64,000 nt of DNA from Candidatus Sulfurimonas marisnigri (GCF_015265475.1 NZ_CP054493.1:558001-622000); one strand, 5' to 3'. Positions 1-64,000 are shown, counted from the stretch's first letter. Notes: generated by a model not told the origin, from the letters alone. A program made the numbers and translations.

Positions 1-549
1 GTTTTATATAAAAGGTACTTAACTAAAGATATTGAACTTTTGTGGTTTATATCTTCGGTCGCTTTTGTATTATCACTGTTGCTTTCATTCAGACAAAGAG
101 TTAATATAGAAGAATTTGCGCCATACCTTATACTTGCCCTTCCATTAGTGGCACAAACTTTTGAGCACTCTTATAGAGTTAGATTAAAGAAGTTTAGAAA
201 AAGTTATAGACTAATCTTTATTGTTTCGCTATCACTATTATTTATAAATAGTTCTGCAGTGCTATTTAATAAATACTTATATCATCTAATTGAAGATCCT
301 GAAAAACATTTCTCTTACAAGATGCATGTTGCTAAAGAATTAGCAATAGAATTAAAAAACAGAGGCATTTCTTGTATAAGTACAAATATAAAAATGTCCC
401 AAAGATTAAAATTTTATGGTGTAACTAAATGCAACAACTATAAGCTAGAAGAAAATGCCTTTGACTCAATAAATAGCAGTAGTGTAACAATAAGTTACAA
501 AAACAGGGTTGTATATTCCACTTTTGTTACAAAAATAAACACAAACTAA
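1..549 (+). CDS. C-terminal part of a membrane protein, probably an ArnT/GT39-type glycosyltransferase (5' end outside window)
   Basis: The frame is open from the first base of the window to a TAA at 547-549, so this is the 3' end of a longer gene; the TTG at 40 is only an internal codon. The visible ~180 residues begin with one or two hydrophobic segments, then an arginine/lysine-rich loop, another hydrophobic segment, and a soluble tail of about 100 residues. This fits the C-terminus of integral-membrane GT-C glycosyltransferases of the PMT/ArnT type, including a stretch resembling the R-Y-x-P/L-x-L-P region where these proteins return to the membrane. No catalytic residues lie in the visible part, so the family is a guess from architecture and from surface-glycan genes elsewhere in the window. 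The following gene, aclB, has its own ribosome-binding site 86 bases on and is unrelated in function. Confidence 0.5.
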   Translation, partial: VLYKRYLTKDIELLWFISSVAFVLSLLLSFRQRVNIEEFAPYLILALPLVAQTFEHSYRVRLKKFRKSYRLIFIVSLSLLFINSSAVLFNKYLYHLIEDPEKHFSYKMHVAKELAIELKNRGISCISTNIKMSQRLKFYGVTKCNNYKLEENAFDSINSSSVTISYKNRVVYSTFVTKINTN

Positions 550-635
550 ATATATTTGATATTAGGACTCTAGAAATGGTGCTTAGTTAATTAACAATAT
601 GATAAAATTTCGTAAATTAAAAATAGGGAGTTGCA

Positions 636-1973
636 ATGGCTCAAAAATCGATTAGAGAATTTGACGCAAAATCAATTTTAGCAAAACATTGGGATAAGTA
701 TTTTCCAGATTTTACTTATGCTTATGAAACTGTAATGGTTCAAAATGGAAAAGAACTGACTGAGGCATCTAAAAGTAAGTCTTGGTTAAAAGAAAAAGCA
801 CTTGTTGCTAAACCAGATATGCTTTTTGGAAAAAGAGGCAAGAATGATTTAGTTCTATTTAGAGATACAAAGCCAGGTGATGTTTCTTTAGCAAAAGCTA
901 CTAGCTGGATTGATGAGAAATCATCTTCTGAGCAAACAGTTTATTTTTCATTTGATGGTGATACTCCAACAGGTGAAGCTAAGACAGATATGTTAACTCA
1001 CTTTGTGGTTGAGCCGTTCACTCCACATACACAAGAAGAAGAGTATTATATCTCTGCTACATGTGTAGGTGATAATGACATGCTTTACATGTCAGCTGAA
1101 GGTGGAATGGAAGTTGAAGAGGGATGGGATGAAAAAGTTACTGAAGTAGCTTTTGCTATTACTGACACTGAAGAACAAATTGCTAACAAAATTAAAGCAC
1201 ATATTCCTGCAGATGTAGCAGCTGCTGATAAAGCAAAGTTTGCTGAATTTGCAATAGGTTTCTTTAAAGCTTACAGAGAGTTAAATTTTGCATATTTAGA
1301 AATCAACCCTTTTGTAATGCAAGACAATAAAATTGAATTACTTGATATGGTTGCAAAACTAGATGATACTGCTGGATTTATGATGGTAGATGAGTGGGGT
1401 GATGTAGATTATCCAACTTCATTTGGGATGGAAGAAAAATCTCCTGAAGTTTTAGCTATTGAAGATGCAGATAGTAAATCTGGTGCTTCTTTAAAGCTTA
1501 CAATCTTAAAACCAGAAGCTAGAATCTGGACTATGGTTGCAGGTGGTGGTGCTTCAGTTGTTTATGCTGATACAATTGCTGATTTAGCTGGTATTGATGA
1601 TTTAGCTAATTATGGTGAGTACTCTGGGGGACCAACTACAAGTGAGACTAAGTTTTACGCAGATACTTTAATTGACTTAATGACAAGACATAAGGATGCA
1701 GAAGGCAAAGATAAAATTCTTATCATTGGTGGTGCAATTGCGAATTTTACAGATGTAGCAAAAACATTTACAGGTATTATTCAGTCATTTGAGGCTTATG
1801 CTGATAAGATGAAAGAGCATAATACAAAAATTTATGTAAGACGTGGTGGACCAAACTATGAAAAAGGTCTTAAAGACATCAAAGAAGCTGCTGATAGATT
1901 AGGTCTTTACATAGAAGTTTATGGCCCAGAAACTCACGTAACCGATATTGTGCGTATGGCACTAACTAAGTAA
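636..1973 (+). CDS. aclB: ATP citrate lyase, beta (small) subunit AclB
   Basis: Small subunit of the two-subunit bacterial ATP citrate lyase, which cleaves citrate with ATP and CoA to oxaloacetate and acetyl-CoA in the cytoplasm, the committing step of the reductive TCA cycle. The 445-residue protein matches the N-terminal half of eukaryotic ACLY: an ATP-grasp fold of the succinyl-CoA-synthetase beta type with EINPF near residues 222-226, followed by a C-terminal CoA-ligase-like domain with a glycine-rich VAGGGASVVY near 301-310 and GEYSGGPT near 327-334. A strong ribosome-binding site (GGGAG) lies 7-8 bases before the ATG. aclA follows after 9 bases, so the pair is co-transcribed and the subunits co-assemble. 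A possible -10 (TATGAT) lies at 599-604. The adjacent aclA makes the identification secure. Confidence 0.97.
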   Translation: MAQKSIREFDAKSILAKHWDKYFPDFTYAYETVMVQNGKELTEASKSKSWLKEKALVAKPDMLFGKRGKNDLVLFRDTKPGDVSLAKATSWIDEKSSSEQTVYFSFDGDTPTGEAKTDMLTHFVVEPFTPHTQEEEYYISATCVGDNDMLYMSAEGGMEVEEGWDEKVTEVAFAITDTEEQIANKIKAHIPADVAAADKAKFAEFAIGFFKAYRELNFAYLEINPFVMQDNKIELLDMVAKLDDTAGFMMVDEWGDVDYPTSFGMEEKSPEVLAIEDADSKSGASLKLTILKPEARIWTMVAGGGASVVYADTIADLAGIDDLANYGEYSGGPTTSETKFYADTLIDLMTRHKDAEGKDKILIIGGAIANFTDVAKTFTGIIQSFEAYADKMKEHNTKIYVRRGGPNYEKGLKDIKEAADRLGLYIEVYGPETHVTDIVRMALTK

Positions 1974-1982
1974 GGGAAAAAT

Positions 1983-3785
1983 ATGCAACAATTATTTACT
2001 AAAGATACACAAGCAATTTTCTGGAATAACAATAAAACAGCTATTCAGAGAATGTTAGATTATGATTATACAATTCAAAGAAAAACTCCTTCAGTAGCTG
2101 CTATTGTAGCTCCTACAAGTGGAAATAAATTTGAGAAGTTCTTTTATGGTCCAGATGAAGTTATGATTCCACTTTATAAAACTACAGTTGCAGCAAAAGC
2201 TGCTCAGCCTCAAGCTGATGTACTTTTAAACTTTGCATCTTTTAGAACTGCTTATGATGTAACTATGGAAGCTTTAAATATTGGTGGTTTTTCATCAATC
2301 ATGATTACAGCTGAAGGTATCCCTGAGAGACTTGCTCGTAGAATGAATGAATTTGCTCGTGAACAAAATGTTATTGTTATTGGTCCGGCAACTGTTGGTG
2401 CAATTGTTCCAGGCGCATTTAAAATTGCAAATATTGGTGGAACAATTGAAAATATTGTTCAGTCAAAACTTCACCGCGCAGGTTCATGTGGACTTGTAAC
2501 TCGTTCAGGTGGTCTGTTCAATGAGCTTTCAAATATTATTTCTATAAATGCTGATGGTATTGCTGAGGGTGTTGCTATTGGTGGAGATAGATTTGTTGGA
2601 TCTGTATTTATTGATAACATGCTAAGAATGGAAAAAAATCCAGCAGTAAAATATATGATTTTACTTGGTGAAGTTGGCGGTACTGAAGAGTATAAAGTTA
2701 TCGAAGCAATCAAAGAAGGCAAAATCACTAAGCCAGTTATTGCTTGGTGTATTGGCACAATCGCTAAATATTATGACAGTGGTGTTCAGTTTGGTCATGC
2801 TGGTGCATCTGCAAATGGCGAAATGGAAACTGCTGAATATAAAAATAGAGCAATGGCTGAAGCTGGTATTCATGTTCCAGAATCATTCAATGATTTACCT
2901 AATATGATAAAAACAGTATTTACAGGTTTAAACCTTCCTGAGATTCCTGAGCCTGAAATGAGCGTATGTCCTAAAGTTAGAAAGTCTAAAGAGTTTATCT
3001 GTACTATTTCTGATGATAGAGGAGATGAGGCTACGTATGCTGGTTTCCCAATCTCTTCTGTTGCTACTCCTGAGACTGGTAAAGGTATTGGTGATGTTGT
3101 TTCACTATTATGGTTCAAAAAACAGTATCCAAAGTGGGCTACAGAGTTTATTGAAACAGTAATCAAAACTGTTGCAGACCACGGTCCTGCCGTTTCTGGT
3201 GCTCATAATGCAAAAGTCACAGCAAGAGCTGGCAAGTCAGTTGTTGAATCACTGGTAACTGGTCTTTTAACTATCGGTCCAAGATTTGGTGGTGCTATCG
3301 ATGGTGCTGCTAAATATTTCAAACATGCAGATGACAATAATCTTGACCCTAAAGCTTTCTTGAACTACATGAAAGGCGAGGGTGTTCCAATTCCAGGAAT
3401 TGGACACAGAATTAAGTCTCTTAAAAACCCAGACTTACGTGTTGAAGGTCTTAAGAAATTTGCAAAAGAGCATTTCCCAAGTACTCCACTACTTGACTAT
3501 GCATTAACTGTTGAGCAATTAACAACATCTAAAAAAGAGAATCTTATTCTTAATGTTGATGGTACAATTGGTATATTAATGGTAGACATGTGGAGAGCAC
3601 TTGGTTATGATGAAGCTGAAATCAATGAATTTATTGAATCAGGTACTCTTAACTCATTCTTCATTCTAGGCCGTACAATAGGTTTTATCGGTCATGTACT
3701 AGATGAAAAACGTCTTGCAATGCCAATGTACAGACACCCAATGTCTGACATTCTTTACGATGTTCAAATGGCAGAAAAAATATAA
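1983..3785 (+). CDS. aclA: ATP citrate lyase, alpha (large) subunit AclA
   Basis: Large catalytic subunit of ATP citrate lyase, 600 residues. The N-terminal half is a CoA-binding/succinyl-CoA-ligase alpha-type module; His272 in FGHAGAS is the expected phosphohistidine that carries phosphate from ATP to citrate. The C-terminal third is a citrate-synthase-like lyase domain with GIGHR around His475. This is the order seen in the C-terminal half of animal ACLY and in Chlorobium AclA. The start ATG lies 9 bases after the aclB stop, with GGG just upstream. Together with AclB it marks the reductive TCA cycle and so autotrophic CO2 fixation. Both catalytic histidines are present and the length is normal, so the enzyme should be active. 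Confidence 0.98.
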   Translation: MQQLFTKDTQAIFWNNNKTAIQRMLDYDYTIQRKTPSVAAIVAPTSGNKFEKFFYGPDEVMIPLYKTTVAAKAAQPQADVLLNFASFRTAYDVTMEALNIGGFSSIMITAEGIPERLARRMNEFAREQNVIVIGPATVGAIVPGAFKIANIGGTIENIVQSKLHRAGSCGLVTRSGGLFNELSNIISINADGIAEGVAIGGDRFVGSVFIDNMLRMEKNPAVKYMILLGEVGGTEEYKVIEAIKEGKITKPVIAWCIGTIAKYYDSGVQFGHAGASANGEMETAEYKNRAMAEAGIHVPESFNDLPNMIKTVFTGLNLPEIPEPEMSVCPKVRKSKEFICTISDDRGDEATYAGFPISSVATPETGKGIGDVVSLLWFKKQYPKWATEFIETVIKTVADHGPAVSGAHNAKVTARAGKSVVESLVTGLLTIGPRFGGAIDGAAKYFKHADDNNLDPKAFLNYMKGEGVPIPGIGHRIKSLKNPDLRVEGLKKFAKEHFPSTPLLDYALTVEQLTTSKKENLILNVDGTIGILMVDMWRALGYDEAEINEFIESGTLNSFFILGRTIGFIGHVLDEKRLAMPMYRHPMSDILYDVQMAEKI

Positions 3786-3799
3786 TATAATTTTCTAAA

Positions 3800-3823
3800 T
3801 TCAAGGAGAACTCTCTCCTTGAA
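3800..3823 (+). terminator. Hairpin terminator after aclBA
   Basis: A perfect 10-bp inverted repeat (3800-3809 with 3814-3823) encloses a 4-base loop, 15 bases after the aclA stop. The stem is stable but no run of T follows, so it may act as a 3'-end stabiliser or a weak terminator rather than a classic intrinsic terminator. Confidence 0.6.
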
Positions 3824-3894
3824 AACTCCAATCTCCTTCTAGACTAGCACTTCTGTCTATATCAGTTTTAATTTTTAAATCTTTTTGATATACT

Positions 3895-3900
3895 TATAAT
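3895..3900 (+). promoter_or_regulatory. Putative -10 element for the pilin-like gene
   Basis: TATAAT sits 24 bases before the chosen ATG at 3924, in an AT-rich stretch after the aclBA hairpin. There is no clear -35 hexamer, which is usual for Campylobacterota sigma70 promoters. It would give a very short leader. Confidence 0.45.
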
Positions 3901-3923
3901 AAACATATTTGATTGGATTGTAT

Positions 3924-4523
3924 ATGAAAAAAGCGTTTACTATGTTGGAATTGGTAATGGTGATTGTTGTTGTTGGTATAATATCCGCAGTAGTAATTCC
4001 TAGAACTCAATCAAATAGCTTGAGAGAAGCGGCAGTACAGGTTATTTCACATATAAGATACACACAGCACCTTGCTATGGTTGATGATAAGTTTAATGCT
4101 AATAATCCAAATTGGTTTGTAGCAAGGTGGCAAATTTTTTTTCAACTAGATAATTCAGGTAATGGAAATAATGTTTATTCAATTTATTCTGACAGAGATT
4201 TAGATGATGCTGTAAATCCAGATAATGGTGAAATGGCACTTAATCCTTTGTCAAAAGAGCAAATGACAGGTAATTCACTTTTTAATGATAGAACAAGAGA
4301 TATGGATTTAAGTGAACAATATGGTATAAATAATATAAATACAGATAGTTGCGCAGCAGGTGTGCAAAGAATATTCTTTGATCACTTAGGGAGACCACAT
4401 GTGAATAATAATACATTATATGGTGATTTGTTAACAAATCGTTGCAGTATTGTTTTAATTAATGGAGAAGGAAATATTACAATAGCAGTAGAACCGGAAA
4501 CAGGATATGCTCATATATTATAA
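3924..4523 (+). CDS. Prepilin-type N-terminal methylation-motif protein (pseudopilin/type IV pilin-like)
   Basis: The start is placed at the ATG at 3924 rather than the TTG at 3909, because the protein then begins MKKAFTMLELVMVIVVVGII, a class III prepilin signal with a short basic leader, the cleavage region before Phe/Thr-Met-Leu-Glu (Glu5 of the mature protein), and a hydrophobic alpha1-N helix. The remaining ~170 residues are soluble, Asp/Asn-rich, and contain a few cysteines that could form a disulfide, typical of minor pseudopilins processed by PilD and assembled in the inner membrane. No other pilus or type II secretion gene is adjacent, so it is a lone gene between aclBA and the rrn operon. 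Its partner system must be elsewhere; function beyond 'pseudopilin' is unknown. Confidence 0.8.
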   Translation: MKKAFTMLELVMVIVVVGIISAVVIPRTQSNSLREAAVQVISHIRYTQHLAMVDDKFNANNPNWFVARWQIFFQLDNSGNGNNVYSIYSDRDLDDAVNPDNGEMALNPLSKEQMTGNSLFNDRTRDMDLSEQYGINNINTDSCAAGVQRIFFDHLGRPHVNNNTLYGDLLTNRCSIVLINGEGNITIAVEPETGYAHIL

Positions 4524-4591
4524 TAACTAATATATTAAAACGCCAAAACTAAACACCCAAGAAAAACTTTTTAAATTCTTTCAAAAAAGCC

Positions 4592-4620
4592 TTGACATTG
4601 AATACATAATCTCCTATAAT
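4592..4620 (+). promoter_or_regulatory. rrn operon promoter, consensus -35 and -10
   Basis: TTGACA at 4592-4597 and TATAAT at 4615-4620 are both perfect sigma70 hexamers with an ideal 17-bp spacer. The preceding ~25 bases are A/T tracts, consistent with an UP element. Transcription should start near 4627, about 380 bases before the 16S gene. The full -35 stands out because most promoters in this phylum lack one. Confidence 0.85.
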
Positions 4621-5005
4621 TCCCATCCACAAACAATGAGACCTTAAGTTAAGGCCTAGAGAGACTTCGAGTAGAAGCTTTTGAATATGTTTGAGATCAT
4701 TGAAAACTAAGCAAGTAAATAGACGAGATAACTAATAACAAATTAGTTAATTAGTCACTATAAGTTTACTTAGAAATAACTAATATAACAACAACCGTCT
4801 ATTCTATTTGGTCTATAGCAATATAGATACCCAAGTAGTAATAGATACTATACAAAACTAGGGGAACCGATTTTATCGCAAGATAAAAAGTTTCTTTAGA
4901 AAAAAGTCCACTAACTATTTATAGATAGTGGCAATAAAGCCAATGAATTTTAATTCTTGGGCAATGATCAGTAATTTCACAGCAATGTGATCTTTACATA
5001 ATTTA
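4621..5005 (+). other. rRNA operon leader with processing-stem arm
   Basis: Untranslated leader of the rRNA precursor. Bases 4696-4740 are complementary, with few mismatches, to 6579-6622 downstream of 16S, including a perfect 15-bp block (4701-4715 with 6603-6617). This would form the long stem that RNase III cuts to release pre-16S. Further local hairpins occur, for example one with a GCAA tetraloop near 4874-4891 and an imperfect one near 4908-4931. No coding frame is supported here. Confidence 0.75.
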
Positions 5006-6521
<1,516 letters not shown>

Positions 6522-6654
6522 CTAGAGTAAAGTCAATCATTCATTTGAATTGACATACAAAGAAAATCTCACGAGAGATGTTGTTAGTTATTAGTTTGTT
6601 TGCTTGCTTAGTTTTCAGTGATTTGAGTTCATTTGAATTTAACAACACACTTTA

Positions 6655-6731
6655 GGGCCTATAGCTCAGCTGGTTAGAGTGCACCCCTGATAAGGGTGAG
6701 GTCCCTGGTTCAAGTCCAGGTAGGCCCACCA
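6655..6731 (+). tRNA. tRNA-Ile (anticodon GAU)
   Basis: Cloverleaf of 77 nt with encoded CCA. The acceptor stem GGGCCTA pairs with TAGGCCC, the anticodon loop reads CTGATAA (GAU), and the T-loop is GGTTCAAGTCC. It is the only tRNA in the 16S-23S spacer; no tRNA-Ala follows. Confidence 0.97.
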
Positions 6732-6953
6732 TTTTAAAACAAATTTTCAAGTTTAATAAAAGAACTAAGTATTAGTTTTTCTATTAGACTTCAAAGTCTA
6801 TCGTTCATTAAATTATTATTGTCAAAGTCAACATATATAAAAGATAAAAGAATTTATTCAATTATTAATTATATTAACTAAATAACTACAATCAACAGTA
6901 CACTGACTTACTTAAAGTAGAGATACATTAAGTAAGGTAGTGAACGCAAATTA
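6732..6953 (+). other. 16S-23S spacer, second half, with pre-23S processing arm
   Basis: AT-rich spacer between tRNA-Ile and 23S without a second tRNA. Bases 6930-6946 are perfectly complementary over 17 bp to 9875-9891 beyond the 23S 3' end. Weaker pairing continues outward (around 6880-6903 with 9918-9943, and around 6818-6836 with 9941-9960). Together they would form the pre-23S RNase III stem. Confidence 0.7.
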
Positions 6954-9849
<2,896 letters not shown>

Positions 9850-10045
9850 CAGTTCTTTGAATAGAACACAACTTCGTTCACTACCTTACTTAGTGTAAAC
9901 ACACTATTTAATGAACCGTGTACTGATACAGTTATTTAGAATAATGTTGACTTAAACAATAATGTATACTAGAAATAGTATAAACACTCACTCAATTGAC
10001 TCTAACAGTCAAATGTAAGAACATTTAGATGTCTTTACACTTGAT
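9850..10045 (+). other. 23S-5S spacer with pre-23S processing arm
   Basis: Contains the 3' arm of the pre-23S stem (9875-9891, perfect 17-bp partner of 6930-6946). No tRNA or reading frame is seen. Confidence 0.7.
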
Positions 10046-10166
10046 TGTCTAGGTGGCTATAGAGAGAGGGAAACGCCTGGTCCCATTCCGAACCCAGAAG
10101 CTAAGCCTCTCATCGCTGATAATACTGCATCTTTCAGGTGTGGAAATGTAGGTCGCTGCCTAGTTG
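10046..10166 (+). rRNA. rrf: 5S ribosomal RNA
   Basis: Shows the 5S core (cctggtcccattccgaacccagaagctaagcc, about 10077-10108) and terminal helix pairing of TGTCTAGG with CCTAGTTGA. Length ~120 nt. Ends are approximate by one or two bases. No strong terminator hairpin follows; a T-rich stretch lies near 10183-10190. Confidence 0.95.
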
Positions 10167-10330
10167 ATCAATTTACTCACACTCTTTTTACAATCATAAC
10201 TATATTCTATATATATGACATTTATGCAACAACTATTTCATATTCCTAAAACTTACTCTTTTTACTATTACTTTTACGATTTAACAATTAATAATGTGCT
10301 ATTATTTTGTATATTATTGTAGGATATTGT

Positions 10331-10918
10331 ATGAAAAATTATATTAAAGATCAAATAAAAAAATCTTATGAAACAAAACAGGTCATTTATAATGACGAGG
10401 ACTTATTAAACAAAATTGAAGAAGTTTCAAAGCTATGTGTTGAATTGTACAAAGGTGATAAAAAAACAATTTTAGCTGGCAATGGTGGAAGTGCAGCAGA
10501 TGCACAGCATATCGCGGCAGAGTTGGTTGGCAGATATGGTTTTGATAGGCCCTCAATACCTTCTTTGGCTCTTACAACAGATACTTCCAATCTTACGGCT
10601 ATCGGAAATGATTACGGATATGATAAAGTTTTTTCACGCCAATTGGAAGGTATGGGGCAAAAAGGTGATATTTTTATTGGTATTTCTACTTCTGGAAATT
10701 CACAAAATATTATTAATGCTTTTATTAGTGCAAAAGAAAAAGGTATTACAACTATCGCTTTAACTGGCAGAGATGGCGGTGAGATGGCAAAACTTGCTGA
10801 TATAGCTTTAGTTGTTCCATCTGAGTCTACCCCAAGAATACAAGAAGCTCACATACTTATAGGACATATAATATGTGATATTATTGAAAAAGAGACTTTC
10901 GGAAACGGAGTAGGTTAA
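10331..10918 (+). CDS. gmhA: Phosphoheptose isomerase (sedoheptulose-7-phosphate isomerase)
   Basis: Converts sedoheptulose 7-phosphate to D-glycero-D-manno-heptose 7-phosphate, first step of ADP-heptose synthesis for the LPS core. The ATG at 10331 is chosen over an upstream TTG because AGGA lies 11 bases before it and the 195-residue product then has the family length. A single SIS domain is visible, with GNGGSAADAQHIAAEL (phosphosugar binding, ~residues 52-67), and STSGNSQN further on. gmhB follows after 5 bases, and hldD and hldE lie 4-5 kb downstream, so the whole pathway is encoded within 7 kb. Cytoplasmic. Confidence 0.96.
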   Translation: MKNYIKDQIKKSYETKQVIYNDEDLLNKIEEVSKLCVELYKGDKKTILAGNGGSAADAQHIAAELVGRYGFDRPSIPSLALTTDTSNLTAIGNDYGYDKVFSRQLEGMGQKGDIFIGISTSGNSQNIINAFISAKEKGITTIALTGRDGGEMAKLADIALVVPSESTPRIQEAHILIGHIICDIIEKETFGNGVG

Positions 10919-10923
10919 GTTTA

Positions 10924-11448
10924 ATGACAAAAGCTTTATTCTTAGATCGTGACGGTGTTATTAATGTTGAAATAAATTATCTTTACAAAATCGAAGACTT
11001 TGTATTTATTGATGGTATATTTAACCTTTGTAAATATTATCAAAATTTAGGATATATAATTATAGTAGTTACAAACCAATCTGGGATTGCTAGAAAATAT
11101 TATACTGAAGATGATTTTAATATTTTGTCTTCATGGATGATTAAAGAGTTTTCTAGAAACAAAATAGAGATAAAAAAAGTTTATTTTTGTCCACATCACC
11201 CTACTGTTTCTGGAGAGTGCAGTTGTAGAAAACCACATCCTGGGATGCTTATTAATGCAAGTAAAGAGTTTAATATTGATTTGAAAAACTCTATTATAGT
11301 TGGAGACAAAGAGAGAGATATTGAAGCCGGACTAAATGCTGGACTTTTAGAAACATATCTTTTTGATGAGAAAGCTACTAATAAAAAATCTAAAGCTACA
11401 AAAGTAGTTTCAAAACTAGAGGAAATATATAATGCTAATACTAAATAG
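10924..11448 (+). CDS. gmhB: D-glycero-D-manno-heptose 1,7-bisphosphate 7-phosphatase
   Basis: HAD-superfamily phosphatase that removes the C7 phosphate during ADP-heptose synthesis. The 174-residue protein has the nucleophile/acid motif FLDRDGVIN at residues 6-14, motif II VVTNQSG, and the GmhB zinc site (CPHHP followed by CSCRKP), then GDKERDIEAG as motif IV. It starts 5 bases after gmhA and overlaps the next gene by 17 bases, so it is in the same operon. All catalytic and zinc residues are present. Confidence 0.95.
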   Translation: MTKALFLDRDGVINVEINYLYKIEDFVFIDGIFNLCKYYQNLGYIIIVVTNQSGIARKYYTEDDFNILSSWMIKEFSRNKIEIKKVYFCPHHPTVSGECSCRKPHPGMLINASKEFNIDLKNSIIVGDKERDIEAGLNAGLLETYLFDEKATNKKSKATKVVSKLEEIYNANTK

Positions 11449-11917
11449 CGGTGGCACTTTTAATAAAAGATACAACTCTCTAACCGGAGATCTTGAAGTT
11501 CCATATGATAATGATGCTATAAACAGGATACTTATAAGTGTGGAGTCCTCATATGACTTAGCAGGTGTTGTTTATAAAGATTCATTAGATATGACTATTG
11601 ATGACAGAAAAATATTGGCAAATATTATAATGGAATCTAAAGATGATGTTTTTGTGATTGTACATGGAACAGACACTATGAGAGAAACTGCTCAGTTTTT
11701 AGGTGCAATATTTGATGATAGAGCAATTGTCTTAGTAGGAGCTATGAAGCCATTTGAAATTGACCAAGTAGAAGCTAGCCTAAATCTTGGCATGGCAATA
11801 GGATTTGCAAAAGGTGTAGATGAGTATGGAGTTTATATCTGCATGAATGGGTATATTGAGCCATGGGAAAAATTGGAAAAAAATAGAAAATTTGGAAAAT
11901 TTGAACTTGTACAATAA
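11432..11917 (+). CDS. Asparaginase N-terminal-domain protein (half-length)
   Basis: A 161-residue protein equivalent to only the N-terminal catalytic domain of L-asparaginases, which are normally ~330 residues. Recognisable elements are NSGGTF near the start (family TGGTI, nucleophile Thr), VHGTDTMRET in the middle (second Thr-Asp pair), LVGAMKPF, and MNG near residue 144 followed by KNRKFGKFE, which may carry the catalytic lysine. It overlaps gmhB by 17 bases; RBS AGAGGAAA precedes the ATG. The second domain, which completes the site in full-length enzymes, is absent, not frameshifted: the next frame is ccoI. Short stand-alone versions probably dimerise. Substrate is unproven; amidohydrolase activity is an inference. 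Confidence 0.8.
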   Translation: MLILNSGGTFNKRYNSLTGDLEVPYDNDAINRILISVESSYDLAGVVYKDSLDMTIDDRKILANIIMESKDDVFVIVHGTDTMRETAQFLGAIFDDRAIVLVGAMKPFEIDQVEASLNLGMAIGFAKGVDEYGVYICMNGYIEPWEKLEKNRKFGKFELVQ

Positions 11918-14303
11918 AGTTATTTGCTCACATTGCCATTTAGAGTTTGATAAATCTCTAATGATTGAAGATGGTAGTGATTATTTCTGCTGCAAGGGCT
12001 GTCAGGGAGTCTTTCATCTTTTATGTGATGAGGGACTGGATAGTTTTTATGAAAAATCTAACAATATTAAGTTAACACCTCCTCGTGAAAATTTTGAAGA
12101 CTCAACAAATTTCAATAGCCCATCTTTTTATGATAGGTTTGTGAAGACTAATAATGATGGGTTTAGAGAAGTCTCTTTAATCATAGAGGGAATTCACTGC
12201 TCAGCTTGCGTATGGCTAAATGAAAAAGCTCTGCATAAGATGGATGGAGTTGTTGAAGCTAATATTAACTTCACGAACAATAAAGCTACAATTGTTTGGG
12301 CAGATGATATTGTAAAACTCTCGTCCATTATAGACATGATACGATCCATTGGCTACAATGCATTTGCATACGATGCATCAACACAAGAGTCATATGCTAA
12401 TAAAGAGAGAAAATCATACTATTTAAAAATGGCGGTTGCTATTTTTGCTTCTATGAATATTATGTGGATAGCAGTTGCTCAATATGCTGGATATTTTAGT
12501 GGAATTACTCAGGATATCAAAACTATTTTAAATATAGCAGAGGGATTACTTGCTACACCAGTCCTTTTTTATAGCGGATGGGTCTTTTTTAGAGGCGCTT
12601 ATTACGGTTTAAAAACAAAAGTTGTAAATATGGACTTACTAGTTGCAACAGGGGCAGCTCTTACATACGTTTACTCTATTTATATAACTGTTTTGCAAGA
12701 AGGTGAGGCTTACTTTGATTCAGTAAGTATGATTATTACATTTGTATTAATTGGTAAATTTTTGGAGGTATTAAGCAAAAAAAATGCAGCTGATACTCTA
12801 GATATTATTACTAAACAGATTCCAAGTGAAGTAAATATTGTAAAGGATGATAAGATTGTTACATGTAAGCTTGATGATGTGCATGTAGGCGATGTTATAA
12901 TAGTCTCTTCCGGTGAGAAAGTTTTGCTTGATGGCGAGATAATAAAAGGTGGCGGCTCATTTGATGAATCAAATCTGACAGGGGAGAGTGAGCCTGTATA
13001 TAAAAGTGTAGGAATGAGTGTCGTTAGTGGTACAACAAGTATTGACGCTGATATTCACTTTAAAGCGACTAAAGATTTTGAGCACTCTACACTTTCAACA
13101 TTAGTTACCCTATTGGAATCTGCAATAAATAAAAAACCAAAGATTCAGCAGATGGCAAACAGATTATCTGAGCATTTTTCATCGGCTATTTTGGCACTCT
13201 CTTTTTTAACATTTTTTGTATGGTGGCTTTGGCCGCACAGCTTTGAGACATCATTTATGATAGGTATTTCTGTGATTATAATAGCTTGTCCATGTGCTTT
13301 GGCCTTGGCAACACCAGTTGCAACACTGGTAGGTTTAAGCTTGGGAGCTTCAAGAGGAATACTCTTTAAAGAGGCTGCACAGATAGAGACTATGGCAAAA
13401 GTTGACACTCTTGTTTTAGATAAAACAGGAACTATTACAGTTGGAAAACCAGAAGTTATAAAAGAGCATATATATGGGGATTTTGATAAAAAACTTCTCT
13501 ATTCATTGGTTAAATCTTCAACTCATCCTGTGGCAAGGGGTGTTTTTGAGTATATTAAAAAAGAAGATGAAAGTATTATGGATTTTGATGAGTTTACTCA
13601 GATTCCTTCTCTTGGAATTAAAGCTAAATATAAAAACTTTGAATTACTAGGTGGTAATAAAAAATTATTGAATGATAATAGCATAGATACTAATTTTTCA
13701 AGCGATAACACACTTTTTTATTTTGCAATAGATAAAAAAGTGTTGGCTATATTTGAGTTGAGTGATAAGATAAAACCTGGAGCAAGCGAGCTGATAAAAA
13801 ATTTAACACAAAAAGGCATTGATATTATAATGCTAACCGGTGACAATGCAAAAGTGGCTTATAGTATTGCAAATGAAGTTGGAATAAACACGGTTATTTA
13901 TGAACAGACACCTCAAAATAAATCAGAATATGTAAAAGAGCTTCATGCGAGTGGTAAAACTGTTGTTATGGTTGGAGATGGCGTTAATGACATCTTGGCT
14001 TTAGCATCTGCAGATATTGGGATAGTTATGGGAAGTGGAAGTGATATAGCTATAGAGGTTGGTGATGTTGTGCTATTGGATGATTCACTGAGATCACTTG
14101 AAGATGCGTTTAAAATAAGTCGTACTACATTTGGACTAATAAAGCAAAATCTGTTTATATCACTTGCGTATAATGCCGTGACTATACCATTGGCAATGGC
14201 AGGGTATATAATTCCTCTGATTGCCGCAATATCTATGAGTGTTAGTTCACTATTGGTTGTTGGCAACTCGCTGAGAATTCGTTATAAATGGAATAGGAGC
14301 TAA
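11901..14303 (+). CDS. ccoI: Cu+-exporting P1B-type ATPase CcoI/FixI, for cbb3 oxidase assembly
   Basis: Copper-translocating P-type ATPase that supplies copper to cytochrome cbb3 oxidase; inner membrane. Features in order: a Cys-rich N-terminal metal module (CSHC, then CCKGC), an HMA domain with GIHCSACVW, transmembrane helices, the actuator TGES, the ion-channel motif CPCALALATP (first Cys ~463), phosphorylation site DKTGT (Asp ~507) and GDGVND. The start is uncertain: the same frame runs up to an ATG at 11847, but that would read through the asparaginase gene out of frame without a ribosome-binding site. TTG codons at 11892, 11901 and 11907 follow a GGAAAA and fit the family N-terminus better. 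ccoS begins 2 bases after the stop, which supports the CcoI rather than CopA assignment. Confidence 0.92.
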   Translation: MNLYNKVICSHCHLEFDKSLMIEDGSDYFCCKGCQGVFHLLCDEGLDSFYEKSNNIKLTPPRENFEDSTNFNSPSFYDRFVKTNNDGFREVSLIIEGIHCSACVWLNEKALHKMDGVVEANINFTNNKATIVWADDIVKLSSIIDMIRSIGYNAFAYDASTQESYANKERKSYYLKMAVAIFASMNIMWIAVAQYAGYFSGITQDIKTILNIAEGLLATPVLFYSGWVFFRGAYYGLKTKVVNMDLLVATGAALTYVYSIYITVLQEGEAYFDSVSMIITFVLIGKFLEVLSKKNAADTLDIITKQIPSEVNIVKDDKIVTCKLDDVHVGDVIIVSSGEKVLLDGEIIKGGGSFDESNLTGESEPVYKSVGMSVVSGTTSIDADIHFKATKDFEHSTLSTLVTLLESAINKKPKIQQMANRLSEHFSSAILALSFLTFFVWWLWPHSFETSFMIGISVIIIACPCALALATPVATLVGLSLGASRGILFKEAAQIETMAKVDTLVLDKTGTITVGKPEVIKEHIYGDFDKKLLYSLVKSSTHPVARGVFEYIKKEDESIMDFDEFTQIPSLGIKAKYKNFELLGGNKKLLNDNSIDTNFSSDNTLFYFAIDKKVLAIFELSDKIKPGASELIKNLTQKGIDIIMLTGDNAKVAYSIANEVGINTVIYEQTPQNKSEYVKELHASGKTVVMVGDGVNDILALASADIGIVMGSGSDIAIEVGDVVLLDDSLRSLEDAFKISRTTFGLIKQNLFISLAYNAVTIPLAMAGYIIPLIAAISMSVSSLLVVGNSLRIRYKWNRS

Positions 14304-14305
14304 TA

Positions 14306-14521
14306 ATGGACAGTTGGGTTATAGCTATGATGCTTGGCGCATCTGTATTTTTGGGTGCAATTGCTCTGTTCGCATTTTTATGGGCAATTAAAAGTGGCCA
14401 ATTTGATGATGAAGAGAAGTTTTTAAACGCTGCAAAGTTTGATGGTGAAGATGAATTAAATGATGCTGTAAATAAAGATAGAAAAAAAGAGGATTTAAAG
14501 AAAAATTATAGACCAGAATAA
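14306..14521 (+). CDS. ccoS: cbb3-type cytochrome oxidase assembly protein CcoS
   Basis: Small (71 aa) single-span protein: a hydrophobic helix over residues 4-27, then the characteristic WAIKSGQFDDEEKF segment and a charged tail. CcoS is needed for cofactor insertion into cbb3 oxidase. AGGAGC lies 8 bases before the ATG, and it directly follows ccoI as in many proteobacteria. Confidence 0.93.
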   Translation: MDSWVIAMMLGASVFLGAIALFAFLWAIKSGQFDDEEKFLNAAKFDGEDELNDAVNKDRKKEDLKKNYRPE

Positions 14522-14536
14522 GTCTACATGTAGAAG

Positions 14537-14563
14537 TTGAGTCGCCCAAAATAGGCAACTCAG
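14537..14563. terminator. Bidirectional hairpin between ccoS and the cytochrome c gene
   Basis: Arms 14537-14546 and 14554-14563 pair over ~10 bp with G-T wobbles around a 7-base A-rich loop. It sits between two convergent genes. Just upstream, 14523-14534, is the perfect 12-bp palindrome TCTACATGTAGA. Confidence 0.6.
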
Positions 14564-14568
14564 GTAAA

Positions 14569-14853
14569 TTATTTACCGATTGTTAGTGCGAATGCGTCTA
14601 AATCAGCGTCAGAGTATTTTGCAACTTGACCTTTCATAAGACCCTTCATTGCTGCACCGTAAGTACCAGCTTTGTAACCTTTAAGAGCAGTAGCGATATC
14701 AGCGTGAGTCATTTCAGAAACAATTTTAGATTTACCTAGAGCAGCCTTACTAAAGTCTCCACCGTGACACCCTTGACAAGCACCAGCATTTACACCAGCC
14801 ATTAAAGCTGTAGTTGCAGTTAAAGCAACAATTGAAGCAACGATTTTTTTCAT
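14569..14853 (-). CDS. Small periplasmic c-type cytochrome (c553-like)
   Basis: 94 residues with a signal peptide (residues 1-~23, ending before GACQGCH), one heme motif CQGCH right at the mature N-terminus, and a Met-rich C-terminal half (AAMKGLMKGQ) that can give the axial Met ligand. The size and layout match the class I cytochrome c553 family that delivers electrons to cbb3 oxidase in Campylobacterota. It is convergent with ccoI-ccoS and separated from them by a shared hairpin. Ribosome-binding site AAGGAAAT precedes the start. Confidence 0.92.
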   Translation of the reverse strand: MKKIVASIVALTATTALMAGVNAGACQGCHGGDFSKAALGKSKIVSEMTHADIATALKGYKAGTYGAAMKGLMKGQVAKYSDADLDAFALTIGK

Positions 14854-14972
14854 TTTCTATTTCCTTAAGGTTTTAATTTCGGACAAATTATAGTTATTCT
14901 TTTCTTAAATACTTGTTAATAGTTAATCTGCTATTATTTTATTAATTAAGTTGGGTAAAAAGGAAAGAGTTA

Positions 14973-15980
14973 GTGCAATATATAAAAGATACTTTAAAAG
15001 ATAAAACAATTTTAATAACAGGGGGAGCTGGTTTTATAGGCTCGAATCTGGCATTTTATTTTCAAAAGAACCACCCATACGCTAAAGTAGTTGTCCTTGA
15101 TAGTTTCAGAAGCGGAGAAACACTTTCGAATGGTAATTTAAGAAGTTTTGGTCATTTTAAAAACCTAATTGGCTTTAGTGGAGAAGTTATTAGCGGAGAT
15201 ATAAATGACAAGGATTTACTGCTTGATTTAGAGACTAACTATAAATTTGACTATATCTTCCATGAAGCTGCTATATCAGATACAACGGCACTTGAGCAAG
15301 ACCTGATGATAAAGACAAATGTAAATGCATACAAAGATTTATTAAACCTTGCTGTGAGACATAATGCTAACATGATTTATGCTTCATCTGCCGCAACATA
15401 CGGAAATGCTGAGTCGCCACAAAAAGTCGGCCGCGAAGCACCGCAAAATGTGTATGGTTTTTCAAAACTTAGCATGGATAATTTAAGTCGTGAGTATATG
15501 CAAAGTGCAAACATAACGATAGTTGGACTTAGATATTTTAATGTATATGGTCCAAGAGAGTATTTTAAAAATACAACAGCTTCAATGGTACTTCAATTTG
15601 GACATCAAATTTTAGCAGGTAAAAATCCTAAACTTTTCCAAAACAGTGATAAGATACTTAGAGATTTCATATACATTGAAGATATTATTCAGGCAAATGT
15701 AAAAGCAATGGTTACTAAAAAAAGTGGAATATATAATGTTGGAACAGCCAAAGCTAGGAGTTTTCAAGATATAGTGGATACATTGCAAAAAGAACTTGAA
15801 ACAGATTTAAAATGTGAGTATATTACAAACCCTTTTGTCGGCAGTTACCAGTTTCATACAGAGGCAGAAATAAGTTCAACAAAAGATGCTTTGGGTTATG
15901 AGCCAAGGTATGAATTGGAAGATGGGATTAAATCTTACGTAAGTGAAATTAGACGAACATATGAAGAAGAAGTTAAATAA
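14973..15980 (+). CDS. hldD: ADP-L-glycero-D-manno-heptose 6-epimerase
   Basis: Extended SDR epimerase that turns ADP-D,D-heptose into ADP-L,D-heptose, the donor for WaaC and WaaF. 335 residues; NAD motif GGAGFIGSN near residues 16-24, catalytic YGFSK, and NVYGPRE. The start is GTG with AGGAAAG ten bases upstream. The stop overlaps the hldE start (TAATG). Together with hldE and gmhA/gmhB it completes the ADP-heptose pathway. Confidence 0.95.
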   Translation: MQYIKDTLKDKTILITGGAGFIGSNLAFYFQKNHPYAKVVVLDSFRSGETLSNGNLRSFGHFKNLIGFSGEVISGDINDKDLLLDLETNYKFDYIFHEAAISDTTALEQDLMIKTNVNAYKDLLNLAVRHNANMIYASSAATYGNAESPQKVGREAPQNVYGFSKLSMDNLSREYMQSANITIVGLRYFNVYGPREYFKNTTASMVLQFGHQILAGKNPKLFQNSDKILRDFIYIEDIIQANVKAMVTKKSGIYNVGTAKARSFQDIVDTLQKELETDLKCEYITNPFVGSYQFHTEAEISSTKDALGYEPRYELEDGIKSYVSEIRRTYEEEVK

Positions 15981-17404
15981 TGCAGATACTAAAAAACTCA
16001 ACTCCCAAGATACTTGTAGTCGGCGACTTGATGATAGACCATTATTTGTGGGGAAGCTGTGAGAGAATCTCTCCAGAAGCACCTGTTCAGGTTGTAGATA
16101 TAGCAAAAGAGACAACTGTTCTTGGTGGTGCAGGAAATGTTATCAACAATCTTAAAGCCCTTGGTGCAGAAGTTAGTGTTAGCAGTGTAATAGGGAGTGA
16201 TGATAATGGGGCTGAACTTCTTAACATGTTAAAAGAGATAGGTGTTGAAACTAGATCTATAATAACTCAAGATGGAAGAAAAACATCTAAAAAGAGTCGT
16301 GTTATTGCGGTTTCTCAGCAAATACTTAGATATGATAACGAGAGTAAAGAAGAGATAACAAGAACAAGTGAAAAAGAAATTTTAGACTCATTATCAAAGA
16401 GTATTGCAGAGTTTGATGCAGTGATTTTATCAGACTACGGAAAAGGTGTTTTAACTGTAGCGTTGTGTAAAGGAATCATAAAACTTTGTAGAGATGCCGG
16501 TGTAAAAGTATTAGTAGATCCAAAAGGGAGTGATTTTTCAAAATATAGCGGTGCTTACCTTTTAACACCTAATAAGAAAGAGGCTATGTTGGCCACAAAT
16601 ATTGATATCAAAGACAACGCATCATTAGAAGCTGCATTGTTGAAGCTTAAGAAAGAGTGCAATTTAGAGGTCTCACTTATAACTCTCTCAGAAGACGGGA
16701 TTGCTACTTATGAAAATGAGCTTAAGATATTCCCAACTGTTGCAAAAGAAGTTTTTGATGTAACTGGCGCTGGAGATACAGTTATAGCCTCTATTGCTTT
16801 TGCTTTAAGCGTTGGTAAAAATATAGAGCAAACAGCTGCTTTTTCAAATTTGGCTGCAGGTGTAGTTGTGGGAAAAATCGGCTCGGCTACAGTTACAATT
16901 GACGAAATTGAGGAGTATGAAGCAAGTCTTCACAAAAGTACATCTGATGCACATATTAAAAGTTTTGAAGATATTGATAAAATTGTAAACAGGTATCGTG
17001 AGAATGGAAAAAAAGTTGTATTTACAAACGGCTGCTTTGATATTCTACATGTAGGGCATGTAAAGTATCTGCAAATTGCTAAAAGTTTTGGAGATATTTT
17101 GATAGTTGGACTAAACTCTGATGAATCTGTTTCAAGACTAAAAGGTCCTAGCCGCCCTGTAAATGTAACAGAAGACAGAGCATATATTCTCGCGGCACTT
17201 GAAGCTGTTGATTTTGTTGTTCCATTCGAAGAAGATACACCGCATGATTTGATTAAGATGATTAAACCTCATGTGCTTGTAAAGGGTGGAGACTATAAGG
17301 ACAAAGATGTCATCGGAACAGAATTTGCTGATGAGTTAAGACTAGTTGACTTTGTTGATGGAAAAAGTACAACAAAAACAATTCAAAAGATTCAAGGAAA
17401 TTAA
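15980..17404 (+). CDS. hldE: Bifunctional heptose-7-phosphate kinase / heptose-1-phosphate adenylyltransferase
   Basis: 474 residues with two domains. Residues 1-~320 are a PfkB/ribokinase-type kinase (GGAGNVINNL substrate region; DVTGAGDTV as the anion hole and catalytic Asp). Residues ~345-474 are a cytidylyltransferase-like adenylyltransferase with FTNGCFDILHVGHVKYL near 346. It makes ADP-D-glycero-beta-D-manno-heptose; the intermediate heptose 1,7-bisphosphate and ADP-heptose are also known immune signals. Overlaps hldD by one base and is followed directly by the yfaZ-like gene. Confidence 0.97.
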   Translation: MQILKNSTPKILVVGDLMIDHYLWGSCERISPEAPVQVVDIAKETTVLGGAGNVINNLKALGAEVSVSSVIGSDDNGAELLNMLKEIGVETRSIITQDGRKTSKKSRVIAVSQQILRYDNESKEEITRTSEKEILDSLSKSIAEFDAVILSDYGKGVLTVALCKGIIKLCRDAGVKVLVDPKGSDFSKYSGAYLLTPNKKEAMLATNIDIKDNASLEAALLKLKKECNLEVSLITLSEDGIATYENELKIFPTVAKEVFDVTGAGDTVIASIAFALSVGKNIEQTAAFSNLAAGVVVGKIGSATVTIDEIEEYEASLHKSTSDAHIKSFEDIDKIVNRYRENGKKVVFTNGCFDILHVGHVKYLQIAKSFGDILIVGLNSDESVSRLKGPSRPVNVTEDRAYILAALEAVDFVVPFEEDTPHDLIKMIKPHVLVKGGDYKDKDVIGTEFADELRLVDFVDGKSTTKTIQKIQGN

Positions 17405-17977
17405 ATGTTTAAAAAATTAAATTTAATAGTTGCAAGTGCAGTCTCTGTTTTCGCTATGAACAGCGCTGAGATAAATGTAAATAACTCAGATTTAGAGCTT
17501 AATGTGAAGTTTGATATGGGACAGTTTAATGAAAATGTAGAGCCAGCTACAATTTTTTTAGGTGCAAAATATCTTAATGGTGATGAGGGGCATAGTGACT
17601 CTAGAAATATAGATGATTATGGTGAATTGAATTTCTTGATGATGAAAGATGTTAGTGATGATCTTAAGCTAGGATTGGGATTTAAGCTAAACCACATAAA
17701 AAATTTCACATCAGTCCCTTTAGGTGCTGAAGTAAGTTATAAGTTACCAGGAACTACTGTTGTCCCTTTATATGTTGGAGGCAGTCTCTATTACGCATCA
17801 GAAGTTCTCTGTATGGAAAATGCTGATAGCTTTTTAGAGTATCGTGTTAATATAGATGCTGAGGTTATCGAAAACGGCCGTGTTACACTTGGATACAGAT
17901 CATTAGATACTAACTATAAAATAAGAGATGTTGAATATAACAAATCGGTATATATAGGCTTTAAATTCTTTTTTTAG
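17405..17977 (+). CDS. YfaZ-family outer membrane protein
   Basis: 190 residues, signal peptide to about residue 20 (before AEINVNN), then alternating-hydrophobicity strands typical of a small beta-barrel, ending in an aromatic C-terminus (FKFFF) as seen in Bam substrates. It resembles the YfaZ family, whose role is unknown. Start codon follows the hldE stop without a gap, so it is the last gene of the hldDE operon, and its stop abuts that of the convergent waaF. Confidence 0.75.
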   Translation: MFKKLNLIVASAVSVFAMNSAEINVNNSDLELNVKFDMGQFNENVEPATIFLGAKYLNGDEGHSDSRNIDDYGELNFLMMKDVSDDLKLGLGFKLNHIKNFTSVPLGAEVSYKLPGTTVVPLYVGGSLYYASEVLCMENADSFLEYRVNIDAEVIENGRVTLGYRSLDTNYKIRDVEYNKSVYIGFKFFF

Positions 17978-18952
17978 TCAGGTACCTAGCTTTTTAACAG
18001 CTTCTATGACTTCAGAAGCTGTGATACCTTTCATGCAGTCATGATGTCCTAGAGGACACTCTCTTTTCATACATGGAGCACAATCTAGCTCATGTCTTAC
18101 AATTTTACTTTTCTTATTCATCCACTGAGATGTCTCTTTATGTTTTGTTGGTCCAAAAATAGAAACAGTTGGTACCTGATAAGCAGCTGCCACATGCATA
18201 GGACCGCTGTCATTTGTAATAAAGAGTGAACATCCAGCAATATTCGCACACAGCTCTTTAATGGTAGTCTTTCCAGCTAGATTTAGATAGTTTCTTACCT
18301 GTGAAGCTTTTAAATTTTGCTCAATCTCGTTAGCCATTTCAACTTCATTTGGACCACCAAATATTATTATGTCAAACTTATTGCTAAATTCACTGGCAAC
18401 CTCTGCAAATCGCTCCGGATACCACCTTTTTGCACTCCCGTAAGTTGCACCAGCATTTATCCCCAAAGTGGGTTTTTTGAAGATCTCTTGCTCTATATAT
18501 AGCTTAAGCTCAGGAGTTGTGTTATCCCAACTCTCTACATCTGTCATAGCAAGTTTGGCATACTGCTTTGCGAGGTGCTGATTTGATGATATCTTTGGTG
18601 TATGTGAGAGCAAAAACATAGAGTGCCAAGATTTTTTTGCAATACATATAACAGTTTTTGTAAATCTAAGAAGTAGTGACGAGTAAAAGTGGTTTCTAAA
18701 AGAAATTGCTAAGTTAAACTCACCTAATTCACGGGCAAGTTTAAAAGTTGCAAGAACTCTGCTTGAAGCTTTTTTTGTTTCATCAACTATGGCTTTTTCG
18801 CAAAGTGGATGATTTTTTATTGCTTCAATTGAAGCATAACTTCCTATAAATGTAAACTTAGCATTTGGATAGTATGATGCTAAAAGCTCGATTGCAGGCG
18901 TTGCCATAACAGCATCTCCAAGCCAGTTTGGTAAAATAATTAAAATTTTCAT
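17978..18952 (-). CDS. waaF: ADP-heptose:LPS heptosyltransferase II
   Basis: GT9 enzyme adding the second heptose to the LPS inner core at the cytoplasmic face. The start is set at MKILIILPNWLGD (18952), which begins at the family N-terminus; six extra codons upstream are possible. Visible motifs are NWLGDAVMATPA, NAGATYGSAKRWYPERFAEVA in the linker region, and TNDSGPMHVAAA for the ADP-heptose site. 324 residues. It overlaps no other gene and follows the glycosidase-like gene (same strand), with which it probably forms an operon. Confidence 0.93.
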   Translation of the reverse strand: MKILIILPNWLGDAVMATPAIELLASYYPNAKFTFIGSYASIEAIKNHPLCEKAIVDETKKASSRVLATFKLARELGEFNLAISFRNHFYSSLLLRFTKTVICIAKKSWHSMFLLSHTPKISSNQHLAKQYAKLAMTDVESWDNTTPELKLYIEQEIFKKPTLGINAGATYGSAKRWYPERFAEVASEFSNKFDIIIFGGPNEVEMANEIEQNLKASQVRNYLNLAGKTTIKELCANIAGCSLFITNDSGPMHVAAAYQVPTVSIFGPTKHKETSQWMNKKSKIVRHELDCAPCMKRECPLGHHDCMKGITASEVIEAVKKLGT

Positions 18953-18959
18953 ATCAAAA

Positions 18960-20219
18960 TTATACCGCATCTTTTATATAAATATATAGTGGGGATGAGC
19001 CTATGTTTAAAGTTTTGTCTTCTATAATTTCCCCATCACGTGAGTAAACTGTGAAGAAATCTTCATTTTTTAAAGTTGTGGGTTTTAGAGACCAATGTAT
19101 CTGTAAAAGCCTATCTTCTACTAAACACTGAAGAATGTAGTAGTCCCTTTTTATATCTAGTCTTAAGAACTGTGAGTTTTTCAAGTTAGAAAACATAAAT
19201 TTATATGTTTCAAATGCTGAACGTTTTCGAATAGAATCACGAGTATCTATAAGGCCGTATCCAGGTGCAATTAGCTGATGCCAAGATACAGAGTCTACTT
19301 GCTGTGAAGCAAAGGTTAAAAGATAGTATCTAAGCATAAAATCTGCATACAACTCTTCATCAACACACTCATGTTCGCTTGTAGGTGCATATGGAGAAGT
19401 ACCTGAAATAGGCCAGTTTACCTCTGTTACATGCAATTCCTGTCCTACTTTTGGGCTGCTCCACACTATTGTGCTGAGGAAGGCTATCTTATCAGATAAA
19501 CTAAATCCTAATTGAGTGTTCTCCGGTGCACCTCTTCTGTCTACATAAAGAAGCGCTGAAACTCCATCGTATCGGTATTTAAAAAAGTTAAAAATAGTAT
19601 GGGCAGTGAAGTGGTATTCAAAGTCTATAACACCACTACCAATAAGTTTTATATCTGGGAATTTTGATATTTTTAAATCATATGCAGTTTTATAAAAACG
19701 GCTATATTCATCCACGCTAAAGAAACCCCATTTAGCCCTGTTTATGGTTGAACCGATTTCAAAAATATCTACATGTTGACTAAGAGAAGAAAAAATAGTC
19801 TCTAAATCTTTTTCTAAAAGCTCTAAGTTTTCTACATGTTCTCTGTCTTGAAGTATTTTTAGGGTAATTTTTTTATTTCCAAGGGCTTTTATAAACTCTT
19901 TAAGTTCATGAAGTGTATCCATCTCCCAAAGTTTAAAACGAACTAGGACTCTTTCAACTGGTATCTCTTCTAATAGCTCTATAGTTAACCCAGGTTCTCT
20001 TTGATAATCTACACCTATACAGAAAAATTCTTTTGACTTTACCTCTTTTCTTCTGATAAAAGGCATTAAAATTAATGATAATGGCAGTACAATAATAGAA
20101 GTGAGAAAAGTTTTAAAAAGTGAATAAAACTCTTTTTTTCTCATTTTCTTTTTAAAACTTTTGTCTTTTAATTGATATGGTTGATCGGAATAATTATCCC
20201 ATGTATATGGCTGTTTCAT
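18960..20219 (-). CDS. Membrane-anchored glycoside-hydrolase-like TIM-barrel protein
   Basis: 419 residues. A basic N-terminus (~1-36) is followed by one hydrophobic span (~37-54), then a domain that looks like a clan GH-A (beta/alpha)8 barrel (GH39/GH5-like): FEIGSTINRAKWG near 153-165 lies where families have the x-N-E-P acid/base motif, and HVTEVNW (Glu266) lies where the nucleophile is expected. The acid/base pair appears replaced by Ser157-Thr158, so hydrolase activity is doubtful. It lies upstream of waaF on the same strand and so may act in LPS core assembly or modification. The family assignment is by motif and fold feel; substrate unknown. Confidence 0.6.
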   Translation of the reverse strand: MKQPYTWDNYSDQPYQLKDKSFKKKMRKKEFYSLFKTFLTSIIVLPLSLILMPFIRRKEVKSKEFFCIGVDYQREPGLTIELLEEIPVERVLVRFKLWEMDTLHELKEFIKALGNKKITLKILQDREHVENLELLEKDLETIFSSLSQHVDIFEIGSTINRAKWGFFSVDEYSRFYKTAYDLKISKFPDIKLIGSGVIDFEYHFTAHTIFNFFKYRYDGVSALLYVDRRGAPENTQLGFSLSDKIAFLSTIVWSSPKVGQELHVTEVNWPISGTSPYAPTSEHECVDEELYADFMLRYYLLTFASQQVDSVSWHQLIAPGYGLIDTRDSIRKRSAFETYKFMFSNLKNSQFLRLDIKRDYYILQCLVEDRLLQIHWSLKPTTLKNEDFFTVYSRDGEIIEDKTLNIGSSPLYIYIKDAV

Positions 20220-20262
20220 AGTGGTATTTTATCTTCTGTTACTTAATTTTAGTTCAATTGGA

Positions 20263-20268
20263 TATAAT
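20263..20268 (+). promoter_or_regulatory. Putative -10 element before the phosphatase-like gene
   Basis: TATAAT in the 77-bp divergent gap between the glycosidase-like gene (minus) and the phosphatase-like gene (plus), 29 bases before the latter's TTG start. No clear -35. Confidence 0.5.
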
Positions 20269-20296
20269 TGCGAAATTATATAGTAGAGGATAGAGA

Positions 20297-20914
20297 TTGA
20301 AAACAGTATGGAAAAGTATAGCGATAGTAGCACTGATAGCGTTGAGTTATTATTTATGGGATGTATATGTTAATTATAAATTTAGAACTATTAGTGAAAA
20401 TAAAGTTTATAAATCAGGACTAATAAAACCAAGTAAAATAGAGAGTTTTTTAATAGATAACAAAATAAATACGGTTATAAATTTACTTGACCCTGGTGTG
20501 CAAGACAGCTTAAACCCAGCACAACAAAAACATATAGATGCTGAAGATGAAGCAATTACTGAAGTAAATAGAAAAAATAATTTAAAGATTAAACATGTAA
20601 ATATACCTTCAGGTCAAGTACCAACTAAAAAAACATTGACTAAGTTTTTTGAAATTTTAGATGATAAATCGAACTATCCTGTTCTTATACACTGCTACCA
20701 TGGAGTGGGGCGTGCGAAAATATACAGTGCCATATACCGCATAGAATATGAAAACTGGAAAAATGTAGATGCAAGAGATAAGACTAGACTTATGGTTGAA
20801 GGCTTTGGCTATAAAAGCTCATTTGCTGACGGCAAAGAAAAGGGTGATTTCTTAATGAAGTATAAACCAAGAAGTGCCGGTGATGAAAGCACATTTAATC
20901 AGCTTAAGGATTAG
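20297..20914 (+). CDS. Membrane-anchored dual-specificity/tyrosine-phosphatase-fold protein
   Basis: 205 residues. A single N-terminal hydrophobic segment (~6-24) probably anchors it with the catalytic domain in the periplasm. The phosphatase P-loop is visible as HCYHGVGR (Cys-x5-Arg). The residues usually found as general acid (Asp) may lie in the LLDPGVQD segment. The start codon is TTG, after GGATAGAG. The next gene, an LTA-synthase-like transferase, begins 3 bases on, so they are co-translated. In an LPS-core locus the likely substrate is a phosphorylated sugar or lipid A rather than a protein; that is inference. Confidence 0.8.
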   Translation: MKTVWKSIAIVALIALSYYLWDVYVNYKFRTISENKVYKSGLIKPSKIESFLIDNKINTVINLLDPGVQDSLNPAQQKHIDAEDEAITEVNRKNNLKIKHVNIPSGQVPTKKTLTKFFEILDDKSNYPVLIHCYHGVGRAKIYSAIYRIEYENWKNVDARDKTRLMVEGFGYKSSFADGKEKGDFLMKYKPRSAGDESTFNQLKD

Positions 20915-20917
20915 AAA

Positions 20918-22960
20918 GTGTATTTAAACTTGCCGAAACATTTAAAATTTCTACTTTTTATAGTGCTGATAGAAGTGCTTGTTCTTACTCTGTTAAGAGT
21001 AGCGTTCTTTACCGCATTTTGGGATAACGGTTTAGAATATTCATCTTCTGAAGTCGCATACTCTTTTTGGTTAGGCCTAAGGTTTGACATTCAGCTAATT
21101 GCTATTGTAAATTTACCAATTTTACTTTTTGGCGGAATCAAAAGAATCGGAATCTTTGAACACACTAGGGCGAAATACTTTTGGATGAGTTATCTAATGC
21201 TTACAATCATTGCAATTATAAACTTGTATGTTATTAACTTTGCATATTATGATTTTTTTCAAAAACTTGTTGACTCTACTATTATAAGGTATTTTTATAA
21301 CATTAAAACAGCAATGTCAATGCTTATTGACGGATACCCAATCTTTTCAACGTCTGCCGGAGTAGTTATATTTTTACTTTTTATTCTTTTTGTGTTTAAC
21401 AATATGTATAAAAAAGTAGATACTCAAGAGGCTAAACTAATTAAAGGGAAGAAAAAATTCTATATATATGCTCTGTTTAGTATAATTTATATATTTTCAG
21501 GATATGGAAAGTTTGAATGGTACCCTTGGAGATGGAGTGAAGCCTTTTACTCATCAAATAATTTTTTATCATATCTGGCTTCTAATCCTGTGACATATTT
21601 TTCCAATACGTTAAAAAATAAAGATATAAAATATGATGAACAAAAAACTAAAGAGTATTATGATTATGTGGCAGAACTTTTAAACATAAAAGACAAAGAC
21701 CCTAAAAAGCTTAGTTTAGCAAGAATAGTTAAGCCAGAGCATAAGCAAGAGTATAAGTTTGATAAACCAAATATTGTATATATTTTAGGTGAATCAACGT
21801 CTTATGCAAGAACAAGTATGTCGGGAAATCCTTTAAACCCAACTCCATTTTTAAAAGAAATGAGTGATAGCGGAATACTATATAATCGTTACTACACTCC
21901 CCATGCTGGAACTGCCAGAAGTGTCTGGACATCAATGACTGGCCTTACTGATGTTGAGAGGATGAAAACAAGCACTAGAAACCCTATGGTGGTAAATCAA
22001 AATATGATTTTAAATTCGCTTAATGATTATGAAAAATTTTATTTTATCGGAGGAAGTCTTAGTTGGGGAAATATTAGAGGTGTGATTTCCAATGTTAATG
22101 ACATTCATATCTATGAAGAACCAAACTATAAGGACTCTCCAAGCAATGATGCTGCTTGGGGGATAAGTGATGTTCATCTCGTCAGCGAGGTAAATAATAT
22201 TATTAAAAAGGTAAAGAAGCCATTTTTTGCTTTTGTCCAGCTCTCTGGAAATCACTCCCCAAATACTATTCCTGATGAAAATTTTGGTTTTGAGTATCCA
22301 AAAAATCTCTCTAAAGAAGATATGAATAAATACAGTTTTAGCGGTGGAGAGGATGATTTTGCAGGGCAAAAGTTTCTTGATCATAGTGTTGAGAGGTTTA
22401 TAACTCTTGCAAAAAAAGAAAAATATTTTGATAACACTATTTTTATTTTTGTAGGAGACCATGGTTTAGCTAAGAGAGGCGACCACATGCACCAGGCTGA
22501 ACAAGTGTTTTTAACTGCAACTTTGCACACTCCCTTAATAATTTATGCACCAAAACTGATTAAACACAAAGAGGTTGACTATCCTGTAAGCGCTGTTGAT
22601 ATTATGGCTACTATTGGAGGTCTTAGTGGACAGAAGTATATTAACTCAACAATGGGTAGAGATTTACTTGATAAAGAGTTTGATGAAAAAGCTCATTATG
22701 CATATTATATGGATCATGGAAGTAATCCTACACTAAGTCTAATGGGTGATGAGTTTATTTTTAGAATTCAAGCAGACGGAACTAAAAAAAGACTATATAA
22801 ATATTACTATGACAAAAAAGATGAAAACCTAATATCTATATATCCTGAAGTTGCAAAAAAGATGGAAAAAACATGCAGAGGTATTTTTGAATCTACAAGA
22901 TATGTAAGATTCAATAATTCAACAGCTGATGTTGAGAAATGCATTGAGTTATCTCGTTAA
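20918..22960 (+). CDS. LTA-synthase/sulfatase-family membrane transferase (phosphoglycerol or phosphoethanolamine transferase-like)
   Basis: 680 residues, GTG start. About five N-terminal transmembrane helices (to ~residue 200) precede an alkaline-phosphatase-superfamily domain starting near NIVYILGEST (~286). Thr332 in AGTARSVWTSMTGL is the expected nucleophile that forms a covalent intermediate; GDHGL near Asp514-His515 supplies metal ligands. This is the architecture of LtaS, MdoB and EptA enzymes, which move phosphoglycerol or phosphoethanolamine from lipids to sugars on the outer face of the inner membrane. Paired with the phosphatase-like gene upstream. Its last 50 bases overlap the end of convergent waaC. 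Confidence 0.85.
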   Translation: MYLNLPKHLKFLLFIVLIEVLVLTLLRVAFFTAFWDNGLEYSSSEVAYSFWLGLRFDIQLIAIVNLPILLFGGIKRIGIFEHTRAKYFWMSYLMLTIIAIINLYVINFAYYDFFQKLVDSTIIRYFYNIKTAMSMLIDGYPIFSTSAGVVIFLLFILFVFNNMYKKVDTQEAKLIKGKKKFYIYALFSIIYIFSGYGKFEWYPWRWSEAFYSSNNFLSYLASNPVTYFSNTLKNKDIKYDEQKTKEYYDYVAELLNIKDKDPKKLSLARIVKPEHKQEYKFDKPNIVYILGESTSYARTSMSGNPLNPTPFLKEMSDSGILYNRYYTPHAGTARSVWTSMTGLTDVERMKTSTRNPMVVNQNMILNSLNDYEKFYFIGGSLSWGNIRGVISNVNDIHIYEEPNYKDSPSNDAAWGISDVHLVSEVNNIIKKVKKPFFAFVQLSGNHSPNTIPDENFGFEYPKNLSKEDMNKYSFSGGEDDFAGQKFLDHSVERFITLAKKEKYFDNTIFIFVGDHGLAKRGDHMHQAEQVFLTATLHTPLIIYAPKLIKHKEVDYPVSAVDIMATIGGLSGQKYINSTMGRDLLDKEFDEKAHYAYYMDHGSNPTLSLMGDEFIFRIQADGTKKRLYKYYYDKKDENLISIYPEVAKKMEKTCRGIFESTRYVRFNNSTADVEKCIELSR

Positions 22961-23903
22961 CCTCAATATCTCGAATAGAAAAATCACTAGAGTCAAGTTT
23001 TAAAGGGTCAACTTTAGAGCTTGATTTTATAACCTTATTTATATTTGTTGCATAAGTATTTCTATACTCAGGGGTATTACCAAATATTGTAATGGATGGA
23101 ATATTTAACGCCCACGCCATGTGTGTTGGACCGGTATCTCCACCAATTACCATCTTAGCATTAGCTATGATAGATTTAAGTGCATCCAGGTTTCCTTTAG
23201 GTGCCACAAAAGCACAATCACTGTTTTGGGCTATCCAAGTTGCTGTCTTATGCTCCTCTTCATTTCCCCAAACTACAACTGTTTTTCTTTCTAGTTTATT
23301 TACAATAGCTGCAAACTTTTCTTTTGGGTAAACTTTATTCTCTTTAGAAGCACCAACTACAAGAACTATATATGGCTCTGTATTTTTTTGCTCACTCTGT
23401 GAAAAAAACAAAAATTTCTCTTTTTGTAATATATCGTTTTTTGTATATTTTATATTCAGTGACTGGCATATGACCGCCATGTTTCTATCAATCGCATTTT
23501 CTTTATAAGCAATATGAATTTTTTTATTATAAAAAAGTGAAGCTACACTCTCCCTTATAGAATTTTTATCAAATCCAGCAATAGTGTTTGCTCCAATAAT
23601 TCTAGAAACAATTGCTGACTTTAACAACCCTTGCGCATCAATAATAATGTCATAGTTGTTTTTTGAATAAGTTTTTAGAAGTTTGTATTGTGTGAATATC
23701 TCTAGTTTATTTTTTTTAATAGACTTTAAATTAACACTTAAAATATTATCTATATGTGGATTGTTCTCAAGCACACCTTTAAATCCACTCTCAACAATCC
23801 AGTCAATTTGAGAGAAAGGGATATGTTTTTTAATAAATTCTAAAGCAACCATAGCATGGATAATATCTCCCATAGCGGAGAGTTTTACGATACATATTCT
23901 CAT
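22911..23903 (-). CDS. waaC: LPS heptosyltransferase I
   Basis: GT9 enzyme adding the first heptose to Kdo. 330 residues starting MRICIVKLSAMGDIIHA, the WaaC N-terminal motif with the conserved Asp, and carrying GGDTGPTHMAWAL in the C-terminal ADP-heptose site plus KVYPKEKF. The C-terminal coding end overlaps the end of the opposite-strand transferase gene by 50 bases, so both proteins' tails are encoded by the same DNA. Cytoplasmic, membrane-associated. Confidence 0.93.
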   Translation of the reverse strand: MRICIVKLSAMGDIIHAMVALEFIKKHIPFSQIDWIVESGFKGVLENNPHIDNILSVNLKSIKKNKLEIFTQYKLLKTYSKNNYDIIIDAQGLLKSAIVSRIIGANTIAGFDKNSIRESVASLFYNKKIHIAYKENAIDRNMAVICQSLNIKYTKNDILQKEKFLFFSQSEQKNTEPYIVLVVGASKENKVYPKEKFAAIVNKLERKTVVVWGNEEEHKTATWIAQNSDCAFVAPKGNLDALKSIIANAKMVIGGDTGPTHMAWALNIPSITIFGNTPEYRNTYATNINKVIKSSSKVDPLKLDSSDFSIRDIEVNEITQCISQHQLLNY

Positions 23904-23993
23904 GCTGTTTACCCTTTTTCCATTATTTAATAAGGCTAATTATATCCTTTTTAGGGTAAAATCCGCGATTATGATTTATAAGGTTTACAAAAT

Positions 23994-25319
23994 ATGAAAA
24001 TATCAGTTATTGGAACAGGTTACGTAGGTTTAGTGAGTGGAGTTTGTTTTGCTCAAATGGGAAATACCGTTACTTGTGTAGATATAGATGAAAAGAAGAT
24101 TAAAGAACTTGAGCAGGGCATTATCCCTATTTATGAACCTGGTTTAGAAGATATGACATTGGAAAACTATAAAAATAAAACACTTTCATTTACAACAAAC
24201 TCAGCAGCTGCTATAGAAAACTCTTCAATAGTATTTATAGCTGTAGGAACTCCGATGGGTGAAGATGGAAGTGCAGACCTAAAGTATGTTTTAGCAGTAG
24301 CAAAAACCATAGGTGAATCAATGCAGAATTATTTGGTTGTAGTTGATAAATCTACAGTACCGGTAGGGACTGCAGATAAAGTAAAAGCAACTATACAGAC
24401 TGAACTTGATCGCAGAGGTGTAGATATAAAATTTGATGTAGTCTCAAACCCAGAGTTTTTAAAAGAGGGTGCAGCTATTCAAGATTTTTTACACCCTGAC
24501 CGTGTTGTAATAGGCGCTGAGAGCGTAAAAGCCATGGATGTGATGAGAGAACTTTACAGCCCGTTTATGAAGCATCATGATAGATTTATTGCAATGGATA
24601 TAAAAAGTGCCGAGATGACAAAATATGCGGCAAATGCAATGCTTGCAACAAAGATATCGTTTATGAATGAGATGAGTCAAATATGTGAGCGTGTTGGAGC
24701 AGATATTAATAAAGTACGAAACGGTATAGGAAGCGATAGCCGAATAGGTTATAGCTTTATATATCCAGGATGTGGATATGGTGGTAGCTGTTTTCCAAAA
24801 GATGTTCAGGCTCTGGCAAAAACGGCAAAAGATTTTGGGTATAGCCCTAGAATTTTAGATGCTGTCGAGGCTGTTAATTATGATCAAAAATATGTAATCA
24901 GCAATAAGGTTATAGACAAATTTGGTGAAAATCTAGATGGTAAGACTTTTGCTGTTTGGGGACTTAGCTTTAAGCCTGAGACAGATGATATGAGAGAGGC
25001 GAGCTCTATTACAATTATAAACCAGCTAACTTCAAGAGGGGCGAAAGTTGTAGCTTATGACCCAAAAGCTATACATGAAGCTCAGAGCCACTACTTAAAA
25101 GGCAACGATAGAGTCTCTTATGCCCAGAGTAAATATGAGGCTCTAAATGGCTCTGATGCTTTAGTCCTTGTAACGGAGTGGCAGGAGTTTAGAAGTCCTG
25201 ACTTTGATGAGATGAAAAAGCTTTTAAAAACACCTATATTCTTTGATGGAAGAAATCAGTTTTCTAAAGAAAAAATGAGAGAATATGGTTTTGAATATTT
25301 TCAGATTGGTGTGAACTAG
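23994..25319 (+). CDS. ugd: UDP-glucose 6-dehydrogenase
   Basis: Oxidises UDP-glucose to UDP-glucuronate with two NAD+. 441 residues; N-terminal NAD motif GTGYVGLVSG at residues 6-15, GTPMGEDGSADL, and the catalytic Cys266 in YPGCGYGGSCFPKD, followed by the C-terminal UDP-binding domain (GLSFKPETDDMREASS). The length is normal. Supplies glucuronic acid or derived sugars for the core or surface glycan. The next gene starts 3 bases later. Confidence 0.96.
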   Translation: MKISVIGTGYVGLVSGVCFAQMGNTVTCVDIDEKKIKELEQGIIPIYEPGLEDMTLENYKNKTLSFTTNSAAAIENSSIVFIAVGTPMGEDGSADLKYVLAVAKTIGESMQNYLVVVDKSTVPVGTADKVKATIQTELDRRGVDIKFDVVSNPEFLKEGAAIQDFLHPDRVVIGAESVKAMDVMRELYSPFMKHHDRFIAMDIKSAEMTKYAANAMLATKISFMNEMSQICERVGADINKVRNGIGSDSRIGYSFIYPGCGYGGSCFPKDVQALAKTAKDFGYSPRILDAVEAVNYDQKYVISNKVIDKFGENLDGKTFAVWGLSFKPETDDMREASSITIINQLTSRGAKVVAYDPKAIHEAQSHYLKGNDRVSYAQSKYEALNGSDALVLVTEWQEFRSPDFDEMKKLLKTPIFFDGRNQFSKEKMREYGFEYFQIGVN

Positions 25320-25322
25320 TCT

Positions 25323-26285
25323 TTGAATATTTTAATCTGTCGTACAGATAAGCTTGGAGACTTTATAACTGCTCTTCCAGCTATCTATGTATTAAAGCAC
25401 TATAATCCTCAAAATAAGATTATAGTTTGCATCGCTCCACTTAATAAAGCACTAGCAGAGTCTTGTGATTTTATAGATGAGGTAGTTGTAGATAAAGGGC
25501 AAAGTCTATGGAGTTTAGCTTCAACTCTTCGTACATGTAAGATAGATACTTCAATAGCCCTTTTTTCAAATACTCGCATAGCGGTTGCTTCAGTGTTAGC
25601 CGGCATTGCAAAACGAATTGCCCCTGCAACAAAAATAGCCCAAATTTTTTATACACAAAGAGTTTTACAAAGAAGAAGCGAAGTCAAGATGGCTGAGTTT
25701 GAGTATAATTTAGAACTCACCCAAGCACTATTTCCTGATATAAGCTTAGAGTACAAAAAACCACTTTTAGAGTTTAATGATTCTAAAAAAGTATATGACA
25801 TCTTTCGTATAAATAATGGCATAGAAAAAGAGGTAATAGCTTTTCATGTAGGTTTTGGCGGCTCATCAGATGCCAACTGGAACTTGGATGAGTACGAGAT
25901 ACTGATTCGTGAGGTTTTAAAAAAAAATAAATATCAAGTGGTGTTGACTTTTGGACCTGATGAAAAAGAGCTGTATGAAGAGATGCAAAGTAGATTTATA
26001 GATGAAGGTGTTGTTTTTTACCTATCTCTTGATGGCTTGATATACTTTGCTAAACTTATAAGCAGTTTTAAACTTTTTATCAGTACGTCAACAGGCACTT
26101 ATCATCTCGCTTCACTTGTTGGCTGTCCGACTATGACTTTTTTTGGCGATAGTTTGTTTGCAAGTTCTAAAAGGTGGAAAAGTGTAGGTGAAGAAGCCTT
26201 GCAACAACATTTTATGTTGCCTCAAGATAAAGAAAAAAGAAATAAAATATTTGAAAATGTTAAGAATAAAATAAGAAAGATTTAG
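25323..26285 (+). CDS. GT9 (heptosyltransferase-like) glycosyltransferase
   Basis: 320 residues, TTG start directly behind ugd. The N-terminus NILICRTDKLGDFITALPA has the GT9 signature with the conserved Asp in LGD; the C-terminal domain has FHVGFGGSSDANW and STSTGTYHLAS in place of the usual donor-site sequence. It is neither WaaC nor WaaF by motif, so it is probably a third heptosyltransferase of the core. Its last four bases overlap the end of the convergent WaaP-like gene. Confidence 0.85.
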   Translation: MNILICRTDKLGDFITALPAIYVLKHYNPQNKIIVCIAPLNKALAESCDFIDEVVVDKGQSLWSLASTLRTCKIDTSIALFSNTRIAVASVLAGIAKRIAPATKIAQIFYTQRVLQRRSEVKMAEFEYNLELTQALFPDISLEYKKPLLEFNDSKKVYDIFRINNGIEKEVIAFHVGFGGSSDANWNLDEYEILIREVLKKNKYQVVLTFGPDEKELYEEMQSRFIDEGVVFYLSLDGLIYFAKLISSFKLFISTSTGTYHLASLVGCPTMTFFGDSLFASSKRWKSVGEEALQQHFMLPQDKEKRNKIFENVKNKIRKI

Positions 26286-27028
26286 TTTCTTACACCTCTA
26301 AGTTTTCGTTTTAACAGCACTTTGTCTTTTAGTTTTTTGTCTTGCATTAAAATTTCATCTATTGCCCTGTTTTCGTCAAGAGATGCAAGTTTAGAGTAAG
26401 CTTTTGCAATAGTTGTTAAATCTTCTTCATTAAACCAAAGTTTGTTGAAATTTTCAAGACCTTCATAGTTAGAGATTGTTCTGAATTTCATACGGTTGAT
26501 ATCTACAAGAGAAAAAAGATATTTATCCCCATCTTTTTTAACGAGTATGTTCCCTCCTGAATAATCAACATGCCAGACACCTTTTGTATGAATATAGTAT
26601 GTAAACTCTGCAAAATCTTCCAAAACATTTTTTTTATATTCTGGCTGCTCATCTCTGATATGCGCAATTGTAAAATCATACTTAAACTCTTTAGAGATAA
26701 AAAAACTCTCTTTTAAAAGAGCAAATTTAAAAAACTCTATATAACCAATAGGCTCAGGGGTGCTTACATGTAGGTCATGAAGTATAGTGGCATTATGAAA
26801 AGCTTTATAAGCTTTTGACTTTCTTAGATATGCGTAAACAAATTGATTTAAAACATTTGGAACTCTAAAAGCTTTTACAACTGTACTTATATTTTCTATT
26901 TCTATGATTTTCAATTCATTTCTTGCTAAATGAATCGTTTGTGAATTTTGTGAAAAAATCGACTTAATATTTAAAAGTATATTTTTAAAGTTTTCAAATT
27001 GTTTGTTGTATTGAATTTTGTATGACAT
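26282..27028 (-). CDS. WaaP/Kdo-kinase-like LPS core kinase
   Basis: 248-residue protein of the small eukaryotic-type kinase superfamily. The catalytic loop is HVDYSGGNILV (Asp155) and the metal-binding segment VDINRM (Asp176). LPS kinases of this type phosphorylate heptose (WaaP) or Kdo (KdkA) in the inner core. The location between heptosyltransferase genes supports an LPS substrate; which sugar is phosphorylated cannot be told. It is transcribed alone on the minus strand. Confidence 0.82.
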   Translation of the reverse strand: MSYKIQYNKQFENFKNILLNIKSIFSQNSQTIHLARNELKIIEIENISTVVKAFRVPNVLNQFVYAYLRKSKAYKAFHNATILHDLHVSTPEPIGYIEFFKFALLKESFFISKEFKYDFTIAHIRDEQPEYKKNVLEDFAEFTYYIHTKGVWHVDYSGGNILVKKDGDKYLFSLVDINRMKFRTISNYEGLENFNKLWFNEEDLTTIAKAYSKLASLDENRAIDEILMQDKKLKDKVLLKRKLRGVRN

Positions 27029-27078
27029 ATTGTCTTTAGCTACTTTGTGGTAAAATTAAATAAAATTATTGAGTTTAA

Positions 27079-27828
27079 ATGCAAAAAAATATTACAGCCA
27101 CGATTATAACATTAAATGAGAAAAAACACATCAGCGGGGTTATTTTAAACGTTCAAAAAATTTGCAACGAGGTTATAGTTGTTGATTCTTTCAGCAGTGA
27201 CGAGACATGTGAAATAGCAAGGGAGTTGGGTGCGAAGGTAATAGAACAGAAGTATCTTGGTGACGGCGGTCAAAAAGCTTTTTGTGAGCAATATGCAACA
27301 AATGAGTGGATATTGAGTATAGATGCGGACGAGAGGCTTGAAGATGAAGCTATAGAGTATTTGAGAAATTTTGACTTTGAAAATGGGGAGTACGAAGCAT
27401 ACTCGTTTCGTCGCAAAAGTTTTATAGGCAAAAAATTTATTAAGCAATGGTACCCAGATCGCGTAGTAAGGCTTTATAAAAACTCTACATGTGGATATAA
27501 CGCCAAGGGTGAGCATGGTGCCGTAATATGTAAAAGCTATAAAGATTTAGACATAGATATGCTTCACTACTCTTTTGAAAATTTCGGTGTCTTAGTTAGT
27601 AAAGCCGACAGGTTTGCTGTAAATTTGGCAAAAGTACGCTTTAACGAAGGAAAGAGAGCCTCTTGGTATGATCCTTTTTTGCATGGAATGGGTGCATTTT
27701 TGAAAGGTTTGATTTTAAAAGGTGGAATCTTTGGTGGCATTCATGAATGGCATGTTGCTTTTGCATCTGCTTATAACAGTTATATGAAGTATGTGGTGAT
27801 GTTGGAGATGGCTGAGAATGAGAAATAA
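27079..27828 (+). CDS. GT2 glycosyltransferase, WaaE/KdtX-like
   Basis: 249 residues. The N-terminal GT-A fold has ATIITLNEKKHI, EVIVVDSFSSDET (nucleotide binding) and SIDADERL (DxD metal site, ~93-97). The C-terminal part, including PDRVVRLYK and a Trp-rich hydrophobic tail, resembles the beta-1,4-glucosyltransferases of the WaaE/LgtF family that decorate heptose I. The 3' end overlaps the next gene by 11 bases. Substrate is inferred from the locus. Confidence 0.85.
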   Translation: MQKNITATIITLNEKKHISGVILNVQKICNEVIVVDSFSSDETCEIARELGAKVIEQKYLGDGGQKAFCEQYATNEWILSIDADERLEDEAIEYLRNFDFENGEYEAYSFRRKSFIGKKFIKQWYPDRVVRLYKNSTCGYNAKGEHGAVICKSYKDLDIDMLHYSFENFGVLVSKADRFAVNLAKVRFNEGKRASWYDPFLHGMGAFLKGLILKGGIFGGIHEWHVAFASAYNSYMKYVVMLEMAENEK

Positions 27829-28903
27829 AAATCTTTTAGAGTTTTGCTTATCTCCAGATTTGGGTGGTTTAGAACTTTTTGTTGCTAATTGCTTTAATGA
27901 TTTTCGAACAAAAGGTAGCTGCAAAATAGCTGTCGCGCCAGATAAAAAATTAGATAACTATCTTGAGGGTAAAGATAAATTCTATATAAAAAGAAATAAA
28001 TTTTTCCCAATTATCCCTGCTTTAAAACTAGCAAGATTTATAGATAAGAGTGACATTGATGTAGTCCATTTTCATTGGACTAAAGATATAGGCACCGTTG
28101 TTCTAGCAAAAGTGCTTAGCAAAAAGAAACCTAAAATTATTCAAACTAGAAACATGACTATGACCAGATTTAAAGATGATTTTTATCATAAATGGCTCTA
28201 TAAAAATATAGATACGATACATGCAGTCACATATCAGGTTAAAGAGCAATTGGAGAGGTTTATACCAAAAGATGTCTGCCCAAAAGTTGAAGTAGTTTAT
28301 ATGGGAACAAAAGAGCTTGACATAAAACAGCAAAAAGTGCAAAGTCTCAAAGATAAATATAACTTAACAGATGAATTTATAGTAGGAATTGTTGGTCGCA
28401 TAGAAGAGGGTAAAGGGCAGTGGATTGTAATTGAGGCAATCTCTATGCTAAAAGAGCTAAATATAAAAGTAGTCATAGTAGGGCACACAATGGATGAGAA
28501 CTATCTTGAAAGCTTAAAACAAAAAGTAAAAGATTTGGGTGTTGAAGATAAGATAATCTTTACAGGGTTTACCAAAGAGGTGGATGCACATATGAAGTTA
28601 TTTGACGTTAATATCCTGGCAACACCAAAAGAGACCTTTGGGCTAGTGGTTATAGAGGCTATGGTAAATAAAGTTTGCATGATAGCAACAAATAGTGGTG
28701 GTCCATTAGAAATAATTGAAGATGGTGTTGATGGTTTGCTTTTTGATAGAAGCAGTGAAGATTTGGCTGAAAAAATCAAACTGCTTTATGCAAACAAAAC
28801 TCTTAAAGAGAGTTTAGCTTTAAGCGGGTATGAAAAAGCTAAAGAGAAGTTTGAAGCAAGCAAGCAGAATGAGAAGTTGTTAAATATATTAAAAGGGATG
28901 TAG
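27818..28903 (+). CDS. GT4-family glycosyltransferase
   Basis: 361 residues with the GT-B fold of family 4. The N-terminal SPDLGGLELFV has the acceptor-side glycine loop; the C-terminal domain has VGIVGRIEEGKGQ and the E-x7-E element within ETFGLVVIEAM near residue 270. Overlaps the preceding GT2 gene; the following GT9 gene starts 3 bases after its stop. It probably adds an outer-core sugar, sugar unknown. Confidence 0.88.
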   Translation: MRNKNLLEFCLSPDLGGLELFVANCFNDFRTKGSCKIAVAPDKKLDNYLEGKDKFYIKRNKFFPIIPALKLARFIDKSDIDVVHFHWTKDIGTVVLAKVLSKKKPKIIQTRNMTMTRFKDDFYHKWLYKNIDTIHAVTYQVKEQLERFIPKDVCPKVEVVYMGTKELDIKQQKVQSLKDKYNLTDEFIVGIVGRIEEGKGQWIVIEAISMLKELNIKVVIVGHTMDENYLESLKQKVKDLGVEDKIIFTGFTKEVDAHMKLFDVNILATPKETFGLVVIEAMVNKVCMIATNSGGPLEIIEDGVDGLLFDRSSEDLAEKIKLLYANKTLKESLALSGYEKAKEKFEASKQNEKLLNILKGM

Positions 28904-28906
28904 TTC

Positions 28907-29959
28907 ATGAGATTAAATTTTAGACGAGGCAGTGCATTTGCTAATAAAAAAGCAAAAAAATATTTAAAGAACAAGAAACCTGAAGATATAAAAAGTGTTG
29001 CGGTTATTAGACATGCCGCCATTGGAGACTTTGTTGTAATGCGACCTTTTTTGATTGAGCTAAAAGTATTTTTTCCAAATGCAAAAATAACATTAAGTGT
29101 AGATAGAAATGCTATGTATGGTATGCCAAAAGATTTGGTTGATGAAGTTCATATTATAGATAAAGTCTTTGTTGATAATAAATCAAAAAAGACAGGAATG
29201 TTTTCAAGATTAAAGCAGATAAGAGAACTTCCAAAACAAGATATCTTGTTTGATTTGACTGATAGTTCGCTGACTTTACTAATGGCAATATTTGCAAAAG
29301 TTGATATTAAAGTAGGATATTCATACAGAGCATTTAGAAGGTTGTTTTACGATTTATCAGTATTAAGAAGCGATTTTGTATTAGAATCACAAAGTATGCT
29401 ACATCAGCTAAATATATTGGGTGCCAACACAAAACATTATCCACTGGAATATGGATTGACAAAAGAATCTAGAGATATAAAAAATCCATACATTATCTAT
29501 TTTGCCGGTGCTTCAATACAAGCAAGATGTTGGGGTGAAGAAAACTTTGTAATGCTAATAGAGAAAATGAGAAACAAATACTCAGATTATCAACATATAG
29601 TTTTAAAAGGGATTAAAGAAGATGAGCAGTTTGATGATATATATGCACCCTTTGCAGATTATGAGAATGTAGTTCATCAAAATACTTTGCCTTTGGAAGG
29701 TATATATGATTATTTAGCCAAATCGTCTTTAGTCATAGTTGGTGATACAGGAATTAGGAATATGGCAATTGCATCCAATACTCCTACTTTGGGCTTAATG
29801 TGGGCTATGGGGATTTCACCGCTTAGATATCTGCCAAAGGTTAAAGAACATCAAGTTGTTTTTAATTCGGATTACTTAAAACCATCAGTTGATGAAGTTT
29901 TAAATTCAACAATTCAACTTATGGATGGTTTGTATGAAAGCAATGATGAAAAAAATTAA
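28907..29959 (+). CDS. GT9 (heptosyltransferase-like) glycosyltransferase
   Basis: 350 residues; fourth GT9 enzyme of the region. A basic N-terminus of ~35 residues precedes the GT9 start VIRHAAIGDFVVMRP; the donor site is VGDTGIRNMAIAS. Relative to WaaC/WaaF the conserved P-x-H of this last motif is changed to R-N, so donor specificity may differ. Third gene of the GT2-GT4-GT9-acyltransferase operon. Confidence 0.83.
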   Translation: MRLNFRRGSAFANKKAKKYLKNKKPEDIKSVAVIRHAAIGDFVVMRPFLIELKVFFPNAKITLSVDRNAMYGMPKDLVDEVHIIDKVFVDNKSKKTGMFSRLKQIRELPKQDILFDLTDSSLTLLMAIFAKVDIKVGYSYRAFRRLFYDLSVLRSDFVLESQSMLHQLNILGANTKHYPLEYGLTKESRDIKNPYIIYFAGASIQARCWGEENFVMLIEKMRNKYSDYQHIVLKGIKEDEQFDDIYAPFADYENVVHQNTLPLEGIYDYLAKSSLVIVGDTGIRNMAIASNTPTLGLMWAMGISPLRYLPKVKEHQVVFNSDYLKPSVDEVLNSTIQLMDGLYESNDEKN

Positions 29960-30422
29960 AAATATAATTAAATTTTATTTAAAAATTGATAAGTATGGAA
30001 AAATTAAAAACACAAATAAAAATTTAAAAATTGGAAAGAATGTAGCAATCGGACCACTTAATCAGGTTAGCTTTGGCAGCAATGTGTATATTTCGAGTAA
30101 TGTAAATATTAGCACTTCTGATAACAATCAAAGTACTATTACTATAGGAGATGACGTTATGATTGCTCACAATGTATTAATTATCGGCGGTAATCATAAC
30201 ATAGCTAGAACTGATATTCCAATGCGTCTGCAAGGTGTTGGAAAGCAGGGGCATATAGTAATAAATAATGATGTATGGATTGGTGCAGGTTCAATAATTT
30301 TAACAGGTGTTACAATTGGACAGGGAAGTGTGATTGGTGCAGGAAGCATAGTAACAAAAGACATCCCTGATTATAGTATAGCAGCCGGAAATCCAGCTGT
30401 TGTAGTAAAAAGCAGAAAATAA
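29943..30422 (+). CDS. Left-handed beta-helix (hexapeptide) acyltransferase
   Basis: About 159 residues, overlapping the preceding gene by 17 bases. Several in-frame ATGs (29925, 29934, 29943, 29946) make the start uncertain. Repeated hexapeptides such as IGKNVAIGP, ITIGDDVMIAHNVLI and VWIGAGSIILTGVTIGQGSVIGAGSIVTKDIP form the beta-helix, with His in IGGNHNI as likely general base. This is the WbbJ/maltose-acetyltransferase class using acetyl-CoA. It probably O-acetylates a core or O-chain sugar. Confidence 0.85.
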   Translation: MMKKIKNIIKFYLKIDKYGKIKNTNKNLKIGKNVAIGPLNQVSFGSNVYISSNVNISTSDNNQSTITIGDDVMIAHNVLIIGGNHNIARTDIPMRLQGVGKQGHIVINNDVWIGAGSIILTGVTIGQGSVIGAGSIVTKDIPDYSIAAGNPAVVVKSRK

Positions 30423-30424
30423 AA

Positions 30425-31672
30425 TTATATTTTTTTGTTTTTTAAAGCAATCTTTGTTGAAGCAATAACGGATAATAAAATAAACATAAGCATAAAGATA
30501 TTGTTATAAGGTTTCATTAATAAGATTATGTCACCAAATCCGTCAAAATATGTAATTGAAAAAAACACAGTGCCAAGTGAAAAATATAATGCTTGAGTTT
30601 TTAAGGCATACAAAAGAGATATAACACTGCCCAGCAACAATAGGTACCCGACAATTCCATATCTCGCTAATATATCAAGGTGCTGGTTGTGAAATGTCCT
30701 AACCCAAGCCCCTTTACTTGGATGAGTTTTTGTATATTTTACAAATTCATCAATATGGTCACCAACCCCAACACCAAAAATCGGATTTTTCTTTAATATG
30801 TCAGCTGCTGCATACCATACGTATAGTCTGGCTCCCCAGCTTCCGGAAAAGTTTGTTTTTTCCAAGTTTTTTAAATCATTAATTCCAGTTTGAAATCGGG
30901 CCAGTTTATTGAATGAAACAAGCATGTACCAACTCGCAAAAATAACAATAATAAAACTAAAGAGTATTTTTGGATTAGTAAGGTGTTTTCTATATAGAAT
31001 TAACAAAACTCCTATAGTTATAAAAAATGAGAGTTGTCCTGCTCTTCCATTGTTTATAAAAATTCCTATCAAGCACAAAACTGCGATTATTAAAAAAACA
31101 GTTTTTATAATTTTTAATTTATTATAGTAAGCTATAAATACAGAAGATAAAAAACCGATAGCCATCAATGGGGTTGTAATAGCATAAGCCAATATTCCTC
31201 TTGGATTCTTAACCCCTGTAGGGTTTGTCGTATGATCAATTATATGAATAAGATCAAGATGAATCAAAATTGAAAAGATAGCATAAATACCTAAGCTAAT
31301 AACAAATATGTGTAACCCATTTCTAGCCTGCTCTGCATTTAGTGCAGTAAAAAGAACCGGCACTATAATCCAATAGTACTTATAATATGTTAAAGCTTTT
31401 TTTGCATCTTCAAAATTGTCTGTCCAGAGCAGGGAGAAATATGAGTAGGCAAAAAATAAAAGTATCATTAATAGCGGTTTAAAATAAAATATTGCTTTTA
31501 GTTTTGAAAAAAAACCTCTGTTCTTAGCAATTATTAGCCACCAAATCAATAAAATAACACTTAGTCCACCCATTTGACCATTTAAAAAATTCCAAGGCAT
31601 TAAAAAGATATATAGATAGATATAGCTTATAAAATAATTTTCTTTTCTTTTATTTATCACTGCTTCTATCAT
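30425..31672 (-). CDS. waaL: O-antigen ligase family membrane protein
   Basis: 415 residues with about ten to twelve transmembrane helices and one long periplasmic loop in the second half. That loop holds RTFHNQHLDILARYGI, the conserved His region of the Wzy_C/WaaL family; NNGRAGQ precedes it. It joins polymer or other glycan to the lipid A core at the periplasmic face. A Wzy polymerase would look similar, but the neighbouring core genes favour ligase. Shares its first base with the end of the epimerase gene upstream on the same strand. Confidence 0.8.
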   Translation of the reverse strand: MIEAVINKRKENYFISYIYLYIFLMPWNFLNGQMGGLSVILLIWWLIIAKNRGFFSKLKAIFYFKPLLMILLFFAYSYFSLLWTDNFEDAKKALTYYKYYWIIVPVLFTALNAEQARNGLHIFVISLGIYAIFSILIHLDLIHIIDHTTNPTGVKNPRGILAYAITTPLMAIGFLSSVFIAYYNKLKIIKTVFLIIAVLCLIGIFINNGRAGQLSFFITIGVLLILYRKHLTNPKILFSFIIVIFASWYMLVSFNKLARFQTGINDLKNLEKTNFSGSWGARLYVWYAAADILKKNPIFGVGVGDHIDEFVKYTKTHPSKGAWVRTFHNQHLDILARYGIVGYLLLLGSVISLLYALKTQALYFSLGTVFFSITYFDGFGDIILLMKPYNNIFMLMFILLSVIASTKIALKNKKI

Positions 31673-32508
31673 TAACTAATTCCATTTTCAAATTTGATTT
31701 TTTCAAAAATATATTTTTCTACTTTTTTAAAAGAGTAGCTTCCGACTATATTTAATAATATTTTATTTTTGGATATAGAAACCATTAACTCATTTTTTTC
31801 AATATTTTTAGTATTAAGCTCAATATTGTGTTTTCGCAAATAATCAAGTATATATAAGATTGACTTACCCTGACCTGTTCCTATATTTATTATTGGCATA
31901 GATTTTATTTGTAATATCTTTTTATAGCTATGCACAATATCGTCAATATGAATAAAATCTCTTATAGCCTCACCATTATTTACAAGAGTTAAGGTTTTAT
32001 TTTGTTTGTAAGTATTTATTATTTTTGAAATAACCGAGAAGTTGTCATTTTCTCCATACATGTTAAAAACTCTTGCGATTGTATAGTCAATATTGTTGTC
32101 TTGTGCAAACTTTTCAATCAGCTTTTCATTGGCTATTTTTAGCGAAGCGTGCAAGCTTAGCGGGTAAGTCTCATCATCTTCAGAGCAAGATGTATTGTTG
32201 CCGTAAACGGAGCTGCTACTTGTATAAATTATTTTATTAATAGAAATTGCGTTTAATTTTATGTATTCTAAAATTGTAGCTGTAGTTGTTATACTTCTGT
32301 TGATATACTCAAGCGGATTATCCAAAATATATAGTTTAGTTGCTATTTGGAATTGATTAAATATAATGTTTATTTTTTCATAATCTTTAAAAGAAATATC
32401 GTTGAAAACTTCAAGATTTAAAGAAGATATTAGCAGTGTGTTGTGTAAATTTTTTTGCAAATGTTTAGATAGATTACTATTTTTTCCAATGATTATATTA
32501 AGTGTCAT
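31672..32508 (-). CDS. NAD(P)-dependent sugar epimerase/dehydratase-like protein with altered catalytic residue
   Basis: 278 residues, extended SDR fold: TSSSSVYGNN after strand beta5, ARVFNMYGE and RDFIHIDDIV are typical. Two key elements are unusual. The N-terminal glycine motif is degenerate (IIGKNSNLSKHL instead of GxxGxxG), and the catalytic Y-x3-K reads H-A-S-L-K in SLHASLKIANEK, so Tyr is replaced by His. It may be a low-activity or non-catalytic homologue. It is the second gene (in transcription order) before waaL in a five-gene minus-strand operon. Confidence 0.75.
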   Translation of the reverse strand: MTLNIIIGKNSNLSKHLQKNLHNTLLISSLNLEVFNDISFKDYEKINIIFNQFQIATKLYILDNPLEYINRSITTTATILEYIKLNAISINKIIYTSSSSVYGNNTSCSEDDETYPLSLHASLKIANEKLIEKFAQDNNIDYTIARVFNMYGENDNFSVISKIINTYKQNKTLTLVNNGEAIRDFIHIDDIVHSYKKILQIKSMPIINIGTGQGKSILYILDYLRKHNIELNTKNIEKNELMVSISKNKILLNIVGSYSFKKVEKYIFEKIKFENGIS

Positions 32509-32515
32509 TCGTTTT

Positions 32516-33580
32516 TTACTTCAAAATTTCTAAATATTTTTTTATCTCTTTTTCTTCAGAGAATACTTCTTTTATAATATTGTTGTTGTCTTTTGTTACT
32601 TCTTTTTCTTTTTCTATATTTCTACATGTAGATAATAGCTGTGAACTTAAATCTTCTATATCTCTGTTTTTGCACAGATGAAACTTTAGTCCCAACTCTT
32701 TAAGCTCTGGAAATGAAGTGTTTTCATATGCAAAACAGATAAGATTATTTGCCAAAGCTTCTCTAAAAGACAAACTTAGCCCCTCACCGTAACTAGGAAA
32801 AAGAAAGATATCAGCCTGATGAAGATACTCTTCAACATTATTTGTAAATCCAATAAACTCCACTTTATCCTTATATTCTATATCTTTATAGAATTTTAAA
32901 AATTTTTCTTTATATTCCTCATCATAACCGCCGACTATATACAGTTTAAAATCTATTTGGTTGTTAATAAGCACTTTACATGCACTGATTGCATCAGTTT
33001 GACCTTTTGCATCAGCAATTCTTCCCGTGTGGAGAATGTTTATTCCATTGTGGGGGATATGTTTAGATTCATTGAATTTAAATGATGAATATATCATTTG
33101 AGATTTAGTGTTTTTACCAAATGGAATGATATGGTCTACATTTTTTTCTAAGTGCTTAGAGGTTGATATATGATAGTTTACATCGCTGTAGATAAGTTTA
33201 TGAAACCAATCTTTTTTGGGTGTTGATTTTGTTGTGCTATGTCTGATTAACAGGTTTATATCAAGTCCTAAAAATGCAAAGTAGAGAGATTTTAGTTCAC
33301 TTGCACCAAAAAAGACAACATTTTTAATCCCATGTTCTTTAATGATTTTTCTACTTTTTGTTATAAGACTAAAGCCTAGGTTGCTTCTAAAAGAGATAGT
33401 TTCAAATGCAATATTATCTTCATCTTTTAGTTTCTCATGCATAAAACTATTCTCTTTAACAACTATAATTGTTTTCATATGTGGAACTAGTTTTTTAGCA
33501 AAAGAGATAGCATCTAGCTCCATTCCTCCGCGATATGGAGAGAGGCAAATAACAGCTGTAGGTTGTTTAGTTATTTCCAA
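32516..33580 (-). CDS. GT4-family glycosyltransferase
   Basis: 354 residues. The N-terminal domain begins with LSPYRGGMELDA (acceptor glycine loop); the C-terminal domain has ILHTGRIADAKGQTD and FPSYGEGLSLSFREAL, which carries the E-x7-E signature. Typical GT-B retaining glycosyltransferase. It overlaps the end of the next-upstream epimerase gene by 10 bases. Donor sugar unknown. Confidence 0.87.
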   Translation of the reverse strand: MEITKQPTAVICLSPYRGGMELDAISFAKKLVPHMKTIIVVKENSFMHEKLKDEDNIAFETISFRSNLGFSLITKSRKIIKEHGIKNVVFFGASELKSLYFAFLGLDINLLIRHSTTKSTPKKDWFHKLIYSDVNYHISTSKHLEKNVDHIIPFGKNTKSQMIYSSFKFNESKHIPHNGINILHTGRIADAKGQTDAISACKVLINNQIDFKLYIVGGYDEEYKEKFLKFYKDIEYKDKVEFIGFTNNVEEYLHQADIFLFPSYGEGLSLSFREALANNLICFAYENTSFPELKELGLKFHLCKNRDIEDLSSQLLSTCRNIEKEKEVTKDNNNIIKEVFSEEKEIKKYLEILK

Positions 33581-34437
33581 TTATTGGCTCTCATCTTTTC
33601 AATGTAATCTATAATGCTTTTGGTTGGTTTCCACCCTAGAGCCTCTGTTTTAGCACTTATCACGTCAGCTGTCATTCTGTTGCCTTTTCTCTCCGGAAGC
33701 ATCTGTATCTCACCGCCATACATTTGAGCAATCTCTTTTATGCTGTAGGCTTCCGGACTTCCTATTCCAAACTCATCTCCATAACCATTTTCACCGACTA
33801 AAATCAATCCATTGATTATGTCATCAATATGGGTGAAATTTCTCTTTTGAGCGCCTGGGCTAACTATGGTCAGAGGCTCGTTGTTTTTCATTTTCTCTTT
33901 AAATAAAGCAATAAGGGTGGCATATTTTCCGGTTTGAATCTCTCTTGAACCATATACATTGTAAAAGTACGTTATTGCATAAGGTACATTAAACCAAGCT
34001 CCGTAATTTTGTACAAGTTCGGTGTTTGTAGCTTTTGTCCAAGCGTAAGGCGATGCGCTTCTCCCTAGTCCGCCATCACCAAATTTTGTACTGCTCCCTG
34101 CATAAAGTATTTTACACCCATGCTTTCTGACAAACTCTAGAACTGCAAAAATACCGTCTTTGTTGAATTTCCAAACTTTTTCTATATCATCAAAGCTCTG
34201 CTCAACTCTGCTGTATTCACCAAGATGGTAAACCATGTCCGGAGCGAACTCTATGAGCTTTTCTATGTCGGCAGTCAGACCTTCTATGTAAGTTACATTA
34301 TTAACATGATTCTCTTTTGAGCCTGTAAAGTAGTTGTCCAAAGAGTAAACATCATTGTTTTTATCTTGCGCTAATCTTTCACATAGGTGGCTTCCAACAA
34401 ATCCTGCTCCACCTGTAACTAGTATCTTTTTTTTCAT
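33571..34437 (-). CDS. NAD-dependent nucleotide-sugar epimerase (GalE-like SDR)
   Basis: 288 residues: VTGGAGFVGSHL at the N-terminus (NAD), SSTKFGD, catalytic SPYAWTKA (Tyr-x3-Lys), YNVYG and THIDDII. All SDR catalytic elements are intact, unlike the other epimerase of this operon. Likely acts on a UDP- or GDP-sugar to supply donors for the adjacent GT4 and GT32 enzymes; exact sugar unknown. Confidence 0.88.
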   Translation of the reverse strand: MKKKILVTGGAGFVGSHLCERLAQDKNNDVYSLDNYFTGSKENHVNNVTYIEGLTADIEKLIEFAPDMVYHLGEYSRVEQSFDDIEKVWKFNKDGIFAVLEFVRKHGCKILYAGSSTKFGDGGLGRSASPYAWTKATNTELVQNYGAWFNVPYAITYFYNVYGSREIQTGKYATLIALFKEKMKNNEPLTIVSPGAQKRNFTHIDDIINGLILVGENGYGDEFGIGSPEAYSIKEIAQMYGGEIQMLPERKGNRMTADVISAKTEALGWKPTKSIIDYIEKMRANNWK

Positions 34438-34444
34438 ATTCTGT

Positions 34445-35218
34445 TTAGCCTTTTATTAGATCTTCTTTTTTTGCATGAGTCCACTTGCCTCTTGGTTTAT
34501 CAATGTACTGAAAATACTCATTTGTAAAACTACCTTGAACACAAGTTATTCGGTAAAATCTGTGATTAACTTTCTTGTCTGAAATGGCAATATTTAATAC
34601 ACTTGGACCTGTCAAGTCATAAACACCGCTTCCCAACTTTTTATTTACTATGTTGTCTACAATAATGTTGAGGCTTTTTTCTAAAACGGGATTATTTTTT
34701 TGGCTAGCTATAAAGTAGTTGCTATAGTGCTGTTTTGTTAGTAAGAAGACCTCTGTATCATCAGGTTTGATTATTTTAGATAGTGGCCATACAAGATGAG
34801 CATCAATATCCATGTATGTTCCGCCAATATGGTTAAGAACAAACATTCTCCAAAAATCAGCTTGTGAAGCACCATCTGTCAGTTGTTCAAATGCCTCGCT
34901 CATCTCTTTTGGAGCATTAGTTTTCATATACTCTAGTCTTGCCTCTGTGCTTACATAACGATACTCATGGTCTAAAGACATAAGACGATTAAACAAGTAG
35001 TTTAAATATACAGGCAAACTTACATTGTTCGTGTAGTTTGTTTGCCAAATGATTTTTGGAATCTTACTTATTTTTTTTGATGCAAAAATAGGTTTGCTGA
35101 TTTCAGGAATCTTAAAACGCTTTTTTGGAAAAATATAATGAAACGGATAACATAAAGTTTTGGTAATTGTTCCCAATACTTTAATTAGACGATTTGCAAC
35201 TATAATTGGAAATGACAT
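34445..35218 (-). CDS. GT32-like (OCH1-type, DxD) glycosyltransferase
   Basis: 257 residues. After a basic N-terminus, KIPKIIWQTNY and ASQADFWRMFVLNHIGGTYMD are the hallmarks of the DXD sugar-binding family; the metal site is MDIDAHL (Asp-Ile-Asp). First gene of the minus-strand operon running down to waaL. The promoter should lie in the 159-bp divergent gap to msbA. Confidence 0.85.
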   Translation of the reverse strand: MSFPIIVANRLIKVLGTITKTLCYPFHYIFPKKRFKIPEISKPIFASKKISKIPKIIWQTNYTNNVSLPVYLNYLFNRLMSLDHEYRYVSTEARLEYMKTNAPKEMSEAFEQLTDGASQADFWRMFVLNHIGGTYMDIDAHLVWPLSKIIKPDDTEVFLLTKQHYSNYFIASQKNNPVLEKSLNIIVDNIVNKKLGSGVYDLTGPSVLNIAISDKKVNHRFYRITCVQGSFTNEYFQYIDKPRGKWTHAKKEDLIKG

Positions 35219-35377
35219 TCATTGCCCCATAGAGATTTAAATTACAAAAAATGTTTCCAAATTTGTAAAAGAATAATAGCAAAAATATGTTTTGATTTAC
35301 TTGAAAGTGTTCTTTGCGTAAAGGGCAAATTATTTTATTTATTGTAATATACACTTATTAGTTTCCTGGAGATATAT

Positions 35378-37090
35378 TTGAAAAAAGTTTTAAAAAGATT
35401 TTTCCCATACATAAAAGAGTACAAATTACAATATTTTTTAGTTTTAATAGGGATAATCTTAACTGTAAGTGCTACAGCGGCAACGGCACATATTATGAAA
35501 CCGTTAATGGATGATATGTTTATAAACCGAAAAGAGGAGATGTTGTTTTTTATCCCTCTTGGGCTGATTGCAATTTATTTCTTAAAGGCAATTGGTCGCT
35601 ACATACAGTCAGTCTATATGAGTTATATAGGTCAGCATATAGTAACCAGGTTTAGAGAGATTTTACTCGAAAAAATGATAAATCTAGATATGGGATTTTT
35701 ATACCTAAATAGAAGCGGTGAGTTGATTTCTCGTGTTACAAATGATATTGGTAGAATTCAGTATTTTGTGGCAAGTATGCTTCCCGAGCTGTTTCGTGAG
35801 AGCTTGACGGTAGTTGCTCTTATAGGGTATGTTATATATTTAAATGCACATTTGGCATTCTACTCTTTAGTTGTTTTGCCTGTAGTTATTTATCCTCTTA
35901 TTTTAATAGCAAGAAAGTTAAAAAAATATTCCCACCGTTCACAAAATAAAAATGCTGATGTTGTAACAAGGCTTACGGAAGTTTTCAACAACAGTGAAAT
36001 AATTAAAGCAAATGCTACTGAAAAGTATGAACTAAACCGTTTTAGTGTTCAAAACTGGCAATTTTTCAAGATAAATATGAAAGCAGTTTATGTTGGAGAA
36101 ATAGTTTCCCCTATGTTGGAGATTATCGGTGCTATTGGGCTTGCCGCAGTTATTTTTATAGGCGGGAGAGAAGTTTATGAAAATAATATGACTGTAGGTG
36201 AGTTTACAGCATTTTTAACAGCTGTTGGACTTGTTTTTCAACCTGTGCGTCGTATTGGGTCAATATACTCTAAGATTCAAGATGCAGTTGCTGCTAGTGA
36301 GAGAGTTTTTGAAGTATTAGATACAAAAAGTAAAATCCAAGATGGAGAGAAACTTCTTCAAGAAGATATTGTACATGTAGAGTTTAAAAATGTAAAACTA
36401 AAGTACGAAAACGATTACGCACTAAATAATATTAATATAGATATAAAACAGGGTGAAAACATAGCTCTTGTTGGGGATAGTGGTGGAGGTAAATCTACCT
36501 TTATAAACATGCTTATACGCTTTTATGACCCAGACAGTGGAGAGATATTAGTGAATGGAACTAATATAAAAGATTATAAACAAAATTCGCTCAAACATCA
36601 TGTATCTTTAGTTACGCAAAGAATTTATATATTTCAAGACACTCTTGCTGCAAATGTTGCTTATGGTGAAGAGAATATAGATGAACAAAAAGTTATAGAA
36701 GCTTTAGAGTTGGCAGATGCTTCTAGTTTTGTCTCATCTCTTGAAAATGGAATTTATACAAAGATGGAAGAGTTTGGTGCTAATCTCTCGGGTGGACAGC
36801 GTCAACGTGTTGCAATTGCTAGGGCAATTTATAAACACTCATCCCTGCTTCTTTTTGATGAAGCAACGTCAGCACTTGATAATGAGAGTGAAAAAAGAAT
36901 ACAAGAAGCTTTGAACGAATACACTAAAGATAAGATTACTGTAACTATTGCACATAGATTAAGTACTATTGAGCATGCTGATAAAATTTTAGTAATGCAA
37001 AAAGGTAAGATAGTCGCGAGTGGAACACATAGTGAACTTTTGATAGAGTCAGAGGTTTATCAAAGATTAGCAGGAAAGTTTAAAAATTAA
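35378..37090 (+). CDS. msbA: MsbA-type lipid/LPS ABC exporter (fused membrane and ATPase domains)
   Basis: 570 residues, TTG start with GGAG 7-8 bases upstream. Six transmembrane helices in residues ~15-300, then an ATPase with Walker A GDSGGGKST, signature LSGGQRQR, Walker B LLLFDEATSAL and the H-loop IAHRLST. A homodimer flips lipid A-core across the inner membrane. Its position next to the LPS region fits MsbA better than a drug exporter. A drug or peptide exporter remains possible. Confidence 0.85.
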   Translation: MKKVLKRFFPYIKEYKLQYFLVLIGIILTVSATAATAHIMKPLMDDMFINRKEEMLFFIPLGLIAIYFLKAIGRYIQSVYMSYIGQHIVTRFREILLEKMINLDMGFLYLNRSGELISRVTNDIGRIQYFVASMLPELFRESLTVVALIGYVIYLNAHLAFYSLVVLPVVIYPLILIARKLKKYSHRSQNKNADVVTRLTEVFNNSEIIKANATEKYELNRFSVQNWQFFKINMKAVYVGEIVSPMLEIIGAIGLAAVIFIGGREVYENNMTVGEFTAFLTAVGLVFQPVRRIGSIYSKIQDAVAASERVFEVLDTKSKIQDGEKLLQEDIVHVEFKNVKLKYENDYALNNINIDIKQGENIALVGDSGGGKSTFINMLIRFYDPDSGEILVNGTNIKDYKQNSLKHHVSLVTQRIYIFQDTLAANVAYGEENIDEQKVIEALELADASSFVSSLENGIYTKMEEFGANLSGGQRQRVAIARAIYKHSSLLLFDEATSALDNESEKRIQEALNEYTKDKITVTIAHRLSTIEHADKILVMQKGKIVASGTHSELLIESEVYQRLAGKFKN

Positions 37091-37155
37091 ATTAATCAGT
37101 ATTTCAAGACTTTTTAGAGATAATCGCTGTAATTAATAAGAAATGGACTATAAAT

Positions 37156-38523
37156 ATGTTAGATTTTGCAAAATTTACAAAGTACTCAAAACCGGGCCCG
37201 CGCTATACAAGTTATCCAACAGCATTGGAGTTTAGCGATGCTTACGGTTATGATGAATATATAAATAAGCTTGAATCTCAGGATTCATCACGTCCAATTA
37301 GTCTTTACTTCCATCTCCCTTTTTGTAGAAATGCATGTTACTTCTGTGGATGTAATGTTGTATTTACCTCAAAAGAGGACAAGATGATTCGTTATGTTGA
37401 CTATCTAAAGAGAGAGTTAAAAATACTATCTTCACATATTGATTGTAATCGTGAAGTTTTGCAAATGCACTTTGGTGGCGGTACACCTACATTTTTTAGT
37501 GCTTCTCAACTTGGAGAGATTATTAAAGAGATTAAAAAAACATTTCCAAATTTTAGAGAAGATGCTGAGATTAGTTGTGAGATTGATCCTAGACATATAG
37601 ATGAAGATCAAATGCGTGTTATGAGCGAAGAGGGTTTTAACCGTGTAAGTTTTGGTATTCAAGATTTTAATGAAAAAGTGCAAACGGCAGTTCATAGGGT
37701 TCAGCCTTATGAGATGACAAAGGCTGCTATGGACTTAGCTAGAAAATACAATATGGTCTCTGTAAATGTTGACCTTATTTATGGACTTCCTTTTCAATCA
37801 TTAGAGACTTTTAAAGAGACTCTAGACCTCTCTTTGACACTAAGCCCAGACAGATTTGCAGTATTTAACTATGCTCACGTTCCATGGCTTAAAAAGACCA
37901 TGAGAAAGATAGATGAGACAACCCTTCCTCTTCCTGATGAAAAGCTTCAAATTATGCAGTATACAATCGATTTTTTAACTTCAAATGGTTATCGAATGGT
38001 TGGGATGGACCACTTTGCTAAGCCTGAAGATGAGTTGTTTAAAGCAATAGACAAGGGTGAGCTTCATAGAAACTTTCAAGGATATACTACAAAAGGTGGA
38101 GCTGATTTAGTTGGAGTAGGTCTAACTTCGATTGGCGAGGGTGTAGATAGTTACAACCAAAACTTTAAAGATATGAAAGAGTATGAAGCGGCTATTGATG
38201 CTGGAAAACTCCCTTTTGAACGTGGTGTTGTTTTGAACGAAGATGATTTGATTCGCCAATATGTGATAATGGAACTTATGAGTAACTTTAAACTTGATAT
38301 AAATAGGTTTAATGAAAAGTTTGATGTTGAATTTAAAACTTATTTTGCAGATGCAATTGAGGCGCTAAAACCTTTTGCTGAAGATGATCTATTAACTATG
38401 GATGAGAGTAAGATAGAGTGTAGTCATACAGGCACTCTGCTTATTAGAAATATTTGTATGCCATTTGATGCATATATGAAAAAGCATGCAGCAAGCTCTA
38501 AAGCATTCTCTAAAACGGTATAA
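37156..38523 (+). CDS. hemN: Oxygen-independent coproporphyrinogen III oxidase
   Basis: Radical-SAM enzyme of haem synthesis that decarboxylates coproporphyrinogen III without oxygen. 455 residues; the cluster motif CRNACYFC (Cys-x3-Cys-x2-Cys, ~61-68), with a further Cys right after it as in true HemN, GGGTPTF, and the C-terminal HemN domain. The length distinguishes it from the shorter HemW. The next gene starts 3 bases after the stop. Confidence 0.95.
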   Translation: MLDFAKFTKYSKPGPRYTSYPTALEFSDAYGYDEYINKLESQDSSRPISLYFHLPFCRNACYFCGCNVVFTSKEDKMIRYVDYLKRELKILSSHIDCNREVLQMHFGGGTPTFFSASQLGEIIKEIKKTFPNFREDAEISCEIDPRHIDEDQMRVMSEEGFNRVSFGIQDFNEKVQTAVHRVQPYEMTKAAMDLARKYNMVSVNVDLIYGLPFQSLETFKETLDLSLTLSPDRFAVFNYAHVPWLKKTMRKIDETTLPLPDEKLQIMQYTIDFLTSNGYRMVGMDHFAKPEDELFKAIDKGELHRNFQGYTTKGGADLVGVGLTSIGEGVDSYNQNFKDMKEYEAAIDAGKLPFERGVVLNEDDLIRQYVIMELMSNFKLDINRFNEKFDVEFKTYFADAIEALKPFAEDDLLTMDESKIECSHTGTLLIRNICMPFDAYMKKHAASSKAFSKTV

Positions 38524-38526
38524 AAA

Positions 38527-39810
38527 TTGAGTAAAACGCCACAAGATATTTTTGATTACGCTACTACTACAGATGACTGTATAAAGTGTGGAAAGTGTAT
38601 CCCTGTTTGCACAATCCACAATGTAAATGCAGATGAGGTTACATCTCCACGTGGTTTTTTGGACCTTCTTGGTGCATATCAAAGAGGAAATTTAGAGTTA
38701 GATAAAAATGTAAAAGACATTTTTGAAAGCTGTTTTTTATGTACTAACTGTGTTGAAGTCTGTCCAAAATCTATCCCTACTGATATGGTTATAGAACAAG
38801 TTCGTTCAGACATAGGTAAAAAGTTTGGAATAGCTTGGTATAAAAAAGCTTTCTTCTTACTTCTTCGTCACCGCTGGCTAAATGATATAGCTTTTAAACT
38901 TGGTTGGACTTTTCAAACATGCGGTTTTAAAATAAAAGCAGATATAAACTCAATGAACTCTCGCTTTAATCTTCCAATGTTAAAAACAGATAGACTTCTT
39001 CCGAGTTTAACAAAAACATCATTTTTAAACTCTCATAAAGAGAATATAGATAATGGTGGGAAAAGAAAAGTAGCTATTTTCATAGGATGTTTGGGTAACT
39101 ATAACTATAAAGAAGTTGGAAATGGTCTTTTAGAGATTTTAGAACATTTGGAGATTGATGTATTTTTAGCAAAAGATCAAAAGTGTTGTTCTGCACCGGC
39201 TTATTTTACTGGTGATTTTGATACAGTAGACAATAATGCTAAATATAACATTGAGTACTTTGAGAGTTTTTCTAAAGATGTTGAAGCTATAATTATTCCA
39301 GAAGCTACATGTAGCGCTATGATAAAAATAGACTATGAACACTACTTTCACGACCAACCAGAGTGGAAAGCTAGAGCAAAAGCTTTAAAAGATAAAATCT
39401 TTATGGCAACAGAATGGTTGCAGCACCATACCCATCTGGAGCAACTTTTGGCTTCAAAGAAAAAAAGCACGAAAATAATAACTTACCATGACCCTTGTCA
39501 CGCTAAAAAGATGCAGGGAATTCATCAAGAGCCTAGAAATCTTATACGCAAAAACTACAATATTGTTGAGATGAGTGATCCAAATGCCTGCTGTGGATTT
39601 GGTGGTGTGACTATGCAGAGTGAAAAGTTTCATTTTGCAAAAGCTGCCGGTATTCCAAAAGCTTCAATGATTGAGAAAACTAAAGCAGATGTGGTTAGTG
39701 CAGAGTGTAGCGCATGTAGAATGCAGATAAACTCCTCTATGAGCTATTCCGGGGTAGACACAGTGTTTAAAAACCCTATTGAGCTTATCGCTGAAGCTTT
39801 AAGAAAATAG
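38527..39810 (+). CDS. (Fe-S)-binding CCG-domain protein, GlcF/HdrD-like
   Basis: 427 residues, TTG start. Two ferredoxin-type 4Fe-4S motifs at the N-terminus (CIKCGKCIPVC and CFLCTNCVEVCPKSIP), then two cysteine-rich CCG domains (GCLGNYNY ... KCCSAP and DPCHAKKMQG ... NACCGFGG). This is the architecture of glycolate oxidase iron-sulfur subunit, anaerobic G3P dehydrogenase subunit C and HdrD. No flavin dehydrogenase partner is adjacent; it is sandwiched between hemN and lgt with 3- and 6-base gaps. It may pass electrons to or from a quinone or thiol; the substrate is unknown. Confidence 0.85.
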   Translation: MSKTPQDIFDYATTTDDCIKCGKCIPVCTIHNVNADEVTSPRGFLDLLGAYQRGNLELDKNVKDIFESCFLCTNCVEVCPKSIPTDMVIEQVRSDIGKKFGIAWYKKAFFLLLRHRWLNDIAFKLGWTFQTCGFKIKADINSMNSRFNLPMLKTDRLLPSLTKTSFLNSHKENIDNGGKRKVAIFIGCLGNYNYKEVGNGLLEILEHLEIDVFLAKDQKCCSAPAYFTGDFDTVDNNAKYNIEYFESFSKDVEAIIIPEATCSAMIKIDYEHYFHDQPEWKARAKALKDKIFMATEWLQHHTHLEQLLASKKKSTKIITYHDPCHAKKMQGIHQEPRNLIRKNYNIVEMSDPNACCGFGGVTMQSEKFHFAKAAGIPKASMIEKTKADVVSAECSACRMQINSSMSYSGVDTVFKNPIELIAEALRK

Positions 39811-39816
39811 ACATAT

Positions 39817-40641
39817 ATGACAGCATGGAACAATATATATGACACTTTTGACCCTGTAGCTTTTAATATATTTTCACTGCCAATTCACTGGTATGGAATT
39901 ATGTATGTTTTGGCTCTTCTTAGTGCTCTATATATTGGAAAATATTTCATAAAGAGAGATAAGCTAGACTTTAAAGGTAAAGAGATTGACAACTACTTTA
40001 TTTATGTAGAGATTGGTGTTATTCTTGGAGCAAGACTCGGTTACATACTTTTTTATGATACTCAAACCTTTTATTATCTCTCTCATCCTTGGCAAATTTT
40101 CAATCCATTTCAAAATGGTGAATTCGTAGGTATTCGCGGTATGAGTTACCACGGTGCAGTTTTAGGTTTTTTAATAGCTACTTACATGTACTCTAAAAAA
40201 CATAAGATAGAGTTTGGAAAGATTATGGACTTAGTAGCTCTCAGTGTTCCTCTCGCCTTTGTTTTTGGGAGAATAGGAAACTTCCTAAACCAAGAGCTTA
40301 TAGGTCGCCAAACAGATGTTCCATGGGGCATAATGGTTGATGGTTTGCTTCGTCATCCATCGCAACTCTACGAAGCAATTTTAGAGGGCTTTGGCGTTTT
40401 TGTAGTTGTCTACATGTATAGAAAATATAAAAAATTCAGTGGTGAATTGATTTTGGTATATGCTATTAGTTATGGAATTCTTAGAGCTATAGCAGAGATT
40501 TACCGTGCACCGGACATTCAGATAGGTTATGTGTGTTGTGAAGCGATAACTCAAGGTCAGGTTATGAGTTTGGCTATGAGTTTAGTCGGGATTATCGCTT
40601 GGCTTTATTTTAAAGTACAGAGTAAAAAAGCAAAAGCTTAA
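39817..40641 (+). CDS. lgt: Prolipoprotein diacylglyceryl transferase
   Basis: Inner-membrane enzyme that moves diacylglycerol from phosphatidylglycerol to the lipobox Cys of prelipoproteins. 274 residues, about seven helices; YHGAVLGF (essential His), the signature GRIGNFLNQELIGR and RHPSQLYEA are present. It serves lipoproteins such as those encoded at 51.9-54.3 kb. Its stop directly abuts the stop of the convergent DUF2062 gene. Confidence 0.95.
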   Translation: MTAWNNIYDTFDPVAFNIFSLPIHWYGIMYVLALLSALYIGKYFIKRDKLDFKGKEIDNYFIYVEIGVILGARLGYILFYDTQTFYYLSHPWQIFNPFQNGEFVGIRGMSYHGAVLGFLIATYMYSKKHKIEFGKIMDLVALSVPLAFVFGRIGNFLNQELIGRQTDVPWGIMVDGLLRHPSQLYEAILEGFGVFVVVYMYRKYKKFSGELILVYAISYGILRAIAEIYRAPDIQIGYVCCEAITQGQVMSLAMSLVGIIAWLYFKVQSKKAKA

Positions 40642-41133
40642 TTACTTTCTATCATTTCTATGAAGTTTTTTATCTCTCTGTACTGAAGATCTCCAAAAAT
40701 GGTTTACTAGGTAATATCCCAAAGTTGAACCAACTATAGAGTAAAAAGCTGCTCCTAAATAGAGTGGAATAAATATTTTAGAGATGTTATCACTAAACCA
40801 CTCGAGAGTCATCTCTACTGGTGCTATTTCCATACCTAAGAAGAAACTTCCTGTCAGATATTCCATGTAGTACATTGGCGGCATAGTAAAGGGGTTGCTT
40901 AACCAACACATTGCAATTCCAACAGGGACATTAAAACGAAAAAACGGCATCACAGCAACTACTGCTAACATCTGCATGGGCATTGGAATAAAGGCTATAA
41001 GCAGACCAATAAAAACGCCCCTTGAGACCATTCTTCTATTTGACGATAGGTATTCTTGCGGGATTTTATATTTTTTTATAAAAGATTTTAGTTTTTCACT
41101 TTTGCTTGTGTTCTTAAGTGTTTTTCTTATCAT
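40642..41133 (-). CDS. DUF2062 family membrane protein
   Basis: 163 residues with two long hydrophobic regions (about 38-75 and 118-145) and the family's RGVFIGLLIAFIPMPMQM and CWLSNPFTMPPMYY motifs. Function unknown. Transcribed alone toward lgt. Confidence 0.85.
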   Translation of the reverse strand: MIRKTLKNTSKSEKLKSFIKKYKIPQEYLSSNRRMVSRGVFIGLLIAFIPMPMQMLAVVAVMPFFRFNVPVGIAMCWLSNPFTMPPMYYMEYLTGSFFLGMEIAPVEMTLEWFSDNISKIFIPLYLGAAFYSIVGSTLGYYLVNHFWRSSVQRDKKLHRNDRK

Positions 41134-41309
41134 TCATTATGCCATTTTTAAAAGTGTAAAGATTATATCTATAAAGAACTTATATCTTTAATAATATGCT
41201 AAAATTCCATTAATTAAAAATAAAAATCTCTCACCAAAGCTGAAGCTATAGTGATTGAATAAAGTATGGATTTATTCATATTTTATGAGATTTAATAAGA
41301 GGGATATAC

Positions 41310-42611
41310 ATGTCATTCGAAAAACTGGGCGTTATGAAACAACTTCTTGGCGCAATAAACGATTTGGGCTATATTAATCCTACTACAGTTCAAACAAGAG
41401 CTATTCCATTGGTGTTGGCCAAGAGTGACATATTCGCAACAGCTCAGACTGGAACTGGTAAAACTGCTGCATTTGGGCTTCCTATGATTCAACGTCTTCG
41501 CGCCAACTCTGATGATGTAAACAGGTTGATAAGAGGTGTTATACTATCTCCTACCCGTGAATTGTCAATTCAAATACATGAAGATATGAAAAGTTTTGCA
41601 AAGTATATGAATCTTAGCATAGCTCTTTTGGTTGGGGGAAAAGATATAGAGGCTCAGCAAAAAATCTTAAAAAAGGGTGTTGATATTGTTATAGCAACTC
41701 CAGGAAGAATGCTCGAACATGCAGAGGGTGGGCTAAGCCTTAAAGGTGTAGAGATTTTTGTGCTAGATGAAGCAGATAGAATGTTAGATATGGGTTTTGT
41801 AAAAGAGATAAGAAAAATACACCCAATGCTTCCAAAAAGACATCAGACTCTTCTTTTTTCAGCAACATACAGCGAGAAAGTTAGAAAACTCTCAAAGCTT
41901 CTTTTAACTAAACCGGCATTTATAGAAGCATCCAAAAAGAACTCGACTGTTGATACAATTAACCAAAAAGTTTATCTGGTAGACCGTGAGAGAAAAGCGG
42001 AACTATTGGCTTATATAATTGGCTCAAGAAACTTTAGACAAGTTTTAGTATTTACTAGAACCAAGGCAAGTGCAGATCAGCTTGTTCTTGAGCTTAAAAA
42101 AGATGGACTAAAGTGTGGAGTCATCCACGGTGACAAAACTCAAGCCAACCGCGTAAAAACGCTCAATGATTTCAAAGAGGGGAATATTACAGTGCTCGTG
42201 GCAACTGATATTGCTTCACGTGGTTTAGATATTGAACACCTCCCTTATGTTATAAATTATGAACTACCATCTGTACCAGAAGACTATATCCATAGAGTAG
42301 GGCGTACAGGTCGTGCTGGGCGTGATGGTGAAGCAATCTCACTAATAGATATCTATGAAAAGTATGATATAAAAGAGATAGAGAGACTTATAGGGATAAA
42401 GATTCCTCAAGAAACTGTTGAGGGTTTTGAGCCAGACCCTACAATAAGAAGAAAAGATGAAGATGAGCTAAAGTTAAAGAGTGAGCATAAAAAAGCAGAG
42501 AAAAAACGACCAACTAAAAAAGTTGCTCAAAAGGTTACTGCTAAATCAATAAAAACTGCAAAAGTTGTAAAAAAAACCAATAAAAAAAGAAAAACAACCA
42601 AGCGTGATTAA
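41310..42611 (+). CDS. rhlE: DEAD-box RNA helicase, RhlE-type
   Basis: 433 residues. Q motif (Phe upstream, TTVQTRAIP), motif I AQTGTGKT, PTRELSIQ, TPGR, DEAD in VLDEADRMLDMG, SAT, and HRVGRTGRAGR of domain 2 are all present. A ~55-residue Lys-rich tail (from ~380) should bind RNA. RBS AGAGGG precedes the ATG. Likely acts in ribosome assembly or RNA turnover and is followed by truC after 6 bases. Confidence 0.93.
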   Translation: MSFEKLGVMKQLLGAINDLGYINPTTVQTRAIPLVLAKSDIFATAQTGTGKTAAFGLPMIQRLRANSDDVNRLIRGVILSPTRELSIQIHEDMKSFAKYMNLSIALLVGGKDIEAQQKILKKGVDIVIATPGRMLEHAEGGLSLKGVEIFVLDEADRMLDMGFVKEIRKIHPMLPKRHQTLLFSATYSEKVRKLSKLLLTKPAFIEASKKNSTVDTINQKVYLVDRERKAELLAYIIGSRNFRQVLVFTRTKASADQLVLELKKDGLKCGVIHGDKTQANRVKTLNDFKEGNITVLVATDIASRGLDIEHLPYVINYELPSVPEDYIHRVGRTGRAGRDGEAISLIDIYEKYDIKEIERLIGIKIPQETVEGFEPDPTIRRKDEDELKLKSEHKKAEKKRPTKKVAQKVTAKSIKTAKVVKKTNKKRKTTKRD

Positions 42612-42617
42612 TATATT

Positions 42618-43343
42618 TTGTTAGAGGTTCTTTACAAAGATGAATACTTGGTGGCTATAAACAAGCCATCAGGACTTTTAGTCCATCGCTCCCCGATTGA
42701 CAGACATGAGACTGAATTTGCCATCCAGCAACTTCGTGACCAGATAGGTAAGTTTGTATATCCTGTTCACCGCTTAGATAAACCGACCTCCGGAGTCTTG
42801 CTTTTTACACTCGACAAGGAGAGTGCAAAACTTATGAGTGAGCAGTTTAGAGATAGAGAGACAAAAAAAACCTATTTAGCAGTTGTTCGTGGCTACATAG
42901 AAGAAAGCGGTTTTATAGACCACGCTTTAGTAGAAAAACTTGACAAAATAGCAGATAAAAAAGCTAATAAAGATAAAGAACCTCAAGAGGCACAAACAGA
43001 GTATGTAAGGTTAGCAACCGTTGAAGTTCCATTTGCGGTTGGCAGATATGATAAAACGCGCTATTCACTTGTAAAACTTCTCCCTAAAACAGGGAGAAAA
43101 CATCAACTCCGACGTCATATGAAGCATATATCTCACCATATCTTAGGCGATACGAAGTATGGAAGGGGTGAGCATAATAAGTTTATACGTGAAACTTACG
43201 ATTGTCATAGACTCCTTCTTCATGCAAGCGAGCTGAAAATAAAGCATCCATACACAGGTGAACTCTTAATAATTAATGCGCCGTTGGATGCTACATGTAA
43301 ATCTATATTTAACTCTTTTGAATGGAGTGAAATACTTATATAG
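42618..43343 (+). CDS. truC: tRNA pseudouridine synthase (TruC-like, RluA family)
   Basis: 241 residues, TTG start. YLVAINKPSGLLVHRS at the N-terminus and the catalytic HRLDKPTSGVLLF (Asp) mark the RluA/RsuA superfamily; the absence of an S4 domain, the length and KTGRKHQLRRHMKHI fit TruC, which modifies U65 of tRNAs. Lies immediately after rhlE. Confidence 0.88.
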   Translation: MLEVLYKDEYLVAINKPSGLLVHRSPIDRHETEFAIQQLRDQIGKFVYPVHRLDKPTSGVLLFTLDKESAKLMSEQFRDRETKKTYLAVVRGYIEESGFIDHALVEKLDKIADKKANKDKEPQEAQTEYVRLATVEVPFAVGRYDKTRYSLVKLLPKTGRKHQLRRHMKHISHHILGDTKYGRGEHNKFIRETYDCHRLLLHASELKIKHPYTGELLIINAPLDATCKSIFNSFEWSEILI

Positions 43344-43392
43344 GCTTTATACTATTGATGTATAATCACTCCAAATTTACTTAGGAGTTTTC

Positions 43393-43836
43393 GTGGAAGC
43401 AATCTACCCATACGCAAATATAATACATCTGATTTTAGCAATTGTTTTTTTAGGTTATGTCTTCACTGATGTAGCAATTATTTCAGCATTAAAAAATAAA
43501 TTTAGAGCTGATACAGACAAAAAAATTAATGATACTTTAGGTGCAAAAAGCTTTAAAATATTCCCAATAACTCTTTTACTTCTTGTTTTAACAGGAGGGA
43601 TGATGATGTCAAAATACATTAACTCGAATGCAGGTTTTTTTGAGACAGATTTACAAAAACTTTTAGTTATTAAAATAGCTTTAGTATCTATTATTGTTGC
43701 TGGAGTACTTTATAATCTTTTTACAAAATTCACAGGACGAAAAAAACCTGCTTTTATGCAGAACAATTTTCATAAACTAGTTTTAGTCTTGGGACTTTTT
43801 ATCGTTGTCTTAGCAAAATGGATGTTTATAGTTTAA
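43393..43836 (+). CDS. Four-helix membrane protein, CopD/DUF2269-like
   Basis: 147 residues, GTG start preceded by AGGAG. Four predicted transmembrane helices (~7-28, 54-70, 88-112, 127-145), with a His in the first (ANIIHLILAIVFLGYVF) and one near the last (NNFHKLVL), a pattern of haem- or copper-linked CopD-like proteins. No strong family signature; function unknown. Confidence 0.6.
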   Translation: MEAIYPYANIIHLILAIVFLGYVFTDVAIISALKNKFRADTDKKINDTLGAKSFKIFPITLLLLVLTGGMMMSKYINSNAGFFETDLQKLLVIKIALVSIIVAGVLYNLFTKFTGRKKPAFMQNNFHKLVLVLGLFIVVLAKWMFIV

Positions 43837-43855
43837 TAAGTTAAACTAATGTCAA

Positions 43856-44482
43856 ATGAGTAAAATTAAATTTCTTGCAACTTTAGTTATTGTTATATCT
43901 TTATCACTATCAATAGTTCTCAAAGAGAGTACAAATAGCACACCTTATCAGAGATTGAAAGATGATGCAGTTGTGCTCGCATTTGGAGATAGCTTAACGT
44001 ATGGCTATGGTGTTGACAGAATATTTAGTTACCCTTCTCAGTTAGAAAATAAAATAGGCTTACATGTAATAAATGCCGGTGTTTCTGGTGAAGAGTCCTC
44101 AGAGGGTTTATTTCGCCTCCCTTCTCTTTTAAAGCTAAAACCTAATTTAGTGATTCTTTGTCATGGCGGCAATGATATTTTACGAAAACGTTCACATGAG
44201 CAACTTAAGATGAATCTACTGAAAATGATAAACCTTATTAAAGAGAGTGGTTCTGAGGTTTTATTGGTTGGAGTAGCTGACTTTGGTCTGTTAGGATTTA
44301 AAACACTATCAGTGTATAATGATGTAGCTGAACAAACAGGTGTTATGTATGAAGAGAATATAATATCTTACATTGAATCAAAAGCATCTTTGAAAAGTGA
44401 TAATATACATCCAAATGAAAAGGGCTACGAGATGATAGCCGATTCTTTAATAAAGATTCTCAAAAGTAATAAACTGATTTAA
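43856..44482 (+). CDS. GDSL-type esterase/lipase (TesA-like)
   Basis: 208 residues, one N-terminal hydrophobic segment (signal or anchor, ~6-23). Block I FGDSLTYGYG (Ser nucleophile), block III HGGND, and block V DNIHPNEKGYE (Asp-x2-His) are all present, so the SGNH hydrolase should be active in the periplasm. Substrate unknown; TesA relatives act on lysophospholipids and thioesters. Confidence 0.88.
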   Translation: MSKIKFLATLVIVISLSLSIVLKESTNSTPYQRLKDDAVVLAFGDSLTYGYGVDRIFSYPSQLENKIGLHVINAGVSGEESSEGLFRLPSLLKLKPNLVILCHGGNDILRKRSHEQLKMNLLKMINLIKESGSEVLLVGVADFGLLGFKTLSVYNDVAEQTGVMYEENIISYIESKASLKSDNIHPNEKGYEMIADSLIKILKSNKLI

Positions 44483-44501
44483 TCACAAAAAAAGGTAAAC
44501 A

Positions 44502-44999
44502 ATGAAACTTTCATCAAAATTTGTTCCCATCATTCTTCTTATAGCTGTAAGCAATAGTTATGCTGGCAGCAAAACAGTAGCTCCATCGCACGGAATCAAC
44601 TATCCAATAGGTTGGCAAAACTGGTCAACTATAGCTGTGTCTCACAGGACTGACAATAACACTTCTCGCGTAATTTTAGGTAATAACATCGCGGTTGAAG
44701 CTGCAAGAAGCGGCAAAACAAATCCATGGCCAAATGGTTCTATTCTTGGAAAAGTTGTGTGGAAAGATACAGAATTGAAAGATTGGAAGGCAGCAACTGT
44801 GCCAGATGAATTTGTTCATGCAGAGTTTATGTTTAAGAATTCTGACAAATATAAAGAAAGTTATGGTTGGGGCTGGGCGAGATGGGTTGGGTTGGAACAG
44901 AAACCTTTTGAAAAAGGTATGCAAGTGTGCATATCATGTCACACCCCCGTTGAAAATATGGACTGGGTTTATACCCATTCGGCAAAGTTTCCTGAGTAA
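44502..44999 (+). CDS. Cytochrome P460 family protein
   Basis: 165 residues, signal peptide (1-~21, before GSKTV). The C-terminal CISCHTPVENMDWVYT holds the c-type haem motif Cys-x2-Cys-His in the place and context of cytochrome P460/c'-beta proteins. The family binds NO or oxidises hydroxylamine; small Campylobacterota members are of unknown role. RBS AAGG before the ATG. Its stop lies 5 bases from that of the convergent rhodanese. Confidence 0.85.
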   Translation: MKLSSKFVPIILLIAVSNSYAGSKTVAPSHGINYPIGWQNWSTIAVSHRTDNNTSRVILGNNIAVEAARSGKTNPWPNGSILGKVVWKDTELKDWKAATVPDEFVHAEFMFKNSDKYKESYGWGWARWVGLEQKPFEKGMQVCISCHTPVENMDWVYTHSAKFPE

Positions 45000-45004
45000 C
45001 TTAG

Positions 45005-45592
45005 TTAAAATTCACCTTTAATAGTAGTTAACCCAAGTGCAGTCCAGTCAAGCATTCCACCGCGGTAATAATAAATTTTTTCCGCAGGGAAACCATTTCT
45101 AATCATAGCCTTCATTCCTACCGGTGATTGCGCACATACTGGGCCATTACAAAAACCATATACTTTTATAGCTTTAGAGCAGTCCCAGTTATCCCCTTCT
45201 TGTTTGCAGCCTAATTCATCTAGTCGAACTTCTATCTCTGAATAAGGTATGTTTATAGCTGTTGGTATAGTTTCATTTTCATACCAATTTTCCATACGCA
45301 TATCGACAATAACCGCTTCTTTGTCATTTAGCGCATTTAACATCTCTGCTTCAGTAACAGGATTTATCCCCTTAGCCGGAATAAATGGCTGAAAAAAACC
45401 TTTGTTTTTTGCACAAGATGTCATTGTTCTTTTTATTTCAATAGCATTAACGCCACTACCTACAATAAAGCTTGTTTGTTCTGGTGTAAATAAACCTAAG
45501 TATTCAGTGTTCTGTGAATCTGACTCTGCATTTAAAACTACAGAAGATAGGAAAAGTAGAGATATAAAAAGAGCTTGTTTTATTATTTGCAT
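45005..45592 (-). CDS. Secreted rhodanese-like domain protein
   Basis: 195 residues with a signal peptide (cleaved near residue 22, before ESDSQ). A rhodanese domain spans ~80-190 (VIVDMRMENWYENETIPTAINIPY; active loop YGFCNGPVCAQSP; RGGMLDW). The active loop contains two cysteines, and two more (SCAKNK and GCKQ/DCSK) are nearby. Periplasmic sulfur carrier or sulfurtransferase in a sulfur-oxidising organism is a reasonable inference. Confidence 0.85.
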   Translation of the reverse strand: MQIIKQALFISLLFLSSVVLNAESDSQNTEYLGLFTPEQTSFIVGSGVNAIEIKRTMTSCAKNKGFFQPFIPAKGINPVTEAEMLNALNDKEAVIVDMRMENWYENETIPTAINIPYSEIEVRLDELGCKQEGDNWDCSKAIKVYGFCNGPVCAQSPVGMKAMIRNGFPAEKIYYYRGGMLDWTALGLTTIKGEF

Positions 45593-45698
45593 TATAATTT
45601 CCTTTAATGAAATATATTATAGCTAAATAGTCTAAATGATTTTACATGATAAAAAAGTAATTTTAGAATTGATGTTTTAGGAGTTTTAAGAAGTTGTG

Positions 45699-45719
45699 TT
45701 GAGCGGAAAAACCGCTCAA
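45699..45719 (-). terminator. Hairpin terminator of the cold-shock gene
   Basis: Perfect 8-bp stem (45699-45706 with 45712-45719) and an A5/T5 loop, 11 bases beyond the stop codon on the minus strand. Only scattered T residues follow. Confidence 0.7.
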
Positions 45720-45729
45720 AGAAGAAAGA

Positions 45730-45948
45730 TTACAGACCTGTAACGTTTTCTGCTTGAGGGCCTTTTTCGCCTTCACCAATTTCGAAAGTAACTTTTTGAC
45801 CTTCGTTTAGTGAAACACGATCGTAACCAGTGTTGTTAATTTGACGGAAGTGTACGAATACATCTTTACCACCATTTTCTTGCTCTATAAATCCGAAACC
45901 TTTGTCGCTGTTGAACCATTTAACTGTGCCGTTTACTAATGCTGCCAT
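45730..45948 (-). CDS. Cold-shock-domain protein (CspA family)
   Basis: 72 residues, a single cold-shock domain with RNP1 KGFGFIE and RNP2 [11 protein letters not shown] chaperone acting in the cytoplasm at low temperature or in stationary phase. AAGGAT lies 6-7 bases before the ATG. It has a long 5' untranslated region (see the promoter entry), as known for cspA genes, and a strong terminator, so it is a single-gene unit. Confidence 0.95.
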
Positions 45949-46098
45949 TGTAAATCCTTTGTGTTTTAATACACCATATTTCTAAGGTGGTTGAAAATCT
46001 AATATAAAGTTTCTTTTTAGGTTAATTTTACTGCTAACTAGGAGTCATCAATATAAAGCAATCTAAAGATGTAACTGAAATCATCTTTCATTGGCGAC

Positions 46099-46128
46099 AT
46101 TGTAGCTGAAAAATAAACTATATGTCAA
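46099..46128 (-). promoter_or_regulatory. Cold-shock gene promoter and ~145-nt 5' leader
   Basis: On the minus strand, TTGACA (46123-46128) and TACAAT (46099-46104) are separated by 18 bp. Transcription would begin near 46092 and leave a leader of about 145 nt down to 45949. A 7-bp stem (46065-46071 with 46082-46088) would form right at the 5' end of the transcript. Long structured leaders control cspA mRNA stability and translation in other bacteria. Confidence 0.6.
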
Positions 46129-46387
46129 CAAATATGTAATTTTTGTTGATACATCTTTCTAAAGTAGCGAGGAAAATACCGTTAGAGGAGCAAGAAGATA
46201 GTTTTTTAATAACATTTTTTTTTAAAAACTGTTATATATAAGTAGAAGATTTATTACTTATTCTGAATACTTTGGTATCTGCATATAAATATATCTCTAT
46301 GATGAGACATCAATTGACTCTTTGGTAAAGTTTAAGTATGGTATATTTCTTGTAAGTGAGTTGTTTAATATAGATAAGGAAATTAGG
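46129..46387. other. Non-coding gap upstream of the cold-shock gene
   Basis: AT-rich, no convincing gene. A longer reading of the following frame (from a TTG at 46322) is possible but lacks a ribosome-binding site. Confidence 0.4.
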
Positions 46388-46753
46388 GTGGAATTATTAA
46401 TTGAAAATGTATTAAATATAGGGGTAGAAGAGTTTTATAGAACAAGTAGGTATAAAGTTTCATTAATTGTTTTATTGGTAAATTCTAAAGATAAAAATGC
46501 ATTTAACATATTAGACAATGCTACTAGACAAACAGATATAGTTCAGCAATTAAGTTCAGAGCTTATTGTAGTTTTTTTGTCTCACACTGAATATGAAAAA
46601 TCGCTTCTTTTTATAGAGAAAGTTAAGAAAAAATTTGATTTTACATATAATATGAGTGAGTTTAAAGAGTCTGAAGTAGAGTTTATTGAAAACCTTTTTT
46701 TAAGAAATATAGAAAATTTCTTATCTTCAGATACGCTACTCAACAGCTTGTAG
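46388..46753 (+). CDS. Small protein with degenerate GGDEF-like fold
   Basis: 121 residues from a GTG at 46388, chosen because AAGGA lies 7 bases upstream; the frame is open back to 46322. The segment YKVSLIVLLVN, then RQTDIVQQLSSELIVVFLSHTEYEKSLLFIEKV, follows the strand-helix pattern of the GGDEF fold, with the signature loop reduced to LSSEL and no metal-binding Asp, so it would not make c-di-GMP. It could be a regulatory fold or a relic. Its 3' end overlaps that of a true GGDEF protein on the other strand by 14 bases. Function unknown. Confidence 0.55.
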   Translation: MELLIENVLNIGVEEFYRTSRYKVSLIVLLVNSKDKNAFNILDNATRQTDIVQQLSSELIVVFLSHTEYEKSLLFIEKVKKKFDFTYNMSEFKESEVEFIENLFLRNIENFLSSDTLLNSL

Positions 46754-48362
46754 TTTGGTTACGCCCATTATTTTTTGAAAGGTACATTGCTTTATCAGTG
46801 TTTTCAATTAAGGTAACTATCTTCATATCTTTATTCCATTGGCAAACACCAATACTTATAGTGCTATAAAACTCTGTGTCACCACCATAATGCACTATAT
46901 TTGAAAATTTGATACGCATGTCATCCAACATCTTTTTTGCGTTCTCGCAGATAGCGTGAGGTAATATTATACAAAACTCTTCACCACCGTATCTTCCTAC
47001 AAGGTCAGAAGTTCTTACTCTTTGTGTCATAAAATGCGATAGAGTTTTTAAAACGGAATCTCCGGCTTGATGTCCAAAAGTATCATTTACTTTTTTAAAA
47101 TAATCAATATCTATCATCGCAAATGAAAATGAATATCCATAACGCTTTGCATTAGAAATTTCTTTAACTAATAAATCCATAATAGTCGTATGGTTATATA
47201 AGCCTGTGAGAGAGTCACTTTGAATCTTCGCTCTTATATTTTTATAGTGTTGCGCTTTATTTTGTATCTTATATATTAGATTTTTTTGACTTGTTGATTT
47301 TAGAATAATATCTTCTACTCCAGTATCTAATGCTTCATCTTTAAAATTATCCTTATCTTTGTCAGTTAAAAAAATAATTGGAATACTAATGTATTCGTCC
47401 ATCTGTCTTATGACTTTTGCAACTTCTACGCCATCATATTGTGGCATATCTAAGTCAAGAAGTACTATGTCTGGTCTAAAGTCGGACATTGCTTCAAGTA
47501 TGAGTTCAGGATTGTTTATAAAATGAGTATTTATTCTACTATCACTCAATGAGTCTAAATGAGTATTGTAAAATCCAACTTTATCATCAAGCATCAAGAC
47601 CTGTATTTCGTCAGAACTTTTTTTATTTGTAAGATACTCTAATTTATCAAGTAAGGAAACCATATCAAGCGGTTTTGTAAAGTACCCATCACACCCAACT
47701 CTAATAGCATTTATTCGAGTCACAAAATCATTATTACTAGAGATGAAAAACAAAATAAACGGCTTTAGAAAATCTTTTTTTATGCGACGTATGGAAGATA
47801 TTCCTCCATGATCTTCATCTGGAAAAGTAATGTCCATCATAACTATGTCAGGAGCTTTCTCTAGTGCTGCTTTTTCAAAACTTTTCGTATCATGAAAACT
47901 TTTCACGTTGTAACCAAAATTTTCTAACTGAATTTTTAACTCTTCGTGAATATATTGATCATCATCGATTATATAAATGGAGATGGAACTATTTCTACTT
48001 TTGATAACGTCATTAGAAAACCCAAGATGAACATCTCTAGATTTAGCTTTTGTCGCCAAGAAAATAGATTTCAGTATCAATCTTAAATCTTCTATTTCCG
48101 CTTTAGATATTGGCTTATCCGTTCGCAAATAGGCACTGATGGCTTTTTCTAAATTATTTGCTGCCCTACTTAGTTCTAAAAAACCAAAAGTTGCACCCGA
48201 GCCTATCAAATTATGAGCGGAACGATAAAATTCATCTATTATACTTTCATCAAAACCATTTTTAATACCCTTATCAAATATTAGTTGAAGATGTTCTATT
48301 TTACTAGGTAACTCCTTTGCGTAATTATTTCTTAGTAGTTCAAGTTTTTCAAGAGAATTCAT
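46740..48362 (-). CDS. Hpt-REC-REC-GGDEF response regulator (diguanylate cyclase)
   Basis: 540 residues. Hpt domain ~1-105 with phosphorylatable His50 in SAHNLIGSG; first receiver ~127-245 (Asp177 in MMDITFP, Lys230); second receiver ~254-370 (Asp303 in LLDLDMP, Lys355); GGDEF domain ~380-540 with GGEEF at 459-463 and an inhibitory I-site RTSD at 450-453, five residues before it. It should synthesise c-di-GMP under phosphorelay control with product inhibition. The stop of this gene lies inside the 3' end of the opposite GGDEF-like gene; its start overlaps the stop of the single-receiver gene by 4 bases, so the signal path is likely kinase to REC to Hpt to GGDEF. Confidence 0.92.
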   Translation of the reverse strand: MNSLEKLELLRNNYAKELPSKIEHLQLIFDKGIKNGFDESIIDEFYRSAHNLIGSGATFGFLELSRAANNLEKAISAYLRTDKPISKAEIEDLRLILKSIFLATKAKSRDVHLGFSNDVIKSRNSSISIYIIDDDQYIHEELKIQLENFGYNVKSFHDTKSFEKAALEKAPDIVMMDITFPDEDHGGISSIRRIKKDFLKPFILFFISSNNDFVTRINAIRVGCDGYFTKPLDMVSLLDKLEYLTNKKSSDEIQVLMLDDKVGFYNTHLDSLSDSRINTHFINNPELILEAMSDFRPDIVLLDLDMPQYDGVEVAKVIRQMDEYISIPIIFLTDKDKDNFKDEALDTGVEDIILKSTSQKNLIYKIQNKAQHYKNIRAKIQSDSLTGLYNHTTIMDLLVKEISNAKRYGYSFSFAMIDIDYFKKVNDTFGHQAGDSVLKTLSHFMTQRVRTSDLVGRYGGEEFCIILPHAICENAKKMLDDMRIKFSNIVHYGGDTEFYSTISIGVCQWNKDMKIVTLIENTDKAMYLSKNNGRNQTTSC

Positions 48363-48739
48363 AATCTGGCCATTATATCTCTGATTTCTTGAGCCAAGGT
48401 TATTGGGTCAAATGGTTTCGATATAACGTCAACAGCTCCAAGACTTTTATAGTATTCTATCTCTTGAGGCTGCACTTTTGCAGTCATAAATATCACGGGA
48501 GTAGTAGCAGTTATATCCAGCTTCCTCAACTCTTCAAGAGTTTTTGGCCCATCCATACTTGGCATCATGACATCAAGTAAAATCAAGTCTGGCTCAAACC
48601 CTACTGCTTTTTCTATGGCTTGAGCTCCAGAACTGCAACTGTCAAGAGTAAATCCACCAATATCTCTTAAAGCAATCTCCGCAATTGCCCTTATATCAGG
48701 TTCATCCTCTACATATAATATTTTATTTACATTTGACAT
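48359..48739 (-). CDS. Single-domain response regulator
   Basis: 126 residues, one receiver domain: ILYVEDEPDIR (acidic pocket), LILLDVMMPSMDG (phospho-Asp ~55), FMTAK, and VISKPFD (Lys). No output domain, as in CheY or phosphorelay shuttles. It lies between the hybrid kinase (3-base gap) and the Hpt-GGDEF gene (4-base overlap). Confidence 0.93.
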   Translation of the reverse strand: MSNVNKILYVEDEPDIRAIAEIALRDIGGFTLDSCSSGAQAIEKAVGFEPDLILLDVMMPSMDGPKTLEELRKLDITATTPVIFMTAKVQPQEIEYYKSLGAVDVISKPFDPITLAQEIRDIMARL

Positions 48740-48742
48740 ATA

Positions 48743-50701
48743 TTATCTCCTTTTAGTGTTTTCTTCTAGCAGATTTTTAATGGTTTCCACCAAATACTCA
48801 TTTGACGTACGCGACTTTACTAAAGCCTTTGCCACCTTGGCTTTAAGCGCATGATTGACTTCTTGTGCTGAAAAAAGTACTACTGGAATCTCCAACAGAC
48901 TGTCCTTCATATAAGATAATATTTCTTCACCTGAGCCATCAGGCAACATCATATCTAAAAGAATAAGATCGTATTTATTATCTTGAAGCTTAAAAAATGC
49001 TTCTGCTTTATCTACAGCCAAATCAATATGCCCCAATTCGTTAAGAAGAATCTTAACCAATTTTGCAATGTCTTCGTCATCTTCTACATGTAAAATTTTC
49101 GCTTGATGTATCTTCTTTACATGTAACGCATTGTTAAGTGATTGAATAAGATACTTTTGGTCTATGGGTTTATTTATCCAGTCAATCACTTCTAGTTCAA
49201 ATTCTGTACTCTCTTTTTTTGTATTGGATGCCCTAGCAGAGACGATTATAACCGCTAAGTTTTTCAAAGACTCTTCTTTTCTAATTTCTTCAAGAAAACT
49301 CATTCCATCTTGATCTGGAAGCATTATATCGAGTGTCATAGCGTCATATATATTTTTTTTGAGTAAACTTGTAGCCTCTCGCGCAGTGTAAGCAATATCG
49401 CAATCAATATCTTCTTGACTTAGCATTATCCGCAGCAAAGTAGCGATGTCATGATCGTCTTCAACTACTAAAACTTTTCCACGTGTACCTTTTTGTATTT
49501 GTACTTCTGTATCAAATTCATTTACTATTGGCAAATAAAAAAAGAAAGTAGTTCCTTTTCCTTCTGGACTTAAAAAACCTATACTACCGCCAAATTTCTC
49601 AACAATGGATTTTGTTATGCTAAGTCCGAGTCCAGTTCCGCCCTTTAGTTTGGTATCTGAAGAGTCGGCTTGTGCAAATTGTTGAAAAATACGTTTTTTA
49701 AACTCCTCTGGAACACCTAAACCGTTGTCGTGTATCTCTACTCTTGCTCGCTTGTTGTATACTATTACCTTTAATACGACTGCATCTTTTTTTGGAGAGT
49801 ATTTTACTGCGTTTGATATGAGGTTTGTGAGGACTTGTTGCATTCTATTTACATCTACGTAAACTTGTATAGTCTCAATTTGGTTTTCAAACGACAATGT
49901 TACGTCAAACTCTTTTGCATACCCAATGTTTGCCTCTATTGCCTTGTGTATCAAGTCGTTTAAATTTGCTTTTTCAAAATAAAAATCCATCTTTCCAGAT
50001 TCAATTTTTTCCATATCTAAAATATCATTTATCAGTAAAATTAGTCTTTCGCTGTTGTTTAAGGCGATTTGTATAAGAGGTTTTATTTTTTCACCAACCT
50101 CTCCCATTACTCCGCTATCTATAAGACTGAGCGAGCCTTTGATGGAAGTTAAAGGTGTCCTGAGTTCATGGCTTACAGTTGATACAAACTCATTCTTAAA
50201 TTTCTCTAAGCGTTTTTGTTCGCTTAAATCCCTTACGGTTCCTACAAATATCGGCTTATTATTGTCTTTAATTTTTGTTACTGCAAGATAAAGTGGAAAA
50301 GTTGAGCCGTCTTTTCTTCTGCCCTCAACATCTCGTCCTATGCCTATTATTTTAGCTATGCCGCTTTGCATGAAGTTTGCCAAGTAACCATCATGTTCGC
50401 TGTGATAAGGCTCCGGCATAAGCATCTTTATATTTTTACCTATTACTTCTGAAGCTTCGTAGCCAAAAATCTTTTCAGCGGCTAGATTAAATGAACCAAC
50501 AATTCCATTTGGCTCAATGGTGATAATACCTTCAAACACGCTATCTACGACCGCCCGAAAGCGTTCCTTGTCATCTACGGAGTGTGCGTGTTGGTCTTCC
50601 CAAATCGCTTTTATTTCATCAAGAAAACCGCTGTTTGCATCCCCATCTTTCAAGCTCTCTTTAAGCTCATTTACTATTGATGTCATTCTTTCTTTATGCA
50701 T
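48743..50701 (-). CDS. PAS-hybrid histidine kinase with two C-terminal receivers; PAS is FixL-like
   Basis: 652 residues. PAS ~48-160, HisKA with His178 in STVSHELRTPL, HATPase (~280-395; NLISNAVKYSP, GTGLGLSI), receiver 1 ~408-525 and receiver 2 ~535-650, both with phospho-Asp (LDIMLPDQDG; LDMMLPDGSG). No transmembrane helix is evident, so it is cytoplasmic. The PAS contains EPYHSEHDGYL and KIIGIGRDVEGRRKDGSTFP, matching FixL at the haem-ligand His (His103 here) and the Arg of GIGR (Arg123); oxygen sensing is therefore possible, not proven. Head of the REC and Hpt-GGDEF genes. Confidence 0.9.
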   Translation of the reverse strand: MHKERMTSIVNELKESLKDGDANSGFLDEIKAIWEDQHAHSVDDKERFRAVVDSVFEGIITIEPNGIVGSFNLAAEKIFGYEASEVIGKNIKMLMPEPYHSEHDGYLANFMQSGIAKIIGIGRDVEGRRKDGSTFPLYLAVTKIKDNNKPIFVGTVRDLSEQKRLEKFKNEFVSTVSHELRTPLTSIKGSLSLIDSGVMGEVGEKIKPLIQIALNNSERLILLINDILDMEKIESGKMDFYFEKANLNDLIHKAIEANIGYAKEFDVTLSFENQIETIQVYVDVNRMQQVLTNLISNAVKYSPKKDAVVLKVIVYNKRARVEIHDNGLGVPEEFKKRIFQQFAQADSSDTKLKGGTGLGLSITKSIVEKFGGSIGFLSPEGKGTTFFFYLPIVNEFDTEVQIQKGTRGKVLVVEDDHDIATLLRIMLSQEDIDCDIAYTAREATSLLKKNIYDAMTLDIMLPDQDGMSFLEEIRKEESLKNLAVIIVSARASNTKKESTEFELEVIDWINKPIDQKYLIQSLNNALHVKKIHQAKILHVEDDEDIAKLVKILLNELGHIDLAVDKAEAFFKLQDNKYDLILLDMMLPDGSGEEILSYMKDSLLEIPVVLFSAQEVNHALKAKVAKALVKSRTSNEYLVETIKNLLEENTKRR

Positions 50702-50721
50702 ATCTTGAATCCTTTATGTGT

Positions 50722-51177
50722 TTAACAAACCAACTGACAGGGGATGTGTTCAAAGCTATCAGTATTTGCGATATTTAAGATGCTCTGAGATTCATAAGCC
50801 TTTGAAAGGATACTTTTCTCTTCTATACAAAATAGCCTGCTAGCGGCATCATTTATAGAAGTCACAGTTGTGTATTCATCTGTAATGACAAGAGGATGAT
50901 ATTTTTTTTCAAGGCTTTGATTTATGCAAGAGTTGTGTTGTAATAGAAGTCTATTTTTACGGATTATCTCTGCCGTTTCTATAGCATCAAATTTCCCTTC
51001 TAGAACAATATCCATAAAAGTCAAATCTAACTGAGCATCTTTTACATATTGCATAGTGTTTTCACCGTTAGAGACTGTATAAATGGAGCACTCAGTGAAA
51101 CTCTCTAAGAGAGTTTTTATATGTTCCGCAAAAAAAGATTTATCCTCTATGATAAGTATTTTTACTTTACTATCCAT
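50722..51177 (-). CDS. Truncated REC fused to a partial PAS domain
   Basis: 151 residues when started at MDSKVKILIIED (51177), the normal receiver start; the frame is open 24 codons further. The receiver has ILIIEDKSFFAEHI and FMDIVLEGKFDAIETAEII (phospho-Asp), but stops after helix 3: the strand-4 Thr, strand-5 Lys and helix 5 are missing, and the sequence passes directly to a PAS-like segment (HPLVITDEYTTVTSINDAASRL). About 50 receiver residues appear deleted in frame. It is probably non-functional as a classical receiver. Lies 20 bases upstream of the hybrid kinase. Confidence 0.7.
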   Translation of the reverse strand: MDSKVKILIIEDKSFFAEHIKTLLESFTECSIYTVSNGENTMQYVKDAQLDLTFMDIVLEGKFDAIETAEIIRKNRLLLQHNSCINQSLEKKYHPLVITDEYTTVTSINDAASRLFCIEEKSILSKAYESQSILNIANTDSFEHIPCQLVC

Positions 51178-51249
51178 ATTAATTCCATTGAATATATTTT
51201 GAGCTATGCGCTTATTGTACCTAAAATGTACTGCAATATATCTAACCAT

Positions 51250-51607
51250 TCTTCGAGCGTTGTACTTACTTTTTCAGTTGGTGAATTACGATAGTTGAAA
51301 CTTAAATAATTAAATATGGTTTTAAATGGCTGCAATATTGTGCTTAGAGAGATGGAATGCCCTATATAAATAAGAAACATTTTAATTCATAAAATGAAAG
51401 ATGATAAAATAGTCAAATCAACAATCTTTTCAAATTCTAAAATCCTAATTTGATTCTTGTTGCAGAGTGAAACTTGGTAACCAGCATTTTCTACATGTAG
51501 AAAGACATGGACATTAAAAGATTTTACTAAAGTAAGGTGTACCGAAACGACACTGAATATTAAATAAAGTTGGTTAAAAGTCGCTGTTTATGTGATTTAA
51601 AGAAGTA
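51250..51607. other. Intergenic region, no gene found
   Basis: 358 bases between the REC-PAS gene and tRNA-Asn, both transcribed on the minus strand. It holds the 3' flank of the tRNA transcript and presumably the promoter of the signalling cluster. The 10-bp palindrome CTACATGTAG lies at 51491-51500. No reading frame or RNA family is recognised. Confidence 0.4.
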
Positions 51608-51682
51608 TGGCTCCGGATACTGGATTCGAACCAGTGACCAAGTGATTAACAGTCACCTACTCTACCGCTGAGCTAATCCGGA
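51608..51682 (-). tRNA. tRNA-Asn (anticodon GUU)
   Basis: 75-nt cloverleaf with encoded CCA. Acceptor TCCGGAT pairs with ATCCGGA, anticodon loop CTGTTAA (GUU), T-loop GGTTCGAATCC. Confidence 0.96.
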
Positions 51683-51705
51683 ATGTAAAAAGTTCTCTTA
51701 AAAAA

Positions 51706-51782
51706 TGGTGTCAGAGGGGGGACTTGAACCCCCGACCCCCGGCTTATGAGACCAGTGCTCTAACCAGCTGAGCTACCCTGAC
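51706..51782 (-). tRNA. tRNA with CAU anticodon, probably elongator tRNA-Met
   Basis: 77-nt cloverleaf with encoded CCA; anticodon loop CTCATAA. The first acceptor pair is G-C, so it is not the initiator. Elongator Met and tRNA-Ile2 (CAU with lysidine) cannot be separated with certainty from sequence alone. Transcribed ahead of tRNA-Asn, 23 bases apart. Confidence 0.9.
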
Positions 51783-51799
51783 ATCTTTAAGAGGATGGA

Positions 51800-51805
51800 A
51801 TTATA
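51800..51805 (-). promoter_or_regulatory. Putative -10 of the tRNA-Met/Asn transcript
   Basis: TATAAT on the minus strand, 18 bases before the 5' end of the CAU tRNA. The -35 region is not consensus. Confidence 0.55.
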
Positions 51806-51935
51806 ACCATCCAAAGCTTTTACTTTCCTTTTGTTTGTTTATAACTATAGTTTTTTATTATGAGGTGAGATGTCATGCATGATTTAAGTTTATTTATTAT
51901 ATTATGTTTTTATAATTATTTCTTAAGGAGTTTAT

Positions 51936-52919
51936 ATGATTTACAAAAAACTGTTTATTTTCTTTGGCATAACGCTTATGTTCGCAGGGTGTGCAACAAT
52001 GCAAAAGACGAAAACACATGAAACACCCGCTAGTACAGTACCAGAAGTTAGCAAGAGCATTAAAGAGAAAAAAGCGGATGAGCCACTTGGCTTAAAAAGA
52101 AAAGTAGCTATTGGGCGTTTTTCCAATGAAACTAGGTATGGTCAAAGTTTTTTTATTGATGAAAATAACGACCGCATAGGAAAGCAGGCTATGGATATTT
52201 TATCTTCAAAGCTTTTTGAGACGGGTAAATTTATTATGCTTGAGCGTGCAGATTTATCGAAAATTCAAAAAGAGCTTGAAATGGAGGGGTTTTCTTCATT
52301 AAAAAATTCTGCTGATTATCTCATTTTAGGCTCTATTACCGAATTTGGTAGAAAAGAGGTGAGTGATGTCGGCATTTTCAGCAGAGTTAAAAAGCAAGAA
52401 GCTTTTGCCAAAGTGCATATCCGTATAGTAGATGTGAGCACAGGACAAATTATCTATTCCGAGGAAGGAAAAGGAAGCGCATACAGTGAAGCCGGAAGTA
52501 TCATGGGTGTTGGTGCCAAGAGTGCATATGATGGACAACTAAATGATAAAGCGATAGATGCTGCTATTTCTAACTTGGCATCAAATATTATTGAAAATAT
52601 GTTAGATAAACCATGGCATGGGTATATTCTTGGGTATGAAGATGGAAACCTTATAACCTCTGGCGGAAAAAGTCAAAATATTAAAGTTGGAGATACTTTT
52701 GATGTAATAAAAGAGGGCAAAAAAATTAAAAACCCTCAGACAAACACTATGATTACTCTTCCTGGAAAAAAAATAGCATCAATAGAAATTATAAATACGC
52801 TTGGCGATACTCCTGATACTGAAGTCTCATTAGCAACTGTGACGAGTGGCAACCTAGATGATTATATTGTAAAAAGAGAGTTCTCTGGTCTTTATATTGA
52901 AGTAAAAAAGGATAAATAA
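51936..52919 (+). CDS. CsgG/HfaB-like outer-membrane lipoprotein
   Basis: 327 residues. Lipoprotein signal with lipobox MFAGC (Cys19), a Ser/Thr/Lys-rich linker, then a CsgG-type domain (KVAIGRFSNETRYG; ERADLSKIQKELEMEG; ADYLILGSITEFGRKE; IVDVSTGQIIYSEEG) and a ~90-residue C-terminal SH3-like extension from NIKVGDTFDVIKEG on. CsgG forms the curli secretion pore, and relatives are found with DUF4810 and DUF799 lipoproteins in non-curli bacteria. No curli subunit gene is visible. First of nine adjoining genes; ribosome-binding site AAGGAG. Confidence 0.87.
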   Translation: MIYKKLFIFFGITLMFAGCATMQKTKTHETPASTVPEVSKSIKEKKADEPLGLKRKVAIGRFSNETRYGQSFFIDENNDRIGKQAMDILSSKLFETGKFIMLERADLSKIQKELEMEGFSSLKNSADYLILGSITEFGRKEVSDVGIFSRVKKQEAFAKVHIRIVDVSTGQIIYSEEGKGSAYSEAGSIMGVGAKSAYDGQLNDKAIDAAISNLASNIIENMLDKPWHGYILGYEDGNLITSGGKSQNIKVGDTFDVIKEGKKIKNPQTNTMITLPGKKIASIEIINTLGDTPDTEVSLATVTSGNLDDYIVKREFSGLYIEVKKDK

Positions 52920-53218
52920 TGCGATATTTTTTAATTAGTCTTGTACTTTTGTCAAGCTTGTATTTTTCGGGATGTGGCTACAAAGAGGGCGTTTCGGCTG
53001 ATGATCAAAGATCATTTTTGTATTTTTCCGGTGATACTTCAGGGGTAACAGTATTTGTGGATGATTCAAAAGGCTTTACAGTGAAATCCGGTAGAGATAA
53101 TCAATACAAGATAAAACCGGGCAAACACACCGTGCGGATATATAGAGATGGCAATCTTATTGTTAATCGTGAAATATATGTTGGTGACAACATTGCCAAA
53201 GAGATTGGAATAGAGTAA
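52919..53218 (+). CDS. Small lipoprotein, PEGA-like
   Basis: 99 residues. Lipobox FSGC (Cys19). The mature part (GVTVFVDDSKGFTVKSG; IKPGKHTVRIYRDGNLI) reads like a single PEGA-type beta-sandwich, a small surface domain. It overlaps its neighbours on both sides by one base. Function unknown. Confidence 0.75.
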   Translation: MRYFLISLVLLSSLYFSGCGYKEGVSADDQRSFLYFSGDTSGVTVFVDDSKGFTVKSGRDNQYKIKPGKHTVRIYRDGNLIVNREIYVGDNIAKEIGIE

Positions 53219-53601
53219 TGAGAATCTCAAAGAAGATAAAAGTATTGTTTCCAATAGCTGTAGCTTTTAGTATAGTCGGTTGTGTCCAACAACCACAAGC
53301 TCTGTACAATTATGGGGACTACAGCGATAGCTATTATGCAAACAAAAAAAATATGAGCGATGAATCAACATTGAAGCTTCAGCAGTCTATGGAACAAGCA
53401 ATAGAAAAAGCCGGTGAGAGCATATCTGGCCGTGTACCTCCAGGGATGTATGCAAATTTAGGTTACATGTATCTAAAGAGTGGCAATCCCAATGGAGCGA
53501 TTTCAAATTTTAAAAAAGAGAAGTCAGTTTACCCTGAATCAGCACGTTTTATGGATCGTATAATTAAAAAAGTCGAACTTGTGGAGGGTAAATTAAAATG
53601 A
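53218..53601 (+). CDS. DUF4810 lipoprotein
   Basis: 127 residues. Lipobox IVGC (Cys22), then LYNYGDYSDSYY and a pair of helices with a TPR-like look (GMYANLGYMYLKSGNPNGAISNFKKEK), as in the DUF4810 family. Members accompany CsgG-like and DUF799 lipoproteins. Overlaps the next gene by 4 bases. Confidence 0.85.
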   Translation: MRISKKIKVLFPIAVAFSIVGCVQQPQALYNYGDYSDSYYANKKNMSDESTLKLQQSMEQAIEKAGESISGRVPPGMYANLGYMYLKSGNPNGAISNFKKEKSVYPESARFMDRIIKKVELVEGKLK

Positions 53602-54287
53602 TAAATATGAAACTCTTTAAGATTGCAATATTTGTTTTAATCACATTGTTGATTTCAGGTTGTGCACAAAAACATATAACAAAAGCAGATGCATACCCAA
53701 ATATGTATGAGGAGTTGCCACGTTCAATTTTAGCACTACCTCCAATGAATGAAAGCAGTGATGCTCAGGCTAAAGACTATTATATGACAACAGTTGAGGT
53801 CCCTTTAGCTCTTTCTGGATATTATGTATTTCCTGTTGAGATGGTTAGCGATATTATGAAACAAGAGGGAGTCTATGATACAGAGGAACTTTACAAAATG
53901 CCGCTTGGCAAGTTCTATGAATATTTTGGCGCCGATGCAGTTTTATATACGCGCATAAAAAAATGGGATGTCTCTTACATGGTGCTTGCTTCTAGCCTGA
54001 CCGTCAGTATTGAAGCAGAAATCGTATCAACAAAAACATCACAGCAATTATGGAGACACACCGGCACTGTAACAGTTGACCTAGGCGGAGGAGATACTGG
54101 AAATGGGATTGCAGGCTTAATTGCAAAAGTAGTGATTGCAGCTGTAAATACCGCCTCGGCAGATTATGTCAAGTATGCACATGTTGCAAACAATAGATTG
54201 CTTTCTACTATACCTGCTGGTCCATATCATGAAATGTATCTAAAAGATCAGGGTATAGAGTTGGGCAACCAGAGAGGTTACAGGTAA
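53598..54287 (+). CDS. DUF799 (GNA1162-like) lipoprotein
   Basis: 229 residues. Lipobox ISGC (Cys22). The mature region (PRSILALPPMNESSDAQAKDYYMTTVEVPLALSGYYVFP; GADAVLYTRIKKWD) matches DUF799, known from the meningococcal GNA1162 lipoprotein whose fold resembles TolB/CsgG-type N-terminal domains. Completes a CsgG-DUF4810-DUF799 trio with one extra small lipoprotein inserted. Confidence 0.87.
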   Translation: MINMKLFKIAIFVLITLLISGCAQKHITKADAYPNMYEELPRSILALPPMNESSDAQAKDYYMTTVEVPLALSGYYVFPVEMVSDIMKQEGVYDTEELYKMPLGKFYEYFGADAVLYTRIKKWDVSYMVLASSLTVSIEAEIVSTKTSQQLWRHTGTVTVDLGGGDTGNGIAGLIAKVVIAAVNTASADYVKYAHVANNRLLSTIPAGPYHEMYLKDQGIELGNQRGYR

Positions 54288-54292
54288 AAAAA

Positions 54293-55021
54293 ATGAGAAA
54301 AATATTTTTAATTTTACTTGCTTTTGCTATCTTGTTAGTTGCTGATGAAGCGCATGAGATTATGCAAAAAGTTGACAATAATATTCGCGGTAAAAATATT
54401 TATATGAAAATAAGCATGAAAGTGGTCTCTTTAAACCATGAGAGAAATATGCATATGGAGACTTGGTCGCAGGGTAGCAAAAAAAGTTTTGTTAAAGTTT
54501 TGTATCCGCCAAAAGACAAAGGGATTACCTTTTTAAGTCTGGATAATCAGATGTGGCAGTATGTTCCTAAAATAGAGAGAACTATAAAAATTCCGCCATC
54601 CATGATGCTGCAAAAGTGGATGGGAAGCGATATAACTAACGATGATGTGGTTAAGCAAAGCTCCATTGTAGATGATTATAACCCAAAGATAGTTAAAAGA
54701 GATGGCAATATCGTGACTATGGAACTTATACCAAAAGATGATGCTGCGGTTGTGTGGGGGAAGATTGTTTCTCAGATAGACACTTCTACATACACATCCA
54801 AAAAAGATATTTTCTATGATGAAAAGGGAGTGGAAGTTAGATATTTTGTGTATAAAAATGTTAAAAAGTTTGGAGAGTATTATCTCCCTACCTATTGGCG
54901 CGTTGAATCTGTAGATAAGAGAGACAACTATACAGAGATGATTTTAGAAGATGTAAAATATGATATAGAGATTTCCGAAAAGTACTTTAGTAAAAGTGCA
55001 TTGAAAAGGTTTTCTAGGTAA
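54293..55021 (+). CDS. LolA-like periplasmic lipoprotein-sorting protein
   Basis: 242 residues with a cleavable signal peptide (1-~17) and no lipobox. The half-open barrel pattern of LolA/LppX-type carriers is visible: SMKVVSLNHERNMHMETWSQG, SFVKVLYPPKDKGITFLSLDNQMWQYVPKIERTIKIPPSMMLQKWMG, and EYYLPTYWRVES, with the last matching the family found next to MMPL or ABC exporters. It probably shuttles a lipid or lipoprotein across the periplasm. Five bases after the DUF799 gene, one-base overlap with the permease gene. Confidence 0.85.
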   Translation: MRKIFLILLAFAILLVADEAHEIMQKVDNNIRGKNIYMKISMKVVSLNHERNMHMETWSQGSKKSFVKVLYPPKDKGITFLSLDNQMWQYVPKIERTIKIPPSMMLQKWMGSDITNDDVVKQSSIVDDYNPKIVKRDGNIVTMELIPKDDAAVVWGKIVSQIDTSTYTSKKDIFYDEKGVEVRYFVYKNVKKFGEYYLPTYWRVESVDKRDNYTEMILEDVKYDIEISEKYFSKSALKRFSR

Positions 55022-56241
55022 TGTTTAAGCTAGCGCTAAAAAACATTGTTTTTTACAAAGGTCGCTCTATAACTACAGCCATTTTGACTTTTGTATCTGC
55101 TATGCTTTTTGTAGTCTTTGTATCATGGCAAGACGGTTCACACAACTCTATGCTTGAGAATTCGCTTAAAATATATACCGGTGCAATTGAGATATATCAT
55201 AAAGATTATCGGGATATCGGTGGCAATGAGTATCTTATACAAGATGCTAAAACAATCACGGACAAACTTTCAAAAATAGAGGCCATTGAGGCATTTAGTA
55301 CGAGATATGAGACTTACGGTCTGCTCTCAAATAAAGAGTACTCGGCAGCTTCAATGATAGCTGGGATTGAACCATCAAAAGAGAGGGCGTTGAGTTCACT
55401 ATACTCAGCTCTGAGAGAGGGTGAGTTTTTGAATGAAAATTCAGGAAACTGCCTGTATATGGGTGCAGAGTTGGTTAAAAAACTTCGTTTACATGTAGGC
55501 GATGAAGTTAGCTTTATCGGGGGTGCAAGTGATGACTCCTTTGCTGCAGATATCTTTAAACTCTGCGGGGTTTTTAAAACAGGTTCATTTGAGTTTGACG
55601 GGAGTTCTTCTTTTATAGCCAGAAGCTATTTTGACAAGCTTATGTATGCGCAGAACAAAGCTTCATATATAACAATTAAGTTGAAAAATCTTGATGATGT
55701 AGATGCTGTAAACAGTGAGATATTAAATGTTTTAAATGATGAAAACCTTGAGTCTCTTACATGGAAAACTCTTATGAAGACAATGGTTGAGGCCATGGAA
55801 GTTGACAGTGTCTTTGGGTATATCTCTTTGTCACTTTTTCTTGTCGTAATATTTTTTGTGATTATGATTTACGGCTTTGTAAATGTTAGTTCGCGCATAA
55901 AAGAGTTTGGGGTTCTTAGATGCATAGGGTTATCAAAATCAAATATATTTTTATTGCTCTTTTATGAGATATTAATACTTTCCAGCGTTGCCATCATCCT
56001 AGCCGTACCCATAGCTGGTTATATCTGCTTCTATTTTGAATTAAACCCTGTTGTTATCGAGGGGATTGCCGAGATGTACAAGGATTACGGGATAGTTTCA
56101 GATGAGATACCGTTTGACTTCAATATGTTTACTATATCTTGGAATATAGGAGTCATATATATACTTAACTTTTTGAGCATTTTATACCCCTACATGTACA
56201 TAAACTCATTTGAACCGATTGAGGCGACAAGACATGTATAA
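55021..56241 (+). CDS. FtsX/LolC-E-type ABC permease (first of two)
   Basis: 406 residues. One helix near residue 18, a large periplasmic MacB-PCD-like domain (~45-255), then three helices (~265-290, 310-335, 370-395). The FtsX core around FVNVSSRIKEFGVLRCIGLSK is typical for mechanotransmission ABC systems such as LolCDE and MacB. The last 8 bases overlap the second permease gene. Confidence 0.9.
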   Translation: MFKLALKNIVFYKGRSITTAILTFVSAMLFVVFVSWQDGSHNSMLENSLKIYTGAIEIYHKDYRDIGGNEYLIQDAKTITDKLSKIEAIEAFSTRYETYGLLSNKEYSAASMIAGIEPSKERALSSLYSALREGEFLNENSGNCLYMGAELVKKLRLHVGDEVSFIGGASDDSFAADIFKLCGVFKTGSFEFDGSSSFIARSYFDKLMYAQNKASYITIKLKNLDDVDAVNSEILNVLNDENLESLTWKTLMKTMVEAMEVDSVFGYISLSLFLVVIFFVIMIYGFVNVSSRIKEFGVLRCIGLSKSNIFLLLFYEILILSSVAIILAVPIAGYICFYFELNPVVIEGIAEMYKDYGIVSDEIPFDFNMFTISWNIGVIYILNFLSILYPYMYINSFEPIEATRHV

Positions 56242-57445
56242 ACTAATCCTTAAAATGGCTTGGAAAAACTCATTTTTGAGGCCGGCTAGAACGCTTCTTG
56301 TAATAATTATGATTGCGGTCAGCATGAGTATGATGCTTGGTATTCAAGGTCTCTATGACGGAATGGTTGTCAGCATGATAGATAAGAACAAAAGAAGCGA
56401 GAGCGGAGATGTAAGTATCTACGCAAAAGATTACAGAATCGAAAAAGATATAAAATACAGAGTTGAAAATGCAGATAAGATAAAAGAGGATATTCAAAAG
56501 ATAGATGGTGTTGAGGCGGTAGTTCTTAGGCTTAGAGCAGATGGGCTTCTCTCAACAGCGAGAAAATCATCCTTTGCCTCTGTTATAGGCATAGATTTGG
56601 AAGAAGAGGAGAAATTCGGAGCGTTTAGTGAGTTTTTAAAAGAGGGCAATATTAATTTGCAAAAACGTGGCGCAGTGATAGGAATAGAGCTGGCAAAAAC
56701 ATTAAAGGTTCGTATTGGTTCTAAAGTCATATTCTCTACCCAGGATAGCTCCGGGGAAATAAACTCTATTGCTCTTCGTATTAGAGCAATTATTCAGACA
56801 ACAAACATCTCTCTTGATAGTAGCGGCATCTTCATAGATATAAATCAACTCCATAAACTTTTAGGAACAACTTCAAAAGAGGCTACTCAGATTTCTGTTA
56901 AAAGTAAAAATAAGAAACTCTACGGCACTTTAAAAGAAAAATATTCACACTTGGATGTTAAAAGTTTTTTAGAACTCCAACCGATGATAAAACAGATGGA
57001 GGATATGATGGTTATATTTAACTCCATAACTTTTTCAATAGTCATGAGTGTTGTTTTTATCGGGATTTTTGGTGTTATGTATGTATCTGTTTTAGATAGG
57101 ATTCGTGAGTTTGGTATTATGATAGGGATAGGAATGCACTACAAATATATACGATTACAAATATTTTTAGAGGCCATTGTGGTCGGACTGCTTGGGTATT
57201 TGGGAGGTGCTTTTTTAGGAGCTATATTGCTTATGTATTTAAAAGATTATGGACTAGACTTAAGCTCTTTTTCGGATGCTTTAGAGATGTGGGGCTATGA
57301 AGCGGTTATATATGGAACTATAAAACTATCATATTTTACAACTACTTTTTTAGCGATTATGAGCGCATCACTTTTAAGTGTACTTATTCCGCTAAGAAAA
57401 ATAAAAAAATTAAACCCAATTGAAGTGATTAAGGCAGACAAATGA
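56234..57445 (+). CDS. FtsX/LolC-E-type ABC permease (second of two)
   Basis: 403 residues from ATG at 56234 (MYKLILKMAWKNSFLRPART), preferred to an upstream start that would overlap the first permease more. Same four-helix plus periplasmic-domain design, with MYVSVLDRIREFGIMIGIGM in the FtsX core and SVLIPLRKIKKLNPIEVIKA at the C-terminus, a usual ending in LolC/LolE. Two non-identical permeases suggest a LolC/LolE-like heterodimer. Overlaps the ATPase gene by 4 bases. Confidence 0.9.
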   Translation: MYKLILKMAWKNSFLRPARTLLVIIMIAVSMSMMLGIQGLYDGMVVSMIDKNKRSESGDVSIYAKDYRIEKDIKYRVENADKIKEDIQKIDGVEAVVLRLRADGLLSTARKSSFASVIGIDLEEEEKFGAFSEFLKEGNINLQKRGAVIGIELAKTLKVRIGSKVIFSTQDSSGEINSIALRIRAIIQTTNISLDSSGIFIDINQLHKLLGTTSKEATQISVKSKNKKLYGTLKEKYSHLDVKSFLELQPMIKQMEDMMVIFNSITFSIVMSVVFIGIFGVMYVSVLDRIREFGIMIGIGMHYKYIRLQIFLEAIVVGLLGYLGGAFLGAILLMYLKDYGLDLSSFSDALEMWGYEAVIYGTIKLSYFTTTFLAIMSASLLSVLIPLRKIKKLNPIEVIKADK

Positions 57446-58113
57446 TAAAACTACAAAATGTAAATAAGTATTTTTATAAGGGTGAAGCAAGAGAAGTTCA
57501 TGCTCTTTGTGATATAAACTTAACAATACAAAAGGGTGAGTTTACCCTTTTTAGCGGTCCCTCAGGTTGTGGGAAAACAACACTTTTAAATGCAATCGGC
57601 GCTCTTGACAGCATTGATAGCGGAGAGATATATCTAGACGATAAAGAGATAAGTTCACTTAATAAAGAAGATAGAACAACACTAAGACTCAATGAACTCG
57701 GTTTTGTGTTTCAAGCTTACAACCTTGTACCGGTTCTAAATGTTGAGCAAAATATAGGTTTTGTTATGAAACTTCGCGGCTTCAGTGAAGGGGAGATAAA
57801 AAGAAGAGTAATCGAAGTTGCCTCAATGTTGGAGATTGACAATAAGCTCAAATCACTTCCAAATGCACTAAGCGGAGGACAGCAACAAAGAGTTGCTGTG
57901 GCTAGGGCAGTTGCAGCAAAACCAAAGATTATTTTAGCAGATGAGCCGACCGCAAACCTAGACTCTAAAAACTCGCAAAAACTTATGGATATGATGAAAG
58001 AGCTTAATGAAAAAGAGGGTGTAAGTATACTTTTTGCCTCACATGATGAATATATTTTAGAGAATGTAAGACGGGTTATAAAACTAAATGATGGCGCAAT
58101 AGTAGATGGCTAA
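57442..58113 (+). CDS. ABC ATPase, LolD/MacB type
   Basis: 223 residues. Walker A SGPSGCGKTT, Q-loop FVFQAYNLVPVLNVEQN (the LolD/MacB hallmark), signature LSGGQQQR, Walker B IILADEPTAN and H-loop FASHDE are complete. Energises the two permeases encoded upstream. Overlaps the downstream barrel gene by 8 bases. Confidence 0.95.
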   Translation: MIKLQNVNKYFYKGEAREVHALCDINLTIQKGEFTLFSGPSGCGKTTLLNAIGALDSIDSGEIYLDDKEISSLNKEDRTTLRLNELGFVFQAYNLVPVLNVEQNIGFVMKLRGFSEGEIKRRVIEVASMLEIDNKLKSLPNALSGGQQQRVAVARAVAAKPKIILADEPTANLDSKNSQKLMDMMKELNEKEGVSILFASHDEYILENVRRVIKLNDGAIVDG

Positions 58114-59245
58114 AAAACTTTTGACTGTTTTACTTTTGCTCGTACATGTAGTATATGCAGATTTTGAGTACAAGATTAATAATAGTAACTTTACAATCTC
58201 TCAAGGCTCTATATTTCCAAATGAAGATGAAACTTATATATACAACTATAACAGGTTGAGGTTTCGCGGTGATTATACTGACAATGGCTTTTTTAGTACT
58301 GTTATTACTGATGGTGTGAACTACTTTGGAAATGAGTTTATTGACTCTAATACATTTGAATATATAAAGCATATAAAGTCTGATACTCCGTATAAAACAA
58401 AGACAAATGACGGCTCACTTCATGCCAAGGTATATAGGCTGTACGGTGGTTATGAAGATAATAAAAACAGATTAGTCATTGGCTTGCAAAATATATCAAT
58501 GGGAGTAGGGCGAATATGGACGCCAACAAACTTGTTTAACCCTAAAAACTCGTATGCTCTTGAACCAGATGAGGTATTTGGTGTGGCAGCTCTCTCTTAC
58601 ACAAGACATATAAGCGACACGTCACATGTAAGCATCGTACTCAGTCAGAAAGAAGATGATAGTTTTAAATACCTAGCAAGATACAAAGCATTTTTAGGGT
58701 TTGGGGATGTAGCGGTCAATCTAATTAGTTCTAAGGAGACGAAGATGATAGGTTATGAGATAGAGGCAAATCTTGGCGATACAGGTGTTGAGGTAAGAAG
58801 TGAGGGGGCTTACTTAAAAAATAAACTTCTACATGTAGACTTAAAAGAGAGAGATGAGGAGTTCTTTCAGGGGATAGTCGGAGCAGATTATGGTTTTGAA
58901 AGTGGAGTGACTATTGTGGTTGAAGCTTTGTATAGTTCTGAAAAATTCAGTTATGAAGAAATTTTGCTAAACATTGAGTCAGAGGCTCTCTCAAATTTAT
59001 TATATTCAAATTTTTACATGGGAACTTCATTGAGTTATAGTTTTACACTTTTTTTGGACGGCTCATTTAGTTTTATTGAGAGTTTCAATGACAAAAATTC
59101 ACGTTTTATTGCGCCGAGCCTTACTTACACGCTAAACGATTTCAACTCATTTAAAGTAGGTGCTTTAATTCAAAATGGAGCTAATAACAGCGAATTTGGA
59201 ATGAACCCCAACAGTTACTATTTTAATTATTCATTTTCATTTTAA
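58106..59245 (+). CDS. Predicted outer-membrane beta-barrel (porin-like)
   Basis: 379 residues. Signal peptide MAKKLLTVLLLLVHVVYA, then alternating strands over the whole length and a C-terminal Phe (YYFNYSFSF), the Bam recognition signature. The segment GLQNISMGVGRIWTPTNLFNPKN resembles barrel proteins that accompany LolA-like carriers and MMPL/ABC exporters. The last gene of the cassette, translationally coupled to the ATPase; may receive or release the transported molecule at the outer membrane. Confidence 0.75.
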   Translation: MAKKLLTVLLLLVHVVYADFEYKINNSNFTISQGSIFPNEDETYIYNYNRLRFRGDYTDNGFFSTVITDGVNYFGNEFIDSNTFEYIKHIKSDTPYKTKTNDGSLHAKVYRLYGGYEDNKNRLVIGLQNISMGVGRIWTPTNLFNPKNSYALEPDEVFGVAALSYTRHISDTSHVSIVLSQKEDDSFKYLARYKAFLGFGDVAVNLISSKETKMIGYEIEANLGDTGVEVRSEGAYLKNKLLHVDLKERDEEFFQGIVGADYGFESGVTIVVEALYSSEKFSYEEILLNIESEALSNLLYSNFYMGTSLSYSFTLFLDGSFSFIESFNDKNSRFIAPSLTYTLNDFNSFKVGALIQNGANNSEFGMNPNSYYFNYSFSF

Positions 59246-59308
59246 TTTACTAGTAATTAACTAAAATTTAAGTAAAATTCCACTTATTAAAAGTATATAA
59301 GGATGTAT

Positions 59309-59569
59309 ATGAATTTTCAACCATTAGGCGAGAGAGTCTTAGTAAAAAGAGTAGAAGAAGCAAACACTACTATGAGTGGAATTATTATTCCTGATAATGC
59401 ACAAGAAAAACCATCTCGTGGTGAAGTTGTAGCAGTTAGCAAAGAAGTTACTAACTTAGCGTGTGGAGATCTTGTACTGTTTGGTAAATATGCAGGAAAC
59501 GAAGTTTCACTTGGCGCAGATAAGTTTTTAGTTTTAAATTTAGAAGATATTTTTGGAATAATAGGATAA
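59309..59569 (+). CDS. groES: Co-chaperonin GroES
   Basis: 86 residues starting [17 protein letters not shown] at 59309 is chosen because AAGGA is too close to the ATG at 59303. Contains the mobile loop ([13 protein letters not shown]) and [14 protein letters not shown]. The GroEL gene follows after 3 bases. No CIRCE inverted repeat is visible in the 60 bases upstream, so HrcA control at that site is not supported. Confidence 0.97.
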
Positions 59570-59572
59570 ATC

Positions 59573-61213
59573 ATGGCAAAAGAGATAATTTTTTCAGATA
59601 ATGCACGTAATGCATTGGCTCGCGGTGTTGCAAAACTTACAGATGCAGTAAAAGTAACTATGGGGCCTCGCGGTCGTAATGTTTTGATTCAAAAGAGTTA
59701 TGGTGCACCAGTAATCACTAAAGATGGTGTTTCAGTTGCTCGTGAGATTGAACTTAAAGATAAACTAGAAGATATGGGTGCTCAGCTTGTAAAACAAGTT
59801 GCATCAAACACTGCTGATGAAGCTGGTGATGGTACAACAACTGCAACTGTTTTAGCAAACGCAATTTTTTCTGAAGGTCTTAGAAACATCACTGCTGGGG
59901 CTAATCCTATTGAAGTTAAACGTGGTATGGACAAAGCTTGTGAAGAGATTCTTAAACACCTAAAAGAATCATCTAAAACTGTAAATGGAAAAAAAGATAT
60001 TGCACAGGTTGCAACTATTTCTGCAAACTCTGACAGTGATATTGGTGATATGATAGCTGAGGCGATGGATAGAGTTGGTCAAGATGGTGTAATTACTGTT
60101 GAAGAGGCTAAAGGTATCGCTGATGAATTAGAAGTAGTAGAAGGTATGCAGTTTGACCGTGGTTATTTAAGCCCATATTTTATTACAAATACTGAAAAGA
60201 TGATAGCTGAGATTGAAAATCCTTGGGTACTACTGTGTGATAGCAAAATTAATTCACTTAAAGATTTGCTTCCAGTTTTAGAGCAAGTTCAAAAAACTTC
60301 TCGTCCACTTCTTATTATTGCTGAAGATGTTGAAGGTGAAGCACTTTCAACTTTAGTTGTAAATAAGCTTCGTGGTGTTTTAAATATTTCTGCTGTTAAA
60401 GCTCCAGGTTTTGGTGATAGAAGAAAAGCAATGCTTCAAGATATTGCAACTCTAACAGGTGGTGTTGTAATAGCTGAAGAGACAGGACACAAACTGGAGG
60501 GTGCTACTATTCAACTCTTAGGTCAAGCATCTCGTGTTATTATAGATAAAGACAATACAGTTATCGTAAATGGTGCAGGAACTGAAGAAGCTGTTAAATC
60601 AAGAATAGCTGAAATTAAAGTTCAACTTGATGCTACAACTTCTGAGTATGATAAAGAGAAACTTCAAGAGCGTTTGGCAAAACTTAGTGGCGGTGTAGCA
60701 GTTATAAAAGTTGGTGCTGCAACTGAGACTGAAATGAAAGAGAAAAAAGACCGTGTTGATGATGCACTTTCTGCGACAAAAGCTGCTGTTGAAGAGGGTA
60801 TTATCATAGGTGGAGGAGCTGCCTTAGTTCGTGCTGCTTCAAAAGTAAAGCTTGATTTAATAGGTGATCAAAAAATTGGTTGTGAGATTATCCTTCGTGC
60901 TGTTAAAGCTCCAATGAAACAAATAGCTCAAAATGCTGGTTACGATACAGGTGTTGTTGTTAATGCCGTAGAGGGTGCAGAGAATGAGAATGTAGGTTTC
61001 AATGCTGCAACTGGTGAGTATGTTGATATGTTTGAAGCAGGGATTATTGACCCTCTTAAAGTTGCTCGCGTTGCTCTTATTAACGCTACTTCAGTTTCAA
61101 GTCTTCTTTTAACTACTGAAGCTGCAATATATGATATTCCAGAAGAGAATCCAGCAGCTGATATGGGTGGTGGTGGAATGCCTCCACAAATGGGAATGCC
61201 TGGTATGATGTAG
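59573..61213 (+). CDS. groEL: Chaperonin GroEL
   Basis: 546 residues, full length. [11 protein letters not shown] (ATP binding and catalytic Asp), the apical domain around [13 protein letters not shown], and the C-terminal GGM-rich tail ([15 protein letters not shown]) are all present. Forms the double heptameric ring with GroES. Confidence 0.98.
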
Positions 61214-61234
61214 TCCATTTTCTACCAATTTAGC

Positions 61235-61258
61235 AGACCTCAAGTTATTTTGAGGTCT
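61235..61258 (+). terminator. Hairpin after groEL
   Basis: Perfect 9-bp stem (61235-61243 with 61250-61258) with a 6-base loop, 22 bases after the groEL stop. Followed by C/T-rich sequence rather than a pure T run. Confidence 0.7.
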
Positions 61259-61293
61259 CCTCTCTCATCTAACGCTTCAATTAAAGGATTTAT

Positions 61294-61929
61294 ATGCAAG
61301 CAGACTATTGGCATAATCTATGGGAAACAAATGAAATCGGTTTCCATCAAGGTGATACAAATCCATTTTTATTAGAATTTTTTTCTCAGTTAAAACTAAA
61401 ATCAAATAGTAGAGTATTTATCCCTTTATGTGGTAAAACACTAGATATTTCATGGATGCTAAAAGAAGGATATAGAGTTGTTGGTGTAGAACTAAATGAA
61501 AGTGCAGTTAAAGAGCTTTTTAGAACGTTGTCAGTAGAACCCAAGCTTAAAGAGATCGGATCGTTGACTCTATATAGCGCAAAAGATATTGATATATTTG
61601 TCGGGGACATTTTCAATTTAAATAAAGAGATACTAGGTAGTGTAGATGCTATATATGATAGAGCAGCACTTGTAGCACTTCCCAAAGAAATGCGTATAGA
61701 ATATACCTCACACTTAATGGATATAACTTCATCGGCACCGCAGTTTTTGATAAACTTTGAATATGAGCAAAGGCTAAAAGAGGGTCCTCCATTTTCAATT
61801 AGTAAAACTGAAGTCCAAAATCATTACAGTAAATTTTATGATATTAAACTTCTAAAAAGTTTTAAGATAGAAGGTGGAGGTTTTGCAAAGATAAATGCTT
61901 ATGAAAATATTTGGTTACTCAGCTCTTAA
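61294..61929 (+). CDS. Thiopurine S-methyltransferase family (TPMT-like)
   Basis: 211 residues. YWHNLWETNEIGFHQG at the N-terminus, VFIPLCGKTLDISWMLKEGYRVVGVELNESAV (SAM site), and YDRAALVALPKEMR are the family's motifs. In bacteria TPMT homologues methylate selenium or tellurium compounds or other thiols; the natural substrate here is unknown. ATG preceded by AAAGGA. Confidence 0.93.
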   Translation: MQADYWHNLWETNEIGFHQGDTNPFLLEFFSQLKLKSNSRVFIPLCGKTLDISWMLKEGYRVVGVELNESAVKELFRTLSVEPKLKEIGSLTLYSAKDIDIFVGDIFNLNKEILGSVDAIYDRAALVALPKEMRIEYTSHLMDITSSAPQFLINFEYEQRLKEGPPFSISKTEVQNHYSKFYDIKLLKSFKIEGGGFAKINAYENIWLLSS

Positions 61930-61988
61930 CTACAACGACAATTTCTTCTCGATTAAATAGTCTTTACAGAATCTTCACTATTTGGACG

Positions 61989-62013
61989 TAATTAAAAAAT
62001 TGGGGGTTTGAGA
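61989..62013 (+). repeat. Left terminal inverted repeat of the IS
   Basis: Imperfect partner of 62838-62861, ~22 of 24 positions matching by eye over the AATTAAAAAAT and GGGGGTTT blocks. Confidence 0.75.
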
Positions 62014-62061
62014 ATAGCTTCAAAGTTCAGTATATTGGTAAGAAACCAAGGTGTTTCTATA

Positions 62062-62834
62062 ATGGATTATAAAAAAGCTCTAAAAACTGTCCAAAATGCT
62101 CTTCAAAAAATATAATTAAAATAGGTAAAAGAAGAGGAATTCAGAGATATTTATGCAAAGATTGTAAGAAGAAGTTTCAACATCAAAGACGGCCAGAACA
62201 ACTCCAAAAAATAATATTTCAAGAATACTTTTTACAACGCCAAACACTCAAACAATTAGCAGCCAAATATAACAAATCAATACCTTGGGTCATGAAGCAA
62301 AGAGATGAATATGAGGTAGAATGTAAGGTTCATAATCCAAGAGCAGTAGATTTAGTTTGTGATGCTACTTTTTATGGCAAACGAAGGGATAAGTTAGGTA
62401 TTTTAGTATTTAAGGATGTTGAGTCCAAAGAAATACTAATTTGGAAACATATTGAAAGTGAGATAGTACAAGATTACAGATACTTAAAAGAAAAACTACT
62501 TGAACTTGGATATACCATCCAAAGTGTAACTTCAGATGGTAAGAGAGGCTTGTATAAAGCATTTAAAGATATTCCAATGCAAATGTGCCACTTCCATCAA
62601 AAAAAGATTGTACAAAGATATATTACAATACGACCAAAATTAGAAGTTAGTAAAGACTTAAAGAAAATAGTTTCAAGACTTACAAGAAATTACATATCCA
62701 AAATACAACTAATGCTCAGGAAGGTGGAGTATTCTCATACATGAAAAAATATGATTAGTTTACATCGGGGAATTAGTAAAGGTTTGAAGATAACTTTGGT
62801 AGATTACTATCTACTAAATTATCAAAAAAAGTGA
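62062..62834 (+). pseudogene. Frameshifted transposase, Zn-ribbon DDE type (IS256-variant-like)
   Basis: Reads from ATG 62062 (MDYKK), then must change frame in the run of six A's at 62071-62076 to continue as SSKNCPKCSSKNIIKIGKR, a zinc ribbon completed by YLCKDCKKKF. The main frame then gives LAAKYNKS (helix-turn-helix), VCDATFYGKR (first catalytic Asp), VTSDGKRGLYKAF (second Asp) and MCHFHQKK, and is broken near 62700 by a probable deletion. A different frame encodes TTNAQEGGVFSYMKK, and the first frame returns for SLHRGISKGLKITLVDYYLLN to a stop at 62832-62834. At least three disruptions: not functional. Family naming is by motif only. Confidence 0.8.
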
Positions 62835-62837
62835 GTT

Positions 62838-62861
62838 TTTAAACCCCCGATTTTTTAATTA
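62838..62861 (-). repeat. Right terminal inverted repeat of the IS
   Basis: Reverse complement matches the left end, starting TAATTAAAAAATCGGGGG. Immediately to its right is hemerythrin coding sequence. Confidence 0.75.
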
Positions 62862-63044
62862 AGTCTTCTTTGTTAAAATGTTTCACTGTGTACTCTCTAA
62901 ATCAATAAATATTTTTTCAAACACACCAGGTACTTCATCTTAGTCTATAGCTATGGAAAGATGATTAATGATTTCTAAAAGTTTTTTATGGTCATCATCT
63001 AGTGTTTTTATTCCTACGCTTAATCCGTCATTCCATTGAATCAT
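62862..63044 (-). pseudogene. Bacteriohemerythrin, disrupted by the IS and by point mutations
   Basis: On the minus strand from ATG 63044 the sequence reads [19 protein letters not shown], then KKLLEIINHLSIAID, a close match to the hemerythrin N-terminus including the His iron ligand in DDDHKK. A TAA then interrupts, followed by DEVPGVFEKIFIDLE. After a further one-base shift comes YTVKHFNKED, the second ligand helix (His and Glu). There the IS begins, and the remaining C-terminal half is not found on its other side. The ATG overlaps the kinase stop (ATGA), so the gene was the translationally coupled downstream partner of the REC-kinase. Confidence 0.8.
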
Positions 63045-64000
63045 ATTTCTATATTGCTAGTGCAAGAATTCAACTCAATAGTAAAACAAGCACCGCCATT
63101 TATATTTGCTACATGTAGCTTCCCATTGTGGTGATTTTCAACAATAGTTTTAGACATATAAAGACCCAATCCTGTACCGTTTCTTTCATCCTTAGTTGAA
63201 AAGTATGGGTCAAATATTTTTTCAATTACCTCTTGTGGTACCCCGCCACCATTATCTTCAATAGTAATAATATTTTTATCAGTAGTGATTTTTATTTGAG
63301 GATTTTTAATCTGCTTTTCTTTAAAGTTATCTTGCGCATTTTGTAGTATATTTAAAATTACTTGCATCATTTCACTATCGTATACCTCTATCTTTTCTTT
63401 AGAATTATGCTCTTGAATTACCTCTACATTTGCACTATCGAGGAGAGCTTTAATAATATTTAATGCTTTGTCTATAACTACTGACAACTCGACTGAAACG
63501 GATAGTTTATTTGTTTTATAAAAGTTTCTAAAGTCATTTATTGTCAATGTTAGATTTTGCACAAAATCACTTATGTCACCAAGTTTTTCATATAAGTAAT
63601 TAATAAATTCTTCTTTACCTTCTTGAGTATTTAAGTCGTATATAGCCAACTCTACTTTCATCTCTATGTCTAGTGTTGTTGTAGAAATAGCTGATAGCGG
63701 TTGTCTCCATTGGTGAGCTATCATACTTATCATTTCACCCATTTGAGCTAGTCTTGACTGCTCTATAAGCTGTTTTTCTTGTCTCCTGCTTTTTTCAGTC
63801 TCTTCTTTGATAGATACAATGGCTTTTTCCAAATTTTTTGTTTTTTCAAATAGGTTTATATATAGGTTTATCCTGTTTAAAAATTGATACTTTTCAATAG
63901 GTTTGGTGAAGTAGTCAATTGCTCCTACCTCGTACCCCTGCTTTATAAACTCATCTGACTTAAATGCAGCAGTCAAAAATACAATGGGTATATCTTTTGT
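63041..64000 (-). CDS. REC-histidine kinase (5' end outside window)
   Basis: Open to the right edge of the window, so partial. The visible part begins in a receiver domain ([22 protein letters not shown]), then a coiled-coil linker (~45-75), a HisKA helix with [19 protein letters not shown] (phospho-His in the H-Q-W-R-Q-P-L form frequent in Campylobacterota) and an ATPase domain ([37 protein letters not shown]). No output domain follows. Its stop codon overlaps the start of the hemerythrin pseudogene by coupling, suggesting it once formed part of an oxygen- or NO-related module. Confidence 0.9.

Follow-up and report, generated by a model that had tools for sequence, protein, structure and literature searches.

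Nine same-strand genes that run together in the genome of Candidatus Sulfurimonas marisnigri would, on the reading that we favour and to which we give a probability of about 0.6, be two independent operons that abut one another rather than one nine-gene unit, namely a four-gene lipoprotein set at 51936-54287 (module A) and a five-gene set at 54293-59245 (module B) which would act as an export route for hydrophobic molecules. Unless a genome or locus is named, positions are those of the window, by which we mean the whole 64,000-nucleotide stretch of DNA that was analysed (NZ_CP054493.1:558001-622000).

Layout of the locus

An earlier note on this DNA had described nine open reading frames on one strand at 51936-59245, and these are present and of the kinds it had named, with neighbouring frames overlapping by 1-8 bases or separated by gaps of at most five bases.

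51608..51782, minus strand: tRNA-Asn and tRNA-Met, directly upstream of the nine-gene run, at the edge of DNA identity with the sister genome
51936..52919, plus strand: module A gene 1, predicted CsgG-family lipoprotein, 327 aa (PF03783, E 2.8e-29; lipobox FAGC)
52919..53218, plus strand: module A gene 2, predicted small lipoprotein, 99 aa (no Pfam or NCBIfam match; lipobox FSGC)
53218..53601, plus strand: module A gene 3, predicted DUF4810 lipoprotein, 127 aa (PF16068, E 1.4e-24; lipobox IVGC)
53598..54287, plus strand: module A gene 4, predicted GNA1162-like (DUF799) lipoprotein, 229 aa (PF05643, E 2.9e-41; lipobox ISGC; solved relative 4hrv, E 4e-26)
54288..54292, plus strand: module A/B junction, a 5-base gap that this genome shares with one sister species and that was seen nowhere else
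54293..55021, plus strand: module B gene 1, predicted periplasmic LolA_like carrier, 242 aa (PF17131, E 1.9e-43; signal peptide, no lipobox)
55021..56241, plus strand: module B gene 2, predicted FtsX/MacB-type permease 1, 406 aa (PF02687, PF12704 (MacB_PCD); hydropathy)
56234..57445, plus strand: module B gene 3, predicted FtsX/MacB-type permease 2, 403 aa (PF02687, PF12704)
57442..58113, plus strand: module B gene 4, predicted ABC ATPase of the MacB/LolD/FtsE kind, 223 aa (PF00005 (ABC_tran), E 2.4e-32)
58106..59245, plus strand: module B gene 5, predicted outer-membrane beta-barrel, 379 aa (alignment, AlphaFold2 model and fold matches; signal peptide, no lipobox)

The most likely start of permease 2 is the ATG at 56234, with a TTG at 56210 as a longer alternative. 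Our scan returned 31 promoter-like sites against 31.2 expected from a shuffled background, which is no excess, and six terminator-like sites, every one of them on the opposite strand. In this lineage module B would probably be carried on the transcript of module A.

Modules A and B are unlinked in most genomes that carry both

The nine genes had been proposed to form one conserved machine in which a parallel extractor, carrier and outer-membrane acceptor are joined to the CsgG-type set. We looked for linkage in 60 relatives and then in 135 Sulfurimonas genomes, using GNA1162 as the marker of module A and the barrel as that of module B. GNA1162 was found in 25 of the 135, the barrel in 42 and both in 12, and in ten of these 12 the markers were unlinked, leaving linkage only in this genome and in that of its sister species (G062). 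Neighbourhoods were read for 22 of the 25 GNA1162 loci of the genus, this locus included; nearly all have the same four-gene lipoprotein set and the gene following GNA1162 is unrelated to module B in 20 of the 22, the exceptions being the same two genomes. A sample of 298 genomes from across the phylum held GNA1162 in 51, the barrel in 15 and both in six, with the two markers far apart in three genomes of other genera (G258, G328 and G417); most of its GNA1162 genomes belong to another family, where the barrel was not found. Overall, of the 15 genomes with both modules, 13 have them apart and two have them linked, which is the outcome that had been named beforehand as counting against the nine genes being one conserved machine, and the module A set stood beside none of 80 module B loci.

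The sister genome is 91% identical in DNA to the window from 51577, at the tRNA-Asn edge, to 59569, at the end of groES, and since the two species are sisters and have a single junction in common at this level of identity, their linkage is most simply explained by one ancestral event. The tRNA-Asn/tRNA-Met edge is a probable site of island insertion.

A single surface-assembly or export machine of nine genes, with the CsgG-type set as its outer-membrane part or its cargo, is thus highly improbable because the modules are usually unlinked in relatives, many genomes having module A alone and many having module B alone. In its favour are the 5-base gap on a common strand in two species and the slight co-occurrence of the markers, which share 12 genomes of the genus where chance would give 7.8 (one-sided p 0.04) and are also found together a little too often in the sample from the phylum (p 0.03), these values being uncorrected for shared ancestry and genome completeness; an excess of this size may reflect a loose functional tie between the modules. 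What stands of the earlier proposal is a complete set of extractor, carrier and barrel parallel to the Lol proteins of the cell, to which the CsgG lipoproteins do not belong as conserved components. A tight cluster with base-pair overlaps, which looked like one machine, turned out on comparison to be two modules that had come together in one lineage.

Two observations concern the surroundings of these genes. At one locus (L105) another CsgG-domain protein is encoded upstream of module B, with an opposite-strand gene between them and the other module A genes absent, and we treated this as chance. The sister genome has a phage-type integrase (L183, 15939-17000) near the tRNA-Asn/tRNA-Met edge of identity.

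Module A is a lipoprotein set of a known kind

The CsgG, DUF4810 and GNA1162 families all occur in one cluster in module A with a lipobox on each, and judged by these family matches module A is the known set with one extra small lipoprotein. Members of the set are close together in Neisseria meningitidis, as NMAA_0892 (DUF799) and NMAA_0894 (CsgG) (PMC5282872); the same families are clustered there, whereas the extra 99-aa lipoprotein between CsgG and DUF4810 is a feature of this genus. An orthologue of this gene is present in nearly every module A set examined in the genus, at 29-60% identity outside the sister species. By eye, the 99-aa product (52919-53218), which holds this position genus-wide, bears a likeness to a PEGA-type domain. 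Gene 1 shares the PF03783 domain and a lipobox with the curli channel CsgG, but its neighbours are lipoproteins of other families and Pfam identifies no curli gene among the remaining eight; its structure model was poor (pLDDT 64). Campylobacter cj0089-0091 was considered as a relative of module A and set aside, the excerpted portion of its description (PMC3100323) making no mention of CsgG, DUF or GNA1162.

Module B combines a type VII ABC motor with a LolA_like carrier

The two permeases of module B differ from one another (25% identity, E 1e-30) and both have FtsX and MacB_PCD domains. Hydrophobic segments of permease 1 lie at 14-38, 258-293, 301-342 and 370-394, with a large domain between the first two. 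With PF02687 and PF12704 in both permeases and PF00005 in an ATPase whose motifs are intact (Walker A GPSGCGKT, LSGGQ and Walker B), the motor is by its domain signatures a type VII (MacB/FtsX) ABC transporter. Among the NCBIfam matches listed, the ATPase reached no model's cut-off, LolD included (194 bits, cut-off 308). Both permeases match the LolC/E model TIGR02212 (E 1e-30 and 3e-21) at 106 and 76 bits against a cut-off of 362, a cut-off that may be too strict for this phylum because the presumed LolC/E of the genome itself, at 248, is also below it. The carrier, which matches PF17131 (LolA_like) and not PF03548 (LolA), is assigned by profile to the LolA superfamily, and its solved relatives are 9tp6, 3buu, 4z48 and 3bk5.

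The MacB_PCD domains and the MacB/DevA-like ATPase would also fit a drug or peptide efflux pump of the MacAB-TolC kind. We regard this as very unlikely, as neither a membrane-fusion adaptor nor a TolC-family gene is among the nine genes by Pfam and NCBIfam, a LolA-superfamily carrier and a single-chain barrel being encoded instead, and the permeases and ATPase are separate chains.

The fifth gene is predicted to encode an Occ/AlgE-like barrel

The AlphaFold2 model of the fifth product (pLDDT 82, pTM 0.76) matched solved Occ, OprD and AlgE barrels with Z of 22-23 over about 300 residues, and on this model the gene is predicted to encode an outer-membrane barrel that resembles Occ/AlgE channels. 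The sequence has a conserved stretch, GLQNIxMGVGRIWTPTNLFNPKN, and ends in a C-terminal F. No Pfam family was found in the 20 members searched, the PDB gave no match by sequence at E up to 1, and no Omp85 entry was among the 50 fold matches listed. Membership of DUF1302 found no support, there being no Pfam match and no significant hhalign match to the DUF1302 protein of the genome. The barrel is related to that of a second ABC set in the same genome (hhalign 85%, E 6e-6).

Module B is widespread and has varied neighbours

When the alignment of the carrier was used to scan genome contigs, at least 578 relatives were recovered, the best 80 of which were read and include Sulfurimonas, Sulfurovum and Sulfuricurvum (Campylobacterota), Desulfobulbaceae, Desulfocapsa and a Margulisbacteria MAG. 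Where there was room (at least 4.4 kb of contig past the carrier) the exact order LolA_like-FtsX-FtsX-ATPase-barrel was found in 41 of 52 loci. The other 11 include four with an extra or broken open reading frame inside the block (L114, L120, L121 and L134), and in the remainder at least one labelled gene is missing at the similarity level applied. We see in module B a genuine and widely distributed variant of LolA_like-based export that has been little described. In L056 and L098 about five unrelated genes split the block between permease 2 and the ATPase, both halves being intact.

The flanks of module B vary and the gene just upstream often encodes a regulator or signalling protein that differs by lineage, as would be expected of an inducible exporter. 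TetR-type genes are upstream in four settings (L058 and three others; L178/L179; L057; L177). In L052, L102, L126 and L147 this place is taken by a response regulator accompanied by its kinase, in L151 and L164 by a Crp-like protein and in some loci by GGDEF/EAL proteins. Only a minority of loci have a transcriptional regulator adjoining module B, and this locus is not one of them; in other species the module is probably inducible by its local regulators. The other recurrent neighbours that were identified are housekeeping genes, and we saw no recurrent lipoprotein gene beside the module in the loci examined.

A conserved cluster of response regulator, histidine kinase, 134-aa protein and 266-aa protein occurs in L052 (6108-9116) and eight other loci, often beside module B. 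Its 134-aa protein has a signal peptide and no Pfam match, and is encoded elsewhere in this genome (G000 at 2209913); the 266-aa protein has a weak TSP_3 match.

Related systems in this genome and in other species

A check for separate Lol proteins that had been suggested for this locus found in other parts of the genome both a LolC/E-like permease and a LolA (PF03548), the latter at 1338643 with 180 bits where the NF000663 cut-off is 120; this rules out module B as the only Lol system of the organism. Two further LolA_like sets were seen. One is of the ABC type with a single permease, in the order ATPase-permease-LolA_like-barrel (G000:C1:1639598-1643373; L061 11099-14873), and is also found in L065 and in part on the short contig L066. 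The other is an AmeABCD-like RND pump, MMPL (HAE3)-LolA_like-DUF1302 (G000 about 1264366-1268972; L062 6367-10973). One contig (L058, 2240-12902) carries an MMPL/LolA_like/DUF1302 set directly beside an ABC/LolA_like/barrel set, the two facing each other.

The closest described relative of module B in make-up is the Borrelia BBJ23-29 cluster, a computational proposal in which a single permease would act as a homodimer alongside a barrel of the Omp85 type and two TPR proteins (PMC13078400), whereas module B has two different permeases, a predicted Occ/AlgE-like barrel and no TPR genes in the block. It was also the only such cluster to turn up in the literature searched for a LolA-like/FtsX/ATPase/barrel block. 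The closest relative with experimental evidence is AmeABCD of Castellaniella defragrans, deletion of which lowers tolerance to monoterpenes (PMC6394551). An inner-membrane motor, a LolA-superfamily periplasmic protein and an outer-membrane barrel are common to both, but the motor of AmeABCD is an RND (MMPL) protein and that of module B an ABC transporter, so that membership fails on the motor, and its DUF1302 barrel finds no counterpart by Pfam or significant profile match in the module B barrel. It is the MMPL/LolA_like/DUF1302 set of this genome that has the same make-up as AmeABCD. By analogy, module B may work like parts of both BBJ23-29 and AmeABCD.

With LolCDE-LolA-LolB of E. coli module B shares two different FtsX-type permeases, a LolD-like ATPase and a LolA-superfamily carrier. 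It differs in its PF17131 carrier, its own barrel, its varied local regulators and the presence of other Lol proteins in the genome. No LolB family match was found in the block by Pfam or NCBIfam, and the fifth gene encodes a predicted barrel without a lipobox; both the carrier family and the LolB result set module B apart from the canonical Lol system.

Proposed function of module B

LolA-family proteins carry lipoproteins in well-studied cases, and a carrier of this superfamily together with permeases that both match the LolC/E model could point to a second, dedicated Lol pathway in which the barrel replaces LolB and which serves a few special or surface-exposed lipoproteins. The same role has been proposed for Borrelia BBJ23-29 (PMC13078400). 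We consider this unlikely given that the carrier is not of the PF03548 family, the barrel resembles Occ/OprD/AlgE-type channels, the TetR-type regulators suggest a small-molecule inducer and no lipoprotein gene recurs nearby. The LolA-superfamily carrier, the related ABC set, the AmeABCD-like MMPL set, the varied regulators and the lack of a recurrent lipoprotein neighbour together favour export of hydrophobic molecules over lipoprotein sorting.

Under hydrophobe export module B, whose products would, we infer, form a complex, probably takes greasy molecules from the inner membrane and delivers them to the outer one. The hydrophobic cavity of the LolA_like protein would hold the cargo on its way through the periplasm, and at the outer membrane the dedicated barrel would either accept it or give it passage, making module B an ABC-powered counterpart of the RND/LolA_like/DUF1302 pumps. 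More tentatively, and at a little under even odds, module B may be a regulated and so far undescribed path on which an ABC motor drives lipids to the outer membrane; its permease would be a heterodimer and its Occ/AlgE-like barrel would serve as acceptor, and together with its single-permease ABC and RND counterparts it would form one superfamily of interchangeable motors on LolA_like carriers.

How lipids and other greasy molecules pass across the periplasm is a long-standing question. Module B is compact, with motor, carrier and putative acceptor in five genes, it has relatives by the hundred, and as related ABC and RND sets are present in the same genome the roles of motor and carrier are directly comparable.
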